A stretch of 64,000 bases of DNA from Lacipirellulaceae bacterium (GCA_040218535.1 JAVJRG010000005.1:1984001-2048000), one strand, 5' to 3'; counted from the first letter of the stretch, positions 1 to 64,000 are shown. Numbers and translations: made by a program. The notes: a model not told the origin generated them from the letters alone.

Positions 1-3000
1 CGTCGTCCCATCCTCCCAAGTGATCGTTCGATCAGAGATCTCATGGAACTTCGCGGGCTGCCAATTGATTCCGTCGATTGAATCGTAGTGCACTAGCGAA
101 AAGATTCGCTGCCCTCCGAGATGCTTCATGCGTTTCACGATTGCTCGATACTTTCCTTCTTGAAACCAGATATAGGGATCTTCCGCGGGAAAACGCTCGT
201 CGCCGTGGGTAAACACGGGGTTGGGTGACTTCACGAATGGCCCGAGAGGATTGTCAGCGATCGCCACCATGTGGACCACGGGACCGCCGCCGGGCAGGGG
301 GAACTTCTTACCGACCGCTTTGTAGACCATCAGAATCTCACCACTGGGACGCTGACAAACGGAAGGGTTCGAGGTCATCAGCGAATCCAACGCGGTATCG
401 TCGTCGCTGATATCCATAACTGGCTGCTTCATCCGTACCCAAGGGCCTTCGGGTCGCTCCGCAACGGCGACTCCAATGCGTTGGTTGTTGCGGTGCTCCC
501 AATTTAGTAATTGTTTCCCAGGCGATCCCACGACTTCACCTGCCCCGGTGTTGCCCATGTAGTAGAGATAGTACTTGTCGCCGAACTTGTGGACCGTCGG
601 GTTATGAGTACACCAGCCATCCCAAGGCTCCTTGCCCAGCCGAGGAAGCGCAACACCATGGTGCTCGTAAGGACCAAAGGGGCTTTTCGAAGTCGCGTGA
701 GCGATTTCCGAATCGGTGACCCAGGCCCAGCCCAGCTTCTTCGGCCAACGCGAATAAAGCATGTGAAAAAGTCCGTCCTCTCCCTGCACCACCGATCCGC
801 CCCAATGGCTCCAGGTTTCGTTTTCGAAAACTGATGTCTTGCTGACTTGACCTAACTTGATTTCTAAATCGGGGGCCTGGCCTGCGCTTCCCTCCGGGAT
901 GACGCTCAATGTCGTACTGTCAGACTGAAGTCCCTCAGACTGAGCTTTCACGGTGATTGCACCAGCTTGCTTGCCTGCCTTGACGATCAACATGCACAGG
1001 CCGTTGAACGCATCGCGCTCGTCGGCAATGAAGGGTGCGGTGGTGGCGGCGTTTCCATTGCCGACCGCGGCGATGGTTCCAGCTCCTCCTACTGAGAAAC
1101 GGACCTTATTGGAAGCCAGCGGGCAGAGATTTCCCTTCGCGTCTGCAATGCGCACGGTGACGTAGGAAAGATCGTTCTCTCCAGCGGAAAGCATGCTGCG
1201 GTCGGGGACCAGCCGAACTCTCGCTGGTGGGCCAGATGTCCTTATTTCTTTCTCGGCAACCGGCTCACCGCCGATGTAGCCGACGACTCTTAGTGAGCCG
1301 GGGGCAAAGGGAGCCTCCCACGACAGACGATACTTTGACATGAAGTGAGCTTTTTCGTACCGGAGAAACTTCACCGGGAGCTTCGTGAGATTCTTCCCTT
1401 TGACCTTCCGTCCCAGCGACTTGCCGTTGACGAACAACTCAACCTCTTCGCAATTCGTGTAGGCGAAGATCGGAATGCGCTCTTGGTCAGTTCCCTCCCA
1501 GTTCCAATGGGGAAGCACATGCACCATCGGCTTCGTGGTCCATTGGCTCTGATAGAGAAAGAAGCGATCCTTTGGGAACCCACACAGATCCACCGCGCCG
1601 AAATAAGAACTGCGCGCGGGCCAGTCCGCATTCCAGTAGCCGTTGGTACTGTTATCTCTGCCGCCGTATGGAGTGGGCTCGCCGAGGTAGTCAAAACCGG
1701 TCCAAATGTACTCACCGAGCACTTCCGGGTTTTTCTCTAGGGCATCGAATTCAACATCGGGTGGGTAAGCCCAAGGCGGGCCTATGATGTCGTAGCTGGA
1801 TACCTGTAGCGACTCATGCGTCTTGTATTTCTCGATCGGCAGGTGATAGACACCTCGGCTACTCGTACATGAAGAGGTTTCTGAGCCAACGACCAAGTTG
1901 TCTGGCAAGAACTCAGCAACGGGCGCTCCGTAGGACAATGGCTTGTAGTTCATGCCTGCGATGTCGATCTTCCCGGCCATGCCTGACTTGTAGGGGCCGG
2001 GCCAATAGTTGAAGCCGCAGATGGTCGGCCGTGTTTCGTCGATCTCCTTGACATAACCGTTGAGCAGCTCAGCCAGGCGATTTCCCTCATTCGGTTTTCC
2101 TTGCTCAAGAATCTCGTTCCCGATGCTCCACATGAACACCGAAGGGTGATTCCGATCGCGCCGGACCATGTCCTTAATGTCGCGCTCCGCCCACTCGTCG
2201 AAGAACTTGTTGTAACCATTGGGCACTTTGGCAATCCGCCACACATCGAAGGCTTCGACTTGCACGAGGATTCCCAGCTCATCGCAAAGGTCAAGGAACT
2301 CATTCGACGGCGGGTTGTGGCTGGTGCGGACCGAGTTGACGCCCATCTGCTTCATGATCTGCAGCTTTCGCTCGTCCGCGCGACGATTCACAATCGCACC
2401 CAGCGGCCCGTTGTCGTGATGCAAACATACTCCTTGGATGCGGATCGGCTTTCCGTTGAGGGAAAACCCGTTGGCCTTGTCGAACTCCAGCTTGCGAATG
2501 CCAAAACGCGTTTCAGTTGCATCAACAACGGTCCCGCCGCTTTGTAATGAAGTGCGAAGCCGGTACAGACGTGGCGAGTCGAGATCCCACAGTTTGGGCT
2601 CGACGACGTTCAGTTTGGCAGTCGCTGAGGAACCATCGTCCGATATGCTGCCCGAAGTTTGTGCAACGACCTCTCCTTTCGGATCAACGACCTCGTATTC
2701 GACATGGAGATTTGCGTCCGGTTTCTCACCAGTGATCGTAGTCACAACATCGACGGCTGCTCGATCAGAACCAACCTCCGACGTAGTAACGAATGTTCCC
2801 CAGTGAGGGATGTGTACCGGATTCTTATAGTCGAGCCAGACATGGCGGTAGATTCCTGCGCCCGGGTACCAGCGTGAGGAAAGATCTTCCGGCGCGAGTT
2901 TCACCGCGACAAGATTCTCACCTCCAAAGTTCAGATGCTTGCTCACCTCGTACTGGAACTCGATGTACCCAAAGGGGCGGTTCCCAAGGAAATGCCCATT

Positions 3001-3372
3001 GACCCAGACGTGTGCGTTGTACATCGCTCCGTCGAAGGTGATGAACACCTTCTTCCCCTTCGCCGCGGCAGGGACTTGAAACTGCTTGCGGTACCAACCG
3101 GTCCCATGAAAAGGCAAACCGCCGCAGCGGGCGTTGTACTTCTCATCGAAAGGGCCCTCGATCGCCCAGTCGTGAGGAAGATCGAGGTCACGCCAATCGC
3201 CATCCTCGAAGGAGGAAAGCTCCGCGCCTTCAGCTTCACCTAAGTGGAACTTCCAGTTGTCATCGAAGGCCTGGCGTCCCAAGTGATCGCTATTAGCAAC
3301 GCAAGTCGTTGCCGCCGTAATAAGCAGCAGTACACAAAGAAAGAAAGCCTTGAGTGAAGATCGACCGCCCAT
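1..3372 (-). CDS. GH2 beta-galactosidase fused to a GH43/GH117-like propeller domain (3' end off window)
   Basis: One uninterrupted frame reads from the ATG at 3372 leftwards past position 1, so at least 1,124 residues are present and the C-terminus is missing. A signal peptide (MGGRSSLKAF..TTCVA, about 27 residues) is followed by a GH2 sugar-binding domain (about 35-190, LPHDWAIEGPF, GTGWYRKQF), an Ig-like domain, and a TIM barrel with the acid/base in MWSIGNE (E420) and the likely nucleophile in VGSETSS (E498). A DUF4982/Ig-like segment follows (IWTGFDYLGEP near 557; ELFVNGKSLG near 660). From about residue 853 a second enzyme-like module begins (WSHWGGSV, THNPTVHKFGDKYYLYYMG, MTSNPSVCQRPSGE, DPYIWFQEGKYR), typical of five-bladed GH43/GH117-type propellers. 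Family knowledge: GH2 enzymes release terminal beta-galactose. The divergent GH86-sulfatase-GH117 cluster suggests an agar or porphyran oligosaccharide substrate (inference). No Shine-Dalgarno sequence is obvious. Confidence 0.88.
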   Translation of the reverse strand, partial: MGGRSSLKAFFLCVLLLITAATTCVANSDHLGRQAFDDNWKFHLGEAEGAELSSFEDGDWRDLDLPHDWAIEGPFDEKYNARCGGLPFHGTGWYRKQFQVPAAAKGKKVFITFDGAMYNAHVWVNGHFLGNRPFGYIEFQYEVSKHLNFGGENLVAVKLAPEDLSSRWYPGAGIYRHVWLDYKNPVHIPHWGTFVTTSEVGSDRAAVDVVTTITGEKPDANLHVEYEVVDPKGEVVAQTSGSISDDGSSATAKLNVVEPKLWDLDSPRLYRLRTSLQSGGTVVDATETRFGIRKLEFDKANGFSLNGKPIRIQGVCLHHDNGPLGAIVNRRADERKLQIMKQMGVNSVRTSHNPPSNEFLDLCDELGILVQVEAFDVWRIAKVPNGYNKFFDEWAERDIKDMVRRDRNHPSVFMWSIGNEILEQGKPNEGNRLAELLNGYVKEIDETRPTICGFNYWPGPYKSGMAGKIDIAGMNYKPLSYGAPVAEFLPDNLVVGSETSSCTSSRGVYHLPIEKYKTHESLQVSSYDIIGPPWAYPPDVEFDALEKNPEVLGEYIWTGFDYLGEPTPYGGRDNSTNGYWNADWPARSSYFGAVDLCGFPKDRFFLYQSQWTTKPMVHVLPHWNWEGTDQERIPIFAYTNCEEVELFVNGKSLGRKVKGKNLTKLPVKFLRYEKAHFMSKYRLSWEAPFAPGSLRVVGYIGGEPVAEKEIRTSGPPARVRLVPDRSMLSAGENDLSYVTVRIADAKGNLCPLASNKVRFSVGGAGTIAAVGNGNAATTAPFIADERDAFNGLCMLIVKAGKQAGAITVKAQSEGLQSDSTTLSVIPEGSAGQAPDLEIKLGQVSKTSVFENETWSHWGGSVVQGEDGLFHMLYSRWPKKLGWAWVTDSEIAHATSKSPFGPYEHHGVALPRLGKEPWDGWCTHNPTVHKFGDKYYLYYMGNTGAGEVVGSPGKQLLNWEHRNNQRIGVAVAERPEGPWVRMKQPVMDISDDDTALDSLMTSNPSVCQRPSGEILMVYKAVGKKFPLPGGGPVVHMVAIADNPLGPFVKSPNPVFTHGDERFPAEDPYIWFQEGKYRAIVKRMKHLGGQRIFSLVHYDSIDGINWQPAKFHEISDRTITWEDGTT

Positions 3373-3662
3373 AGATACCTACAGTTTGTTTTGGGGAGGG
3401 GTTACTAGCTTGTTCAGTCCACTCATGTTTTGGAGCCGAAATTAAAGCCAACGAGCACCGAGACAACCGTGCGTGCCCCATTGAACACGACCAGGAAGCA
3501 CTTCACAACCAAACTGACATTGAATTGACAAGTTTTCGCTACCTCTTCGGGCCGCTTCAACCGCTTGCTCGCACCCTGAAGGACTATTACATTCCCGATC
3601 TCGTCTACGCTAGAATAGCGACTCTTTTCTTTCGCGACTTCCTCGAATGAACAACAATCGGC
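3373..3662. promoter_or_regulatory. Divergent promoter region between GH2 and GH86 genes
   Basis: This 290-bp gap must hold promoters for both galactan transcription units. A perfect small dyad CGCTA-GAA-TAGCG lies at 3608-3620, 43 bp before the GH86 start and so well placed for a repressor or activator site. A TTGACA hexamer occurs near 3524. No transcription start can be assigned from sequence alone. Confidence 0.4.
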
Positions 3663-6044
3663 ATGGCACCATCTTTTCGTTTCCTCCGACAACTTCAGCT
3701 TCCCCTGCTCACTGGCCTTGTGCTTTTCTCGCCAGCAGTATTCGCTCAGTCGCCGTTGAGTCCCGAGGGAGAGGAGCAACTAGCAACTCACAACTTTCTC
3801 TTTGATAGTTTCTCCGAAGGACGCAAGACCGTCTATCAAGGCCAGGGGGCAGACCGCGGCCTGAAAGAACTTACTCTGCTTGAAGAGACGCGACAGATTC
3901 GCGATGGTTACGAGCTCCTTGTCCCCGAAGGCGCAGAACGAATCGCCGGACTTTTCCGTCACTTTGGTTTCCATGGCAAGAATCTGGATCGCATCAAGGA
4001 GGTGCACGTCTTTCCCTTTTCTCCTGACAAGGCGCCGCCTCGCAGTGTGCAAAAGAAAGACTTTTACCGCGTTCAAATGCCCTCGATCCCGCTGTCTGAC
4101 GAACCCTTCGGACAGATGAAGATCAAGTTTCTCATGAAGCATAAGGATGCCGTCTGCCAGATTGACGACCTCATTTTCTACGCTCAGAAGGCGATCCCAC
4201 CTGAGTTCGACACCATTCCTTACCGCGACCTTGGATCGGAGCACCCTCGCGAAGCGGTGGAAATTCTGATCGACACCGACAACGAACTGTGGATCGGCGG
4301 GTCGACGGACTTGCAGCGAGACCGTTGGTTCCGCATGCATGAGACGCCCGGCGTCGTGCATCAATCTTTTGAGAAGTGGGCCGCTGAGCGGAACTTTCTT
4401 CCCGGACGAGGTGCCTTCAAATTCAATCCGGCAATCACCCGCCGCTGGGGTAAATGGGAACCGCTCAAGGAACGCGACGACAAGCCAGGATCAGCTGACT
4501 TGACGTTTTTCGATCAGTACGATGCAGGGGTCAGGCACCGCAAAACGATTCCTTTATTCAAGAGCAAACCCTTCGCCCTCTGCTTCAATGATTGGCCAGA
4601 GTTCATGTCTGTGCCACTGGTCGGCCGCGGCACACCTCAAATTAGTCGCTTCGCGGAAGCAGCGGAGCTGGCGGCCGCCTATGTCGAAGATCAAATCGAA
4701 GATGGTGGTTTCACAGCCCATTGGTGGGAGGTAAAGAACGAGAGCTCGGTACAGTCGGAATGGGCCCACCATTGGAAGGAAAAGCAGGGAATCGACGGCT
4801 GGGGGCTGCTGGCCGATTTCCATAATCAGGTTGCTGATGCGGTCCATGAACGCGCACCTGAGGTGAAAGTCGGCGGCCCTTCCTCCGCTTACATGCAGGT
4901 CCAGGTGAAGGACTTTACGATCTATCACAATCAGGCCCGGTTTATCGAAGAAACACGCGGACACCTCGATTTCTTCTCGCACCATTTTTATGAGAACGCC
5001 CTCATGCTCGGCGCTCACGAACGACGTGGCATGGGCTACTCGAACTACCTACTAGGGCGATACGAAGCGATTCTCGACATGCTCCGCGCGCACATGCACA
5101 AGGTCGACAACGTGCTGCCCATCCTGATTACCGAATGCGGCTCGCTCCAGAACGGACGCAACCCTTCGGACAATTGGTTACGGCTCCTCGCATGGAACGC
5201 CTATCTGACGAAGTCGATGCAGCGACCCGATCAAATTGATCTATTCGTCCCCTTCGTCTTCCTCCACATGTCATGGAATCCCATGAGCGGCGATGCCGCC
5301 TTCACTCCAAAAACGGATCGCGAACGCCACTACAAAATCGAGGACTTCGAACCGACTACGATCGCCAATTATTTCGAACTCTGGCGCGACTTCGACGGTC
5401 GACGACTCCCTGTGAGCTTTAACCGTCAATGGTTAGATGTCATCGCCGTCCATCAAGATAATCGCATTTCGCTAGCGATCACGAATATGGGCGGACGGCA
5501 GCTCTCGGTCGATCTTTCCAAGGTCGCCAAAAAGCTTGGTGTCAAACAAGCGGTACAAACCCGACTAAACTATCACCGCGGAGAAGTCGTTTTTGAACCC
5601 GAACACAGCATTAAGGTCGATAGCATCCCTGTCGATGTGAACGAAACCACGATTGTTCGGCTGATTCTACCTCAACCGCTTCGCCCCAGAGGAAAGTTGA
5701 GGAGGGAACGCTGCTACGCACATGCAACGGCGGTCAAATCGAACGGCGAACCAATTCTTTTCGAGGTGCAAGTCGATCAGCCAGAGGCTGTTAGCTCCGC
5801 CCAGCTTATCGTCGGCATCCACCGTCGTGGCGGGGTCACCAAACCGCTGCAGGTCGAGTTCAATGGTGAGCCAATCGCTATCGATAAGGGAGACGCCCAC
5901 GAGTTTACCGAATACTTCGCACCACTCAGCACGCAACTCCCGCTCTCGAAGCTACAGGCCAGCAACTCCGTGAAGATATCCTCGGAGAGCGGTGCGACAA
6001 TCACTTCAGTTCAAATTGTTACTGATAGTACAATGCCGAACTAA
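3663..6044 (+). CDS. GH86 family beta-agarase/beta-porphyranase
   Basis: A 793-residue secreted protein with signal peptide [17 protein letters not shown]. The central (beta/alpha)8 region carries WWEVKNESS with the probable acid/base Glu at about residue 360, and ILITECGS with the probable nucleophile at about residue 491. This Glu pair and the surrounding motifs are those I associate with GH86 endo-acting agarases and porphyranases, which cut internal beta-1,4 bonds of red-algal galactans. The N-terminal 170 residues and the C-terminal 200 look like beta-sandwich domains. It heads an operon: the sulfatase starts 33 bp after its stop and the GH117 gene 9 bp after that. Agarose versus porphyran cannot be decided by reading, but the adjacent sulfatase leans toward a sulfated galactan. 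Confidence 0.8.
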
Positions 6045-6076
6045 CTTGCAGCCCCCAATCTAAGCGAACGAAACTT

Positions 6077-7900
6077 ATGAGACCAATTCTATTTGCGGCT
6101 CTATGTTTGGCGACCACGCTCGTCCGTGCGGAAGTGCAGCCGAACATCTTATGGATTCTCACGGACGATCAGCGTTACGACTCGATCAGTGCTTTCAATC
6201 GTATGCTGCACGACCGCGATTCGAGTGAACTGGGTTATGTCGATTCCCCAAGCATCGATAAGCTCGCAAAGATGGGCACTACCTTTATCAACACGTTCTG
6301 CCAAGCGCAAGGCTGCGCACCGTCTCGCGCAACGATGCACATGGGCAGGTATCCGTTTCGATCAGGGGTGTATGAATTCGAGTACTTCAATAACAACGCA
6401 GAACATTGTCGGCCGATGCTTCCAGAGCAGATGGCCAAGCTGGGGTATCAAACATGCCATGTAGGCAAACTGGGAGTCCGGATCAAGACAGTCAAGAATG
6501 GCCGCGTGCGCCCTCACCAGATCTATCAAACCGACGTAAAGTTCAAGCAGATGCACAAGGATGGTCTCACCGGTTGGGGTAAAGATTGGTTCTATGAACT
6601 CGACGGAGTGAAGCTTATCCCTCCCATCAAGCAGCTTCGCTACTTCGTAACGCCCGAAGGAGAGTTCGAGTACGCGTCGCTAGAGCTCGAAAAACGAATG
6701 CCCAAGTACGCCGGATCAGCGGCTGCAACCATGAAGAAATACGACCTGTTGCGTCACTACAACAGGAAAAAGCCCAAGAGCCCTGACGAAGGGATGATCC
6801 TGGCTGGGGTTAGTTCCCAACCCGCTGGAAAAACCCGAGACGGGTGGTACACCACCGTGCTTGGTCAGTTCCTGGAGAACGAGAACCAGAGTTTCGCTGT
6901 CGGATCTCAAACCGTTCAGGGCGTTGATCCCGCCAGGCCGCTCTTCTGTCACCTTGGGTTCGACTTCCCACACACGCCTGTTCTGCCCCCGGCGGATTAT
7001 CGTGCCCGCTTTCAACAGCATACCTATAAAGTTCCAACTTTCGACGAGAGCGAACTCGAGTCGATGCCCGAGCAGCTACAGAAGCAAGTGACTCACGGCT
7101 TTTCCAACCATTTCTCGGACGAGCAGAAACAAGCGATGATTCAGGACTACTTCGCTTTCTGTGCCTACGGTGATTCGCTAGTTGGCCAAGCAAGCGAGGC
7201 ATTCATCGCGTACAGCCAATCACACCAGCAACCGTGGATGATCGTCTACGTTTGCGGCGACCATGGCTGGAAGCTCAATGATCACGGCTCGGTCAGCAAG
7301 TTCACTCCTTGGAAAATCGACTGCCACAATCCGATCATCGTGATTTCTTCCGACAAGGAAACCTTCCCCGCTGGCAAGGTCGTAAAGGACTTCACCGAGT
7401 TCGTTGATATTGCCCCCACCTGTCTGGCAGCGGGCGGCGCGAATTTGCAGGATCAAAAATTTGACTATCTGGATGGCTATGATCTTGCGAATGTCATTTC
7501 GGGAGAGATCCCAGCTCGCGATTACGTTCTCGGAGAGAGTCACGCCGTCACGGGGCCGCGAGCCTTCATTCGCACGGAGGACTTCGTCTTCTCCATGCAG
7601 ACCCGCCCACACCGAAATCGAGGAAAACAACTTGATTGGGCCCGTAGTGCATCTTGGGAGGACCTTGACCCGGCACTCTACCACATGCCGACCGACCCCC
7701 ATGAAACTCAAAACCTGGCACATGATAAGAAGTACAGTGAAGTAGCCGAAAAGATGCAGAAGAAATTGCTCAACATCGTCCTCGGTGACAATCGCGTCGA
7801 GGTGGACTGGGGACCGAAGGCAGACGGCACAGAGATCTATCGCAGTAATTTCGCCCCCGGCGCGGATGACAAGAAGTTAAATCTCACAGCGAAACAGTAG
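6077..7900 (+). CDS. S1 family sulfatase (formylglycine type) of the galactan locus
   Basis: A 607-residue sulfatase with a short signal peptide ([18 protein letters not shown]). The metal-binding start [14 protein letters not shown] and the maturation motif QGCAPSRAT (C-A-P-S-R, Cys80, converted to formylglycine by FGE or anSME) are intact, as is [11 protein letters not shown] near the second metal-ligand region. At 607 residues it is longer than the usual 450-550; the extra length sits in the middle (residues about 140-270). Position between GH86 and GH117 points to removal of sulfate from agar or porphyran oligosaccharides, for example L-galactose-6-sulfate; that substrate is inferred from context only. 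Confidence 0.92.
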
Positions 7901-7909
7901 AACCACATC

Positions 7910-9145
7910 ATGCGAAAGCTCCTCTTCTCCACGACAATAGCCGTTCTGGCAGTCTCTTCAAACCTACCTGCGCAAGAGCAGGGACCGTTTCCCTACAAGC
8001 TTCCGAAGACGAAACCTGATCGCCAGATGAGTCTGGCAATGGAGCGAATCTATACGGACTATCCGGCTCCAGAACCTGAAGACAACGAACTCTTCAGTCA
8101 GTTCAAGTACACCGAGCTCAAAGGGTTTGACTACAACGGAGGAGACGGCACGATCTCGCGCCGTGACCCTTCGAAGATCTTATTTGCTAATGACAAGTAC
8201 TACGTCTGGTACACGTGCCGCCGGACAGCACCGCCGCCGCGTGGTGCCGCCAACTCCACCGATGTCATTCCGTCGGCAGACTGGGACTTGGCGGAAATCT
8301 GGTATGCGACCTCAAATGACGGATTCACTTGGGAAGAGCAGGGCGTCGCCATCAAGCGTCCCGCCAAGCCGTTGGTCGGCTGGCGTTCCGTCACGACCAC
8401 AGACATCCTGCATTGGAAAGGGAAGTACTATCTCTACTATCAAGGTTTCCTGGAAGCGAGCGGCACCCGCGGCGACGACTGCCCCGTGGCACTGTCCTAC
8501 GCGGATTCCCCAGACGGACCTTGGACTCCTTACAACCAGATCGTAATTCCTAACGGTCCCGAGGGGGCGTGGGATCAGTATTCGATTCACGATCCGTATC
8601 CCTTAGTACGCGACGGTAAAATCTACCTTTACTACAAGTCCGACTTCGGCAGGAATCCAAACCCGGTGCGCATGCAAGGCTTGGCAATCGCGGACAATCC
8701 GCTGGGCCCGTTCGAGAAACATCCTTTGAATCCGGTCATCACGTCCGGTCACGAGACTTCACTTTTCCCCTTCAAAGGTGGGATCGCCGCCTTGGTCTAT
8801 AAAGACGGCCCAGAGCATAACACCATCCAGTATTCCGAAGATGGCGTGAACTTTTCGATCGCTTCGATCACTGAACTGATGCCCTACGCGGCGGCGCCCT
8901 TCGTACCCGATGCTTTCACCAACACCAAGAACGGGCGAGGTATCACGTGGGGCCTAGCCCACTTCATCAACCAGGGCGGCAAGGACCAATATCACTCGAT
9001 CTTGGTCCGGTTTGATTGCGACCTGAGCCTCGACCTAGACGATCCTGAAATGAAAAAGCATCGTGTCAATCATCGGCCCGATGTCTACTACCGGCAGGGG
9101 CTGAACAAGAAGCAGCTCAAACGGATCAAGGCGACTAGGCCCTAA
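7910..9145 (+). CDS. GH117 alpha-1,3-(3,6-anhydro)-L-galactosidase (neoagarooligosaccharide hydrolase)
   Basis: A 411-residue secreted five-bladed propeller with signal peptide MRKLLFSTTI..NLPAQ. Stretches I recognise as GH117 include GGDGTISRRDPSKI (Asp86), NDKYYVWYT, SADWDLAEIWYATS, YYLYYQGFLEASG, WDQYSIHDPYPL (Asp228), SGHETSLFPF (His281) and NGRGITWGLAHF. Known GH117 enzymes remove terminal 3,6-anhydro-L-galactose from neoagarooligosaccharides, completing agar breakdown with a beta-galactosidase, for which the divergent GH2 gene is the obvious candidate. It lies 9 bp after the sulfatase stop and ends the operon. Other GH117 substrates, such as other L-galactose-type ends, are possible. 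Confidence 0.9.
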   Translation: MRKLLFSTTIAVLAVSSNLPAQEQGPFPYKLPKTKPDRQMSLAMERIYTDYPAPEPEDNELFSQFKYTELKGFDYNGGDGTISRRDPSKILFANDKYYVWYTCRRTAPPPRGAANSTDVIPSADWDLAEIWYATSNDGFTWEEQGVAIKRPAKPLVGWRSVTTTDILHWKGKYYLYYQGFLEASGTRGDDCPVALSYADSPDGPWTPYNQIVIPNGPEGAWDQYSIHDPYPLVRDGKIYLYYKSDFGRNPNPVRMQGLAIADNPLGPFEKHPLNPVITSGHETSLFPFKGGIAALVYKDGPEHNTIQYSEDGVNFSIASITELMPYAAAPFVPDAFTNTKNGRGITWGLAHFINQGGKDQYHSILVRFDCDLSLDLDDPEMKKHRVNHRPDVYYRQGLNKKQLKRIKATRP

Positions 9146-9286
9146 GGCAATTTTCCTTTGTTAGATTCGCAATTTATTCTTTGCTCGCAGCGCCATTCCA
9201 TTTTCCGGCAAGCTCAAAGGCGATCACCAGATCGCACAATACTCGCTAGCTGAGAGTGTCGTGGCGACCAAGACTAGGCATGCTGC

Positions 9287-9730
9287 TCAACTCTTCTGGC
9301 ACTGCCCACAGTGGCCGCGAATCATGATTTCGGTAATTGTACCGAGCTTCTCACGCCTCGGCCCTCTTGAGGGATTGATTTGAACCGTGAAGTCATTCAT
9401 GCAAGAGAGCTGCCCGCAATCGACACACATGAAATGCGGATGCGTGAACTCTGCCTTGTTGCTCGTTTCGCGCAATTCGAACCGCCGTGTCTGATCACCC
9501 AGGTCGAGTCGCGTGACAAGCTGAGCGTCGGCTAGCTCATTCAGGCAACGAAACAGTGTCGATTGGTCGAAGCCGAAGTCGGCAAAAGCTTCGACGACTT
9601 CCGCGTGGCTCATCGGGGCTCCCGTTGAAGCCAACAATTTCAGCACGGCCACCCGGGCTGCCGTCGCCCGGAGCGATGCATCGCGCAGGGCCTGCTTTGC
9701 CCACGCTGCATCAGATTCAGTTCTTTTCAC
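9287..9730 (-). CDS. zur: Fur-family metal-responsive repressor, probably Zur
   Basis: A 147-residue Fur-fold regulator starting with GTG at 9730. The N-terminal winged helix (LRATAARVAVLKLLASTGAPMSHAEV..STLFRCLNEL) is followed by the dimerisation domain with HPHFMCVDCG, a metal-ligand cluster, and the C-terminal pair GHCGQC; the two CxxC pairs form the structural zinc site of the family. Fur, Zur and PerR cannot be separated with certainty by eye. Zur is favoured by the facing operon of His-containing PEP-CTERM genes, one resembling Zur-repressed cyanobacterial proteins. Dyads at 9775-9881 lie 45-151 bp upstream of its start, suggesting autoregulation. Confidence 0.82.
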   Translation of the reverse strand: MKRTESDAAWAKQALRDASLRATAARVAVLKLLASTGAPMSHAEVVEAFADFGFDQSTLFRCLNELADAQLVTRLDLGDQTRRFELRETSNKAEFTHPHFMCVDCGQLSCMNDFTVQINPSRGPRREKLGTITEIMIRGHCGQCQKS

Positions 9731-9774
9731 GGTCTAATTTCCTCCCAAGTAGTCCAGAGGGAATTCTGGCATTA

Positions 9775-9881
9775 TTGCAATTGCATTGCAAGTACACAGA
9801 TCGGTTTTATTTCGCAATTAAGAGACCAAGGCCCACTTGCAACCAAATTGCAATCCACCTACAAATGCAAGTCGTTTGCAT
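9775..9881. promoter_or_regulatory. Array of three 17-bp Fur/Zur-like operators (WTGCAA-N5-TTGCAW)
   Basis: Three copies of a 6-5-6 dyad are visible: TTGCAA-TTGCA-TTGCAA at 9775-9791, TTGCAA-CCAAA-TTGCAA at 9837-9853 and ATGCAA-GTCGT-TTGCAT at 9865-9881. Half-site centres are 11 bp apart, one helical turn, as expected for dimeric Fur-type proteins. They fill the gap between the fur-like gene (start 9730) and the facing DUF1559 gene (start 9937), so one array could control both directions. Binding by the neighbouring regulator is inference. Confidence 0.6.
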
Positions 9882-9936
9882 GTTACTCCATCGCGCATAA
9901 ACAGCACTGGGTCGACAGCCTAACGCTAGTAATCCA

Positions 9937-10875
9937 ATGTCGACAAAACCTGAAATCCAAACTATCAGATCGCCTAAGCGGGTCGCGCCATCACGGATCC
10001 GATGGTCCGAAAGCGAATTACCCAGGGCAGCTAACGGCAGGAAAGGTTTCACGCTGATTGAGCTGCTAGTGGTCTTCGCGATCATCGGAGCGCTGATAGC
10101 AATTCTGCTTCCAGCCGTGCAAGCAGCCCGAGCTGCGAGCCGTCGGACGAAGTGCGCGAACAATCTGCGACAAATTGGGCTAGCAGTCCTGCAATTCGTG
10201 GATGTCCATCGCGGGCATTGGCCGCACTTGGCGGGCCACGTCCACGACTTGCCCGCGGGCGTGAATCCCCAGGATGTTTCCTGGATCGAGACGCTCGCGC
10301 CTTACCTTGAAAATGTTGATGCGATCCGGGTCTGTCCGGAACACCTCGAACTGGTTGAGGGGACCTATCGCATCCGACGGCAGGCAACCGATGCGACCGG
10401 AGCGGCAATCGATGATGGCGACAAGCGGGTTGTCGCGCCCTCTAGCTATGCGATGAACGGCTACCTCCGCGAACCCGGCCCAAGCCCGCAAGGTGCGCCG
10501 CCCCCCGTGCTGGCCGCCTGGGAGAAAAGAAATGCCGGGCTCGTCGACAACTTCAACAAGCTTCAGTCCACTTCCCAAACCATCGTCGCTATTGAGGCCA
10601 CAACGTGGGCGATTCTCAATAACTACGACCACGCCCACACCTACGAGTGGTTCAGCGAGGTGAATCTGGCCCGCAACTCTCCTGCAGAACGAGCCGTCTG
10701 GCGACGGGTCGCCGGAGAGCCGGATGGCAGCTTTCCAGGAGAACTAGCTGTCAACCGGCATCAAGGTTCGGTAGCCAACTACCTGTATGCCGACGGTAGC
10801 GTGCGTGGCATCGCGGCAGAGCAAATCGCCGAGTGGTGCGACGCAGGATTCAACTTTGTCATTCCCCCCCAATAG
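9937..10875 (+). CDS. DUF1559 pseudopilin-like protein, His-rich variant
   Basis: A 312-residue protein with a type IV prepilin-like N-terminus ([30 protein letters not shown], residues about 36-65) and the C-terminal [10 protein letters not shown] box of the DUF1559 family, which is expanded in Planctomycetota and of unknown function. Unlike the other DUF1559 proteins here, it has a histidine cluster ([14 protein letters not shown], about residues 91-104) just after the hydrophobic helix, plus DHAHTYEW later. This fits periplasmic metal binding, consistent with the Fur/Zur-like operators in front of it and the metal-themed genes behind it. The next gene starts 42 bp downstream. Confidence 0.85.
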
Positions 10876-10917
10876 CTCTGTCTCAGCAGAGTCCTTCCCT
10901 ATCGATTGTGTCCCAAC

Positions 10918-11847
10918 ATGATTCAGCCGAAACAATTACTGCTTTGTTCTCTGATGTTGCTGTCGACTTCATCTGCCGTCGCTCAACACATCGATATCCT
11001 TGTGTTTGATGCCAACGGAAAAGCGGCTGTTGGAGAGTACGACTTCATCTCGCAGAGCGCTAGTGAACGACTTGTGCATCTCGCCCGCTTCGATAGCGAC
11101 TATACCGTCAACAACCCGGGATTCATTTCCGTCCTTGGACTCGACCCACTGCCTGGCAACCAGCAACTCCGCTGGGAGTTCTTGCCTCTCACGATCGACT
11201 CAGGCCCACATGCCGGCCATCGCTCAACCTTGCTGTATTGGGATGGCAACAGTGCTTCGCCCGAGTTTGGCCCCACGGCCACGAACGACTATGAATTCTC
11301 CCTCTTCGGGATCCACGGCTCCGCCACCGCGCATGGCACTTCCGATGTCGAGGAAGGCAGCATCATCGCCCCCACGCCTCCCAATGGGACGATTCACGAA
11401 CATCTCGATTTCTTTCTCGACGACAACGGCGACGGACTGAACACCAGCTTGCCCGCAGCGGGCATCTACGTGCTGGGAATGCGATTGAAGATCGCCGGGC
11501 TGGAAGATTCAGACCCGTTCTACATGGTTTGGGCGACGCCCGAAGTCTCCATACTGCCCGACATTCAGCCCGCCGCAGCGTGGGTCACCGCGCGTGTTGA
11601 TTCGCTGTTCGTTGACGCCATCCCGGGGGATTTCAACGGGGACAACTCTGTGGATGGCAATGACTTCCTGGCCTGGCAGCGAGATCACGTTGCGTTGGGC
11701 GGCGACAACGCACTGATGCAGTGGCAGACGAACTACGGCGAGGGATCGGCGGCAACCGTCAGTGCGCTGGCGGTTCCAGAGCCAGAGGCCTTTTTGTTGT
11801 TTACAGCGGGTCTTAGCGTGCTTGCGCTACTCCCGAGAAGGAAGTGA
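10918..11847 (+). CDS. PEP-CTERM protein with HIDILVFD start, putative zinc-regulon surface protein
   Basis: The ATG at 10918 gives the signal peptide MIQPKQLLLCSLML..SAVAQ; an upstream in-frame TTG at 10906 is less likely. The mature protein begins HIDILVFDANGK and has scattered histidines (GPHAGHRS, GIHGSATAHG, HEHLDFF). A dockerin-like loop GDFNGDNSVDGNDFLAW precedes the sorting tail VPEPEAFLLFTAGLSVLALL and RRK, the signal recognised by exosortase. I do not recognise a catalytic domain. Its place behind the Fur-like operators and before an all3515-like gene suggests zinc binding or scavenging at the surface (inference). Confidence 0.72.
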   Translation: MIQPKQLLLCSLMLLSTSSAVAQHIDILVFDANGKAAVGEYDFISQSASERLVHLARFDSDYTVNNPGFISVLGLDPLPGNQQLRWEFLPLTIDSGPHAGHRSTLLYWDGNSASPEFGPTATNDYEFSLFGIHGSATAHGTSDVEEGSIIAPTPPNGTIHEHLDFFLDDNGDGLNTSLPAAGIYVLGMRLKIAGLEDSDPFYMVWATPEVSILPDIQPAAAWVTARVDSLFVDAIPGDFNGDNSVDGNDFLAWQRDHVALGGDNALMQWQTNYGEGSAATVSALAVPEPEAFLLFTAGLSVLALLPRRK

Positions 11848-12061
11848 TTATCGCCATCGTTCAACGAACTTTATTCCGAGAGGAGGTGACCGCAGCCACT
11901 CACTTAGATGACCTTTCGAAGTAGGGACATTCGCACCAATCAATACGTTGAATGTTCCATTGAAGCCAACCACGTTAGCAAGCGGTTTCTGTCGGTTCGT
12001 GAACCGGAACGCCGCGTGCTGTGAACATCCCTTTATCTCTCCAAGAAAGTAATACGTTCTC
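11848..12061. other. Intergenic gap with small hairpin
   Basis: This 214-bp stretch between two PEP-CTERM genes has a compact perfect hairpin CGGTTC-GT-GAACCG at 11993-12006, about 55 bp before the next start. It lacks a T-tract, so it is not a classic terminator and may be an operator or RNA stem-loop. No copy of the WTGCAA-N5-TTGCAW dyad is present here. Confidence 0.3.
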
Positions 12062-12943
12062 ATGACTCAGACGAAGACTATCCTTGCCATCCTCGCTTGC
12101 ACCGCTTTAGGCATGGCAGCCACAAGGGCAGATGCGGTAAGCACCAGCGATCTTTCGCACTACTACATTGGCATCGACAACAACGAATTCGTGGGCTTCG
12201 GCCCGTACACAGGTCAGGTTAACCCGAACCATAACCGCGTGACGCTTCTGTTTAACCATTTGAGTTTGACCACGGTAGAGAACAGCCATTACCACCCAAT
12301 TGGCAACTATAGTTTGTCGGGTGACATTGGTAGTACGACGGTCGTACCTACCAATGGGAACAATCGTTTGCCGGAAACCTACACGGGGCTGAGCCTAGAA
12401 CTTGCCGCGGCACCTTCGGGCTCGCCTTACGACGGTATGCTCATTAGCGGCATGGGGGCCGGGTCAGCCGACGCCGAGTACGGGAATCTGGAGATTCGCG
12501 AGAACACAACGATTCCCGATACGGATGGCTACGGCCCGACCGGTCAGGCCGGCACCACGACCCTAGGTAACGCGGCGTACTACATGTACACCCGCGAGAG
12601 CCAGAACTTCACGCTGGCGCTCGATAACCTTGATCTGGAAATCGAACTCGTTGGTATCACGCCAGGCCTCGCCGTCGGCGACTCTGCCGGCAACGTGTTG
12701 ATGGACGAAGTCGGTGACACCGCACCGATCTTCGACAACGCTGGCAACTTTACACCGACGTTCTATACAGCTGCCGATGCCCCGCCAGGCGTTTACTCTG
12801 CATCGTTCCAGCTTAACGACAATAGCGGCACGTACATGTCGGGCGGCACGTTCCACTTCGACTTCTCCGTTATCCCCGAGCCGTCTTCGCTCGTGCTCTC
12901 AGCGTTCGCGACGATTCCGGTTTGTGGAATTCGCCGAAGATAA
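12062..12943 (+). CDS. all3515-like PEP-CTERM protein, putatively Zur-repressed
   Basis: A 293-residue protein with a signal peptide ending near TRADA and the tail IPEPSSLVLSAFATIPVCGIRRR. The N-terminal half reads SHYYIGIDNNEFVGFGPYTG, NPNHNRVTLLFNH, ENSHYHPIGNYS and NGNNRLPETYTG. From memory this resembles the cyanobacterial all3515 family, annotated as Zur-repressed PEP-CTERM proteins; I could not confirm it by search. The paired histidines (SHYY, FNH, SHYHP) look like metal ligands. With the upstream Fur-family gene and operator array it supports a zinc-starvation cluster. The operon assignment is uncertain because 214 bp separate it from the preceding gene. Confidence 0.68.
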   Translation: MTQTKTILAILACTALGMAATRADAVSTSDLSHYYIGIDNNEFVGFGPYTGQVNPNHNRVTLLFNHLSLTTVENSHYHPIGNYSLSGDIGSTTVVPTNGNNRLPETYTGLSLELAAAPSGSPYDGMLISGMGAGSADAEYGNLEIRENTTIPDTDGYGPTGQAGTTTLGNAAYYMYTRESQNFTLALDNLDLEIELVGITPGLAVGDSAGNVLMDEVGDTAPIFDNAGNFTPTFYTAADAPPGVYSASFQLNDNSGTYMSGGTFHFDFSVIPEPSSLVLSAFATIPVCGIRRR

Positions 12944-13024
12944 CGCGATCTCAAGAAAGCTTGTGGAGGCTCGACAACTTGGAAACGTGTTGCCGAGCCT
13001 TCTTTTCATATTACGTAGCGCCAC

Positions 13025-13417
13025 TTACGCTGCGACCAGCTGAGAGGTTTCATCAGCCGCCTCTGAAGTTGCCGGCTTATGCAACGAAACCACGAGTAGC
13101 ACAGCCCCTGCGTTTGCCCAGTAGTACCAAGCATCAATACCTGAAAAACGAAAAACAAAAGGCGCAACCCAAAAGGTAATACCAACTGCGAAGTCCACGG
13201 CAAGATGCAACTTGTATGGCAAGACGCGAAACACTCCCAAATGATGATTCGTTAGCAACGTAAGAACAAGCGCAGCGATTCCTGTACCTATTGCAAGCCA
13301 CCTCGCCATTGGATGAGAACTTCCTAAACCGAGCAAAAGTGGAGCCGTCATCAAACTAAAAGCAACCGGATAGTCCAAGAAAGCGTGAATACGTTTCGTT
13401 ACAAATCGCACATTCAT
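13025..13417 (-). CDS. Small SPW-type membrane protein, ECF regulon member
   Basis: The start at 13417 (MNVRFVTKRIHAF) is preferred because AAGGAGA lies 7-8 bases upstream, inside the longer in-frame reading from 13438. The 130-residue product has four hydrophobic segments (AFSLMTAPLLLGLG; WLAIGTGIAALVLTLLT; DFAVGITFWVAPFVF; WANAGAVLLVVSL) and resembles SPW-repeat/DoxX-like small membrane proteins of unknown function. Its leader carries a perfect 15-bp dyad, and a promoter matching those of the neighbouring ECF sigma operon lies at 13493-13520. It therefore probably belongs to the same stress regulon. Confidence 0.75.
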   Translation of the reverse strand: MNVRFVTKRIHAFLDYPVAFSLMTAPLLLGLGSSHPMARWLAIGTGIAALVLTLLTNHHLGVFRVLPYKLHLAVDFAVGITFWVAPFVFRFSGIDAWYYWANAGAVLLVVSLHKPATSEAADETSQLVAA

Positions 13418-13463
13418 CTCGATATCTCCTTGAATCATTTAGTTTCGCCTGGAGTTAAGGAGC

Positions 13464-13478
13464 CAGGGAAGTTCCCTG
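13464..13478. repeat. Perfect 15-bp dyad in the leader of the membrane-protein gene
   Basis: CAGGGAA-G-TTCCCTG is a perfect inverted repeat, 47 bases upstream of the start at 13417 and downstream of the putative ECF promoter. It could be an operator or a leader hairpin; nothing in the sequence decides between them. Confidence 0.45.
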
Positions 13479-13492
13479 CTCTCAGGAGATGA

Positions 13493-13520
13493 GGTGCTGA
13501 AGAGTACGAGAATCTTACTT
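13493..13520 (-). promoter_or_regulatory. Putative ECF promoter for the membrane-protein gene
   Basis: On the minus strand, AAGTAAGAT (13520-13512), 12 bases, then CAGCACC (13499-13493) match the two promoters at 15.05-15.14 kb (AGGTAAGAT-N12-GAMCACC) in element and spacing. It points at the gene starting at 13417. Confidence 0.6.
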
Positions 13521-13571
13521 CAAGCAAGCGGCAATTGCGCAATACAAGAGGTTCAATGCGCGAGTAGGTGC

Positions 13572-14150
13572 TTATGTCAGGTTCTTAATTCGACGCCTGA
13601 GATACGGCAATACTTCGCTCGCAAACCAAGGGTTATTCTTAAGCCACCGATTGTTTCTCGGGCTCGGATGCGGGAGGGGGATCGCTGCAGGTCTAAACTC
13701 CCTCCAAGCCTGCAGGGTCTTCGTCAGTGTTGCCTTGTTTCGCTTTCCTAACCGATACGCTTGCGCGTAACGACCAATGACCAAGGTCAGTTTCACAGCT
13801 TCTAGTTGCCCAAGTAATCGCTCATGCCAGAGTGCAGAGCACTCTTTTCGAGGAGGCAGGTCACCAGACTGACCAGTACCCGGATAACAGAACCCCATCG
13901 GCACGAGAGCCACCTTACGAGGATCGTAGAAATCGTCACTCGTGATGCCCATCCAGTCGCGGAGTCGGTCGCCACTAGGATCGTTCCAAGGAACCCCCGA
14001 CTCATGCACGCGTGCCCCAGGTGCCTGCCCGATAATCAAGATGCGTGAAGCCTTATGCGCTGCAAGAATTGGGCGTGGTCCTCGCGGCAACTCTGCTTCA
14101 CACTCACGGCAATCGCGGATTTCACTTAGCAAAGAATCCACGGTACTCAT
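13572..14150 (-). CDS. Uracil-DNA glycosylase family protein
   Basis: Start 14150 (MSTVDSLLSE) is chosen because its ATG overlaps the anti-sigma stop as ATGA; the longer reading from 14207 would run deep into that gene. The 192-residue product has the UDG superfamily signature: an N-terminal C-x2-C (RDCRECEAEL), motif GQAPGARVHESG followed by PWNDPSGDRLR, and the C-terminal PLPHPSPRNN motif. It is expected to excise uracil or related lesions. Family 4/5 UDGs use four cysteines for a 4Fe-4S cluster; I see only the first pair clearly, so it looks like a cluster-free COG1573-type relative. Translational coupling to an ECF sigma/anti-sigma pair suggests stress-induced DNA repair. Confidence 0.82.
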   Translation of the reverse strand: MSTVDSLLSEIRDCRECEAELPRGPRPILAAHKASRILIIGQAPGARVHESGVPWNDPSGDRLRDWMGITSDDFYDPRKVALVPMGFCYPGTGQSGDLPPRKECSALWHERLLGQLEAVKLTLVIGRYAQAYRLGKRNKATLTKTLQAWREFRPAAIPLPHPSPRNNRWLKNNPWFASEVLPYLRRRIKNLT

Positions 14151-14389
14151 GGGTTCGCCATCTCCTCGCCGAGGGCTGCTTTTAAGGTTTCGAACTCTTC
14201 CCGACATTCACCGCAGCTTTCGAGGTGTTCGTCGATACGCTGTAATCCTGCAGGGATTGATTTCCCTGAAAGAGTTGTCTCAGCGAACTCAGCCATGTGC
14301 TGCATGCACTGACCGCAATCAGCCTCATCATCCTTGGTGTTGGAGAGCATGCTGAGCAAAGCTTGAACTTGTTCGTCAGTGATCTTCAT
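14147..14389 (-). CDS. Zinc-finger anti-sigma factor (ZAS type)
   Basis: An 80-residue soluble protein with DCGQC near the middle and HLESCGEC (H-x3-C-x2-C) near the end, the zinc-binding signature of redox-sensing ZAS anti-sigma factors. No membrane helix is present. It overlaps the sigma stop by ATGA and the UDG start by ATGA, so the three genes form a translationally coupled operon. It should bind and silence the adjacent ECF sigma factor until the zinc cysteines are oxidised or the zinc is lost; that trigger is inferred from the family. Confidence 0.82.
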   Translation of the reverse strand: MKITDEQVQALLSMLSNTKDDEADCGQCMQHMAEFAETTLSGKSIPAGLQRIDEHLESCGECREEFETLKAALGEEMANP

Positions 14390-15003
14390 CGTGATGTCCT
14401 TTGGTTGGGGGCCAAGTCCTCGCGAGAGTACCCGGCTTCAAGCATACCCTTCTTCAAACGCTTTCGTGCATCATGAACCAGTTTGTAGATCGCATTTCGA
14501 TTGCTCCCGGTGCGACGTCCAATTTCTTCCTGCGGCATGCCCTGAAGTTCAGCCTGCAGTGCAATTCGTTGCTTATCCGTGAGTTGCTCGCGAATAATTT
14601 GTTGCATCTTCTCGATCATTTGGGCACGCTGCATCTCTCCTTCAGCACTACTCCCAGAACTGCTCTGCCGAATGGCCGTCGGCTGGCTTTCTTGGAGCTG
14701 ATCAAGCGACACGTCTTTCCAGCGCCGTCTTCGCATCTCGGTCATTGCGATGCGAATCGTGATCGTCGTTGCCCAAGTCGTGAACTGGCTACGGCCCTGG
14801 AAGTCGTTCAATGAGTCAAGGACTGCTAGGAGTCCGTCTTGAACCGCATCCTCAATAAAGGCCTCATCAACTTTCGCATTCGAGTAGAAGGCTCGCTCGA
14901 GTCGCCTCCGCAAGAGCTCACGAAGTTCAGTGAGAGCACTCTCCTGCTCCTCTCCAGAATTCGAGAGTTTTGTTACCCACTCTTGGCCCAAAGCTTGCGT
15001 CAT
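14386..15003 (-). CDS. ECF-type RNA polymerase sigma factor
   Basis: A 205-residue sigma factor. Region 2 reads AFIEDAVQDGLLAVLDSLNDFQGRSQ with FTTWATTITIRIAMTEMRRRR (about 48-95). Region 4 reads LTDKQRIALQAELQGMPQEEIGRRTGSNRNAIYKLVHDARKRLKK (about 142-185). Its promoter at 15054-15081 matches that of the divergent YHS operon, which implies autoregulation. It is translationally coupled to a ZAS anti-sigma factor. Confidence 0.92.
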   Translation of the reverse strand: MTQALGQEWVTKLSNSGEEQESALTELRELLRRRLERAFYSNAKVDEAFIEDAVQDGLLAVLDSLNDFQGRSQFTTWATTITIRIAMTEMRRRRWKDVSLDQLQESQPTAIRQSSSGSSAEGEMQRAQMIEKMQQIIREQLTDKQRIALQAELQGMPQEEIGRRTGSNRNAIYKLVHDARKRLKKGMLEAGYSREDLAPNQRTSR

Positions 15004-15053
15004 ATCTTATCATCGCTGCGATTTCGTCAGGACAAGTCCAGCACCCGACCTAT

Positions 15054-15081
15054 GGTGTTCTAGCACACGGAGATCTTACCT
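15054..15081 (-). promoter_or_regulatory. Putative autoregulated ECF promoter of the sigma operon
   Basis: On the minus strand, AGGTAAGAT (15081-15073), 12 bases, then GAACACC (15060-15054), 51 bp before the sigma start. Element and spacing are shared with the divergent promoter at 15114-15141, and the two copies point outward. Confidence 0.68.
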
Positions 15082-15113
15082 TTAGAAGAATAATAATGCG
15101 ATTTTTAGTTGGC

Positions 15114-15141
15114 AGGTAAGATTCGCTCCGATTCGACCACC
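15114..15141 (+). promoter_or_regulatory. Putative ECF promoter of the YHS-CMD operon
   Basis: AGGTAAGAT (15114-15122), 12 bases, then GACCACC (15135-15141), 46 bp before the YHS start at 15188. The first block forms a perfect 9-bp inverted pair with 15073-15081. Confidence 0.68.
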
Positions 15142-15187
15142 TCAAGGGGTATTGAAATCCCTTCCACCTCAGAATGGAGAATCCGAA

Positions 15188-15667
15188 ATGAAGACCACTC
15201 AACAAACAGCGATGTTGGCTCTTTCCCTCTTGCTGGGTTTAGCGGCGAATTCAGCAAAGGCAGAATCGCGTGCGTACCTGAACAACAACAATATTCCGAG
15301 TAGCGGCTTGGCGCTCGAAGGCTACTGTCCCGTGGCTTACTTCGCAGTAAATAATCCAGTCATGGGAAAGAAGGAATACTCGGTCGACCACAAGGGAGTG
15401 ATCTATTACCTCGTGAACGCAGATGCCAAGGCTGAGTTCTTGAAGAATCCAGAAAAATACGTACCCGCCTATGGTGGCTGGTGTGCCTTCGGAATGGCGA
15501 TTGGCGATAAGTTTCCCGTTGACCCGACCAATTTCAAGATTGTTGATGGCAAACTCCATGTGTTCCTGAGGAACAAGAAGGTTGACGCCCTAAAGCTTTG
15601 GAACAAGGGCCAGGAGAAAGAGCAGGTGAAGAAAGCTGCAGCACACTGGAAAAAAGTCAACAAATAG
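15188..15667 (+). CDS. Secreted YHS-domain protein
   Basis: The start at 15188 (MKTTQQTAMLAL) follows GGAG; a longer reading from 15152 lacks such support and would include promoter-proximal sequence. The 159-residue product has a signal peptide cut near SAKAES and a single YHS domain: LALEGYCPVAYF, KGVIYYLVNADAKAEFLKNPEKYVPAYGGWCAFGMA. YHS domains are short, often metal-associated modules of unclear role in secreted proteins. It is the first gene of the divergent ECF-regulon operon, 35 bp before the CMD gene. Confidence 0.87.
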   Translation: MKTTQQTAMLALSLLLGLAANSAKAESRAYLNNNNIPSSGLALEGYCPVAYFAVNNPVMGKKEYSVDHKGVIYYLVNADAKAEFLKNPEKYVPAYGGWCAFGMAIGDKFPVDPTNFKIVDGKLHVFLRNKKVDALKLWNKGQEKEQVKKAAAHWKKVNK

Positions 15668-15702
15668 CTCAACTCGTTAAACCTGCTCAAAGGAGTAATC
15701 AC

Positions 15703-16248
15703 ATGCCTAGAATCAATCCTGTGAAAATTGAAACGGCCAATCAGAAAACGCAAGAAATCTTAGCCACCGTCAAGAAGAAGATGGGAAGAGTTCCAAACCT
15801 GATCTCGACCATGGCCCAGGCTCCGGCAGTTGCCAACGCCTATCTCGGATTCAGCCAAGCTCTAGCGACCGGAAATCTTCCGGCCCGCCTGCGAGAACAA
15901 ATTGCTCTAGCTGTCGGTGAGGCGAACTCTTGCAATTACTGCGTCTCAGCGCATACGGCGATCGGTAAAGGAGTCGGCTTGGACGAAACCTCCGCGCTAG
16001 CGGCGAGACAAGCTTCTGCTGCCGAGGGTCGGTCACAGGCAGCTCTTGAGTTTGCTCAGAAGCTTGTTCAAGCCCGTGGCAAAGTGACGGACGCTGACTT
16101 CAATCAGCTCAAAACGGAAGGCTTCAGTGAGGGCGAGATTGGGGAAATCGTCGCAAATGTTGCGCTGAACATCTTCACTAATTACTTTAACCATGTTGCC
16201 GACACCGAGATCGACTTCCCGGTTGCTCCTGAACTGGTCAGTGCATAA
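15703..16248 (+). CDS. Carboxymuconolactone decarboxylase/AhpD-like protein
   Basis: The start at 15703 (MPRINPVKIE) has a good Shine-Dalgarno AAAGGAG; an in-frame reading from 15598 would overlap the YHS gene. The 181-residue product shows the CMD core with EANSCNYCVSAHTAIGK, whose Cys-x2-Cys and following His form the AhpD-like peroxidase or alkylhydroperoxidase site. Length and motif match the peroxidase-related CMD subfamily rather than the protocatechuate pathway enzyme. Cotranscription with the YHS gene under an ECF promoter, opposite a zinc anti-sigma factor, suggests a role against oxidants. A strong hairpin terminator follows at 16265. Confidence 0.87.
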   Translation: MPRINPVKIETANQKTQEILATVKKKMGRVPNLISTMAQAPAVANAYLGFSQALATGNLPARLREQIALAVGEANSCNYCVSAHTAIGKGVGLDETSALAARQASAAEGRSQAALEFAQKLVQARGKVTDADFNQLKTEGFSEGEIGEIVANVALNIFTNYFNHVADTEIDFPVAPELVSA

Positions 16249-16264
16249 GTCTTGCATTCTGTGG

Positions 16265-16299
16265 GGCATCGCGAGTGTAATACTCGCGATGCCTTTCTT
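16265..16299 (+). terminator. Rho-independent terminator after the YHS-CMD operon
   Basis: A perfect 12-bp stem, GGCATCGCGAGT (16265-16276) with ACTCGCGATGCC (16282-16293), GTAAT loop, then TTTCTT. It lies 17 bases after the CMD stop. Confidence 0.88.
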
Positions 16300-16426
16300 A
16301 ACTAGGATGCCGATTTCACCATTGCCAAAAAATTGGCGGTGCAATCGTAGACTTCTGCTCGTGCGAGCCTAGTTCGACTGGCACTAAAGACAGGCCACAA
16401 AATGGTCACCCAGCCGATGCCTACCA

Positions 16427-17281
16427 CTACCGCGAAGGTTTCACTTCCTGCCGTGAAGAACCCAGCCCCTCGATACTCAGCTCTACCACATCTCCAGCCT
16501 TGAGGTACTGTGGCGGGTCGAAGCCCAGCCCAACGCCGTGCGGCGTTCCTGTAGAAATCACATCGCCCGGCAGAAGTGACATGTGCTGACTCAGATAGCT
16601 AACGACTGTCGGCACGTCGAAAATGAAATTTGATGTCGAGCCGTTTTGCTTTTGCTCGCCGTTGACCGAAAGCTGCATGGCTAGCGAATTGACATCGGCG
16701 ATCTCGTCTTTCGTGGCGAGAAAAGGACCAAGTGGAGCAAAAGTATCGCAGCTTTTTCCTTTGACCCACTGGCCGCCGGTTTCCAACTGAAAATGGCGCT
16801 CGGAATAGTCGTTGTGCAGGGCGTAGCCAGCGACGTAGTCCAGCGCCTCCTCCTTGTCGACATAGCTGGCTTTTTTTCCAATCACCACGGCCAGTTCGAC
16901 TTCCCAGTCGGTCTTCTCTCCTCCACGAGGCAGGACCAAATCGTCGTTCGGTCCAACGAGCGAACTGGTCGCCTTGAAGAAGACAACCGGCTCGTCGGGA
17001 ATTGCCATGCCAGATTCCTCAGCGTGCTCGCGGAAGTTAAGGCCGATGCAGATAATTTTCGATGGGCGAGCGATTGGCGGCCCCAAACGGACAGCATTGG
17101 AAACCTCGCTGCAGGTTGACTCATTCTCTGCGAACCACTTTTTAAGTCTTGCGAGCCCGTCGGTGGCAAGGAAGGTTTCGTTGTAATCTTCGCCAAATGC
17201 TGAGCAGTCCACCCGCTTTCCGTCCGCAAGCTGCAGGCCGGGTTTCTCTTGGTCGACTTCGCCAAATCGAATCAGTTTCAT
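16427..17281 (-). CDS. Fumarylacetoacetate hydrolase family protein, probable 2,4-diketo-3-deoxy-sugar-acid hydrolase
   Basis: A 284-residue FAH-fold enzyme with IICIGLNFREHAEESG, PVVFFKATSSLVGPNDDLVLP, DWEVELAVVIGKKASYV, GYALHNDYSERHFQ, SCDTFAPLGPFL and VISTGTPHGVGLG; the E-x-E..D metal-binding set is present. It lies 21 bp downstream of an SDR resembling 2-keto-3-deoxy-L-fuconate dehydrogenase. In the non-phosphorylating L-fucose or L-rhamnose route the diketo product is split by exactly this family into pyruvate and L-lactate, so that role is the best guess. Such genes are often labelled ureidoglycolate lyase. Confidence 0.8.
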   Translation of the reverse strand: MKLIRFGEVDQEKPGLQLADGKRVDCSAFGEDYNETFLATDGLARLKKWFAENESTCSEVSNAVRLGPPIARPSKIICIGLNFREHAEESGMAIPDEPVVFFKATSSLVGPNDDLVLPRGGEKTDWEVELAVVIGKKASYVDKEEALDYVAGYALHNDYSERHFQLETGGQWVKGKSCDTFAPLGPFLATKDEIADVNSLAMQLSVNGEQKQNGSTSNFIFDVPTVVSYLSQHMSLLPGDVISTGTPHGVGLGFDPPQYLKAGDVVELSIEGLGSSRQEVKPSR

Positions 17282-17302
17282 CGCTTTCTCGTTGTCGTGG
17301 GG

Positions 17303-18082
17303 TTAAGGTTTAAGGTTGTGGAATCCGCCGTCGATCTCAAAATTTGCGCCGGTAACGAATGACGCTTCATCGGAAGCCAAGTACACTGCCAGCGAAGCAA
17401 TCTCCTCGGGCTGCCCCATCCGACCTAGCGGTTGAGTTGCGGAGAGGTTCGCTAGCATCTCTGCTTCGTTGCCTGGATAGTTGTCTTTTAGGAAACTATC
17501 CACGAAGGGAGTATGCACCCGCGCGGGTGAGATGCAGTTGCAGCGAATGTTGTCGTCAAGATAATCACACGCCACGGAGCGCGCCATCATCAATACGGCC
17601 CCCTTGCTCATGGAGTAGGCGAATCGATCAGGGATGCCAATCGTCGAGGCGATCGACCCCATATTGATGATTGATCCCCCGCCACGGCTCTTCAGAAACG
17701 GAAGACTTGCTCGCAGGCAATGAAACGCGCCCTTCACGTTGACCTGGTACAACTTGTCCAAATCTTCCGGGCCGGTCTGTTCCACATTCCCAATGTGTGC
17801 GATGCCCGCGTTGTTTACCAGCGTTGTCAGTCCGCCGAAATCCTCTACTACACGAGCCAACGTTTCTTCAACATTCGCCAGATTCGATACATCACACGGA
17901 TAAGGTTGAGCTTCTCCTTCATTCTCAACAATCTCAGCAGCAACTTGCTCCGCGGCATCTCCGTCGAGATCGAGTACCGCCACCCGAGCACCCTCGGATG
18001 CAAACCGCAGGCAAATCGCTTCGCCGATACCGGAGCCACCTCCGGTGACAACGGCGACTTTCTCAGTGAGTCGTTTACTCAT
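17303..18082 (-). CDS. SDR oxidoreductase, probable 2-keto-3-deoxy-L-fuconate dehydrogenase
   Basis: A 259-residue classical SDR: Rossmann motif TGGGSGIG (about 14-21), NNAG, catalytic S..Y-x3-K in FAYSMSKG, and the closing GANFEIDGGFHNLKP. The insertion ARVHTPFVDSFLKDNYPGNEAEM is the stretch I associate with 2-keto-3-deoxy-L-fuconate dehydrogenases of the L-fucose oxidative pathway. It is the first gene of a two-gene unit with the FAH-family hydrolase and diverges from a split UxaA dehydratase. GAGG lies upstream of the start. L-rhamnose or L-galactose versions of the pathway are possible. Confidence 0.8.
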   Translation of the reverse strand: MSKRLTEKVAVVTGGGSGIGEAICLRFASEGARVAVLDLDGDAAEQVAAEIVENEGEAQPYPCDVSNLANVEETLARVVEDFGGLTTLVNNAGIAHIGNVEQTGPEDLDKLYQVNVKGAFHCLRASLPFLKSRGGGSIINMGSIASTIGIPDRFAYSMSKGAVLMMARSVACDYLDDNIRCNCISPARVHTPFVDSFLKDNYPGNEAEMLANLSATQPLGRMGQPEEIASLAVYLASDEASFVTGANFEIDGGFHNLKP

Positions 18083-18203
18083 TTTTTGAGAAACCTCGGA
18101 GAAGAAAGGTGATTACCAGCAACAGTTTTTATAGTCGTTTACTCCAGCGTTGGTGAGGGGAAAAACACGCACGACCTTATCTCACGCAGAGGCTTCAGGT
18201 TAA

Positions 18204-18216
18204 GATAATGGTTATC
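18204..18216. promoter_or_regulatory. Candidate operator dyad between SDR and uxaA genes
   Basis: GATAA-TGG-TTATC is a 13-bp perfect dyad in the 187-bp divergent gap, 54 bp before the uxaA-N start. The regulator is not encoded next to it. Confidence 0.35.
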
Positions 18217-18269
18217 GAAGCAAGTCTATCGACCGGCAATCACTGATACGAAAACTCTCGAAGTAACCT

Positions 18270-18575
18270 ATGGGTTCTGAATCCAACGCCGCTGAGAATC
18301 AAGTTCACCTCTTGCATATCAACCCTGCAGACAACGTGGCGATCGCCGTGCTGCCACTAGAAGCAGGATATCAAGCAACCTTTGATGGAAGTCGAGTGAC
18401 GGTCCGAGAAGATGTCAATCTAGGAGCGAAGATCGCTCTAGTAGACATTGGCTTTGGTCAGAAGGTGATTAAGTTTGGCGAGCCCATCGGCTCCGCAAGT
18501 ACTGACATTGAGGCAGGTGAGTACGTCCATACCCATAACCTCCAAAGCGATTACATTCCTACCGCGAGTCACTGA
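18270..18575 (+). CDS. UxaA-type dehydratase, N-terminal SAF domain subunit
   Basis: A 101-residue SAF domain (LLHINPADNVAIAVLPLEAGYQ, VREDVNLGAKIALVDIGFGQKVIKFGEPIG, GEYVHTHNL), which in altronate or galactarate dehydratases forms the small N-terminal part. Here it is a separate gene, 6 bp ahead of the large part. Split UxaA pairs also occur in the Campylobacter jejuni fucose locus (from memory), where the dehydratase acts on L-fuconate or L-galactonate. With the adjacent SDR and FAH-family hydrolase, sugar-acid dehydration to a 2-keto-3-deoxy acid is likely. Confidence 0.83.
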   Translation: MGSESNAAENQVHLLHINPADNVAIAVLPLEAGYQATFDGSRVTVREDVNLGAKIALVDIGFGQKVIKFGEPIGSASTDIEAGEYVHTHNLQSDYIPTASH

Positions 18576-18581
18576 GAAACG

Positions 18582-19775
18582 ATGCAAGGCTACCTCCGAC
18601 AAGATGGGCGAAAAGGCATCCGCAATGTTGTCGCGGTCGTCTATCTCGTTGAATGTGCTCATCATGTCGCTCGGGAGGTGACACTGCCGTTTCGGGAACA
18701 AGGTGCCCACCTGATCGGCTTCCCCGGATGCTACCCAAACGCCTACGCGCAGAAGATGATGAGCCGGCTCTGCACGCACCCGAACGTGGGTGCTGTATTG
18801 GCCGTTTCGCTGGGTTGTGAAAGCTTCAACCGGTCCGAACTAGCGTCTACGGTCAAAGCTTCGGGGCGCCCCGTGGAAACTCTCGTCATTCAAGAGACCG
18901 GCGGAACTCGATCGACCATCGAACAAGGTCGACAATGTGTGCAGCGGATGCTTGAGCAACTGCAGCAGACTCCGCGTGTCGAACTGTCCATTAGCGACCT
19001 CGTCGTGGGAACTATCTGCGGCGGGTCGGACGCCACCAGCGGAATTACCGCTAATCCTGCCACCGGGATGGCGTTCGATCAGCTCGTTCAGGAAGGAGCC
19101 GCTTGCATTTTTGAAGAGACGGGCGAACTCGTCGGTTGCGAATCACACCTCGCCCGTCGTGCCGCAACCCCTGAACTGGCGACCGAGCTAACCGCCTCCG
19201 TTGAGAAAGCCCGACGTTACTATCAGACCCTAGGCCACGGCAGCTTTGCCTCAGGCAACGCCGTCGGCGAGCTAACGACTCAAGAAGAAAAATCGATGGG
19301 CGCCTACGCCAAGAGCGGCACAGCATCGATCAACGGCCTACTAAAGCCTGGTGACTTCCCCGGCCAGAGCGGCTTGTACTTGCTGGATGTCGTCCCCGAC
19401 GGCGAAGTCCGCTTCGGTTTCCCCAACATCAACGACAACGCGGAAATCGGCGAACTCATCGCCTGCGGTGCGCACGTTATCCTCTTTGCTACCGGACGCG
19501 GCTCCGTCGTTGGCTCGGCGATTTCCCCCGTGATCAAGATCTGCGGCAACCCTCAGACCTACCACCGACTCGAAGAAGACATGGACATCAACGCCGGCGC
19601 AGTCCTCGAAGGCAAGGCAGACATCGCTCAAGTCGGCCGAGAAATCTACGACTGCGTACTGGAAACTGCCGCTGGCCACGCAACGGCTTCAGAGTCGCTC
19701 GGCCACCAAGAATTTATCATGACGTATAAACAGTTCGAACCCCTCGGGCCGAGTTGCTTGCCGGTGGTGAGCTGA
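18582..19775 (+). CDS. UxaA-type dehydratase, large C-terminal subunit
   Basis: A 397-residue protein corresponding to the C-terminal body of altronate/galactarate dehydratases: GYLRQDGRKGIRNVVAVV at the start, GFPGCYPN, NVGAVLAVSLGCE, CGGSDATSGITANP, GAHVILFATGRGSVVGSAISPVIKICGNP and EDMDINAG. The conserved Cys residues (C49-type GCYPN, GCE, CGG) probably serve the iron site of the family. It should convert an aldonate or fuconate into its 2-keto-3-deoxy acid, feeding the divergent SDR and hydrolase. The exact substrate (altronate, L-fuconate, L-galactonate) cannot be read from sequence. Confidence 0.85.
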   Translation: MQGYLRQDGRKGIRNVVAVVYLVECAHHVAREVTLPFREQGAHLIGFPGCYPNAYAQKMMSRLCTHPNVGAVLAVSLGCESFNRSELASTVKASGRPVETLVIQETGGTRSTIEQGRQCVQRMLEQLQQTPRVELSISDLVVGTICGGSDATSGITANPATGMAFDQLVQEGAACIFEETGELVGCESHLARRAATPELATELTASVEKARRYYQTLGHGSFASGNAVGELTTQEEKSMGAYAKSGTASINGLLKPGDFPGQSGLYLLDVVPDGEVRFGFPNINDNAEIGELIACGAHVILFATGRGSVVGSAISPVIKICGNPQTYHRLEEDMDINAGAVLEGKADIAQVGREIYDCVLETAAGHATASESLGHQEFIMTYKQFEPLGPSCLPVVS

Positions 19776-19840
19776 CCCGGAAATCGCGATTCTTCCGACA
19801 ATACATGTCGCAAGGAAACCACCCTGCCAACGCCGTGTGC

Positions 19841-19857
19841 CACTGGCTTTGCCAGTG
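19841..19857. repeat. REP-like palindrome copy 1
   Basis: CACTGGC-TTT-GCCAGTG lies between the convergent uxaA and PEP-CTERM genes. A second copy in inverted orientation occurs at 20009-20025; the flanking bases TGC and GTG also partly match. The pair could serve as a bidirectional terminator or be a dispersed genomic repeat. Confidence 0.65.
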
Positions 19858-20008
19858 CAGACGCCAGTAGCAGGCAACAAATTCTAGAAGCTCTGTGGCC
19901 TCGCGACCGCAAGCTGATCGATTCTTACTGCGGGCTTGTAGTTTGACTCTGGCCATAGGTTACCCAAGTCCTAGCGTTCTCGGAATGAAATCCACATAAC
20001 AATTCAAA

Positions 20009-20025
20009 CACTGGCAGAGCCAGTG
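20009..20025. repeat. REP-like palindrome copy 2
   Basis: CACTGGC-AGA-GCCAGTG, the partner of the 19841 element. The 309-bp gap (19776-20084) between the convergent genes holds these two palindromes and nothing else I recognise. Confidence 0.65.
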
Positions 20026-20084
20026 CCACTCTTCCGAAACTTCGTGCCTTTTAGCTAATCTGATGCGTTGTAGACAGCCAAAAA

Positions 20085-21962
20085 CTAAACTTGCTGATGG
20101 CCCTTAGAATCTCGTCCGCGCCTCTCTGTCAGAATCATCGCAACCACGAAAGCAAGTACCGCCGCCGAAGCGGGCTCAGGCACCGCCGTAGCGCTTGCAG
20201 TCGATGTCGCTCCGGTTCCGTAATCGGCTTGCCAGTCTGCCAGATCACTGGGGCTCAACGGGTTGGGCGATTCGCCTCGCTGCCACTGGAGGAAATCAAG
20301 CCCGTCGACATCACCGTCGATATCAAAGTCGCCGGGCGAGACGAGCGTTACCGAAAGAATCGCATTGAAGTCGACGAAGTCATCCCCTGGATTTGGAGGA
20401 AGCGTGTTCAGGTCAATTTCAAACGGCGTGCCATCCGCCAGCGTCGCGGTGAACGGAACGCCCCCTCGCGCGAAGATGGTCGTCGGCACTCCTGGCACGA
20501 GGCCGGCCACGGGCACGCCATCTACTTCGAAGTCGCTACCGAGGACGCTCACTTGGGCATTGGCGGTGGCCTCGAAACTTCCCAGTAACTCACCACCGCT
20601 CAGGTTGACGACACCATCGCTCTCGAAGTTGTCACCGACCGTGCCGCCGGAGATGTTGACCACACTCCCGAAATCGCCGGTAAAGTTATGAGCAACGCTG
20701 CCACCACTGATGTTGATCAAGCTAAAGCCACGGGCCATCGTGCCGAAGCCCAGACTGCCACCGGAAATGTTGATCGAGGAATCGCCCTGCGCTTCTATGC
20801 CGTTGCCCGCCGATCCTGACGAGATGTTCAACACACCACCCGCGAAGACTCTTGCGCTCGAGTCCAAAGCCCCACCGGTCACGTCCACGGTGCCTTCGAT
20901 ATCCATGAACCGCCCCACGGTTCCGCCGGAAATCTCCACCTCGGAGTCAGCAAAGGCTTCAAAGAGGTCGAGGACGGACCCGCCCGAGACATGCACGCGG
21001 CTGCCAGCGAACGCCAACAACAGGTTGCCGACGGTTCCTCCCGAAATATTCACTTCGCTGCCAGTCTCAGCCCTGGACGAACCCTGCACCTGGCCACCCG
21101 AAACGTTCACGACGCCGCCATTATCGGCGTCAAAGCTGCTGACATCGGCCGTGCCGCTGATGTTCAGCACACCGCCCATTTGGGCATTTACAAGAGGGCC
21201 CACCGACCCACCGGAAATGTTCGCCACGCCGCCAGAGCTAACATCAAAGTTAATCGAAACGTCGGCCGTGCCAGAGATGTTTACCGTGCTGTTGTTTTGA
21301 ACTGTCAATCCACTGCTCACCGTCCCACCGGTGAGGTTAACCACGGCACCATCAGTGACAGTAAAACCCTCGCCGATACTGCCGCCAGAGACGTTCACCG
21401 TCGCCGCACCCGAGGCAGTGAAGTCGCGTCCCACGTTCCCGGCAGTGACATTCACTTCACTACTGGCAAGTGCTTGAAAGTTATCGCCGATGATTCCGCC
21501 CCTGAGGTTCACCTCAGCGGCAATGTCGGCGGTGAAATTGTCATCAATACTTCCACCCGAAATGCCAACGCGATTCGACTCAGTACGGAAGTTGAGACCA
21601 ATGACACCACCGACAAGATTCACTTCGCTTCCGCCCAGCGCCCTGAAGTTGTCACCTACGACACCGCCGTCGATGTTCACTTCTGCACCGAACGCGGCAG
21701 TGAAGTTGTTGGTCGCGGCCCCACCGGGATTGATGTTGAGCTGCGCCGTTTGCCCCGCAACCCCACCAACCCCGCCGGAAACCGAAACGCCCACCGGCGG
21801 CGGACTCGGCACATCAAGAACCGTATCAAACAACCCGGGCAACGAAGGCCCTGGAGCGAACACCTGCCCCGCAGCGGGCATTATGCTTATCGTGGAGAAA
21901 ACAAGACCACCAACAAGGCTGAGCGCGGTTCCGCGGAGTCGAATTTTCAGATCGAAGGCCAT
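20085..21962 (-). CDS. PEP-CTERM surface protein made of about 21 repeats of a VNISGGxVGxNF unit
   Basis: The start at 21962 (MAFDLKIRLRG) is chosen over 22010 because GAAGAAGAG precedes it and a signal-peptide-like segment follows (LVGGLVFSTISIMPAAG). From about residue 90 to 470 the protein is a chain of about 21 units of 17-20 residues with the core V-N-I-S-G-G-x-V-x-x-N-F, for example VNISGGTVGDNFE and VNVSGGSIGEGF; this pattern suggests a right-handed beta-solenoid. A dockerin-like loop GDFDIDGDVDGLDFLQWQRG and tail VPEPASAAVLAFVVAMILTERRG follow. The repeat units differ from each other, so the array is old. Function is unknown; adhesion or matrix structure is possible. Confidence 0.78.
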   Translation of the reverse strand: MAFDLKIRLRGTALSLVGGLVFSTISIMPAAGQVFAPGPSLPGLFDTVLDVPSPPPVGVSVSGGVGGVAGQTAQLNINPGGAATNNFTAAFGAEVNIDGGVVGDNFRALGGSEVNLVGGVIGLNFRTESNRVGISGGSIDDNFTADIAAEVNLRGGIIGDNFQALASSEVNVTAGNVGRDFTASGAATVNVSGGSIGEGFTVTDGAVVNLTGGTVSSGLTVQNNSTVNISGTADVSINFDVSSGGVANISGGSVGPLVNAQMGGVLNISGTADVSSFDADNGGVVNVSGGQVQGSSRAETGSEVNISGGTVGNLLLAFAGSRVHVSGGSVLDLFEAFADSEVEISGGTVGRFMDIEGTVDVTGGALDSSARVFAGGVLNISSGSAGNGIEAQGDSSINISGGSLGFGTMARGFSLINISGGSVAHNFTGDFGSVVNISGGTVGDNFESDGVVNLSGGELLGSFEATANAQVSVLGSDFEVDGVPVAGLVPGVPTTIFARGGVPFTATLADGTPFEIDLNTLPPNPGDDFVDFNAILSVTLVSPGDFDIDGDVDGLDFLQWQRGESPNPLSPSDLADWQADYGTGATSTASATAVPEPASAAVLAFVVAMILTERRGRDSKGHQQV

Positions 21963-22111
21963 GGTGCTAACTCTTCTTCGACAACAATTGGCTAGGCCAA
22001 TGAACAGCAAAACGTAAAGGACAGAAATGAGGAGCCGGCGTCAATAACAACTCATGCGTGAGTAACATAGGCGATGCTACTTGTAGACTGCCAAAAGATC
22101 AAGAAAAGGTG

Positions 22112-22756
22112 CTACCAAGTCAGCCGCGACCGGACTTGTGCACGCCGCGGGCTGGGTAGTTGCCCGCTGGCTGCCCGTTTCCAAGCGGCCTTCGTTTCCT
22201 CGTCGTCGCCCCAGTACCCGCGGACTTGGGGAAAATGCTGATAGAGGTAGCCAAAGCCTTGGGCCTGCGCGTCGGAGAACCGGCCATCGCCGATCCGCAC
22301 CAAGCACCAGCTTGCAAAGTCGCAGTTGATGTGGAAAAGTTCGAAATCGTCGATATCAGCGGGCCAAGTGCACTGCTCGACGGGGGTGACAAACTCTTTC
22401 TTCTCCGAATCAAAAAGCAGTTTCCCGTCGACGTGAATCGGCGCAGGATGCTCGTCGCCGAAGCGAATCAGATCGCAAACGGGCGCAAGGGCGGCAGCAC
22501 GCTTGCGACGAACCTCACCGCAGCCCATTCGCAAAGCTAAAAAGTGAGAGGTCAGCAATTCGCGGTAAGCAAAATACTGATTCGGGGGCGGCAAGCGGAT
22601 GGGCTCGGTACGACGCAACCCCCACGAAGGAAGGTGCGGCAGCGTTAAGCGAGAGCGTATTTGAAACATCGCCCCGCATGAACACCGCAGGGTAGCAGCC
22701 CACTTAGCAGGTCGAACCGCTGGTAGTTTCTTTAAGCAAAGCGGACAAGCAATCAT
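22112..22756 (-). CDS. Hypothetical protein with N-terminal zinc-ribbon-like cysteines
   Basis: A 214-residue soluble protein that I do not recognise. It opens with IACPLCLKKLP and LRCSCGAMF, two Cys pairs 16-20 residues apart suggestive of a zinc ribbon. The rest is mixed, with DLIRFGDEHPAPIHVDGKLLFD and a C-terminal part rich in Arg and Trp. No signal peptide or membrane helix is seen. It stands alone between PEP-CTERM and cytochrome genes on the same strand, and is plausible as a gene from composition and the lack of any competing frame. Confidence 0.55.
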   Translation of the reverse strand: MIACPLCLKKLPAVRPAKWAATLRCSCGAMFQIRSRLTLPHLPSWGLRRTEPIRLPPPNQYFAYRELLTSHFLALRMGCGEVRRKRAAALAPVCDLIRFGDEHPAPIHVDGKLLFDSEKKEFVTPVEQCTWPADIDDFELFHINCDFASWCLVRIGDGRFSDAQAQGFGYLYQHFPQVRGYWGDDEETKAAWKRAASGQLPSPRRAQVRSRLTW

Positions 22757-23031
22757 GCGTCAGCTTGAGTTTCGTTGGAGCGTGAAGCTGAGAATTCTCG
22801 TGGCGTCTGGGTACTCAAACTACGGTGAGGCCGCACTGGGTTATAGTCGATTCTCGAAGCTGGGCAAGTTGCAAATCCGCCGAAGGAGGGCCAGCAGTGG
22901 TACTCGCCGACAGGCGGTTCGCCCGCGGCTACGACAACGTGTAGAGAGGCTGGCTAGTTCATTCGCAAGTAAGCACAATAGTGATCCAAGGTATCAATCG
23001 ATAAGAAAGAAGTGTTCAACGAGTCGAAAGA

Positions 23032-26000
23032 TTATTCGTCTGTATTTAGCGACATCACGTAGGCGGCCAGATCCTTGAGCTCTTCCGCGTTCAGACTGTC
23101 AACTAAGTTGCTAGGCATTTGAGAGACTTTTGAGACGGTCATCTCTTCGACATCCTCACGCTTAATCACTTGAGGTGGCTTGTTGACGTCCTCGGTGTAG
23201 ACGTGAATTTCGTCTCCGATTGTGACGACGCGACCAGTGAGTCCTCGACCATCAACGGTCCAAACGTCGTGGGACTGATACTGGTCGGAAATCACCTTAC
23301 TCGGTTCCAGCACCGCTTCAGCGAAGTCGGCGTAGGAGTATTTGCGACCGACCGTGGAAAGGTCTGGGCCGATCGCGCCTCCCTCGCCGTTGAGGCGATG
23401 GCACTTGGCACATGAAACTGCATGAAACAAATTCCGGCCGGCCTTCTTGCTGCGATCAGTGAGACCTTGGGAGAGAACCTCGATGGCTCCTGATTTCGTC
23501 CACTGTCGACCGGGTCCCTGCGGAGGAGTTGAAACGAAAGGCCTCGCGGTGAGTGATTGGCTGGTGATTGGATCAAGTGCAACTTTTTCCGCTTCCGAGC
23601 AGGTGGCTAATGCGTCGTCTCTGATGTTGGTGAGATACTGAGAGTAGCTTGCCCCGCCAGAACGCTTCGCCGCCTTGAGAAAGAACTTGAAGTACCGTCG
23701 CCGTTGCTCGAGCGTCCAGCCTTCTTTCACGTTCCTTAGCGTGAAGGCAGCCAGAACGGCTCGACTTGTGGGCATTTTCTTGAGCATCCTTTCGACCGTC
23801 CCTCCATAACGAGCGCTTCGGCGAGCGAGATCAGCCCAGTCGGGAATCGGATCCGGTCCGAGTTCATCCATCAGGCCCAAAGTCTTCTCGATAACCGATG
23901 GCGAGCGGAGATAGACCAACAATTTAGCTAGCTCGGCGTTCGTATTGCTGTCGGTTGAAGCCGGATAGAGTGGGTCCAACTTCGTCAGGATTTCTTGCCG
24001 CAGCTTCTCACTTGGTTCACCCAAACGAATAAAGATCAGCGAATAGGCTCGCAATATCGCGAGCTGCTGCTGTTCATCGAAGTCTTCGACTTCGATTCGG
24101 TTGAGCGTTTCGATTGCAGCCGATGCATCTGCCGATTTCCCTTGTCGGGCGAGTGCAATGATCGCGTTGATCGTGGTTCGCGGAGAGAGTTCGGACAGCG
24201 CTCGCTCGCGCCATTGAATGACAGGCTGCGACTCCAGGGCAATACGTGCCGCATAGCGAATGAAACGATCCTCGTGACCGAGATTCGCGAAGATGAGATC
24301 GAGATCGCCGTTCTGAGAACCGTGTGTCGCCTCAAGCTGATGCCGCAGGGCACGAAGTTCCTCACCAGCCTCATTCTTGTACTCGACGGGAGCAACGGAC
24401 TCATTACCCGAATACGTGACGCGATACAGCGCAGACTCGGTCCCTCGACCACCAACAGTAAAGTAGAGTGCGCCGTCCTGACCGACGACCGCATCGGTCA
24501 CCGGCAAAGGCAACCCCGTGATGAACTCCTCTTTCTCGGCCGAATAGGAAGAACCTTCGGGCGTGAGATGGACCGCGTAAATGGTTCCGAAAGTCCAATC
24601 GAGCAGATAGAGAGCCTTCTGGTACTTGGCGGGGAACGCGGCCTGGTAGCCGAACACAACCCCAGTGGGCGATCCGGGACCGATCTCCAAGGTTGGCGGT
24701 AGCGAGTCCTCGTAGTAGGTCGGCCACTTGCCCGTTCCTGATCGCCAACCAAATTCGCTGCCGCTGGTTGCGTGCAGCAGTCGTGTTGGTCGGTACCACG
24801 GCATGCCGAGATCCCATTCCATGTCCGCATCGTACGTGAACAGCTCGCCATCGGCGTTGAAAGCTATGTCGTACTCGTTACGGTACCCAATACTGTAGAC
24901 TTCCCAGTTCTTCCCACCGGGATCGATTTCGCAGATCCAGCCTCCCGGAGCCAATCTTCCGGCGGCATGGCCGCGCGGATCCCAGCGGCGTGGGAGCAGG
25001 TGATCTTCTGACCAATTGGTTGGCAGTCGACTGCCGGAAAAATGGTCGGGCAAATTCGTCATGTTACCGGCCGCGACGAAGAGCGACTGCCCATCGGGAG
25101 AAACGGCCAACGCGTGCGGTCCATGTTCCCCTCTGCCGGCAATCGCTTTGAGCAACTCATCCGTGTCGAGCTGCCCATCCCCATCCTCATCAGTCAAGCG
25201 ATGCAACCCGGGTTGGGGCGGAGCATGCGACATCACATAAAGGGAATCATGAGCCCAGACCAAACCTTGTGCTCCGCTTAGTTCAACGGGTAACTTCTCA
25301 ACTTTTGGCAGTTCGTCAGAGCCAACTCTGCCGGGGGTGATCTTGAAGATCCCCTTGTCCCCTTGATCCGAGGTAAATAGTTCGCCATCCGGTCCTCGCG
25401 TGAGAGAGATCCAAGAGCCCATCGACTTGGGGACGTCAAAGATTCTCTCGACCAGGAAGTCGGACTTGGAGTTGATTTCGGCTGAATTGTTCGACCCTTC
25501 CTGAGCAGCTCGCCCGAGAGGTTTTTTTTTCTTGGGTCGTTTGTAAGTCTCCAAACGGATGTCTTTGAAGTAGGCTGTCATCGGTGGCCCCCGGTGAACC
25601 TGCAGGGCGATGACGCCACGCTCGCGCCGCTTCTTATAGCTATCCGTAATGTCAACGGTAACCTTGCCATCAAGCTTGTGAATCAGCCGGTCGCCCTCGG
25701 CGATGACTTGGTACTCGTGCCATTGAGAGATGTCGACCGGCTTTGCCTTCGGTCCCTTGGCCAAGACTCTCGTCTTGCCTGTCTGCTCGTCGGCGACAAC
25801 CCGTTGACCACGTTGCACCATGATGCCACGACCGGTCCCTTCGCTATAAAGCATTCCCATGTATTCGGGCTTTGGGTGCATGTCGATTTGATAGCCAATG
25901 ACCCTCCACGACTTTGGATTGACCACTTCGCTACGGTACTGAACCCCCGAGTTGTTGTTCCCTTCAACGCGGGCCTTGAAGGTCAATCGAAAGTCCTCGA

Positions 26001-26229
26001 CCTCACCACCTTCCCAAATGAGAAAGGTGTTCTGCTTGATCTCATTCCCAACGCTTGAGCCAACGATCTTTCCGTCGACGACTGACCAGATTTTCGGGTC
26101 GCCGGACCAACCTGACAGGTCACGGCCGTTGAAAAGTTGGCGTGGCGGATCGGCTTGTGAAGAAGATGCTAGGCAGGCAAGAAGAATCGCTAGAACACGA
26201 GGGAAGTGTTCGAAGTTTTTACTGTTCAC
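23032..26229 (-). CDS. Secreted DUF1080 + propeller + PVC-type c-cytochrome protein
   Basis: A 1,065-residue multidomain protein (GTG start, signal peptide to about SSQA). DUF1080 (about 30-225: LFNGRDLSGWSG, NSGVQYRSEV, EGDRLIHKLDGKVTVDI) resembles 3-keto-disaccharide hydrolase and LamG-like domains. A six-bladed propeller of the sorbosone dehydrogenase/PVC heme-binding type follows (about 255-615: GPDGELFTSDQGDKGIF, YRNEYDIAFNADGELFTYD, LYLLDWTFGTIYAVH). HEAT-like helices (about 620-900) link to a c-type cytochrome with VSCAKCHRLNGEGG (heme Cys940-x2-Cys943-His944). Such proteins are common in Planctomycetota and thought to oxidise sugars and pass electrons to the heme. It stands as a single gene. 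Confidence 0.87.
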   Translation of the reverse strand: MNSKNFEHFPRVLAILLACLASSSQADPPRQLFNGRDLSGWSGDPKIWSVVDGKIVGSSVGNEIKQNTFLIWEGGEVEDFRLTFKARVEGNNNSGVQYRSEVVNPKSWRVIGYQIDMHPKPEYMGMLYSEGTGRGIMVQRGQRVVADEQTGKTRVLAKGPKAKPVDISQWHEYQVIAEGDRLIHKLDGKVTVDITDSYKKRRERGVIALQVHRGPPMTAYFKDIRLETYKRPKKKKPLGRAAQEGSNNSAEINSKSDFLVERIFDVPKSMGSWISLTRGPDGELFTSDQGDKGIFKITPGRVGSDELPKVEKLPVELSGAQGLVWAHDSLYVMSHAPPQPGLHRLTDEDGDGQLDTDELLKAIAGRGEHGPHALAVSPDGQSLFVAAGNMTNLPDHFSGSRLPTNWSEDHLLPRRWDPRGHAAGRLAPGGWICEIDPGGKNWEVYSIGYRNEYDIAFNADGELFTYDADMEWDLGMPWYRPTRLLHATSGSEFGWRSGTGKWPTYYEDSLPPTLEIGPGSPTGVVFGYQAAFPAKYQKALYLLDWTFGTIYAVHLTPEGSSYSAEKEEFITGLPLPVTDAVVGQDGALYFTVGGRGTESALYRVTYSGNESVAPVEYKNEAGEELRALRHQLEATHGSQNGDLDLIFANLGHEDRFIRYAARIALESQPVIQWRERALSELSPRTTINAIIALARQGKSADASAAIETLNRIEVEDFDEQQQLAILRAYSLIFIRLGEPSEKLRQEILTKLDPLYPASTDSNTNAELAKLLVYLRSPSVIEKTLGLMDELGPDPIPDWADLARRSARYGGTVERMLKKMPTSRAVLAAFTLRNVKEGWTLEQRRRYFKFFLKAAKRSGGASYSQYLTNIRDDALATCSEAEKVALDPITSQSLTARPFVSTPPQGPGRQWTKSGAIEVLSQGLTDRSKKAGRNLFHAVSCAKCHRLNGEGGAIGPDLSTVGRKYSYADFAEAVLEPSKVISDQYQSHDVWTVDGRGLTGRVVTIGDEIHVYTEDVNKPPQVIKREDVEEMTVSKVSQMPSNLVDSLNAEELKDLAAYVMSLNTDE

Positions 26230-26494
26230 AATAGGGAGATCTCGAAACGATGGATTCAGATGCTGCCGGCATGGCCGACAAAAAAGCTACTTTGATTGTT
26301 TCAGCCGCATGGGTTTTCCAAGTTCACCCTATGGGTTCGATTTGGCAGCGAGGCCGCCCTTAATATTACTCCAATAGAGTGCGAATCATTACGGACTACT
26401 ACACATTTCTTCCAATACGGAGCATTCTTTAGAGCCAGCAGCGCCCGTTAAATGCGAGGCCAACGAGGTGGCAACTGTTTTGCGGTCAAAAAAA
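26230..26494. other. Intergenic region upstream of the cytochrome gene
   Basis: The gap between the cytochrome start (26229) and the next gene's stop (26569) is about 340 bp. Apart from the terminator at its right end I see no gene, repeat or clear promoter motif. Confidence 0.4.
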
Positions 26495-26533
26495 CATGCG
26501 AAGGAGGTGCTGCCCCAGCTCCTCCTCCGCATG
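26488..26533 (-). terminator. Rho-independent terminator of PEP-CTERM gene 26569-28437
   Basis: Arms CATGCGAAGGAGG (26495-26507) and CCTCCTCCGCATG (26521-26533) pair with one mismatch; on the minus strand seven T residues follow (26494-26488). It lies 36 bases after the stop codon. Confidence 0.88.
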
Positions 26534-26568
26534 CTCATACTTCGTATGACTTAAACCGAAAGAATCTT

Positions 26569-28437
26569 CTAGCTACGCCGGCGACCTCCCATCGAAGCCG
26601 CAGCAATTGCAAAGCCAACCAAGATCAGCGAGCTAGGCTCAGGTACTGCAGCATTTGAAGCTACAGCCGATGACGTACCATAACTGGCCTCCCAGTCGGG
26701 GATCTGTGACGCGTCTGACTGCTGCAATCCGAGGAAGTCGGCACCGTCAAAGTCACCATCGCCATCAAAATCGCCGGCGACCGTTGTCACCAGTGCGGCA
26801 ATCGCATCCACGTCGGCTTGGTCGAAGAAGTCGTTACCTGTCAGATCAAAGTCTGCCAAGTTTAAGGACGCGAGAATATCTGACGCGAATGGCGCCGAAG
26901 GAGCGTTAGCAAGATCATTCTGTCGTTTCGCTGCAGTTTCGCCACCGTTGCCGTTCAGATAGTCCGTCGCAAGGTTGACGTCAGCTTGTGTCACGACACC
27001 ATCTTTGTTGACGTCGCCAGTAACCTGAACGAATTCCTTAATCAGCGAGAAGTTGTCAACTTGCACCTGCGTGAACACTGCCGAATCCACATGATTGTTG
27101 GGGACGGGGGTCCCTGGGAAATTCACAATCGAGGTATTGGCCTGCGTCTGAACAATTAGATTTACTTCGCCACTACCCTGAGCGGCAAGCAGGTCGGCTC
27201 CGCTGATGGTCAAAGTCTGACGATCACCAGCGGTGATATTCCCCAAATTATCGTCGAACAGAGAACCGGTCACAGCTGAGTTTGGATCCGTGGAATTCGT
27301 CCCCACGGTCAACGCAACGGTAAAGTCAGAACTTGGATTCGCAGGTCTTGTATCGTTAAAGTTTAGATCGAACGAAAGCTCATAGTTCGCGGAGGGGTCA
27401 ATAGTGACACCGTTGAGAACATTCGTTTGAATAAGGCCGTTCTGATAGCCGCCAGCGGAGTTTAACGAAAACTGTTCGGCGGAAACGCTGTAATGTGTGT
27501 CGAGATAGAATGACCCTTGATTGCCGTTGCTTGTATGCAGCAAGTTCAATCCCGTTCCGTCTGGGCCATTCACAGCCTCGACAATCATGTTTGGATTATT
27601 GTTGTAGGGAGTCCAATGATCGACGTCTCCCGTGTTGCCACGGAAGGGGCCGAAATTGCCATTACCGCCATTGATGTTAAACGCCCCCTGGTTAGTACCA
27701 GTCAGTGATACATTACTGGTGTCAGAAAGATCGCCGTTCTTGACGATGTTTGGTTGGACGGGGGAGATCGCGGGAAATGCCTCGGTTGTGGTCGTGCGGC
27801 CCAAGATCACATTGTCGATCGAGAACTTTGCCCCCAGGACAGGTGCTGGCTCGGCGTTTGGCACCCCGTCTACCATATCGATGCGAACGCGATTGATCAC
27901 ACCCTCCCATGCCGCATCGTTAAAGTCACGAACGATCGTGTAAGTGCGCCAGTTGTTGTCAGTGGGATAGGACGAACTAGGAGCGTAGGTTACTCCATGC
28001 GTGAGGTTGCCACCACCGAAGGCATCGCCTTGCAAGAAGTGTCGACCTCGAATGCGAGAGTCGGCGGGCTGTGGTGGAAGTGTATCAAGCCGAATGTCAA
28101 ACTGGACAATGTCGTACTGCCCTGGAAGTTCTCCCACGGTATACAGGGGATTCGAACCTGTGTTCAGCCAGACCCAAGAGTCGCCGTTGCCATCACTACC
28201 CAGACCAGCAGTATTGATGTTCGTTAAGACGCCACCAACAGACTCAATGGCGGGCATGCGAACGCCCGTCCAACCTTGAGTGGTGCCGTCATCAAAGTCG
28301 CCGATCACCAACGGATGATTGAGTGTTGGGGCCGGATTGCCCATGTCGTCGAATCCATCCGTAAAGGATGTGGCTGCTTGAGCTGAGCAAGCAGCTAACG
28401 ACACAAGGATACAAGCAACAGCTTTCAGAGTCTTCAT
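26569..28437 (-). CDS. PEP-CTERM protein with carbohydrate-binding-like and dockerin-like segments (tandem paralogue 1)
   Basis: The start at 28437 (MKTLKAVACILVSLAACSAQAA) follows GGGAGGTGG. The 622-residue product has an N-terminal beta-sandwich (SFTDGFDD, VIGDFDDGTTQGWTGVRM), a second sandwich (GNFGPFRGNTGDVDHWTPYN, GTGLNLLHTSNGNQGSFYLDTH), a calcium-binding dockerin-like block GDVNKDGVVTQADVNLATDY then NDFFDQADVDAIAALV, and a second GDFDGDGDFDGADFLGLQQ. The tail is VPEPSSLILVGFAIAAASMGGRRRS. Long stretches match the gene at 29143-31101, so the two arose by tandem duplication. Function unknown; probably an exported, exosortase-sorted glycan-binding protein. Confidence 0.83.
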   Translation of the reverse strand: MKTLKAVACILVSLAACSAQAATSFTDGFDDMGNPAPTLNHPLVIGDFDDGTTQGWTGVRMPAIESVGGVLTNINTAGLGSDGNGDSWVWLNTGSNPLYTVGELPGQYDIVQFDIRLDTLPPQPADSRIRGRHFLQGDAFGGGNLTHGVTYAPSSSYPTDNNWRTYTIVRDFNDAAWEGVINRVRIDMVDGVPNAEPAPVLGAKFSIDNVILGRTTTTEAFPAISPVQPNIVKNGDLSDTSNVSLTGTNQGAFNINGGNGNFGPFRGNTGDVDHWTPYNNNPNMIVEAVNGPDGTGLNLLHTSNGNQGSFYLDTHYSVSAEQFSLNSAGGYQNGLIQTNVLNGVTIDPSANYELSFDLNFNDTRPANPSSDFTVALTVGTNSTDPNSAVTGSLFDDNLGNITAGDRQTLTISGADLLAAQGSGEVNLIVQTQANTSIVNFPGTPVPNNHVDSAVFTQVQVDNFSLIKEFVQVTGDVNKDGVVTQADVNLATDYLNGNGGETAAKRQNDLANAPSAPFASDILASLNLADFDLTGNDFFDQADVDAIAALVTTVAGDFDGDGDFDGADFLGLQQSDASQIPDWEASYGTSSAVASNAAVPEPSSLILVGFAIAAASMGGRRRS

Positions 28438-29061
28438 AATTAGGTCCACCTCCCAGTGAAGTTGCAAGTTTCTTTCCTAGGGAAGAAACAGCGAAAGAAG
28501 TGCCGGACTTCTGTCCAGCTAGCAGTTTCGAATTAAGATTAGTGGTGAGAATTGACGAGATTTCGCTTCCGTCTTGGCAGCTTGAGGTCTTCCAAGTGCA
28601 GCCATATTAGTCTGGTGCTACAACACGACCAGAGCTGGCCACATTGGACAAGAAATTCTCGCTCTCTGACTGATTCTGGCAGGCAACTTGACTTGTTAAA
28701 TCCCACGACGCTTCAAGTTAAATACGTAAACACCTATCTCAGAACGACTTAGAGTAATCACTACGAGACAAACCGACACCCGCATGTAAGGCTCACCGCG
28801 CGCGAGAAGCGGTGGCAGGAATGAAAGACCTGAGAATGATGCCGCCCAACCCTTGCAATTCTGTCCAGAAGATCCTGGTGATTCACAATCAGTGGTCGTT
28901 GGGCGCCACTAGGAAATTTACTTCAGGGGGAATCTCAACTCATACTTTGCCGAAAACTGATCATGGTTTGCGATGCAGGCAAGAGATGGTTAGCGGGTCT
29001 CGTGTGGCTGCTGAATGCTCTTTAAAAAGGGAGCGTGAGATTACGTAGTTTTGTGATCCAA
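28438..29061. promoter_or_regulatory. Long gap with three TGGACA-type motifs
   Basis: No convincing gene is present in this gap between tandem PEP-CTERM paralogues. TGGACA-type motifs occur at 28508-28518 (minus strand, CTGGACAGAA), 28643-28655 (plus, ATTGGACAAGAAA) and 28859-28870 (minus, CTGGACAGAA). The segment 28643-28742 also has a positional partner at 32910-33010. Confidence 0.45.
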
Positions 29062-29095
29062 TAAAAATGGGGGAGCGCTGCCCCAGCGCTCCCCC
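29062..29095 (-). terminator. Rho-independent terminator of PEP-CTERM gene 29143-31101
   Basis: A perfect 12-bp GC-rich stem GGGGGAGCGCTG (29069-29080) with CAGCGCTCCCCC (29084-29095), followed on the minus strand by ATTTTTA. It lies 47 bases past the stop. Confidence 0.9.
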
Positions 29096-29142
29096 GTGTT
29101 GCTAACGTGAAGATCACGTAGCTGGTCGGATACCTTCCTCGC

Positions 29143-31101
29143 TTAGCTGCGAAGTCGGCCAGAGGTCGTGACGACTGTGAAGCTCAGAAATGCGACCAGG
29201 GCTAACGAAGTAGGCTCAGGAACTGCGGCATTTGAAGCAACAGTCGAAGACGTACCATAACTGGCCTCCCAGTCGGGGATCTGTGACGCATCGGTTTGCT
29301 GCAAGCCAAGGAAGTCGGCTCCGTCGAAGTCGCCATTGCCGTCGAAGTCACCGGGAGAGGTTGTCACCAGTGCGGCAATTGCGTCCACGTCGGCTTGGTC
29401 GAAGAAGTCGTCACCTGTCAGATCGAAATCCGTCAAATTGAGCGATGCCAAGATTTCCGATGCGAAAGGTGCCGAAGGAGCGTTGGCCAAATCGTTTTGG
29501 CGTTTCGCTGCAGTTTCGCCACCGTTGCCGTTCAAATAGTCCGTTGCGAGGTTGACGTCAGCTTGGGTGACCACGCCATCCTTGTTGACGTCGCCCGCCT
29601 GGGGAGTGAACACCTGACCAAGGAAGAAGTTGTCAGGGTTCATCTGAGTGACTGTCTGGGGATCACGATGGTCATCTGGAACCACAGTACCATTCGGGAA
29701 GCCGAAGATACCTGTCGTGTTGACTGTCTGTAGGACCAGATTCACAGGATTACTGCCGTTCTGCGCGGCTAACAGATCGGCACCACTAATGGAAAGAGTA
29801 TGCGTGTCGCCTGTGGTGAGAAGCCCCACGTTTTGAGAGAAGACTCCACCGGTGACTGTCGAGCCGAGATCGGTCGGATCGGCACCCGTTGTCAACGCTA
29901 CTGTGAATGTGGTGTTTGGATTGGCACTCGGGCGATCAAGGAAGTCCAGGTCGAACCTGAGTTCGTACGTCTTGCCAGCATCAATGGTCACACCGTTGAG
30001 AATATCGGCCTGCATCATCCCATTAACGTAACCTGCTGCCGAGTTCAGCGAGAACTGCTCGGTGCCCCCGTTCCAATGCGTATCAAGATACCAGGAACCC
30101 TGAATGCCAAGCGTAGAATGGGTGAGATTCAATCCGGTGCCGTCTGGGCCGTTAACTGCTTCGACGATTCCGTTCGGATTGTTGTTGTAAGGCGTCCAGT
30201 GATCGACATCTCCTGAGCTTCCTCGGAATGGACCGTAGTTGCCGTTTCCACCAGTGATGTCGAAGGTATCTGGTCTGTCAACCGTAAAGACTGCGTTGCT
30301 TACCGCAGAGACATCGCCATTCTTGACAATGTTTTGCACGGAAACTGGAATCGCGGGAAATGCTTCCGTTGAGGTCGTGCGACCGAGGACGATGTTGTCG
30401 ATCGTAAACTTCGTCCCCAGCACGGCCGAGGTCCCGACTGCGTCGAAGCGGCTGATGCCATCGGCCGGATCGACACGAAGGACATCTTGGACTGCCCCCC
30501 AGTCACTGGAATTAAAGTCACGGACAATCGTGTAAGTGTGGAAGCTGGTGTCGTTTGCGTCCTTCAAGGCTTGTAGCCCCGAATTGCTGAGGAAGTTTGC
30601 ACTGCGAGTGACAGCGCCTTGGAAGAAAGCCGCTCCTTTCAGCCGCGGTTCAATCAGCCCTGAACCAGGGTTGTTGGGGTCTTCAGGAGGGAATTGGTCG
30701 TACCTTAGGTCAAACTGAAAAACGTTGAACTGGCCCGGAAGTTCACCCACGACAAAGTTGTCTGGTACTCCGGGAAGCGCGGTAGTCCTGTCGGTGTCGA
30801 GACGGATGTAGTTATCCCCTTCTCCAGTCGTATTCGTTCCGAAGCCACCACCATTGCGGTTGGTCAGCGCTCCTCCGAAACTTTCAAGATTTGCCATGCG
30901 AACAGGCCTCCACCCCTGCCGTTCTACATCGGTGTCACCGTCGCCGTCTTCAAAATCGCCAGCGACAGTCTGATGAAATACTGTCGGGGCTGGGGTTCCA
31001 CCATCGAAACCATCGATGAAAGAAGTAATACCCGTCTGGGCCTGTGCAGAGCTGGCGACCAACAGGACGCCTATGCATGTTAAAGCCTGAAGAAACTTCA
31101 T
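29143..31101 (-). CDS. PEP-CTERM protein (tandem paralogue 2)
   Basis: A 652-residue paralogue of the 26569-28437 product: signal peptide MKFLQALTCIGVLLVASSAQAQ, SFIDGFDGGTPAPTVFHQTV, VERQGWRPVRMANLESFGG, GNYGPFRGSSGDVDHWTPYN, LNLTHSTLGIQGSWYLDTH, and a dockerin-like block nearly identical to its neighbour (GDVNKDGVVTQADVNLATDY, ETAAKRQNDLANAPSAPFAS). The tail is VPEPTSLALVAFLSFTVVTTSGRLRS. The N-terminal sandwich has diverged much more than the dockerin block. GGAGGGTGATTTGTT precedes the ATG. No catalytic residues are recognisable. Confidence 0.83.
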   Translation of the reverse strand: MKFLQALTCIGVLLVASSAQAQTGITSFIDGFDGGTPAPTVFHQTVAGDFEDGDGDTDVERQGWRPVRMANLESFGGALTNRNGGGFGTNTTGEGDNYIRLDTDRTTALPGVPDNFVVGELPGQFNVFQFDLRYDQFPPEDPNNPGSGLIEPRLKGAAFFQGAVTRSANFLSNSGLQALKDANDTSFHTYTIVRDFNSSDWGAVQDVLRVDPADGISRFDAVGTSAVLGTKFTIDNIVLGRTTSTEAFPAIPVSVQNIVKNGDVSAVSNAVFTVDRPDTFDITGGNGNYGPFRGSSGDVDHWTPYNNNPNGIVEAVNGPDGTGLNLTHSTLGIQGSWYLDTHWNGGTEQFSLNSAAGYVNGMMQADILNGVTIDAGKTYELRFDLDFLDRPSANPNTTFTVALTTGADPTDLGSTVTGGVFSQNVGLLTTGDTHTLSISGADLLAAQNGSNPVNLVLQTVNTTGIFGFPNGTVVPDDHRDPQTVTQMNPDNFFLGQVFTPQAGDVNKDGVVTQADVNLATDYLNGNGGETAAKRQNDLANAPSAPFASEILASLNLTDFDLTGDDFFDQADVDAIAALVTTSPGDFDGNGDFDGADFLGLQQTDASQIPDWEASYGTSSTVASNAAVPEPTSLALVAFLSFTVVTTSGRLRS

Positions 31102-31370
31102 AACAAATCACCCTCCGGAAACAAAAGAAAATCGTTTTCAATCACACGAGCTCGCGTACCTCGCAATGCCCTTTCATCCTGCTTGTAAGAAGCAGACCAA
31201 ATTGGACAAGAAAATGCAGAAAAGTTTCGGAGCAGCCAGATCCGTGTCACAGCACTACTCCTACAAGCAGTAACTTCCCAACTCCCAGGGATTGGACAGA
31301 AATAACTGTGAATTCTTCGCGGTTCTCAGGCAATAGGCCCGCATCCGCTCAGTCCCTTCATCTTTGCGGC
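31102..31370. promoter_or_regulatory. Gap with two ATTGGACA motifs
   Basis: Upstream of the 29143-31101 gene and downstream of a lipoprotein gene. ATTGGACAAG lies at 31201-31210 and ATTGGACAGA at 31291-31300, exactly 90 bp apart on the same strand. I see nothing else. Confidence 0.4.
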
Positions 31371-31802
31371 CTAGAATCGGTCGATATAGGGACCATCATG
31401 GTCGCTGCCTTCCCAAGTCAGCTCGATATTCAAGCTGTCTGTCGGACCATCGATGGTGACCTCTAAGTCAGTTGCCACTTGATTGGCATACTCAATTGGA
31501 GCGTGCCAACGATTGGACGTCTCGGTCAACTGCTCCACTGCGGTAACGGTGACGCGATGAGTCCCGATCGGCGCGCCGTCGTTGAGCTTATAGCTAGTCA
31601 GGGCAAACTTGCCATTCTTATCGATGCTACCAACTGCCGCACGGTGCCCCGGGGTAGAGATCTTCACCTGTCCGATCGGGACTGGCTTGCCATCAATCGT
31701 CACGGTACCAGAGACGGGCACCAGTTCCGGATGCTCATTGCATCCCGAACTGGAGAGGCCTGCCAGAATGAAAAGAAGCAGGAAAATGTTTTGTCGCAAC
31801 AT
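31371..31802 (-). CDS. Lipoprotein with transthyretin/carboxypeptidase-regulatory-like fold
   Basis: Start 31802 (MLRQNIFLLLFILAGLSSSGC) is chosen because GAGG lies just upstream and the signal starts there; a longer reading from 31826 adds eight residues. The 143-residue product has a lipobox (SSGC), then VSGTVTIDGKPVPIGQVKI, SIDKNGKFALTSYKLNDGAPIGTHRVTV, the small beta-sandwich common in planctomycete lipoproteins. It lies 29 bp downstream of the DUF1559 gene and forms a two-gene cassette like that at 33078-34550. Function unknown; an outer-membrane partner of the pseudopilin-like protein is possible. Confidence 0.8.
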   Translation of the reverse strand: MLRQNIFLLLFILAGLSSSGCNEHPELVPVSGTVTIDGKPVPIGQVKISTPGHRAAVGSIDKNGKFALTSYKLNDGAPIGTHRVTVTAVEQLTETSNRWHAPIEYANQVATDLEVTIDGPTDSLNIELTWEGSDHDGPYIDRF

Positions 31803-31831
31803 TCGTTCCTCGGCAATTAGCAACAAGCCGG

Positions 31832-32848
31832 TTAATAGAGGTCTGCAGCTTCGAAGCGAGTCGACATCGCTCGATAGGTTCGTTCGTCGATATCATCTTG
31901 CACAAACCTCACACTGCCATCACCCATTGCAAAGTTCGCGCCCCCCGGATGGAAACTGTTGAAGCCACAATGCGTTTTATTTGCCCCACCTGCACCTGCA
32001 GTGATCACGAGTCCGGCAGCCTCAACAGGAGTATTCAGCGGGTGGTAGGTACTCCTCATCGAGGAATTGCAGCGGTTGCCATTCGCCCATGTGTTATTGG
32101 CTAAGGCTCGATGTCCAAGGGTTGTCTCGCCAAAAAACATAGTGTTGCTGATGCCGTCGGTGATCTCACGAAGTTCAATTCGCCTGGCATAGAAGAAGAT
32201 TCCCGTGTTGTTGTGCTTCAAATGAAATGGTACGCCACCATCATGACGGTTCGGCCACAGCAAGTCGCGTCCGTTGGGTGGACCCACGTCGCCGGCGACG
32301 CCTGCATAGCTGCTGGTCGGCATAAGGATATCTGGCGACATACCGTGATTCCACTCAGCATACGGCTCTTTCATGTCACTTGGGCAATTGAACTGAGACA
32401 AAGGCGTTGCTACAGCGTCGCGATAAGCGGGTATCGAGATAGACCCACCTCGAAAAGGATGCATTGGTCTATTCCTGATATCTAACACATCATACAGAGC
32501 TTGCTGCTCTAATTGCGGCAGAAGCTGAACGAAGACGCTAGCCCCATGGAAGTGCATATCAGTTGCAGTGAGTCCTGGTAAATTACTCGTCGAGTTGACG
32601 CCTAAATCTCTGCACGGCTGCTGCTGGCCATCGCAGGCTAACCGTGCAGGAGGTAGGTCACCTTGTGCGCTTTCGTGGTTGAGCGCTGCCAAGGAAAGTT
32701 GCTTACAATTGTTCACACATTGCAGTCTTCGCGCCGCCTCGCGAGCGGCCTGCACTGCGGGCAGCAAGAGGCCCACAAGGACACCGATGATCGCGATGAC
32801 TACCAAGAGTTCGACAAGAGTGAAGCCATTTTTGCGTTGACTAGACAA
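31832..32848 (-). CDS. DUF1559 pseudopilin-like protein with probable TTG start
   Basis: The best start is TTG at 32848, because GGAGG sits 8 bases before it; an in-frame TTG at 32863 overlaps that Shine-Dalgarno sequence, and no ATG precedes the helix. The 338-residue product has [36 protein letters not shown] near its start and HPGGANFAMGDGSVRFVQDDI at the end, with CPSD and GVAGDVGPP between. Like type IV pseudopilins it should be cleaved after Gly and methylated at Phe. It heads a cassette with the lipoprotein at 31371. Confidence 0.85.
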   Translation of the reverse strand: MSSQRKNGFTLVELLVVIAIIGVLVGLLLPAVQAAREAARRLQCVNNCKQLSLAALNHESAQGDLPPARLACDGQQQPCRDLGVNSTSNLPGLTATDMHFHGASVFVQLLPQLEQQALYDVLDIRNRPMHPFRGGSISIPAYRDAVATPLSQFNCPSDMKEPYAEWNHGMSPDILMPTSSYAGVAGDVGPPNGRDLLWPNRHDGGVPFHLKHNNTGIFFYARRIELREITDGISNTMFFGETTLGHRALANNTWANGNRCNSSMRSTYHPLNTPVEAAGLVITAGAGGANKTHCGFNSFHPGGANFAMGDGSVRFVQDDIDERTYRAMSTRFEAADLY

Positions 32849-32909
32849 GCCTGGTACCTCCAAGAAAAGTGCAACCCATCCTTAAAAAGACACGCGCGGA
32901 ACTGACGAG

Positions 32910-33010
32910 ATTGGACAGAATTGCTTGCCTCAAAAACTGATTTTCGTCCGAAGCGAGACGTTTCGGTGCGTATTGATGCTTGGAGCTAGTACGTAAACCC
33001 AAATCTCAGA
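32910..33010. repeat. Conserved upstream element, partner of 28643-28742
   Basis: ATTGGACA at 32910 and TACGTAAAC at 32990 are 80 bp apart, exactly as ATTGGACA at 28643 and TACGTAAAC at 28723. CTGATT sits at the same internal offset (position 28-33) in both, and ATCTCAGA follows TACGTAAAC in both. One copy precedes a DUF1559 gene, the other a PEP-CTERM gene, both on the minus strand. Confidence 0.5.
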
Positions 33011-33077
33011 GTTGCTTATGGCGAGCTTTTTGAGGTCAGGTCCGTAGAACCCGCTCAATTGCATGCAATATCTAGCA

Positions 33078-33485
33078 CTATTTTTTGGGAAGAAGCACCA
33101 GATCGATCGTATTCTCACCCGCCTGAACTTCTGCTTCGAACCCAGGAGCTAGCTTGCCTGGGACTGGCGAGCCCTGCTGAATCGGTGCCAACTCGACTTG
33201 GTGTTTCCCCACCGCCGCGCCATCGCCTGGAGTCTTCGTGCTAAGGCTGTATATTCCCTCAGCATCGGTTTCACCCAGCGCCTGACGCGTTGGTGCGTTG
33301 ATCCCGCCGTCTTTCACACGGGGATGAAAAATCACAAACAAGTCGGCCACCGGTTCTCCTTCAAGCGTGACTTGTCCCGAAACTTGGCCCATCTCAACAT
33401 CACTGCCGCTGCAACCATTCAGCACACATAGCCCCAAAGAGAGAAGTAGGCCGAGCGGAAGAAATTTTATGGAGTATTGAGGCAT
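33078..33485 (-). CDS. Lipoprotein of a DUF1559 cassette
   Basis: A 135-residue lipoprotein: MPQYSIKFLPLGLLLSLGLCVLNGC with lipobox LNGC, then GQVSGQVTLEGEPVADLFVIFHP and TDAEGIYSLSTKTPGDGAAVGKHQVEL, the same small beta-sandwich as the product at 31371-31802. It lies 51 bp downstream of the DUF1559 gene 33537-34550. Function unknown. Confidence 0.8.
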   Translation of the reverse strand: MPQYSIKFLPLGLLLSLGLCVLNGCSGSDVEMGQVSGQVTLEGEPVADLFVIFHPRVKDGGINAPTRQALGETDAEGIYSLSTKTPGDGAAVGKHQVELAPIQQGSPVPGKLAPGFEAEVQAGENTIDLVLLPKK

Positions 33486-33536
33486 TCACAGGGTCCCGAT
33501 TGAAATTGACAATTCTTGAGTCGCTTCGAATTCACA

Positions 33537-34550
33537 CTACGGCAACTCGACGGGCAGCTCGTTCCCTGCCCGGGTTCCCAAGGCGGTGTAGACATCCCAG
33601 GAGATATTCTCCGAGAGGAACTGGACGGAAGAGTCGCAGAACCCAAAGTAGACTCCGCCGGGGTGGCTGCTGCTGGCCGAATCGCGATCACCGCTATTCA
33701 AAGCAGAACGAGCTGCGTCCCACATATTGAACAGCACATCGTCTTTATCGCCATGAGCACCGGGCCAAGTCGGCCAACGAGCTGTGTCAGGGTTCTCGTC
33801 GGAAGCATTCGCTTCTCCCCACTCTTCGAAGCTCGCTAACAGAGCTTGCTTTGCATCCACTTCCCCAAGAGCGATCGTTTGAGTCGTCCCATCAACGATC
33901 TGCCGGAGTGTTGTTGGCTCCTCCACACGATAGCCGGGATAAAGCGTACCGATCCAACCACTTAGTTCGCGAGACTCTCCATTGGCGCTGACGATCCGCG
34001 CTAAGCCCAGGCTACTTCCTGCCGGATTATCACGCGTACCGCGGCAGCCACGGTAGTTGCTTGTTCCGAAGCGTAACGTCGTTGAATCGTTAATGTTGGG
34101 ATTGGGATCGATCTCTTCCATGGTCGATGAAGGGCAACGAAACGCGGCATTCGCCGAGTTGACAATGGTTGCGAGCGCGGGGGAATAGATAATCTCCGGC
34201 GTCCCATTGTTCGGCAAGATCGCGTCGTAAGTGCTCTGCTGCTCAATGTAAGGCAACAGATAAGTAGTCCAAGCGGCCGCATGCTTGAACTGAGCGACAC
34301 CAACGTTGACCGGCTTGGAAATACCACTAGGAAATTCCTCTTTCGCATCAACGTGGCTCTGCAGCCCCAGACACAACTGGCGAAGATTATTGCTGCATTG
34401 CGTCCTGCGTGCGGCTTCGCGCGCTGCCTGAACTGCAGGTAACAGCAACCCTACCAGCACGCCAATAATCGCGATGACGACTAACAGTTCGACAAGCGTA
34501 AAACCACCTAGAGAAGATCGCCGCAATCGATTCAATCGAGAAGCACGCAT
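33537..34550 (-). CDS. DUF1559 pseudopilin-like protein
   Basis: A 337-residue protein with [36 protein letters not shown] at residues 15-50, FRCPSS, NYRGCRGTRDN and SHPGGVYFGFCDSSVQFLSENI at the end. The usual C-terminal GDGSV is here CDSSV, a small divergence. It starts with ATG at 34550. It forms a unit with the lipoprotein downstream, 86 bp after a PEP-CTERM glycosidase gene on the same strand. Confidence 0.86.
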   Translation of the reverse strand: MRASRLNRLRRSSLGGFTLVELLVVIAIIGVLVGLLLPAVQAAREAARRTQCSNNLRQLCLGLQSHVDAKEEFPSGISKPVNVGVAQFKHAAAWTTYLLPYIEQQSTYDAILPNNGTPEIIYSPALATIVNSANAAFRCPSSTMEEIDPNPNINDSTTLRFGTSNYRGCRGTRDNPAGSSLGLARIVSANGESRELSGWIGTLYPGYRVEEPTTLRQIVDGTTQTIALGEVDAKQALLASFEEWGEANASDENPDTARWPTWPGAHGDKDDVLFNMWDAARSALNSGDRDSASSSHPGGVYFGFCDSSVQFLSENISWDVYTALGTRAGNELPVELP

Positions 34551-34636
34551 AAGATGTCAGTCCTTATGAGCCAGAGAAGAGGTTCTCCATCTTCCTCAAT
34601 TTTCCGAAAGAATCAAGCAGAACGCCGAATGCCAAC

Positions 34637-36889
34637 TCAGGCAGCGGACCAGCGTAAACAGCAGCGCGAAACACCAATTCCCAATCCCAGTAGAAGAAAA
34701 GTGCTAGGTTCAGGGACCGTGGCCGATGCAGCCGCCAGCGATGCTGAGGTTCCGTAGTTATCGTTCCAAGCAGTCAGGCCACTGGACGAAGCTTCGCTGT
34801 GCTGCCCTAGAAGGAAGTCTGAACCGTCAACGATTCCGTTGCCGTCGAAATCGCCCGACAATGCGAGGATCACTCCGGTGACGGCGACATTGTCGATCCA
34901 CAGGTCGTGGCCGCCCGAGCCGTCACCCTCGCCGCTGGAAAAAGCGAGCAGGAAGTCGACTGACTCACCAACGGCTAGTACGTTGTCAGCGAGTCCAGCC
35001 AAAGAGTGATCGATGTCGTCGTGCGCGAGGTTATCGTTGTTCCCTGCGACGTGCGTGATTTCATCGTCGGCGGAGGTGTAAATCACGCCGTTGGTGATGT
35101 CACCACCCGACACGCTCAGTTCATAAGCTCTGGCTGCTTTGGGGCGGAAGGCGTAAGCGTCGAAATGGAAACCTTCCAGCTCGATGTCGCTGGTCCCATT
35201 GTTCGTTATCGTGAAGGTAATCGTTCCGCCGGTAGTTGCGTTGGAGAGTTCGAGATTTTGATCGTTGTCGGTGCCGACCGTCGTGTCCGCCGCGGGAGGG
35301 CCAGTGAATGTGCCCCAGTCGCCATCGGCGCTGGCGCCGCGTTCATCGTTGGTATGCCAAGCGAGCCCTTCGGACGTGGTGACTGCGGCCCCTGCGATGC
35401 CGCTCGCCGTGAACGAAGCCGTTGGTGCTGAACCGCTGTTCCAAGTGTCCCAGCCGGCAATCAGAGTCGGAGGTTCCGCCAGCGGAGGATCGGAAATCGT
35501 CAGCACACTGATCGAAAGTGGCGGCAGTGAGATCGCTCCAGGCGTCGAGGGGATCGAAGTCAGACCGCTGTCACCCAGATTGAAGGTAGGGAAATCGTTG
35601 ACGTTGTTGAACTGGAGCGCCTCGTGCACGTAGGTGCCGCCATAGGAGCTGTTGTCGATGCTCAAATCAAAAGGAACACTCACCGGCGACTTGTTGACCG
35701 CGTAAACGACAACATCACCATCCTTCAGGACTGCTTTCGCTGAGGCCGCGTCCAATCCGGGAATAATCTCACTTGAAGTGACTTGTCCCGAAAGCAGATC
35801 GCTATCAACAAACACATTGCGGAGAATGTCGTAAGCGGCTCCGCGAGTTGTTTTCACATGCTTGGGGTTCGCACTCTTGTCGTAAATCACCAGCGGGTCG
35901 TGGTTGTGAATCTGAAAGTACTCGGCCGAACCGAACAGATCAGGACGATCAATGATTCCCAAATATGTATCAGACAGCCCTAGCACGCTGATCGCATTCT
36001 CGCCCGCATCCACGCTCCACTCCGAGAGCCAGATGGGTTTCCCCGGGAACTGAGCACGCGTCGCCTCAGCCGTTTGAATCATTTGGCTTCGCGCGTCGAG
36101 CACTTCTTCGAGCCCGGCGGTCGAATCACCCGGTCGGATGTATTTGTGCAAAGTCACCGCATCGTAATAAGTCTGATCAGCGGCGAGTGCAGCGTTCCAA
36201 GGAACGTGGTGGCCGGTGGTTCTCCACGAGACCGGTACAGAAAGCTCGATCGTTGGGTCTACTGCCTTGAGGGCAGCGGAGTGTGCCTGGGCAACGCCCA
36301 CATACAGTTCAGGGGTCGCAACCGCTTCGCTGCGTTGATTTACCCAGAAGGTTTCGTTGCCGAGTTCGATTCGGCTGACGTCAAAACCGTCCGCTCGCCG
36401 GTCTTGCAGCCGGGCAACGCCCTTGGCGGGACTGTCGTAGTTGATATTCCAAGTATGCAAGACATCGAAGCCCAGGTTATCGTGCAGGGTTTTGAATCCG
36501 TCGTACCCGTACTTCAACTGCGGAACATTGACCACCGCGTTATAGTAGGTCCCCATGTAGTTGTCGTAGATCCGGCGGCCGTCGACCTCCCAGTCATAGA
36601 AGTTCGACCAGACGCCGTGCGGAAACCTGAGCGAGGGGGGAGACCAACCCGTGATGAGGGCCTGCCCGTCGGCGTCGTTGTATCCGTCGAGGCCGTAGAG
36701 GTTTTCGGGGAAGTTGGTATTCAGCCCCAGCAGTCGATTGTTAAAAGGCGTCTGGCTCGAGCTATTGATGCTCAGACTGGCGTTTTGTGGCCCGACGCTG
36801 CTATAGGGATAGTCGACCGCCGTCGCTCTTTGGCCGACGGCGCAGTAGGCCATCAAGACTAACGCGAACGCTAGGCAATTGATCCTCAT
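34637..36889 (-). CDS. PEP-CTERM-sorted clan GH-A glycosidase-like protein
   Basis: A 750-residue protein with signal peptide MRINCLAFALVLMAYCAVGQ. Residues about 30-420 form a TIM-barrel glycosidase with acid/base in SRIELGNETFW (Glu179) and nucleophile in IWLSEWSVDAGE (Glu290), the clan GH-A pattern seen in GH39, GH51 and GH79-like enzymes; a beta-sandwich follows (to about 455). Residues about 475-675 are a module shared with the proteins at 37046 and 60000 (WHTNDERGASADGDWGTF, GFHFDAYAFRPKAARAYEL, DGSGGHDLWIDNVAVTG). A dockerin-like GDFDGNGIVDGSDFLLG and the tail VPEPSTFLLLGLGIG end it. The family is not assignable by eye; an exo- or endo-acting enzyme on a plant or algal glycan is likely. 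Confidence 0.72.
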   Translation of the reverse strand: MRINCLAFALVLMAYCAVGQRATAVDYPYSSVGPQNASLSINSSSQTPFNNRLLGLNTNFPENLYGLDGYNDADGQALITGWSPPSLRFPHGVWSNFYDWEVDGRRIYDNYMGTYYNAVVNVPQLKYGYDGFKTLHDNLGFDVLHTWNINYDSPAKGVARLQDRRADGFDVSRIELGNETFWVNQRSEAVATPELYVGVAQAHSAALKAVDPTIELSVPVSWRTTGHHVPWNAALAADQTYYDAVTLHKYIRPGDSTAGLEEVLDARSQMIQTAEATRAQFPGKPIWLSEWSVDAGENAISVLGLSDTYLGIIDRPDLFGSAEYFQIHNHDPLVIYDKSANPKHVKTTRGAAYDILRNVFVDSDLLSGQVTSSEIIPGLDAASAKAVLKDGDVVVYAVNKSPVSVPFDLSIDNSSYGGTYVHEALQFNNVNDFPTFNLGDSGLTSIPSTPGAISLPPLSISVLTISDPPLAEPPTLIAGWDTWNSGSAPTASFTASGIAGAAVTTSEGLAWHTNDERGASADGDWGTFTGPPAADTTVGTDNDQNLELSNATTGGTITFTITNNGTSDIELEGFHFDAYAFRPKAARAYELSVSGGDITNGVIYTSADDEITHVAGNNDNLAHDDIDHSLAGLADNVLAVGESVDFLLAFSSGEGDGSGGHDLWIDNVAVTGVILALSGDFDGNGIVDGSDFLLGQHSEASSSGLTAWNDNYGTSASLAAASATVPEPSTFLLLGLGIGVSRCCLRWSAA

Positions 36890-36949
36890 GCTGACCTCGT
36901 CTTCTCTGTGTCCGAATGGGGGCGTACTCGCCTAAGCACAGTCTGCCTC

Positions 36950-36991
36950 AAAAGAAAGTTGGCCCGGCGCGATGAAACACACCGGGCCAAC
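36950..36991 (-). terminator. Rho-independent terminator of PEP-CTERM gene 37046-37822
   Basis: A perfect 10-bp stem GTTGGCCCGG (36958-36967) with CCGGGCCAAC (36982-36991); on the minus strand TTTCTTTT follows. It lies 55 bases past the stop. Confidence 0.87.
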
Positions 36992-37045
36992 CTGTGCTGC
37001 CCCAACATCAAGCTAAATTGGCATCAAGCCAAATTGGCTCGTCGA

Positions 37046-37822
37046 TTAGCGTCGTTTTCTACCCACGGCAACCAACGACATCATGCCCAACAGGACAAGA
37101 CTGCTTGGCTCGGGGACAACGGAGCCGCTAACGGCAACGTTATCAAGGAACAGGTGATGTCCACCGGAACCGTCTCCAACACCGTTCGAGAAAGCAATTT
37201 GGATCACCACGGAACCACCTGCTTCAAGGACGTTGTCTGCGAGGCCAGTCAGATCCAGATCGAGATCATCATGCTGGTCATGCCCACTGAGGCCTCCGCC
37301 AAGGTGGGTGATTGCATTCGTGCTGTTATCGTTCATAGGTGCGTCGGACGTGAAAACATTACCATTGGTAATATCGCCACTCAGCACGTTCAACGCGTAC
37401 GTTCTGGCTGCCTTGGGACGGAACGCAAGGGCGTCCATGTGAAACGCTTCCAAAACGATGTCGGCGGCGCCGTTGTTCGCGATCGTGAGTGTAACCTGTC
37501 CATCTGTTCTGGCATTCTGCAATGTGAAGTTGGCAGGCCCGACCTCTGTCTCGGAGCTAGCCGGCACCCCATTACCATCAAAGGTTCCCCATGTGGTATC
37601 CCCGCTGGATCCACGGCCTGAACCGTCAGAGATGCTCCAGTTCTCTGTGCCGCCAACAGCGGAAGCAGTAGCTGTTGCGGTGACGCCTGCAGCAGTTACA
37701 GGAACAGTAGGAGCTGTGGTGCTATCCCAATTATCGATGCCAGCAACAATGATTGCCGCTGATGCGCTCGAGTGCAGGCACAAGGCCACACTCAGCACGA
37801 GTAATGCTTTCGTAAACTTCAT
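37046..37822 (-). CDS. Small PEP-CTERM protein consisting of the shared DAxAFRPKAAR module
   Basis: The start at 37822 (MKFTKALLVLSVALCLHSSASAA) follows GGGAGGAG. The 258-residue product is almost entirely one domain (AGIDNWDSTTAPTVPVTAAG, GDTTWGTFDG, VLEAFHMDALAFRPKAARTYAL, SGDITNGNVFTS, LADNVLEAGGSVVIQIAF, DGSGGHHLFLDNVAVSG) followed by VPEPSSLVLLGMMSLVAVGRKRR. The same domain is appended to the glycosidase at 34637 and the lyase-like protein at 60000, so it is a mobile accessory module, perhaps carbohydrate binding. No dockerin-like loop is present. Confidence 0.8.
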   Translation of the reverse strand: MKFTKALLVLSVALCLHSSASAAIIVAGIDNWDSTTAPTVPVTAAGVTATATASAVGGTENWSISDGSGRGSSGDTTWGTFDGNGVPASSETEVGPANFTLQNARTDGQVTLTIANNGAADIVLEAFHMDALAFRPKAARTYALNVLSGDITNGNVFTSDAPMNDNSTNAITHLGGGLSGHDQHDDLDLDLTGLADNVLEAGGSVVIQIAFSNGVGDGSGGHHLFLDNVAVSGSVVPEPSSLVLLGMMSLVAVGRKRR

Positions 37823-37943
37823 TAGAACTCCTCCCAAAAAGTAGTAATACCTAAGACAAGATTAGTGATCTCTGCGTAACGAAAATCTTTTCTTGTTCTC
37901 GCCTTTCATTTCTGCAAAGAGCGAGACCAAGAACTTCCTCTAT

Positions 37944-39071
37944 TTAGCCCCGGTTGCGGCGGCTTGACCGTGCAAGCAGGGCGAATCCCATGGCAGCCAA
38001 CAACATGGAGCTTGGCTCAGGCACAGCGTTCAAACTGGCCACTGCCGAAGTCGTGCCGTAATTGGCTTCCCAGTCTGCAAGCGAACCAATGTTGGTATCG
38101 CGTTGCCAATCAATGAAGTCGGTCCCATCGACATTGCCATCTTGGTCAAAGTCACCCGCGGTGAAAGGAGCGTCCTCGAAGGAGATGTCGTCGAAGCCGA
38201 AAACATTGGGGCCGGCCGTCACAGCCTGAGTGAGGCCAGCAAATGAGAAGATGATGTACTCGTATCCGGTGCCCAGGTCGAACGAGAGGCTGACGTCTTG
38301 CCAATCGGCACTGGGTGTTAGGGCACCGCCAGTATTGCTGTTCTCAATCAGCAAGTTATCCACCACGGGACCGGCTTCTTCGCCTGAGAGGTCTCGGTGC
38401 TGTCCTGCTGAAATCCCAGCAGCCGCAGTACCACTGGAAGCGAGATGCGTGAATTCATCGCCTCCCCACGGATCGTTGGCATCACCCGTGCCTTGCACCC
38501 CTTGCACCCTCACGGCGACAATTCCGCCGTCTGCGTTGCCAGTCCCGTCTGACTGATTTGGGGTGGGGTCGTTGTAGTACATCCTGAAATTGAGAAGCTG
38601 CGGGCCTGTGGTCATCCCGTCGTCGTAGAGCACGTAGCTTGCTCCAACGCCGTTTTGATCACCGGGAATATCATCGAGTCCGTCAGCCACGTTGGTATCG
38701 AAGTGAGCGGACATGAAGTTGCCGTTCACTCCGGTGGCGGCACCCGCAAGACCGACAGGCTGATCCGGCATGCCGTTGATCTCCCTGGGATTCACCACGT
38801 CTCTCATGCGACGCCCTGTCGAGCGGAACCACGCAGCGTCGCCCTGTTCAAGAACATTCGGATCGGAACCCGACTGGACAATACCGTTTCTGGTCGGATC
38901 GCCTGGGTTGTTATTCAGCATCAAAGGGCCAGTCAAATGAGACCCACTAAAGAAGTTGAGGGTATTAGCAGTACCATCGTAGATCATGGTCTGAGCGTTG
39001 GCCGATTGCGTAGACGAGAGGGCGACGAGTGCCATCAGAGCCGAGGCGAAATAATGATTGAATGAGCGCAT
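37944..39071 (-). CDS. PEP-CTERM protein of unknown function
   Basis: The start at 39071 (MRSFNHYFASALMALVALSSTQSANAQ) follows AGAAGGA; a longer frame from 39164 lacks a signal at its front. The 375-residue product has an all-beta body (TLNFFSGSHLTGPLMLNNN, YVLYDDGMTTGPQLLNFRMYYND, DVSLSFDLGTGYEYIIFSFAGL, FGFDDISFED), a dockerin-like GDFDQDGNVDGTDFIDWQRD and the tail VPEPSSMLLAAMGFALLARSSRRNRG. It may be a LamG-like or CBM-like surface protein; no enzyme motif is visible. Confidence 0.8.
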   Translation of the reverse strand: MRSFNHYFASALMALVALSSTQSANAQTMIYDGTANTLNFFSGSHLTGPLMLNNNPGDPTRNGIVQSGSDPNVLEQGDAAWFRSTGRRMRDVVNPREINGMPDQPVGLAGAATGVNGNFMSAHFDTNVADGLDDIPGDQNGVGASYVLYDDGMTTGPQLLNFRMYYNDPTPNQSDGTGNADGGIVAVRVQGVQGTGDANDPWGGDEFTHLASSGTAAAGISAGQHRDLSGEEAGPVVDNLLIENSNTGGALTPSADWQDVSLSFDLGTGYEYIIFSFAGLTQAVTAGPNVFGFDDISFEDAPFTAGDFDQDGNVDGTDFIDWQRDTNIGSLADWEANYGTTSAVASLNAVPEPSSMLLAAMGFALLARSSRRNRG

Positions 39072-39863
39072 CAAATTGTTCCTTCTCAAAAAAAGTTGGG
39101 CATGTAGCGTTTCAAATAGTGGAAGTAACTTAAGTCGGGAATCGCAGTGTCCTCGGCGATCCATTCACGGTATTCACGTCAGCTTGGCCTGTCGTTCTAT
39201 GCGATTTGCCGAAACCCTGTTGCCCCGATGGCAAAGCACAAATCGTCGAACAGACCGAAGTACTCGCTGAGTTGTTTCAGTTCGATTGAATAAGGTGAAA
39301 AGTTAAGGCCCAGAATTCAGGGAGCTGACCCGAGCCTTAGGAACCGCCTGACCGCGACTCTAGTATGGGCAGAAATTCCCCTCCTGACCCGCAGTCCTCT
39401 TGCACTATTACTGCCCCGTCGGCCAAGATTGGACAGGAATTATTGCCCCGAAATATGGAAGAAGGCCCTCCCAGCTTGAATTTAGGCGAAAACGGCGGAA
39501 AAAAGCAGCATTTCGGCTCTCCTAAAGTTCCATGAATCCAAAAAAATCGCTCGTCAGCGCTCTCGAGCCGAAATGAACCTAAGTTGCTGAGAGGCAGCAA
39601 TTTAAGGCTAAAGAAGCACTAATTCTTGGAATTGACCCATTCTGGCGCTAGTGGCGGTAGCCAATCGAAATATTTAACGATTTTTGGCCGTCCAAAATGA
39701 ATTGCTATTGGCGTGTTACAGTAAGCACCAGCCACAGGCGGCAGGTGATTTTGCATCAAGTCACGCGGGATTCATCGCGTTCACCTTATCATTCTTCGTT
39801 GTGGCTCTCATTCAAGCTCAGCGATTTCGATTCTATTTTTCGTATCTTGGTGAAGGAACAAAC
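39072..39863. promoter_or_regulatory. Long divergent gap between PEP-CTERM and DUF1559 genes
   Basis: I see no gene in these 792 bp. ATTGGACAGGAATTATTGCC lies at 39428-39447; AAAAGCAGCATTTCGG lies near 39500 and nearly recurs upstream of another DUF1559 gene (63094-63109, AAAAGCAGCATTTTCG). A hairpin TTGCTG-AGAGG-CAGCAA sits at 39584-39600. Promoters for both flanking genes must be here. Confidence 0.45.
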
Positions 39864-40940
39864 ATGAGTGCCAATCGGTCAAACAGCTCGCTCAAACGAA
39901 AGACGACGGGTTTTACCCTCGTCGAACTGCTCGTCGTAATCGCCATCATCGGCGTCTTGGTCGGGTTGCTGCTGCCAGCGGTACAAGCGGCCCGGGAGGC
40001 AGCTCGTCGGACTCAGTGCATCAATAACATGAAGCAACTGGGACTTGCCGCGCTGAACTACGAGTCGGCAAACGGACATTTTCCGACCTACGGATTGGCG
40101 CTCAATGGGTACGGGTCCGGGGTAGCGGGCCCTAATGGACAGCCTAACGTTAAGACTAAGGCCAGGATCGAAAACTTGTCGTGGACCTATCAGTTAATGC
40201 CCCTGATGGAAGCCAACAATCTTTACGAACTCCGTTCGCAGATCGGTGTCGTGCCCGAACTCCTCTCGCAAAGAATGCCTGGCCTGACGTGCCCGAGCCG
40301 TGGCCTGCGTGTGCTGGTCAACGGCATTGGTGATGAAGAGTTCTACGGCGATTACGCCTCGTTCGCGATGGATGCCATCTTCTGGAGAATTATCAAGGGC
40401 GAGTCCGGCATCGAGGTGCCCTTCTATCCCAACCCGGAAAGTCATCGCGTTGATCCGGTGCGAGGAGATGTCAGTGAAATTGATCTACTCGAGCAGCACA
40501 TTAGCCAAGGCGTAATTGGCCGAGGCGGTTACTTGCGTGCATCACAAGCCCCGAGTGCGCTAGCCGCGTTTCAGAAGGTCGATACTTCAGCCATTACCGA
40601 TGGTGCTTCGAATACCTTGATGTTCGGGGAGAAAGGCATCCCCGGTGACCTGTACGAGGACTATGCCAATAATCCAACGGAACGCAGCGGCTATTGGGCT
40701 GGCGGATTCTCGACCGTACGCCTGGGAATCGCATTCAACCCCGACAGCATCTTCTCAACCTCTGGCAATTACAAGAAGTTCTCTCATAATCAGAGCTTTG
40801 GTTCGCCGCACACTGGCGGGGTCAACTGCGTTTACGCGGATGGCTCGGTTCATTCGGTGACTTTCGATGTCGATGCCTTCGTCCGCTTTCAGCTTTTCCA
40901 TCGGTCTGATGGCAACGTGCTAGATCAAACTCAACTTTGA
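39864..40940 (+). CDS. DUF1559 pseudopilin-like protein
   Basis: Start 39864 ([24 protein letters not shown]) is chosen because TGAAGGA precedes it and it places the prepilin motif near the N-terminus; a frame from 39684 would add 60 improbable residues. The 358-residue product has the family landmarks: [55 protein letters not shown] and [21 protein letters not shown]. It lies 110 bp ahead of a lipoprotein gene. Confidence 0.87.
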
Positions 40941-41050
40941 GTTGGCCAGCTTCGAGTTGGATAGTCACGCCACTGGCAGGAAGAAGCTGGACCTTGTATA
41001 CCTTTTCATTCGATTCAATCTCGTGCAATCAATAAGGATTCGTTCGCACC

Positions 41051-41587
41051 ATGTGTCGAAAAATCAAGCAGCCAATAATCTTCCTATTAGCTCCCATTGT
41101 TTGTGCTCTCCTCGGCTGCTCGAATAAGCCCGACACAGACCATGTGAAAGCCCTCAACGACACCAACATCAAGAAGGTCTGTAGCGCGTATCAGCTCTAT
41201 GCAGCTAGGTCGGGCTATACCGGACCAAAGTCGATGGAAGAGTTGAAGACCTTTCTCAAGACGAACGAGAAGATCTCGCGCAACCTGGAGTTGATGGGCA
41301 TTGATCAAACCAAGATCGACGAAATGTTCATCAGTGAGAACGATGGCAAAGAATTCGAATGTCGTTGGGGTGTGTTCGTTAATCCTGACACGGAACGGGC
41401 CAAGACGCCGCTAGTGTTTGAGCGAGAAGGCAAGAATGGCGTGCGGCTGGTGATACTCGGCAATCGAAAGATCCTCGAAGTCTCCAATGACAAGAAGTAC
41501 GAGGCACTCTTGAGCGGCAAAATCAATCGCAAAGAGGCGAAGAGCGAAGCCGAGCTACAAGAAGAGGCCGAAGCTGCGGCCGGGTAA
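41051..41587 (+). CDS. Lipoprotein following a DUF1559 gene
   Basis: A 178-residue lipoprotein: MCRKIKQPIIFLLAPIVCALLGC with lipobox, then VKALNDTNIKKVCSAYQLYAARSGYTGPKSMEELKTFL, a helical layout like the globular part of pseudopilins (a pre-ordered N-terminal helix then Pro-Lys-Ser-Met-Glu-Glu-Leu). The C-terminus is charged and helical (NRKEAKSEAELQEEAEAAAG). The fold differs from the transthyretin-like lipoproteins of the cassettes at 31 and 33 kb, but the position after a DUF1559 gene is the same. Function unknown. Confidence 0.75.
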   Translation: MCRKIKQPIIFLLAPIVCALLGCSNKPDTDHVKALNDTNIKKVCSAYQLYAARSGYTGPKSMEELKTFLKTNEKISRNLELMGIDQTKIDEMFISENDGKEFECRWGVFVNPDTERAKTPLVFEREGKNGVRLVILGNRKILEVSNDKKYEALLSGKINRKEAKSEAELQEEAEAAAG

Positions 41588-41673
41588 GCTGTTCCACCTT
41601 GTCCAAGCGGATTCTCACACTATCCAAGACACTGGTGCTTTCTGTGAGAGTCATCGCAAAGGCAAATCTGGAA

Positions 41674-43113
41674 ATGGCGTACCGTATCACTCTCCTTGCC
41701 TTCTGCTTTTTCCTTTCCGCGTCAGCTGTAGTGGCTGTCGAAAAGAAGAACGTTCTGATCTTCTTCATTGACGACCTCAGGCCTGAACTCGGCTGCTACG
41801 GCGAGCAATCCATCAAGAGCCCTCATATTGACGCGTTGGCGTCGCAGGGCGTGCTGTTCGAGCGAGCCTATTGTCAGCAGGCGATCTGCGCGCCTTCACG
41901 CGCTAGCATGATGGCGGGCCAGTATCCGGACACACTCGGAATTTACGACCTGTGGTCACCGCTTCGGCGGACGGTCCCAGACGTAATGAGCATGCCGCGG
42001 TATTTTAAAGAGCGAGGATACGAGACTTCATCATTCGGGAAGGTGTATCACCATCAGACGGACGATCAAGCTTACTGGTCGAAGCTCCCAAGAGTTCCTG
42101 GTGAGAAGTACGTTGATCCCGCCACGCTGAAATCGATCGCCCAGCGTAAAGCAGAAGCGGTTGCGAAAGGCTTGAAGCGAACGGCGCTTTCGGCAGCGAC
42201 CAAAGGACCAGCGATCGAGATGGCAGTCGTGCCGGACGAGGCTTATCGCGATGGCGCTGTCGCCAATCAGGCTATCGAAGAACTGCGAAGTAGCAAGGGT
42301 ACACCGTTCTTCATGTGTGTCGGTTTTGCGAAACCCCACCTGCCATTCGCCGCACCGAAGCGCTACTGGGACTTGTACGAGCGGGGGCAGTTTCAAGTTC
42401 CCGAGCGACAACTCCCTGCAGGTGCCCCGTCGCTGGCCTTCACCAAATGGGGTGAATTGCGAGCCTATTTAGGCATGCCCGCCAAGGGACCATTGACCGA
42501 TGAGCAAACGCAAGAGTTGATGCACGGCTACGCGGCTTGCGTCAGCTATGCCGACGCTCAAGTCGGAAGAGTGCTGGCCGAGTTAGGAGAATTGGGCCTG
42601 CGTGAACAGACGATCGTCGTCCTCTGGGGCGATCACGGCTATAAGCTGGGTGAGTATGGATTGTGGTGCAAGCACACGAATCTTGAACTCGACACGCGTG
42701 TTCCTTTGATCGTGTCGGCTCCTGGTCACACACAAGGTAAGCGTTCGAAGGCATTAGTCGAAATCGTCGATGTTTTCCCGACGCTCGCCGAACTGACTAG
42801 CGGCGATATCTCTGGGTCTTGCCAGGGAGCGAGCCTAAAAAAGCTCCTCACAGATCCCAGCCAAGCGATTCGCAGTACCGCGTTGAGCCAATACCCACGG
42901 GGCTCAACGATGGGCTACAGCCTTCGAACTGATCGTTGGCGATACACCGAATGGTTCAATTCGCAGAAGAACAAGATAGTTGCTCGCGAACTCTACGACC
43001 ATCAAGACTCTCACCTAACCGGTCGTAATCTCAGTGAAGAGCCAGGATATGCCAAGCTCATTGCGAGCCTATCAAAGCAACTAAAGTCTCGCATGAGAAA
43101 ACCTGCCAAGTGA
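41674..43113 (+). CDS. S1 sulfatase, iduronate-2-sulfatase-like
   Basis: Start 41674 (MAYRITLLAFCFFLSASAVVA) gives a normal signal peptide; an in-frame start at 41599 would add 25 residues. The 479-residue product has NVLIFFIDDLRPELGCYG, maturation motif ICAPSRASM (Cys72), SFGKVYHHQ, GFAKPHLPFAAPKRYWDLY and VLWGDHGYKLGEYGLWCKHTN, the layout of iduronate-2-sulfatase-like S1_7 enzymes common in marine planctomycetes. Its stop overlaps the GTG start of the GH10-like gene, so the two are translationally coupled and may act on the same sulfated glycan. Confidence 0.9.
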   Translation: MAYRITLLAFCFFLSASAVVAVEKKNVLIFFIDDLRPELGCYGEQSIKSPHIDALASQGVLFERAYCQQAICAPSRASMMAGQYPDTLGIYDLWSPLRRTVPDVMSMPRYFKERGYETSSFGKVYHHQTDDQAYWSKLPRVPGEKYVDPATLKSIAQRKAEAVAKGLKRTALSAATKGPAIEMAVVPDEAYRDGAVANQAIEELRSSKGTPFFMCVGFAKPHLPFAAPKRYWDLYERGQFQVPERQLPAGAPSLAFTKWGELRAYLGMPAKGPLTDEQTQELMHGYAACVSYADAQVGRVLAELGELGLREQTIVVLWGDHGYKLGEYGLWCKHTNLELDTRVPLIVSAPGHTQGKRSKALVEIVDVFPTLAELTSGDISGSCQGASLKKLLTDPSQAIRSTALSQYPRGSTMGYSLRTDRWRYTEWFNSQKNKIVARELYDHQDSHLTGRNLSEEPGYAKLIASLSKQLKSRMRKPAK

Positions 43114-44975
43114 AATACTCTTTCAAGACGTTCGCGATCGTCGTTCTTCTGTCTTTCGCTATTCCAGAAGCCATCGCCTCAGAAGAAGACCTTATCACAC
43201 CCCCGGAAGGTGGCAATCAGATCGTTGCGTTCGATCAAGATTTGCCTCTTCAGTTTCAAAGCCAGAATGTTGAGGCTACTGGTCGCTGGGCAGCCGCCAA
43301 GGATATGCCCTTCAAGGAGGTCTACCGCATCGAGTCGGACACGCGATTCAGCGATCCGAAGAACATGCAGTTGAGTATCCCTCTCGCAGCCTCCATTCGT
43401 AAGGGTGATGTGTTGCTTCTCTCGTTCTGGGTCCACCGCCCTAGGGCAGGTGGGCAGCCCAATAACATCTACCTCTCGATTGGTGATAAAGACGCGCCGG
43501 CAATCTACGAGAATCAACTCTCTGCCTACCGCGTGTGGAAGCAGCATGTGAGGTCGTTTATCGCGCCGCGAGATTGCGACTCGACAGATGCGGCCATTCA
43601 TTTCGATCTCGGCGAAGCCGGAAAGATTGCCGAAATCGCTGCTATTCAACTCATCAACTACGGCCCTGATCGCGATCCGGCCACGCTCCCTCGATCGACC
43701 GTCAATTACCCAGGGCGTTCGCCAGACGCTCAGTGGCGAAAGGAAGCATTGAAGCGCATCGAAGAGATTCGCAAAGGCGAGATCGCTGTCAAAGTGGTTG
43801 ACGCTCTTGGCGAGCCTGTCATCGACGCAAACGTCGAGATTGCCATGCAGCAGCATGCGTTTGGGTTCGGCAACGCGGTGAACTCAGAGATGCTCGGTGC
43901 TGAGAAGAAGGACTTCCCAATTCGTCCCAAAGGAAAAGCAACTGTCAAATGGGAGGACGCGCAGAAATATCGCGAAGTCGTCAAGAAGTACTTTGATCGC
44001 GTCACATTCGAGTCCGAATTGCGGCCTGCAAACTGGCAAGCCATGAAGAAAGGTAATCCCGCTTGGCAACGGAAGCACAGGATTCTGATGACTCAGACCC
44101 TACCGTGGCTTCAGGAAAACAACATTGACGCGCGTGGCCACTACATCGCTTGGGCGCCGATGGATTTCAACGCTATCGAAAAACAGTTTTTGGGGAAACC
44201 AAAAGAGCACCGGGCATGGCTGTGGGACCACATGGCGGACGTTCTGCCCGCAACCTCCGCGTATGTCACCGAATGGGACACGATCAATCACATCATTGGC
44301 TGGGGCAAGCACACTTACGAAGCGGAATACGGCGGGCCTGAGATCTATGCCGAGATTCTCGCCGAGGCCCGACGGCTCGCGCCCAATGCGACTCACGCCA
44401 TCAATGAGGGCAAGGTGCTGCCCGACGGCTACAAGCGTGAGCCTTACAAACGCATCATTCGATTTCTCAATGAACAAGGTCAGCCAGCGGATATCGTTGG
44501 CTTCATGGCTCACTTCGGCCTAACGACCTTGACGCCCCCAGAGGAACTTTTGCAAGTGTACGATGAGTTCGCTGAGATCGCACCCCGCTTGCAACTGAGC
44601 GAGTTCGACGTTGAGGCGGGAGACGACGATGAGCTGCAGGCGGACTACTACCGCGACGTGATGATCGCGACCTTCAGTCACCCCAACTTCGAGGCGATCG
44701 TGCAGTGGGGGTTTTGGGAGCCCGTCCATTGGAAGCCGGCTGCCGCCTTGTGGCGAGAAGACTGGACGCTCAAGCCAGCTGGAGAAGTCTTCGTCGATCT
44801 CGTCGCCAACCAGTGGTGGACCGATGAGACGTTACAGACTGACGAGCAAGGGAAATGTCGCCTGCGGGGATTCTTAGGTGACTACAAGATCACCGTTGAG
44901 CATGACGGACAGACCAAAGTAGTATCGACCACTCTGGAAAGGAGCGGTGTGCAACTGAAGATTCAACTTCCCTGA
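43110..44975 (+). CDS. GH10-like protein with the acid/base Glu apparently replaced
   Basis: A 621-residue exported protein (GTG start overlapping the sulfatase stop). An N-terminal beta-sandwich (about 30-190) precedes a GH10-type TIM barrel: FGFGNAVNSEML, DRVTFESELRPANWQ, ARGHYIAWAP, TEWDTINHIIGWG, VGFMAHFG, LQLSEFDVEAGD, VQWGFWEPVHWKP. GH10 xylanases normally have WDVVNE with the acid/base Glu; here the position reads N-H (His394), while the nucleophile region SEFDVE (Glu498) is kept, 104 residues further on. Either another residue serves as acid/base or the protein is a non-hydrolytic or differently acting relative. It ends with a small Ig-like domain. The plain label xylanase should be treated with caution. 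Confidence 0.75.
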   Translation: MKYSFKTFAIVVLLSFAIPEAIASEEDLITPPEGGNQIVAFDQDLPLQFQSQNVEATGRWAAAKDMPFKEVYRIESDTRFSDPKNMQLSIPLAASIRKGDVLLLSFWVHRPRAGGQPNNIYLSIGDKDAPAIYENQLSAYRVWKQHVRSFIAPRDCDSTDAAIHFDLGEAGKIAEIAAIQLINYGPDRDPATLPRSTVNYPGRSPDAQWRKEALKRIEEIRKGEIAVKVVDALGEPVIDANVEIAMQQHAFGFGNAVNSEMLGAEKKDFPIRPKGKATVKWEDAQKYREVVKKYFDRVTFESELRPANWQAMKKGNPAWQRKHRILMTQTLPWLQENNIDARGHYIAWAPMDFNAIEKQFLGKPKEHRAWLWDHMADVLPATSAYVTEWDTINHIIGWGKHTYEAEYGGPEIYAEILAEARRLAPNATHAINEGKVLPDGYKREPYKRIIRFLNEQGQPADIVGFMAHFGLTTLTPPEELLQVYDEFAEIAPRLQLSEFDVEAGDDDELQADYYRDVMIATFSHPNFEAIVQWGFWEPVHWKPAAALWREDWTLKPAGEVFVDLVANQWWTDETLQTDEQGKCRLRGFLGDYKITVEHDGQTKVVSTTLERSGVQLKIQLP

Positions 44976-46087
44976 GTCGAGAGTCGCTCGATCTCCGTTT
45001 GGGCTTCTTGTACCTGTTCTGAATTAGCCAACCAATCAAGAGTGAGCTCCGCTGACCAGCTCTCGCCCGCCTCTAAAGTAATCACCCGCCCTGCTTGTTC
45101 CTCGACGGAACGCCCGTTGGGGTAATTCGTTGCTGGCTCCAGGCCAGTCACGTAGCCGTCTTCGCTCGCTACTTCGTTTTTCCAGAGCGAAAAGTAGGGC
45201 AGTTCTTTTGTGTCATGTTCAAGCACCAAGCCTTGCGCGCCGTCTGCACTTTTGAGAAGCACTTTGGTGTGATCATGCTCATCACCGACCAACTCGAGAA
45301 AGTAGCAATCCTCGCTTTGACCAGCGACAGCAGGGCCGTACTTCCGCCAATCCTCCTTCATCTCAGTCCCGGCATCTCTGGGAGCGATTTCACGGACGTG
45401 AGCGACGAATTCTGCGCCAGGTCCCAACAACGGCTCGCCGACATTGATGTGGTAAAGCATCTGCATCTGCGCGGCGGTGCCACCAAAGTTTTCCACGCGG
45501 TCGACCTGCGTAAATGAGGAAGCATCAAAACTCGTCGTGATCGTCACCTCCAGGCGCAGCTTCTGAAAGTGGAATCGACTCTCTTCAACGAGACCCCGCA
45601 CAATGATCGTGCGATCCTCTTCATTGACCGTCACTTCGACACAATGAGCCGGTCGGTTGGCAATGCGACCGTGTAGTGGATAGACAAGCTCGCCGTTCTC
45701 GCCGAACTCCGGGGCTCCATTACTTTCCAAACCGCAACGCACGATTAGTTCATCAAACCCCTCAAGCCAGCCAAGCCCACTCGGGTCGTGAATGGACACG
45801 AAACTTGGATGGACCGGTCCTCGCACAGGTGACCTCCAGCCCAACGACTGTCCCTCGTCTCTTTCGACATTCCATATCCCCATTCCTCGGGTCGGCAGAA
45901 CGTGTATCCGCTGCAATCCGTTGTCAATCGTGAGCAGGTCGACTCCCTCACTGAGTCCACCCTGCAGGGTTTGTTGCGTTACTTCCCAGTTGCCCACGGC
46001 TCCGGGCAGGTCGCTTGCCGAGACGCGGAACTTATTCTCGTGAATTCCTCGTTCGACATCGGTCAAGGTCCAGGTGTGACTAGGCAC
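44963..46087 (-). CDS. Aldose 1-epimerase-like protein (DUF4432 type)
   Basis: A 374-residue galactose-mutarotase-fold protein with no signal peptide: LLTIDNGLQRIHVLPTRGMGIWNV, GLGWLEGFDELIVRCGLESNG, YPLHGRIANRP, MQMLYHINVGEPLLGPG, GLEPATNYPNGRSVEE. These are hallmarks of the DUF4432 branch of aldose epimerases. It starts with GTG at 46087, overlapping the AraC-type gene by 8 bases, and its 3' end overlaps the convergent GH10-like gene by 13 bases. It probably interconverts anomers of a sugar taken up by this locus. Confidence 0.85.
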   Translation of the reverse strand: MPSHTWTLTDVERGIHENKFRVSASDLPGAVGNWEVTQQTLQGGLSEGVDLLTIDNGLQRIHVLPTRGMGIWNVERDEGQSLGWRSPVRGPVHPSFVSIHDPSGLGWLEGFDELIVRCGLESNGAPEFGENGELVYPLHGRIANRPAHCVEVTVNEEDRTIIVRGLVEESRFHFQKLRLEVTITTSFDASSFTQVDRVENFGGTAAQMQMLYHINVGEPLLGPGAEFVAHVREIAPRDAGTEMKEDWRKYGPAVAGQSEDCYFLELVGDEHDHTKVLLKSADGAQGLVLEHDTKELPYFSLWKNEVASEDGYVTGLEPATNYPNGRSVEEQAGRVITLEAGESWSAELTLDWLANSEQVQEAQTEIERLSTQGS

Positions 46088-46937
46088 GCGTTGGCTCCAG
46101 ATTGCGGGGAGTTGTTGCGGTTTCGATCAACTGGCTCGTTGCCGAGTCGACCCACTGCTCGCGATAACTCCGCGGGGTGAGTTGCATCTCTTTCTTAAAG
46201 AGGCGAACAAAGTGGCTCGCGTCATAGAATCCCGTGCGGCTGGCAATCCGCTCGACACTTTTCGAGGAAGAACGTAACATCGTGCAAGCCGCGTTGATCC
46301 GTACCCGCGTAATGTACTGGGCAGGGGTGATCTTAAACAATCGCTTAAACGTGCGATTGAACTGGCTGATCGACAGATGAACAAGCTCTGCTAACTGCTG
46401 GACGCTAATCTTCTCGGCGTAGCAATTGTTAATATGAGTGATCGCGCGGGTCAAACGCTGATAAGGTGCCAACGTTGCCCCGGCTTTCTCCAAGTCGTGC
46501 ATAATCCCCGCAATGCCGAGTATCTCATCCTTCTCATCGATCAGCGGAATCTTCGTTTCAACGTACCACCTGAGCAAACCCGTGGCATCAGGCACGCCAC
46601 AGACATGATCAACAACAGGTTTGCGAGTGGTCATCACTTGCTGGTCTTGATCGCGATAGCGGTCGGCCACTTCGGGAACAAACAGATCGGCGTCGGTCTT
46701 GCCCCAAACCTCAGTTTCTGTGGGTAGACCCAACACTTCCAGCAAAGCACGATTCATGTGCACGAATCGCCCGAGCTTGTCCTTGGCAAAGAAATACGTC
46801 GCTGGCATATGATCGATCAAAGCCAACAGTGGGATCGGACTTTTGACAGCCGAAAAGAACTCATGCTGCCGCTTTTCAAGATCACCGCGAAAAGTACCCA
46901 TGCGCGTTTTATACCATAACTTGATTGGCAAATACAT
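46080..46937 (-). CDS. PAS-domain AraC-family transcriptional regulator
   Basis: A 285-residue regulator (or 273 from an ATG at 46901; neither start has a clear Shine-Dalgarno). An N-terminal PAS domain (about 45-155: HMPATYFFAKDKLGRFVHMNRALLEVLGL, VCGVPDATGLLRWYVETKIPLIDE) precedes a C-terminal double HTH (about 170-265: ISVQQLAELVHLSISQFNRTFKRLF, SVERIASRTGFYDASHFVRLFKKEMQLTPRSYRE). Planctomycetes often have this PAS-AraC pairing. It sits between the epimerase gene and a divergent sugar-catabolic operon and is the probable regulator of both; the sensed ligand is unknown. Confidence 0.88.
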   Translation of the reverse strand: MYLPIKLWYKTRMGTFRGDLEKRQHEFFSAVKSPIPLLALIDHMPATYFFAKDKLGRFVHMNRALLEVLGLPTETEVWGKTDADLFVPEVADRYRDQDQQVMTTRKPVVDHVCGVPDATGLLRWYVETKIPLIDEKDEILGIAGIMHDLEKAGATLAPYQRLTRAITHINNCYAEKISVQQLAELVHLSISQFNRTFKRLFKITPAQYITRVRINAACTMLRSSSKSVERIASRTGFYDASHFVRLFKKEMQLTPRSYREQWVDSATSQLIETATTPRNLEPTRA

Positions 46938-46941
46938 TGCC
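46927..46941. promoter_or_regulatory. Candidate AraC-type operator dyad
   Basis: GGCAA-ATACA-TTGCC is a 15-bp dyad at the 5' edge of the regulator gene, 135 bp before the divergent cupin gene. It overlaps the longer reading of the regulator, which mildly favours the start at 46901. Confidence 0.35.
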
Positions 46942-47075
46942 TATCGGCGGACGAATGAGCCATATTAGCAATGCAGTGGAGAGCCGTGTGGTTCAATTAT
47001 CCACGCTCGAAAGAGTCGGGTTTCACCCGTCTTTACTTATCTAAAAGGCCAAGTTTTTCACAGGAGTGAAGCGTT

Positions 47076-48290
47076 ATGGCTGAGGCGGCCAGTGCTGGTA
47101 AGGCGCTAGATCAAGGGCAAGGAGTCTTGCGATTGACCCCCACTTGGGTACCACGGTCTTTCTGTATTCCTGGAAGAAGAATCAAGCTTCACCCCGACGA
47201 CTACTATGCGTTGGGCGCCAATCGCGGCGGCATTGACGAGCGTTGGTTCTCTTCCACAACGCCCGCGGACAACGGTCCGCTGACAAGCAAGAACGAGGGG
47301 CTCAGTCATGTTGCTTTTGAAGATGGCGGCAACACGCAGTTGATGACACTGCGTGATGTCGTTGACCAGCTTAAAGGCCAACTACTCGGCGAAGAGTTTT
47401 GGGATACTCATCAATGCTGGCCCATGTACTCAAAGTTTTTTGACAACCAGGGTGCGCTCCCTTTCCACATTCACCACAACGATGAGTACGCCGCCCGTGT
47501 TCATGCCAAGGGGAAGCCGGAAGCGTATTACTTCCCTCCACAAGTGAACAATCATGGCGGTGATTTCCCTTACACCTTTATGGGCCTGTCACCAGGCGTC
47601 ACCAAGGACCAGCTTCGCGAGACGCTCGTGCGATTCACCGAAGGTGATAATCGCATCACCGACCTTTCAGCCGCCTACTGTTTGACCCCCGGAACCGGCT
47701 GGGACATTCCTCCGGGGATCCTACACGCCCCAGGGAGCATGTGTACTTACGAACCTCAGAAGGCTTCCGATGTGTTCGCGATGTACGAGTCGGTCTCCCA
47801 CGACAAGGTGATTCCCGAGGAACTGCTCTGGAAAGATACTCCCGAAGATCAAGTGGGCAACTTCGACTATCTGGTTGAGGTTCTCGACTGGGAGCAGAAT
47901 GTTGACCCCAACTTCAAAGCCAATCATTTCATGGCTCCGATTCCCGTAAACGATCTCAGCGAAATGCGTGCCGAAGGCTATGAGGAGAAATGGATCTGTT
48001 ATCGCAGCGAAGCCTACAGCGCCAAGGAGCTTACGGTACTTCCGGGGGCTTCGGTCACCATCAAGGACCAAGGTGCCTACGGGCTAATCGTACTGCAAGG
48101 CCATGGCACCTTGGGAGCTTGGGATATCGAAACGCCTTCTTTGATTCGCTTTGGGCAACTCACTCACGATGAGTATTTCGTCTCCGAACCGGCGGCGAAA
48201 GAAGGCATTGTGATCACCAACCCCAGCAAGACGGATCCCATCGTCATGCTCAAGCACTTTGGTCCTGGTGTAAATCCAGTACTGGCATAG
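47076..48290 (+). CDS. Cupin-fold sugar isomerase-like protein of a sugar-catabolic operon
   Basis: A 404-residue cytoplasmic protein with a good CAGGAG Shine-Dalgarno. LPFHIHHNDEYAARVHAKGKPEAYYFP and GTGWDIPPGILHAPGSMCTYEP look like the metal-binding histidines of a type I phosphomannose isomerase-like cupin; the second half (LTVLPGASVTIKDQGAYGLIVLQGHG) is another cupin barrel. I do not recognise a named enzyme. It is the first of four genes on this strand that read as a pathway (cupin, TIM-barrel isomerase, Gfo/Idh/MocA, TIM-barrel isomerase), so it probably isomerises a free sugar or sugar acid from glycan breakdown. Confidence 0.68.
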   Translation: MAEAASAGKALDQGQGVLRLTPTWVPRSFCIPGRRIKLHPDDYYALGANRGGIDERWFSSTTPADNGPLTSKNEGLSHVAFEDGGNTQLMTLRDVVDQLKGQLLGEEFWDTHQCWPMYSKFFDNQGALPFHIHHNDEYAARVHAKGKPEAYYFPPQVNNHGGDFPYTFMGLSPGVTKDQLRETLVRFTEGDNRITDLSAAYCLTPGTGWDIPPGILHAPGSMCTYEPQKASDVFAMYESVSHDKVIPEELLWKDTPEDQVGNFDYLVEVLDWEQNVDPNFKANHFMAPIPVNDLSEMRAEGYEEKWICYRSEAYSAKELTVLPGASVTIKDQGAYGLIVLQGHGTLGAWDIETPSLIRFGQLTHDEYFVSEPAAKEGIVITNPSKTDPIVMLKHFGPGVNPVLA

Positions 48291-48364
48291 CACTGCAGGC
48301 CGGTGTGAACTCTTCTCGTACGATCTCTCTGCGTAAGTTGTGATAGAAGATATTGGAGTTCCGA

Positions 48365-49417
48365 ATGTCCACGGAAGTGAATTCCTTTCCCAAGCTCCAC
48401 AATGCTGCGTGGCCTGGGCTGGTTGGCAAGGGCGACGACAGTGAGCCGCCGATTGAGTTAGATACGCTTCTCGACCTGACTGCGGCGGCAGAGGTCGATG
48501 GCGTGAAGTTCGACGGCATTGACTTGTTCTTGCTGTCGCCACATGTCGATATCGATTCCTCACCAGATCAACTCGAAGAACTGGCCAAGAAAGTCACCGA
48601 TCGCGGCTTGGTGGTCGGCTCTTTGGTCGCGCCAGTTTGGCCGCCAACCGGCGGTGGGTCAGCCATGGGGACGCGTGAGGAACGAGCCCGGTTCTTGGAC
48701 CAAGTCAGAAAATCGTGCCACATCGGTGCCGAACTGAAACGATTGGGCGTGAGACAATACGGCATCGTTCGCATTGACTCCGCCTGCGATCCGGCAAGCT
48801 GGTCGGCTGATCCGCACACGAACCAGATGAAAATCGCGGAGACGTTTCAGGAGGCCTGCAGCATCGCCGAAGGCTACGGTGAACGGCTTGCTGCTGAAGG
48901 AGAAATCTGCTGGGGTGGCATGCACAGTTGGAAGTATATGGTTGAGCTGCTTGAGCGAGTCGACCGTCCCCAGACCCTAGGATTCCAAGCCGATATGGCT
49001 CATACGCTGCTGTATCTGCTGGGCTACAACGCGCCTGAACATGCCTTGCTGGATCAAGGTTTTGATTGGGAGGATGAGACCCAATTCTACGAGAAGTACA
49101 AAACACTGACTGACACGCTCCGACCTTGGACGATCGACTTTCATGTAGCTCAGAACGACGCGACGGTTTTTGGTTCAGGATCCCACGACAAGACCGGCAA
49201 GCATTGCCTGCCGGACGATTCGGCAGGCAAGCTGGACATCCCTCGTGCAGCCGGGTACTGGCTTCGTGATGAGTCAGGCAATCTCACTAATCGGTTCGAG
49301 CATCTCTGCTGGGACGGCTGCATGTTTCCGAATGAAACCATGCTAAATCCTGAAACGTGGAACACCATCCTACGCACCTTGATCAAAGTGCGAGAGGCAC
49401 ACGGCTCGTCAACTTAA
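48365..49417 (+). CDS. Xylose-isomerase-like TIM-barrel sugar isomerase/epimerase
   Basis: The start at 48365 ([23 protein letters not shown]) is an ATG; an in-frame TTG at 48353 is weaker. The 350-residue product has the AP_endonuc_2/xylose isomerase layout: [89 protein letters not shown]. Glu, Asp and His residues at strand ends could form a metal site. It lies 75 bp after the cupin gene and 21 bp before the oxidoreductase. Substrate unknown. Confidence 0.8.
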
Positions 49418-49437
49418 CCTAACAGAAGAGCATCAAA

Positions 49438-50574
49438 GTGAGTGAAACCCTGAATATCGGCATGATCGGCTACGGCTTCATGGGTCGTGCGCACACCAAT
49501 GCTTACAAGCGGGTAAGCGATTTCTTTCCCGACCTAAAGCTACGCCCCGTTCTGCGCGCAGCATGTGGTCGCGATAAAGAACAAGTAGAGGCTTTCGCTC
49601 AACAATGGGGCTACGAGTCGTCTGAAACGGACTGGCGGAAGCTACTGGATCGAGACGACATCGACGCCGTCGATGTGTGTGTGCCGAACAACCTCCACAA
49701 AGAGATTGCCGTCGCCGCAGCACAGGCAGGAAAGATGGTGCTCTGCGAAAAACCCTTGGCCATGAACGCCGAGGAAGGCGAAGCGATGTGCCAAGCCGTG
49801 GAGGAAGCAGGCGTCGCCAACATGGTTTGGTACAACTATCGACGAATTCCCGCGGTCACGCTTGCGAAACAGTTGATCGATGAAGGGCGACTAGGTCGAA
49901 TTTTCCACTTCCGTGCCAATTTCCTACAGGACTGGACGATCTCCAGTGAAGTGCCACAGGGAGGGGCCGGCACCTGGCGGCTGGATTCGTCAGCGGCGGG
50001 CTCTGGGGTGACCGGCGATCTGCTAGCCCACTGCATCGACACCGCCATTTGGCTTAACGGGCAGATCACTGATGTCAGTGCCATGACCAAGACCTTCGTG
50101 ACCCAGCGCGTGCATGCCGAAACAAAGGAGATTCAGGAAGTTGGAATCGACGATGCTTGCGCTTTCTTATGCTACTTCGACAACGGTTCGTTGGGCGTCT
50201 TTGAGTCCACGCGCTATGCTCGTGGGCACAAAGCGCTCTTCACTTTCGAGATCAACGGCGAGCATGGCTCTCTGCGTTGGGACTTGCACGATCTGAATCG
50301 CCTGGAGTTCTTTGACTACAACGACGACTCCCAAGTGCGTGCCTGGCGGTCGATTCACGTGACGGAGGGAGAAATGCCTTACATGAACCGTTGGTGGGTA
50401 CCCGGACTGAGCATCGGCTACGAGCACAGCTTCGTACACCAAGTCGCTGACTTTCTCCACGGACTAGAAAAGCAGCAGCCTTGCCAGCCAGACTTTCGCA
50501 GTGCTTTAGATACGCAAGCTGTTTGTGATGCGGTCTTGAAATCCGACGACGAGGGGAAGTGGACTCAAGTCTAG
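49438..50574 (+). CDS. Gfo/Idh/MocA family NAD(P)-dependent oxidoreductase
   Basis: A 378-residue dehydrogenase starting with GTG: Rossmann motif [59 protein letters not shown] with the catalytic [26 protein letters not shown], and a C-terminal beta-sheet domain with [18 protein letters not shown] containing the D..H pair. Enzymes of this kind oxidise sugars, inositols or sugar acids, often at C1 or C3. The two flanking TIM-barrel isomerases make an inositol-like or 3-keto-sugar route plausible, but the substrate is not readable. Confidence 0.87.
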
Positions 50575-50656
50575 TCTGCGTGTCTAGCCGTTAAGGAAGA
50601 AATTACGCTTGGCTCTCGCCAAGTGTGTTGTGCTCGAGCGCAGGAGGGCCTAATCG

Positions 50657-51490
50657 ATGGCAGTTACGAATCGTCGCATTAAGCAATCGATTGTTCACTG
50701 GTGCTTGGAATCGAGTAGCGAAAACTGGGGAGTTGAAGAGACTTGCCAACTGGCGAAGTCGCTCGGTTGCCAAGCGGTCGAGATCGTCGCCCCAGAAGAT
50801 TGGGGCATTCTGAAGCGTTACGATTTAATCTGTGCCATGACTTTGATCGGCATGCCCGGCATGCCTTTTGTCAAAGGTTATAACAATCGCCTCTATCACG
50901 AGGAGCTAATCTACCGCTCGAAAAGTACGATCGATGCGTGCCGGCAAGCGGGTTTCCCGAACATTATCGCGTTTACCGGCTTCAAATGGCGCGATGCTGA
51001 AGATCCTACAAGCGGTGAAATCTCGCTCGAAGAGGGGGCCGATAACTGCGTCGCAGGATTGAAAGAACTCGCTTCTTACGCTGAATCGCAAGGCGTGACA
51101 GTCTGTGTTGAGCATCTAAGCACACGTGACGAGAGTCATCCGATGAAAGGGCATCCAGGATATCAGGGCGATGACATTGACTATGTGGCTTCGATTATTC
51201 GCCGAGTCGGATCCCCTCGAATCAAGGTGTTATTCGACGCTTACCATGTTCAAATCATGCATGGCGACATTCTGCGACGCTTGGAAGAGAACGCAGAACT
51301 CCTTGGTCATGTGCATGTCGCAGGAGTCCCTGGACGAAATGAAATTAACGAAAATCAGGAAATCAACTACCCGGCTGTCATGCGGAAGCTATTAGAACTC
51401 GATTATCAAGGTTTTGTCGGCCAGGAGTTCATCCCTTCAGGCGATCCGGTCGAGAGTTTCCGAGAGGCTGTGAGTCTGTGCGATGTCTGA
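50657..51490 (+). CDS. Hydroxypyruvate-isomerase-like TIM-barrel protein
   Basis: A 277-residue TIM-barrel isomerase with CAGGAGGG ahead of the ATG. Motifs: INQSIV-like opening (RIKQSIVHWCLESSSENWGVEE), AVEIVAPEDWGIL, NIIAFTGFKW, GVTVCVEHLSTRDESHPMKGHPGYQGDD, IKVLFDAYHVQIMHGDILRRLEENAELLGHVHVAGVPGRNEI and FVGQEFIPSG; metal ligands are the E, D, H and E of these segments. This is the signature of the hydroxypyruvate isomerase/YgbM (OtnI) group, which acts on small keto-acids or keto-sugars. It is the last gene of the sugar-catabolic operon. Confidence 0.86.
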   Translation: MAVTNRRIKQSIVHWCLESSSENWGVEETCQLAKSLGCQAVEIVAPEDWGILKRYDLICAMTLIGMPGMPFVKGYNNRLYHEELIYRSKSTIDACRQAGFPNIIAFTGFKWRDAEDPTSGEISLEEGADNCVAGLKELASYAESQGVTVCVEHLSTRDESHPMKGHPGYQGDDIDYVASIIRRVGSPRIKVLFDAYHVQIMHGDILRRLEENAELLGHVHVAGVPGRNEINENQEINYPAVMRKLLELDYQGFVGQEFIPSGDPVESFREAVSLCDV

Positions 51491-51509
51491 CGATGGCTCT
51501 CAATGGCTC

Positions 51510-53660
51510 TCAACGAGACAGTCTTGTCTTAAGAGCTGACTTTTTAGCGGTAGAGTTCTCCTTGGATACCGCATCGACGGTACGCTCGCGAACCTGATAC
51601 CAATCGTCGAGCAGACCACGAAGTTTCGTGACTTTCGCCGGGTGCTTCGTCGCTAAGTTCTCCTGTTCTGTCGGGTCTGCCTGCAAATCGAACAGTTGAG
51701 GCTCGCCGCTCTTGGCGGGAAATTTCCTTCGCCCATTCTGTCCATCGTAAGTGAGCAAAAGCTTGTCGTGACCGCGGATGACCCAGCGGTGCAACAGAGA
51801 GGCTTCTGGATTTTCGAGATCCGCAACGTCATGCGAGAACGTCTCGCCATAGATCACATCACGCTCAATCGCTTGACCGCTTTCAAGATGGGGCAACAGA
51901 TTCATCCCCGGCATCGACTCAGGGATCTCTACGCCGACCGCGGCAAGGATAGTTGGCACAATATCTATGCTGCTGCAGAGTTCTTCGCGGTCCGCCGGTT
52001 GAAATTGCTGCGGCCAGCGGAACATGATCGGCGTCCGCACGCCACCCTCGTAGGGGCTTTGTTTCGAGCGTGCGGCATAGCGATTGAGGGTTGGACCTTG
52101 AATCCATCCGTTGTCGGTGACGTAGATCACTAGCGTGTTCTCAGCGAGGCCCCTTTCTTCAAGCCGCGTGAGCAGTTGCCCGCAGGTTTCGTCGAACCAC
52201 TGGCACATCGCGTAGTAGGCGGCCACTGAATCGAGCCGGCCTTCTTTCTTGTACTTCTTCAGTAGTCTCTCAGGCGGATTATGGGGAGCATGCGGCAGAA
52301 AAGGGGCATACCAGAGAAAGAATGGCTTTTCGGCAGCGGTTGCTGTGTCGAGGAATTCGTAGATCGGCTCCATACCTTCCCTGCCGATCTTGAGTCCATC
52401 ATCCCCGTGACGCCCGCCTCGCTCTGGAAAGCCGCGGGTCATGCCATGGGTGAATCCGCCCCGCTTGTAGTTGCCTTCCCACCACTTGCCACATTGAAAA
52501 CTTAGGTACCCTTGCTCCGCCAGCACCTTAGGTAACACAGGGTGCTTGTCGATGTTCGAGATCAACATCTCGCGTGGATGGACCTTCGTTCGTTGCTGAT
52601 GCGCACGGTTCGCTGCCGTGTCGGCCGGATCGTTGCCCGTGACGCCGTGTTGATGGGCGTAGAGCCCGGTCACCAGAGTCATTAAAGAGGGTCGGCAGAG
52701 GGCCGTTGGCACGTAGCCGCGTCGAAACGTTACGCTTTCACGCGCTAGCTGATCGAGGTGCGGGGTCTCGATGGCTTCGTGCCCCATAAAGCCATAGTCC
52801 GTCCACGCCTGATCGTCGGACAGAATGAGCACAACATTGGGCGGTGGATCGCTCTCCTGAGTGACCTTTGGTGTCTCGTTCGATTCCTGGTTACGCTCGC
52901 CGCGTAATTCCTTGATGCGAATATTCCTCCAGAGGACAGTGCCTTTAGCACCCTTATGGATTTGCAGCCCAAAGAAGCCCTTGGGGTAATCCCCTTTGTC
53001 AACCCAGTGAGCTGCCGGCACTCCGTTGATCCAGGTCTTGACCACGTTGCCTTTCGCAGAAATGGTGATCCGGTTCCAGCCGTCCTTCTTTTGTGCCGCA
53101 CGAGCCTTCTTATGTTCCTTCAGCCACAACGGATAGAAGTAACCGCCGCAACTTTGGCCATAGATCCCACCTGACCAGTCTCGGTCCTTGGAGAACTCTT
53201 CCATCTCCGCCTGAGGACCATAGACGATCTCCTGATTCTTTTTGTCTTGCTTCGATCGGGCGCGAAACATCACGCCGCTGTTCCCTTCAACCTCCCACTT
53301 CATATCACAGGTGAAAATGAAGTCCGTGAAGTCGGCGCGTTCGGTGCATAGATAGGTGCTTTCCGAGCCCCGAACACAGGTGCCGACAAGCAGTCCGTCC
53401 CGGACTTCAAACTTGCACTTCCCGCCTCGTGGCGTCCAGCCGTCGAGTGTCTTACCGTCGAATAGTGTAGCGAACCCGTCAGACAGTGCCGGTTCGGCAT
53501 CGGTATTGAGCAGCATATCCTCCGGCTTGGGGGCATTGGGCTGTTTACTGTAGCGCGGATACCACTGTTGTTGCTGTGGGTCGAATTCCCCGGCTTGGAG
53601 GGGACCGCTCAAGCAGCAGCCGAGTAGGAACAAAAGCGTTGAGCTCAGAAGTCGTTTCAT
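51510..53660 (-). CDS. DUF1080-sulfatase fusion protein
   Basis: The start at 53660 (MKRLLSSTLLFLLGCCLSGPLQAG) avoids overlapping the upstream sulfatase, unlike an in-frame reading from 53720. The 716-residue product has a DUF1080 domain first (about 45-245: FATLFDGKTLDGWTPRGG, EGNSGVMFRARSK, WNRITISAKGNVVKTWINGVPA) and then an S1 sulfatase (about 265-700: NVVLILSDDQAWTDYGFMG, TALCRPSLMTLVTG with Cys322, FQCGKWWEGNYKRGGFTHGM, YVTDNGWIQGPTLNRYA). The maturation motif is C-R-P-S-L, with Leu where Arg is usual, a variant I associate with several planctomycete sulfatases. Fusing a glycan-binding or keto-glycoside-type domain to a sulfatase suggests action on a polymer. It follows the sulfatase at 53686 by 25 bp. 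Confidence 0.87.
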   Translation of the reverse strand: MKRLLSSTLLFLLGCCLSGPLQAGEFDPQQQQWYPRYSKQPNAPKPEDMLLNTDAEPALSDGFATLFDGKTLDGWTPRGGKCKFEVRDGLLVGTCVRGSESTYLCTERADFTDFIFTCDMKWEVEGNSGVMFRARSKQDKKNQEIVYGPQAEMEEFSKDRDWSGGIYGQSCGGYFYPLWLKEHKKARAAQKKDGWNRITISAKGNVVKTWINGVPAAHWVDKGDYPKGFFGLQIHKGAKGTVLWRNIRIKELRGERNQESNETPKVTQESDPPPNVVLILSDDQAWTDYGFMGHEAIETPHLDQLARESVTFRRGYVPTALCRPSLMTLVTGLYAHQHGVTGNDPADTAANRAHQQRTKVHPREMLISNIDKHPVLPKVLAEQGYLSFQCGKWWEGNYKRGGFTHGMTRGFPERGGRHGDDGLKIGREGMEPIYEFLDTATAAEKPFFLWYAPFLPHAPHNPPERLLKKYKKEGRLDSVAAYYAMCQWFDETCGQLLTRLEERGLAENTLVIYVTDNGWIQGPTLNRYAARSKQSPYEGGVRTPIMFRWPQQFQPADREELCSSIDIVPTILAAVGVEIPESMPGMNLLPHLESGQAIERDVIYGETFSHDVADLENPEASLLHRWVIRGHDKLLLTYDGQNGRRKFPAKSGEPQLFDLQADPTEQENLATKHPAKVTKLRGLLDDWYQVRERTVDAVSKENSTAKKSALKTRLSR

Positions 53661-53685
53661 TATTATCGTTCTTCCGTCAATTGGG

Positions 53686-55152
53686 TCATTTTGTTTGGCG
53701 AACATGGTTGGGAATCGCATCGCTCAGTTTTTCTATCACATCGCGGTGGCGCTCATCATCGGCAAGATTTCGCCATTCCTGCGGATCACTTCGGTGATCG
53801 TACAGTTCGCTGGAACCATCCGAATACTCAATAAGCCTCCAGTGCCTACTGCGGACGGAGTAGATTCCTTTCTTCACGGTCGATAGGACTACGCGATTGG
53901 TCTTCGCTTGGGGACGTTTTAACTGGGGAAGCAGGGATTCGCCATCTAGTTCGGACTTAGCCGGAAGGCTACACATTTCAATCAAAGTTGGATAAAGATC
54001 GATCAGTCCCACGGGCTCATCACAACGACTTCCCGTTTTGCAGCCATCGCTTTTCGACTTGGCGGATATGATCATCAGAGGAACTCGCGTCGAGCGTTCC
54101 CAGCCGGTCGTTTTGCCCCAGTGCTCTTTCTCCCCAAGATGCCAGCCGTGGTCGCTCCAGAGAATCACAATGGTGTTCTCTGCATGCGGTCCCTCATCGA
54201 GCGCCTTCAGCAAACGGCCAACTTGCTCGTCAACAAACGTAACACAAGCCAAGTAGGCAGCGACAGCATTCCTCCACTGGTCGTGTTGAAGTACGCTCTT
54301 GTGCAACCCGGCCGTTTGAATGGAGTGAGATAACTCAATCGCTTCGGAGCCTAAGTCGTTTAGATCGTCGGAAGGCACCTCGGGGACGACCGTGGACTCA
54401 GCGGGGTAAAGATCGAAGTACTTTTGCGGCGCGTACAAGGGAATGTGCGGTCGGTAAAACCCCACCGCCAGAAAGAATGGCGCATCCGAGGTTGGGTCTT
54501 CAACTAAACGCTCCGCCGCCCAACGGGCGACCTTGCCGTCACCCATTTCGTCACTGGAAACGGGAACAGCCCCCCAGTCAAACGAGCTGAACCGACCGGG
54601 CTGGAGTTGCTGCCGATCGTTCGGCATCTCGTTCAGAGGACGCAGGGGAAAGCGAGGCATTTCAACATTATCTTGCGGATACTTGTCCGCGTATGGGCTC
54701 CAGCGTTGCTCCGTGAAGAAAGACTCGTCGTACAAATCTTTGAATTTACGATGCATTAACTTCCCGGTGCCCAGAGTCCGATACCCGTGATTCTTAAAAT
54801 ACTGTGGCAAAAGTACTAAATCAGGCTTCAGCTTGCGAATCTGCTGTTGATTGTTGAACACGCCCGAGTGGAATGGCTGCATTCCAGAAAAAATCGCCGC
54901 TCTCGAAGGTCCGCAAAGCGGCGCGGCACAGTGAGCGTTGGAGAAGACTACCCCCCGCTTCGCCAAACGATCCATATTTGGAGTTTGGACTTGAGGGTGG
55001 CCATCAAGGAACCCGACCCAATCATTCAAGTCGTCAACGGCGATGAACAGAACATTAGGACGAGCGCATGCCGAAGTGAACCAAGTGAAAGTGAGTGCGC
55101 AGAAGAGCAACAAGAGAGTGCAAGCGACTCGAGATTCTCTCCACAACTTCAT
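53686..55152 (-). CDS. S1 sulfatase, iduronate-2-sulfatase-like
   Basis: Start 55152 is an ATG with GGAA upstream; the longer reading begins with TTG at 55167. The 488-residue protein has a hydrophobic signal (CTLLLLFCALTFTWFTSACA), NVLFIAVDDLNDWVGFLDGHP, the maturation motif PLCGPSRAA (Cys80), GTGKLMHRKF, VGFYRPHIPLYAPQKYFDLY and ILWSDHGWHLGEKEHWGKTT. This is the S1_7-like architecture also seen at 41674. It is the first gene of an operon with the DUF1080-sulfatase fusion and diverges from the sulfatase at 55481. Confidence 0.9.
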   Translation of the reverse strand: MKLWRESRVACTLLLLFCALTFTWFTSACARPNVLFIAVDDLNDWVGFLDGHPQVQTPNMDRLAKRGVVFSNAHCAAPLCGPSRAAIFSGMQPFHSGVFNNQQQIRKLKPDLVLLPQYFKNHGYRTLGTGKLMHRKFKDLYDESFFTEQRWSPYADKYPQDNVEMPRFPLRPLNEMPNDRQQLQPGRFSSFDWGAVPVSSDEMGDGKVARWAAERLVEDPTSDAPFFLAVGFYRPHIPLYAPQKYFDLYPAESTVVPEVPSDDLNDLGSEAIELSHSIQTAGLHKSVLQHDQWRNAVAAYLACVTFVDEQVGRLLKALDEGPHAENTIVILWSDHGWHLGEKEHWGKTTGWERSTRVPLMIISAKSKSDGCKTGSRCDEPVGLIDLYPTLIEMCSLPAKSELDGESLLPQLKRPQAKTNRVVLSTVKKGIYSVRSRHWRLIEYSDGSSELYDHRSDPQEWRNLADDERHRDVIEKLSDAIPNHVRQTK

Positions 55153-55480
55153 AATTTGATTCCGCAAGTCGGCAGCGATTCTAGGGAAAGCCTGCCAATA
55201 ACACGTTCCGAATCGAGTATTCTGGACAGCAACTGTAGCGCCTGTAACTAGCTCAGCTCATGCTATCCGCAATGATTCTTGCATAATTGCTGTCCGTTGA
55301 CGTTACCTCATTTTCTCGAAAAGAACCGTGAATTCTTTGAGGATAGTTTGTCCATTAGTCCTCGGTAGTGTCGTATTCTCGGGGGTATTCTTGTTCGTCG
55401 GTCAGGTTGCCCCTCTTTTTCCCTAGTCGGTCCCGCCCCTGAGGCCCGTAGAGCAGCTGAAGTCAGAGACAAGTCAATCT
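55153..55480. promoter_or_regulatory. Divergent promoter region between two sulfatase units
   Basis: This 328-bp gap holds an inverted pair GGACAGCAA at 55224-55232 and TTGCTGTCC at 55287-55295. The core is shared with the TGGACAG motifs beside DUF1559 and PEP-CTERM genes. No gene is visible. Confidence 0.4.
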
Positions 55481-56884
55481 ATGAAGAAGATTCCCTTTGC
55501 AAGCCTTCTTTCTGTCTTGCTGGCAGTATCAAGACTAACGCATCCTCAATGCCACGCTGAGCCGACTGAACCTCTCAGCCAACGCCCAAACATTCTGTTC
55601 CTCTTCACAGACGACCAGCCGGCGAATTGCACGGGCTACTCGGGCAACCAAGCGATTCAGACTCCTAACTTAGATACGCTTGCGCGTCGCGGGACGGTGT
55701 TCAACAACGCTTTCGTGACGACTGCGATTTGTTGCAGCAATCGCGCATGCCTGATGACAGGTCAGCCAATGCATCGTCATGGCATCAAAGATTTTCGCGC
55801 GCCGCTCTCGAAGGAGGCGTTTGCCAATACCTATCCAGCACTACTGCGAAGAGCCGGCTATCGAACTGGCTACCTAGGAAAATACGCCATCGGAAATCCC
55901 AACATGCATCCCGAGGAGGCCTTACCAAAGTCTGAGTTCGACACCTGGTATGGATTTCCGCAGAGTATTTCATTCAAGCAATCGGTCAACGGCGAACCCC
56001 GATACCTCACAAGCGTGATGACCGAGAAGGCGATTGATTTCTTTGAGGAGGAAGACGACAGACCGTTCTGCCTAACGGTCGCCTTCAAGGAGCCTCATGG
56101 CCCGTTCAGTTATTTCGATCCAAACGTTGAGGACCCCTACGAGAATGTGGAGCTACCACCATCGCCAACATTCACGAGAGAGGATTTCCAAAAACAACCT
56201 CCATTCATTCGCAATTCGCTAAACGCATCAAGCAGTAGCGAGTTCCTTGCGAACCGAGATCGCCATCAGCAGTATTTGCGCACGTTTTACCGGACCGTTA
56301 CCCGTGCCGATCAAGCCGTGGGAGAAATCCTTGCCGCGCTCAAGCGTTTAGGATTAGACAAAAACACTGTGGTCATCTTCTCTTCCGACCACGGGGACCA
56401 CCTGGGCGATCATGGGTTGACTGGCAAGTGGCTGATGTACGAGAGCAGCATTCGCGTACCTCTGATTATCTACGACCCTCGTCCCAAGCAACAATCGTCT
56501 GCACAACGAGACGAACTCGTTCTCAGCCTAGACATTCCAGCGACCATTATTTCCCTTGCTGGACTGACCGTCCCAGAAACGATGGAAGGACGAAGCCTGC
56601 TGCCGCTGCTGCACGGTAAAAAACCAGAGTGGCGATCTCACTTCTATTACGAACATACTTACACGCCAGAAGACAAGAAACGTCTGCCAATTCCACGGAC
56701 CGAAGGCATTCGCACGGAACGCTGGAAGTACGTCCGCTACCCCGAGCAGAGCCCGGTGTTCGAGCAATTGTTTGACCTTGATGCCGATCCGCTTGAGCAA
56801 CACAACCTCATTGCGAGTAAGCAGTGGCAGGAAATGGCAGATCGATTACGACGACTATGTGACGCCGAGGCGCCGCGACCATAA
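55481..56884 (+). CDS. S1 sulfatase with non-canonical C-C-S-N-R maturation motif
   Basis: A 467-residue sulfatase with signal peptide to about QCHAEP. NILFLFTDDQPANCTGYSG, IQTPNLDTLARRGTVFNNAFV, GYLGKYAIGNPNMHPEEAL, VAFKEPHGPFSYF, VIFSSDHGDHLGDHGLTGKWLMYE and LFDLDADPLEQHNL are typical. The maturation motif is C84-C-S-N-R instead of C-x-P-S-R: Pro becomes Ser and Ser becomes Asn. The Cys-x3-Arg frame survives, so formylglycine formation may still occur, but this needs checking. A sulfatase on the same strand starts 21 bp downstream. Confidence 0.87.
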   Translation: MKKIPFASLLSVLLAVSRLTHPQCHAEPTEPLSQRPNILFLFTDDQPANCTGYSGNQAIQTPNLDTLARRGTVFNNAFVTTAICCSNRACLMTGQPMHRHGIKDFRAPLSKEAFANTYPALLRRAGYRTGYLGKYAIGNPNMHPEEALPKSEFDTWYGFPQSISFKQSVNGEPRYLTSVMTEKAIDFFEEEDDRPFCLTVAFKEPHGPFSYFDPNVEDPYENVELPPSPTFTREDFQKQPPFIRNSLNASSSSEFLANRDRHQQYLRTFYRTVTRADQAVGEILAALKRLGLDKNTVVIFSSDHGDHLGDHGLTGKWLMYESSIRVPLIIYDPRPKQQSSAQRDELVLSLDIPATIISLAGLTVPETMEGRSLLPLLHGKKPEWRSHFYYEHTYTPEDKKRLPIPRTEGIRTERWKYVRYPEQSPVFEQLFDLDADPLEQHNLIASKQWQEMADRLRRLCDAEAPRP

Positions 56885-56905
56885 TCATTCAGTTTCGGAA
56901 AACTC

Positions 56906-58384
56906 ATGATAACCAACGAACCGCAAAGTATCAGATTAAATGTCAGCTGCGTTTGCAGGCTAGTGGTCCGTTCGTTTTTCATGGGAATGTGTCTAGCTGC
57001 AATGGCATGCGCGCTATGTGACATAGACGCGCGAGCAGACGAGGGAACGCGAAAACCGAACATCATCTTCATCCTCGCCGACGACCTCGGCTTCAACCAG
57101 CTTGGTTGCTACGGAAACACTCCCATCAAGACGCCGAATCTTGATCGGCTAGCGAGCCAAGGGATTCGATTCACCCAGGCTTATTCAGGCAACACGGTCT
57201 GCTCCCCATCGCGTGTGTCGCTGTTCACGGGCCGCGACGGCCGTCTAATGGAGAACAACTCTAATACGGTTCAGCTTCGCGAGATCGATGTCACGATGGC
57301 TCATGTTCTGAAGCATGCGGGCTACGATACGGCACTGTTTGGCAAGTACTCAATCGGTTCACAGATGGGCGTAACCGACCCACTTGCGATGGGATTCGAC
57401 ACCTGGTTTGGCATGTATTCGATTCTCGAAGGCCATCGTCAGTATCCTCATATCCTATGGCGTGACGGCAAGAAACTGCGAATCACAGCGAACGAAGGCG
57501 GCAAAAAAGGTGCCTACGCTCAAGAGTTGTTCACCAGAGAAGCAATCAACTACATCAACGAGCCGCACGACAACCCTTTCTTCGTAATGCTCGCATACTC
57601 ATCACCCCATGCTGAGTTGGCAGCCCCGCAGAAATACGTTGACGGCTACAAGGACCAGTTTCAGGAGATACCTTACACTGGCATGTCGGGCGGCAAGCCA
57701 AGCGACAAGTACGCATGGTACTACCCGGAACCAGTCGAGCGGCCCAAGGCAACGCTTGCTGGTATGGTGACGTCCTTGGATGACTACGTAGGTCAGATCG
57801 TTGCAGCACTAGAGGAACAGGGGATCTTGGACGAAACGTTGATTTTCTTTACTTCTGATAATGGACCTCACGATGAAGGTGGTGGGGACCCCGTATTCTT
57901 CGAAGCGTCGAAGCCGTATCGGGGAATGAAGCGCGACGTCTACGACGGCGGAATCCACGTCCCAATGATTGTTCATTGGCCGCAGTCGATCACTCAGGCA
58001 AGAGTCGATGACACTCCTTGGGCATTTGCCGATGTTCTGCCAACACTTGCAGAGGTTGCCGGGGTTTCACTAGAAACTGTGCCGCGTGTGAGAACCAATG
58101 GCGTTTCGATCCGTGGCGTTCTGAAGGATGATCCAGCACCAATCCCAGAGCGCACACTCTACTGGGAGTTCGGCAAGCAGGCCGGAGACCCGAACTCAGG
58201 CGTCGTAGGCGAGGTCTTCCAAGCAGCCCGACGCGGCAAGTGGAAGGCCGTGAAATACGGCAAAGACGCTGCTGTGGAGTTGTACGACATTGTGACCGAT
58301 CCAGGTGAAACCAAAGAGCTGTCTAAGCAGTACCCAGATGTACACAGCAGCTTTGTGCAACTACTAGAAAAGCATCGAGATTAA
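56906..58384 (+). CDS. S1 arylsulfatase-like sulfatase
   Basis: A 492-residue sulfatase; a start at the second hydrophobic Met (MGMCLAAMACALCDIDARA, about residue 26) would give a more normal signal peptide. NIIFILADDLGFNQLGCYGNTPI, GNTVCSPSRVSLFTGRDGR (C99-S-P-S-R), LFGKYSIGSQMGVTDPLAMGFDTWFGM, YSSPHAELAAPQKYVDGY, FFTSDNGPHDEGGGDP and VYDGGIHVPMIVHWP match arylsulfatases of the S1_16/S1_19 type. It lies in a unit with the upstream sulfatase. Confidence 0.9.
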   Translation: MITNEPQSIRLNVSCVCRLVVRSFFMGMCLAAMACALCDIDARADEGTRKPNIIFILADDLGFNQLGCYGNTPIKTPNLDRLASQGIRFTQAYSGNTVCSPSRVSLFTGRDGRLMENNSNTVQLREIDVTMAHVLKHAGYDTALFGKYSIGSQMGVTDPLAMGFDTWFGMYSILEGHRQYPHILWRDGKKLRITANEGGKKGAYAQELFTREAINYINEPHDNPFFVMLAYSSPHAELAAPQKYVDGYKDQFQEIPYTGMSGGKPSDKYAWYYPEPVERPKATLAGMVTSLDDYVGQIVAALEEQGILDETLIFFTSDNGPHDEGGGDPVFFEASKPYRGMKRDVYDGGIHVPMIVHWPQSITQARVDDTPWAFADVLPTLAEVAGVSLETVPRVRTNGVSIRGVLKDDPAPIPERTLYWEFGKQAGDPNSGVVGEVFQAARRGKWKAVKYGKDAAVELYDIVTDPGETKELSKQYPDVHSSFVQLLEKHRD

Positions 58385-58560
58385 GAATCGTCAGTTGCAT
58401 GGAAGTATCCGAGTACTATCCCGAAGGGATTGCATCCTAGAGCCCAGGGTCAGTCAATAGCGAGCCCCAGCGAGCTGTTGACCTACCCTGGGTAAGTAGA
58501 AGCCATAAGAATCGACCGAGAAGTAAGTTATGAGTACCGAAAAGCTTAATCGAGGTCGAA

Positions 58561-60003
58561 ATGGGTCAGATTAGAGCGTTCATGCCAATTCACGTCTGGA
58601 GTTTGACACTAATAGTCGGCTTTTGGTTGCAGTTCGCAGAGTTCGCACTTGCGGAAGGAACCCTCGAGCTGATCGGCGAATCAACCGTCGATGCGCAGAC
58701 CCTCACATTCGCGGAAGGCCCAGCCGCCCGATTCTCCGGCACCGCCAACGGTCGGACGCATCAGCAAACTCCACTCACAACTTTTCGCGGCTATCAGTAC
58801 GTCACCTACTTCGATGATGAAAGACGTGTTTGCCTTGGCCGTCGAAAGCTACCCAAAGGCAATTGGGAGATCATTCAGTTTGAGGATCATCGTTTTGAAT
58901 CCAACGACTCACACAATACTGCCGTTATCGGGATTTGCGAGCGAGATGGCACCATTCACATGGCCTTCGATCATCACGCGTCACCACTGAACTACCGTGT
59001 CTCGAAACTTGGGGCCGCCCACAATCCAGAAACTACCGATTGGACTGTCGACCTGTTTGGACCCGTCTTGCACACGCTCGGGAGTGTGAAACCCGCCGAG
59101 CGGGTGACTTATCCAAGATTTTTTCGCACGCCGGATGGCAACCTGATGCTTTATTACCGAGCCGTCACTTCGGGCAACGGCGACGGCATGATCGAGGAGT
59201 ACGATGGCGAGAAGCATGACTGGACGCCCGGCCTTGGACGATTCATCGCACGGGACATCGGTACCTACACTGCCGGCGATGAAACGAGCACCGCTCGCTG
59301 CCCTTACATAAACTCCTTGTCCTATGCAGGCCAGCGGCTTCATGCCTCCTGGGTTTGGCGTGATCTCTTCGAGCGGACCCATCCGCGAAATCAGCACGAT
59401 ATCTGCTACATCTACAGCGACGACCACGGCCGCACATGGCACAACTCCGCGGGTGAGCTAATCGGCAGAATCGGTGATCGTCCCGTGCATCTGAATTCTC
59501 CAGGTCTTGTAGTTGTGCCCATCCCGCGGGGTTCCGGCCTGGCCAATTCGAACACGCACTATGCTTATCCAGACGGAAGCGTCCACATCGTCTTGCGTCA
59601 TCGCGCTGCAGGCACCCTGGACGGTAGCTACCACCACTACTGGCGAAGCGCCACAGGAGTTTGGTCCGGAAAACAACTTTCGTTCACAGGAGATCGCCCC
59701 AAGTTGGTGGGGGCGAAGGATGGCTCACTGGTTCTCACCTACACCGATGAGAATCAGTTGCTACTCGCCAGGGGCACCCCATCAACTGAGAAGGACAATT
59801 GGACGTGGACAGCCATTGATCTCCCACAACATCAATCCTGCTACGGCGATGCCGTCTTGGATTATGATCGCTGGCAAGAAGAGGGATTCCTCTCGCTTTA
59901 TATCCAGGAAGAACCCGACAGACTCATCAGAACGAAAACCTCAGAGCCCGTTGATGGCTTCCCTGCGCCACTTAGGGTGATCGATTACCGACTGAAAGAT
60001 TAA
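58561..60003 (+). CDS. BNR-4 family protein, probable PL24/PL25-type ulvan lyase
   Basis: A 480-residue secreted propeller (signal peptide to about FALAEG). HNTAVIGICERDGTIHMAFDHH places His118 and His138 20 residues apart; VTYPRFFRTPDGNLMLYYRAVTSGNGD places Tyr184 and Arg200 16 residues apart. As I recall, the PL25 ulvan lyase PLSV_3936 uses His123, His143, Tyr188 and Arg204, the same spacings, and PL24 is related; I could not check this. Further BNR-like strands follow (YIYSDDHGRTWHNSAG, YAYPDGSVHIVLRHR, SLVLTYTDENQLLLARG). Ulvan lyases cleave between rhamnose-3-sulfate and a uronic acid. Four sulfatases lie just upstream and a jelly-roll lyase-like gene is convergent, sharing its stop-codon bases. 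A different sulfated glycan, or a non-catalytic role, is possible. Confidence 0.68.
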   Translation: MGQIRAFMPIHVWSLTLIVGFWLQFAEFALAEGTLELIGESTVDAQTLTFAEGPAARFSGTANGRTHQQTPLTTFRGYQYVTYFDDERRVCLGRRKLPKGNWEIIQFEDHRFESNDSHNTAVIGICERDGTIHMAFDHHASPLNYRVSKLGAAHNPETTDWTVDLFGPVLHTLGSVKPAERVTYPRFFRTPDGNLMLYYRAVTSGNGDGMIEEYDGEKHDWTPGLGRFIARDIGTYTAGDETSTARCPYINSLSYAGQRLHASWVWRDLFERTHPRNQHDICYIYSDDHGRTWHNSAGELIGRIGDRPVHLNSPGLVVVPIPRGSGLANSNTHYAYPDGSVHIVLRHRAAGTLDGSYHHYWRSATGVWSGKQLSFTGDRPKLVGAKDGSLVLTYTDENQLLLARGTPSTEKDNWTWTAIDLPQHQSCYGDAVLDYDRWQEEGFLSLYIQEEPDRLIRTKTSEPVDGFPAPLRVIDYRLKD

Positions 60004-61709
60004 CGACGAGCTTTTCGGCAAGAGGCGAGTAGCAAAACTAGCCCACCTGCCAAGACGACTGTCGTGGGCTCAGGAATCGCTGCGGCTGCAGAAACCACCG
60101 AGGCTGACGAACCATAGTTGCCTTCCCACGCGGTTAATCCGCCTGGCGTCGTCTCGCTGCTTTGCCATTGCAGGAGATCAGAACCATCGACGTAGCCATC
60201 GTTGTCAAAGTCGCCAGGGAGTGAATCGAACGTGCCCGTGACGGCAATGTTATCAACCCAAAGGTCATGGCCCCCCGACCCATCTCCCGCACCGCCGGAG
60301 AACGTTAATAGAAAATCGACACTGCCTCCAGCTTCAAGGGTGCTGTCCGCAAGGTCGGCAAGGGAGTGATCGATATCGTCGTGAGCACTATTATCCCAGG
60401 CACCAGAGACGGTCGTAATTTCGTCTGCAGCCGAAGTGTAAATCACGCCGTTGGTGATGTCCCCCGAGGCCACACTCAACTCGTACGTTCGAGCAGCATT
60501 CGGTCGAAAGGCGTATGCGTCGAAATGAAAGCTGTCTAGTTCGATGTCTGTAGAACTCGTATTCGTGAGCGTGAAGGTGATCGTCCCGCCGGTTGTCGCG
60601 TTGGAGAGTTCGAGGTTTTGATTGTTCGTGTCAGCGACCGAGGTGTCCGCTGTTGGCGGTCCAGCAAAACTTCCCCAATCACCGTCGGCACTGGCACCAC
60701 GCTCGTCGGTTGTGTGCCAGGAAATCCCTTCGGAAGTTGAAACAAACGAAGCCGTAATGCCTGCTGCCGTCTGCGAAGCGCCTACCGGCGATGAGCCCCC
60801 ACCGCTGAACGTATCCCAGCCAGCCAACAGCGTACCCGGCATCGGCTGCGGACCATCGGGAATGGGGATCCCTGAATCCACGGTCGCATGGCTCACAAAA
60901 ATCATCGCTTCGCTGGTGACCTCTTGGGCTCCGACGTAGATCCCCCAGCGGAAGCGTGTGTCAGAATTGTCCCCAGGATCCGCGTTACGAACATATTGGC
61001 CGGCAGCGAACGGTTCGGATTGGTCGCCAAAGTAAACTTCGTAGTCGAGGCCGTTATCGCGAACTCGCACATCAAAGGGCTGACCGATGGCGTTATCCAC
61101 TAGCCGCTGCGTTTTGGGCTGCCCAGGCAACGGACGTCGATGGGTGACGTCGACGCTTCCGTCCGCGTTCATGTTCAGATGCACGGACCAAGCCTCGTCG
61201 TCGTTATCCTTCGCCTGAAAGATTGCTGCATTGATAGGCTTAATGATCGTGTAACGCGCAACCCAATCGTGCCATTCTCCGTCGCTCACATTCCAATTCG
61301 TGTTGGCATCGAAAGCTTCGACACGAGCCGCTAGAGGCCGACTATTACGGACGTTCTCCTCGCCAGGGAACAATCGAAAAATTTGTGTGGCCCCATCGGT
61401 CTGATACCAACGGCTCCAGTTTCCGAAAGTGCTCTCACTGAGCGAACTATTGGCGAGCGTGTGTAAGCGGAGATTGCTCTGCACACCCAACGAACCGTAG
61501 AGACCACCTTCCACCAACGCATTGTTCACGTCGATCGTGGTACCCGCGTAGCCATTGGTAATGTCATCGCGAATGTCTTCAAAGGGCGGGTTGACCCCCG
61601 GCCCTTCGGTGTAGAGCAAACTCTGGCCGAAGCTGTTTGCACTGACTGCAAGCAGAATCCAGCTTACACAGGCAAGTAGTGGTAGTTTCAATCTTGAATG
61701 GTCTGTCAT
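60000..61709 (-). CDS. PEP-CTERM-sorted jelly-roll polysaccharide-lyase-like protein
   Basis: A 569-residue protein with signal peptide MTDHSRLKLPLLACVSWILLAVSANSFGQ. Residues about 35-275 look like a concanavalin/jelly-roll lyase: WSRWYQTDGATQIFRLFPGEEN, RVEAFDANTNW, EWHDWVARYTIIKPINAAIFQAKDND, RFRWGIYVGAQEV. The R-x-E, Q-x-K and FRWGIYVG strands recall the PL7, PL20 and PL28 fold. A shared accessory module follows (about 295-490: WHTTDERGASADGDWGSF, FHFDAYAFRPNAARTYELSV, DGSGGHDLWVDNIAVTG), then dockerin-like GDFDNDGYVDGSDLLQWQ and the tail IPEPTTVVLAGGLVLLLASCRKARR. Its stop codon overlaps that of the convergent BNR-4 gene. Lyase activity is inference from fold-like motifs. Confidence 0.66.
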   Translation of the reverse strand: MTDHSRLKLPLLACVSWILLAVSANSFGQSLLYTEGPGVNPPFEDIRDDITNGYAGTTIDVNNALVEGGLYGSLGVQSNLRLHTLANSSLSESTFGNWSRWYQTDGATQIFRLFPGEENVRNSRPLAARVEAFDANTNWNVSDGEWHDWVARYTIIKPINAAIFQAKDNDDEAWSVHLNMNADGSVDVTHRRPLPGQPKTQRLVDNAIGQPFDVRVRDNGLDYEVYFGDQSEPFAAGQYVRNADPGDNSDTRFRWGIYVGAQEVTSEAMIFVSHATVDSGIPIPDGPQPMPGTLLAGWDTFSGGGSSPVGASQTAAGITASFVSTSEGISWHTTDERGASADGDWGSFAGPPTADTSVADTNNQNLELSNATTGGTITFTLTNTSSTDIELDSFHFDAYAFRPNAARTYELSVASGDITNGVIYTSAADEITTVSGAWDNSAHDDIDHSLADLADSTLEAGGSVDFLLTFSGGAGDGSGGHDLWVDNIAVTGTFDSLPGDFDNDGYVDGSDLLQWQSSETTPGGLTAWEGNYGSSASVVSAAAAIPEPTTVVLAGGLVLLLASCRKARR

Positions 61710-61790
61710 TGGTATTCGCCTCTCGCTACATCCAATTTAGCAGCTTTTGTTGACTTGCAGGTGGTCTCTGTTCCGCAGAGATGACTTGAT

Positions 61791-62900
61791 TTAACGATAT
61801 GAAATCACTTCGCCCCCGCCACGGCTCGCGAAAGCATAAAGGGTTGGGAGATCAGCACTGTCCTGGATGAACTGAACAGAGCCATCCGCCATGGCAAAGT
61901 GGCAACCTCCCGGATGTTCCGAACCAAACCCAACATCGTTCCGTTGTACTTCAGATACGGTCGCACTATTGAGTGGGTAAGTGAGATTATGGGCTGTGTA
62001 GAACCACGTCGTGGCTGCACCAATCCACCACGGACGCGTACCTTGCTGTTCAGGTAAGCCGAATGCCGATTCACCGATGATGAACGTGTTGCTTGCTCCA
62101 TCGGTGATCTGCCGGAACTCCGTTTCACCGCGGAAGGTAATGACACCATTGATCGCTAGCTTTCCCTCTCCTCCAGAATGGCACCGACCGTTACCCGAGT
62201 TATTCTCTTGCATGGGGTAAGGGCTATTCTCATTGATCCGATTCCCGGCACCGCAACCAGGGATCAGGTCGGTCCCCGCATACTCATCAAGGTTCGCCCC
62301 CAGCACCGCGCAGTAGGCAGTCGCCAATGCATTGTCCTCAACGGTTGCACTACTTCCAAAGTTGCCGATGTTGACCGGTTGCGTCTCGGAGAAGGAGGGG
62401 CATTTGAATTCGTAGATCGGGGTACTATCCAAAAAGTCACGGACATCTTGCGGTTGCCGGTCGTACGGCAGTTCTGGTACCAAAAGATTCCTGAGAGATT
62501 CCTGCTCAACGTACGGGGTCAGGTAAGCCAGATATCCCCAGTTTCCCACGTCCCAAGAATTGTTTTTGACTTGCTTTGGCGACAACTTACCGCTTGCAGG
62601 TGGGAACTGCCCACGGGCGGCAACATAATTCTGACAGGCAAGGCCAAGCTGGCGCAGCCGGTTCTGGCACTGGCTGCGTCTAGCGGCCTCGCGAGCTGCC
62701 TGAACCGCCGGTAGAAGCAGCCCAACCAAAACGCCAATAATCGCAATCACAACAAGAAGCTCGACTAGCGTAAAACCGTTCGTGCGTGCTGGCTTCTTGA
62801 AAGCAGAGGACGCTACATCCCTCTCCGCGAATCGATCCTGATTTCTCAGTAGAGACGCGATCGAGGTCGGCTTCGAGGGTGCCTGAGCAGGGCCCATCAT
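61791..62900 (-). CDS. DUF1559 pseudopilin-like protein
   Basis: Start 62900 (MMGPAQAPSKP) has AAAGGA in a suitable place; the frame is open to 62951. The 369-residue product carries [36 protein letters not shown] after an unusually long charged leader of about 40 residues, then LGLACQNYVAARGQFPPASG, FKCPSFSETQP, SNTFIIGESAFG and HPGGCHFAMADGSVQFIQD. No lipoprotein partner follows; the next gene downstream is the PEP-CTERM lyase-like gene 82 bp on. Confidence 0.85.
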   Translation of the reverse strand: MMGPAQAPSKPTSIASLLRNQDRFAERDVASSAFKKPARTNGFTLVELLVVIAIIGVLVGLLLPAVQAAREAARRSQCQNRLRQLGLACQNYVAARGQFPPASGKLSPKQVKNNSWDVGNWGYLAYLTPYVEQESLRNLLVPELPYDRQPQDVRDFLDSTPIYEFKCPSFSETQPVNIGNFGSSATVEDNALATAYCAVLGANLDEYAGTDLIPGCGAGNRINENSPYPMQENNSGNGRCHSGGEGKLAINGVITFRGETEFRQITDGASNTFIIGESAFGLPEQQGTRPWWIGAATTWFYTAHNLTYPLNSATVSEVQRNDVGFGSEHPGGCHFAMADGSVQFIQDSADLPTLYAFASRGGGEVISYR

Positions 62901-63319
62901 GTGAAAAGTCCTTTCTAGTCTGCCTGAGTTTTTCGCTTCCGTCTCGACCAAGAGTGGCTCCGACGACGTTAGGAAGCTAAATCCGCTTTCTCTCAGCGAA
63001 AAAGGTTTAATGCGGGCTGTCCGGAAGCCAGAAATACGGCCTTTTCAAAAATCCCTACAAATACACGCCAAGATGCCCCGGAAATGGACAGGAAAAGCAG
63101 CATTTTCGAATTTTTTAGGGAGAATCGTAGATCTCAGGGGTTAAGACAATCTCCAGGTAATTGCTCGCGATTTCCGCCTAGTCGGGCTCCTTGGAATGCC
63201 GATGCTTACAACGAAAATTTCCCATATTATGTGGTTTGCATGTCCAAATCCCCGTTGCTGGGGCGTAACCTTACATGCCGCAACATTCCCCAGAAAAACC
63301 GGGTCCGCCGACAGACCCC
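62901..63319. promoter_or_regulatory. Divergent gap between DUF1559 and sigma factor genes
   Basis: About 420 bp without a gene. ATGGACAGGAAAAGCAGC lies at 63084-63101 and AAAAGCAGCATTTTCG continues it; a close match to the latter lies near 39500. Both are beside DUF1559 genes. Confidence 0.4.
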
Positions 63320-63829
63320 ATGAAGTACGAGCTTTTCGTTAAGCATCTGCTTGAGCATGAGCCAGGCGTACGCGCTTTCTTGCGGGGTTTGCTCCCAACT
63401 TGGCAGGACGTTGAAGAAGTGACTCAGGAAGCAAGCTTGGTCGCGTGGCGAAAGTTCTCAGATTTCCAGGAAGGCACCTCGTTCGGTGGCTGGTTCCTGA
63501 CGATCGCTCGTTACGAGGCCATGAGCTATCGTCGGAAACTTGCACGCACTCCATTGGTGTTTTCCGATGATGTCTGGGACCTACTGGCCGCCGAAGGGGC
63601 CAAAGAAGAGCGTGGGGAAATGCGTCGGCAATACCTCGAAGAGTGCCTACAGAAGTTGGACGCTGCCGGTCGTGAAATCCTCTTGAAGGTCTATTCGCCG
63701 GGAGTCCTAATCCGTGAAGTGGCCAAACAATCGGGCAAGAGCGAACAGGCTTTTTACAAAGTGGTACAACGGCTCAGGTCAGCACTCCTGAAGTGTGTTT
63801 CGAAAGCCATGGCCAAGGAGGGCGTGTAA
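63320..63829 (+). CDS. ECF sigma factor, Rhodopirellula/Verrucomicrobium type
   Basis: The start at 63320 (MKYELFVKHLLEHEPGVRAFLRGLLP) is preferred over 63275, whose extra residues are Pro-rich. The 169-residue sigma factor has region 2 (VEEVTQEASLVAWRKFSDFQ, FGGWFLTIARYEAMSYRRK) and a region 4 HTH (LIREVAKQSGKSEQAFYKVVQRLRSALLKCV). The NxxK-like opening and short length match the Rhodopirellula/Verrucomicrobium ECF family, usually paired with a FecR-like or LamG-containing anti-sigma protein. Its stop overlaps the next start (TAATG). Confidence 0.9.
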   Translation: MKYELFVKHLLEHEPGVRAFLRGLLPTWQDVEEVTQEASLVAWRKFSDFQEGTSFGGWFLTIARYEAMSYRRKLARTPLVFSDDVWDLLAAEGAKEERGEMRRQYLEECLQKLDAAGREILLKVYSPGVLIREVAKQSGKSEQAFYKVVQRLRSALLKCVSKAMAKEGV

Positions 63830-64000
63830 TGTCTGAAAAGGACTTTGACCAACTGGTAGCTGCCTGGCTCGATGGCCGTCTTAGCGAGCAAGATTCGCTC
63901 GTACTGCAAACAGAATTGCGCTCTTCAGCATCGGCTCGCACGAAATTTCGCAAATACGCCCAACTCGATGTGGCTCTCCATGAGTTCGCTGACACCAGTG
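63829..64000 (+). CDS. FecR/anti-sigma-like protein, N-terminus only (off window)
   Basis: The frame opens with MSEKDFDQLVAAWLDGRLS and then STK-rich helical sequence with KFRKYAQLDVALHEFADTS at the window edge. The opening, with DGRLSEQDSLVLQTELRSS, is typical of the cytoplasmic anti-sigma domain of FecR or LamG proteins linked to planctomycete ECF sigma factors. It overlaps the sigma stop by one base (TAATG). Confidence 0.75.
   Translation, partial: MSEKDFDQLVAAWLDGRLSEQDSLVLQTELRSSASARTKFRKYAQLDVALHEFADTS

Follow-up and report, generated by a model that had tools for sequence, protein, structure and literature searches.

Which genes does the ECF sigma factor encoded in this stretch of Lacipirellulaceae DNA control, and to which signal does it answer? 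Few of the many planctomycete ECF sigma factors have a known promoter or regulon. For the 64,000 nucleotides considered here (the window), a sequence-only reading had proposed that three matched promoters, each facing a gene, define an autoregulated regulon of an ECF sigma factor with a ZAS anti-sigma factor; all three promoter-like sequences are indeed present at the places and on the strands that it gave.

The sigma factor itself (205 residues; 14386..15003, minus strand) scores above cut-off for Sigma70_r2 and Sigma70_r4_2 and reaches 70 bits against TIGR02937 (cut-off 42.9); it consists of regions 2 and 4 only, without region 1.1 or 3, and thus belongs to the ECF factors (group 4 of the sigma-70 family). 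Its gene shares an ATGA overlap with that of an 80-residue protein (14147..14389, minus), which carries the Hx3Cx2C motif and upstream cysteine of the class I zinc anti-sigma factors, in the arrangement C25...H55-x3-C59-x2-C62. These four residues are invariant across 28 aligned orthologues, and C28 is kept in most of them. The protein is small and apparently soluble, with no membrane segment apparent. Its profile has RsiW as the best solved match (E 0.002), as does its predicted model (pLDDT 75), where the likeness is modest (Z 5.3, rmsd 2.3 over 52, Foldseek E 0.7, the Foldseek search with this model returning no significant match); against the RsrA model TIGR03988 it stays well below cut-off, at 19.3 bits versus 62.5.

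The third gene of this minus-strand operon encodes a protein of the UDG superfamily (13572..14150). Its listed ORF starts at 14207, but the four-base ATGA overlap can be read at both operon junctions, so that 14150 is the likelier start. The sequence-only reading had assigned this protein to DNA repair: membership of the superfamily holds (PF03167), whereas the family-4 model TIGR00758 is missed by far (18.4 bits, cut-off 125.3), and since the nearest solved structure, 3ikb, is uncharacterised, a repair role is an assumption made from the superfamily assignment. UDG homologues also lie near the orthologous sigma genes of loci L093, L104 and L203, and the literature searched yielded no connection of UDG with chlorinated bases. 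The SPW-domain gene that follows on the same strand, with a site of its own, encodes a small membrane protein (13025..13417; the longest ORF begins at 13438, and the better ribosome-binding sequence belongs to 13417). Divergent from the sigma gene, on the plus strand, are the genes for a YHS domain protein with an apparent N-terminal signal sequence (NF041384; 15188..15667) and for an AhpD-like, peroxidase-related protein of the carboxymuconolactone decarboxylase (CMD) family (15703..16248). The latter falls within TIGR01926 (84 bits, cut-off 81.8) and has the CxxC as part of a motif E-x11-C-x2-C-x3-H, which is kept in all 16 loci checked.

The predicted promoters of these transcription units are built alike. 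That of the sigma operon (15054..15081, minus) has GTAAGAT at 15079-15073, a 15-base spacer and a -10 CACC at 15057-15054, with the sigma ATG 51 bases downstream; that of the YHS-CMD operon (15114..15141, plus) has the same parts at 15116-15122 and 15138-15141, with the YHS ATG 47 bases downstream; and that of the SPW gene (13493..13520, minus) has them at 13518-13512 and 13496-13493, again with a spacer of 15 bases. Judged by sequence and conservation, the sigma operon has the putative autoregulatory promoter characteristic of ECF factors.

Pattern searches of the host genome (13 contigs, 5,355,217 bases) find exactly two matches to the strict motif, AGGTAAGAT-N11..13-GANCACC, both of them the divergent sites, while control patterns have 0 matches. 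The third site deviates from the strict motif at two positions. The genome has 10 sites with exactly two mismatches and 12 with at most two, this one included; by itself and in this form it is not distinguishable from chance, and it needs independent support. This comes in part from a different division of the element: every fixed position of GTAAGAT-N15-CACC is identical in all three sites, and with up to one mismatch allowed this pattern matches three times in the window, always at these sites, against a mean expectation of 0.64. The 12-base gap followed by GAMCACC that had been noted is better read as 15 bases followed by a -10 CACC. Outside long ORFs, the genome matches to GTAAGAT-N15-CRYC and GTAAGA-N16-CAYC are the three window sites and a doubtful one, L154. 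Other motif matches of this genome were rejected as additional targets, nearly all of them lying within ORFs, as was a match at 55761 of the window, inside an ORF of 468 codons.

Among 296 genomes of the order, 26 encode an orthologue of the sigma factor (E <= 1e-25), the present genome included; a Pirellulaceae MAG (JANQLU010000060.1) and members of the phylum's other orders and classes have further ones. At the orthologous loci the anti-sigma gene recurs together with CMD; SPW, YHS, DUF488, DUF417 and UDG genes are found less often. At the distant locus L203, YHS, sigma, anti-sigma, CMD and UDG genes are all co-directional. Scans of the orthologous loci built on the N12-GAMCACC boundaries gave nothing convincing; these boundaries were rejected and the element was redefined from inspection of the upstream regions. 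In this redefined form the core consists of a -35 GTAAGA, N15 and a -10 C(A/G)(T/C)C, which in relatives reads GTAAGA-N15-C(A/G)TC-N-AA. The -10 is CACC at all three sites of this genome and at one of two in the nearest relative, L061; the majority of relatives have C(A/G)TC. At most loci of related Planctomycetota the element stands upstream of the orthologous sigma gene or of its CMD, SPW, YHS, DUF417 or MsrP neighbors, mostly at 60-180 bases from the first gene; some loci have a 14-base spacer, and the bases ahead of the -10 are weakly conserved. Sites orthologous to the SPW promoter are found upstream of SPW in L066, L069, L092, L192 and L191. No clear site was seen upstream of the orthologous sigma gene in L093, L095, L098, L199 and L201-L203.

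GTAAG had served to pick the training sites, which makes counts of the -35 circular; for this reason a spacing test, a leave-locus-out scan, a comparison with sigma-negative genomes and loci from outside the order were added. Among sites selected by GTAAGA alone, 27 have C[AG]TC at offset 16, whereas the other offsets average 1.1; eight control hexamers treated in the same way lack this peak. A weight matrix scored on loci left out of its training gives 77 matches above 9 in the loci and 18 in their reversed sequence, with the top scores located at operon heads. The element is also present outside the order on which the matrix was trained, in L196, L197, L198, L200, L204 and L205.

It further follows the sigma factor in its distribution. 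The strict promoter form has 24 matches in the 26 sigma-positive genomes versus 38 in the 270 sigma-negative ones (Poisson p 1.6e-12). At CMD loci a site is found in 14 of 16 sigma-positive cases and in 0 of 14 sigma-negative ones, a comparison that has to be read with the caveat that the sigma-negative CMD homologues (47-55% identity) are more distant than most of the sigma-positive ones; two distant CMD genes of sigma-positive genomes have no site. SPW homologues occur in 8 of the 296 genomes, all 8 of them sigma-positive (p 1.2e-9), which is partly linkage, as SPW mostly adjoins the sigma gene. In genomes G100 and G266, however, SPW is on a different contig from the sigma gene and still has the site, and a third contig of G266 bears a further site, ahead of an MsrA gene; simple hitch-hiking of neighboring DNA would not readily account for such unlinked targets. 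In other sigma-positive genomes, distal matches were for the most part rejected as lying within ORFs; the two that resemble real targets are both in G266, one ahead of the MsrA gene and one ahead of a small membrane-protein gene.

The likeness of the three sites could still be accidental and the sequences unrelated. The standing of the third site among the dozen genome sites with up to two mismatches fits this, but the exact sites in 5.36 Mb number two, both at the locus, and the element is conserved in relatives and in other orders, so that chance is hardly credible. The element might also be the promoter of another ECF sigma factor, or a regulator's operator, with the adjacent sigma gene merely one of its targets. 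Planctomycete genomes do offer candidates for this, as each of them holds a number of sigma-like genes (several weak matches); the element, however, is asymmetric, always faces a gene and pairs an ECF-like -35 with a -10 at near-constant spacing, it tracks the adjacent sigma factor across genomes, and the SNRNA(I/V)YKL.HDAR segment of region 4 is highly conserved together with the -35, all of which leaves this explanation very improbable. Given that the motif is conserved, occurs together with the sigma factor and marks unlinked targets, we estimate a probability of about 0.93 that the three sites are promoters of the adjacent ECF sigma factor, in agreement with the autoregulated regulon over three transcription units that had been proposed.

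The signal has to be sought in the kinds of genes that the site accompanies. Among the relatives, L103 and L106 have, under or beside it, genes for MsrP (440-450 bits, cut-off 207) and for a fusion of MsrQ with a flavin/2Fe-2S reductase; L106 also has one for a Met-rich lipoprotein whose repeats read MMKDG/MMKDD, and L100 one for thioredoxin. Genes for DUF417 proteins, whose sole NCBIfam match is RclC, below cut-off, are placed in this way too. It is relatives, and not this window, that carry the genes for MsrP, MsrA and the Met-rich protein, and MsrP or MsrA occurs in some relatives only. Several of these types have been connected to hypochlorous acid elsewhere: HOCl induces a Brucella ECF sigma factor that uses a GTAA -35 and has a Met-rich peptide and MsrP-MsrQ as its targets (PMC8315932), the AhpD-like CxxC protein RclX of Pseudomonas is required for resistance to HOCl and HOSCN (PMC7950407), rclC mutants of E. 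coli are sensitive to HOCl (PMC7464077), and an AhpD-like protein is reported to degrade hypochlorous acid enzymatically (PMC9751292). An AhpD-like CMD protein, MsrP-MsrQ, a Met-rich lipoprotein, MsrA, an RclC-like DUF417 protein and thioredoxin together suggest oxidant stress, plausibly by reactive chlorine. That the regulon responds to oxidants is likely on this gene content; reactive chlorine in particular is the leading candidate for the signal, at odds a little short of even.

A more general thiol, peroxide or electrophile stress, resembling the disulfide stress sensed by RsrA, would be a serious competitor, though we would not bet on it: redox sensing inside the cell is a frequent role of soluble zinc anti-sigma factors (PMC7406223), thioredoxin and AhpD-like targets are compatible with such a signal, and so is the presence of MsrP or MsrA in only some of the relatives, whereas methionine-sulfoxide repair, a Met-rich lipoprotein and an RclC-like DUF417 protein are elements that recur in responses to HOCl (PMC8315932, PMC7464077). 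Metal stress, which the sequence-only reading had named alongside redox stress, could be seen in the zinc site of the anti-sigma protein and in a gene of a Zur-repressed family that adjoins the locus; none of the loci examined, however, has a metal exporter, chaperone or metal-uptake gene under a site, while the target types are those of thiol and methionine oxidants, so that the redox half of the proposal is favored and the metal half has only a slight chance.

With an oxidant as the signal, the module would operate as follows. In the unstressed cell, the small zinc-type anti-sigma protein would hold the sigma factor; oxidants would attack the cysteines of its zinc site and thereby release the sigma factor, which would then drive its own operon (sigma, anti-sigma and UDG-like protein), the divergent YHS-CMD operon and the SPW gene, and so switch on the AhpD-like CxxC enzyme, the YHS protein, the small membrane protein and the UDG-superfamily protein. 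The occurrence of the same promoter ahead of the MsrP/MsrQ-fusion, MsrA, Met-rich lipoprotein, DUF417 and thioredoxin genes makes an agent that oxidizes thiols and methionine the likely trigger. Computation establishes that the promoter is conserved and occurs together with the sigma factor, which genes the loci contain, and that the zinc-site residues are invariant; the binding of sigma to anti-sigma factor, the redox release, the inducer and the functions of the proteins are what we infer from these results. Taken as a whole, this account, from the ECF sigma factor and its three promoters to oxidant release of a zinc anti-sigma protein and oxidant-defence targets, seems to us very probably right: the genes would form a small self-regulated set, probably for defence against oxidants that damage proteins, with bleach-like agents possibly among them.

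The searchable papers were screened for the gene combination and for a hypochlorite response under planctomycete sigma factors, and no account of this regulon came to light. For one planctomycete ECF sigma factor there are now a predicted promoter, a set of candidate targets and an inducer that can be tested, and proteins whose roles are poorly known (SPW, YHS, DUF488 and UDG-like) would be placed in oxidant defence. Should reactive chlorine prove to be the inducer, a regulon dedicated to it would be maintained by environmental bacteria that are only distantly related to the pathogens studied so far. A broader proposal, in which a Planctomycetota-wide and previously undescribed response to HOCl or HOSCN uses a small cytoplasmic zinc anti-sigma protein as its sensor and the YHS, SPW, DUF488 and UDG-superfamily proteins as new defence factors, is tentative, and the odds lie against it.

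Among known systems, the BcrS-AbcS pair of Brucella (ECF16, of the SigF-NrsF type; PMC8315932) shares an autoregulated ECF sigma factor, a divergent target operon and the GTAA core of the -35, and its targets, MsrP/MsrQ and a Met-rich peptide, are encoded divergently from the sigma gene in some relatives of the present module, while MsrP is absent from this window. AbcS, however, is a six-helix membrane protein of the DUF1109 type where the module has an 80-residue zinc-type protein, and the BcrS -10 is CGAA rather than C(A/G)TC or CACC, so that both the anti-sigma factor and the promoter fall outside ECF16. The RclR-RclX system of Pseudomonas (PMC7950407) and RclR-RclABC of E. coli (PMC7464077) have in common with it an AhpD-like CxxC enzyme and an RclC/DUF417-type membrane protein, under an AraC-type regulator instead of an ECF sigma factor. 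The class I zinc anti-sigma factors RsrA and RsiW share with the anti-sigma protein the HxxxCxxC zinc motif and, as far as its modestly matching model goes, a small helical domain, although RsiW has a membrane segment and the latter no apparent one. By its predicted parts the module would work like other ECF regulons with zinc anti-sigma factors, with target types that it has in common with ECF16 without being a member of it. In the ECF41 group, too, an ECF sigma gene lies beside a gene of the carboxymuconolactone-decarboxylase family; ECF41 factors carry a fused C-terminal regulatory domain and have no anti-sigma partner, whereas the sigma factor described here stops after region 4 and has one.

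Each of the three sites in the window (13493-13520, 15054-15081 and 15114-15141) has CACC as its -10 element, whereas most other relatives carry C(A/G)TC; in the nearest relative, L061, CACC is found at one of two sites (L061 7890). At another planctomycete locus, L104, a GTAAGAT-N14-CGTC site lies upstream of a truncated SPW reading frame (7110-7178, minus strand), which is flanked by the DUF417 and UDG genes.

The gene for the methionine-sulfoxide repair protein MsrP adjoins, in two loci, a gene in which MsrQ and a FAD/NAD/2Fe-2S reductase are apparently fused into a single protein (L103 4901-6685; L106 1515-3245, minus strand); one natural interpretation of this fusion would be a self-contained supply of electrons to MsrP. 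In the sigma-positive genome G266, a matching site precedes a small membrane-protein gene (L206 1445-1975, minus strand), for whose product neither a Pfam nor an NCBIfam match was found; its frame is interrupted by a TGA (CGSGG-TGA-LPP) with a strong stem-loop after it, and this TGA may encode selenocysteine.

Within the window, the module is closely adjoined by the gene for an all3515 'Zur-repressed PEP-CTERM' family protein (12062-12943; NF040463, 195 bits vs 75). Farther from the module, 2.3 kb beyond this gene, lies an ORF (9287-9730) whose own sequence resembles that of a Fur/Zur-family regulator.
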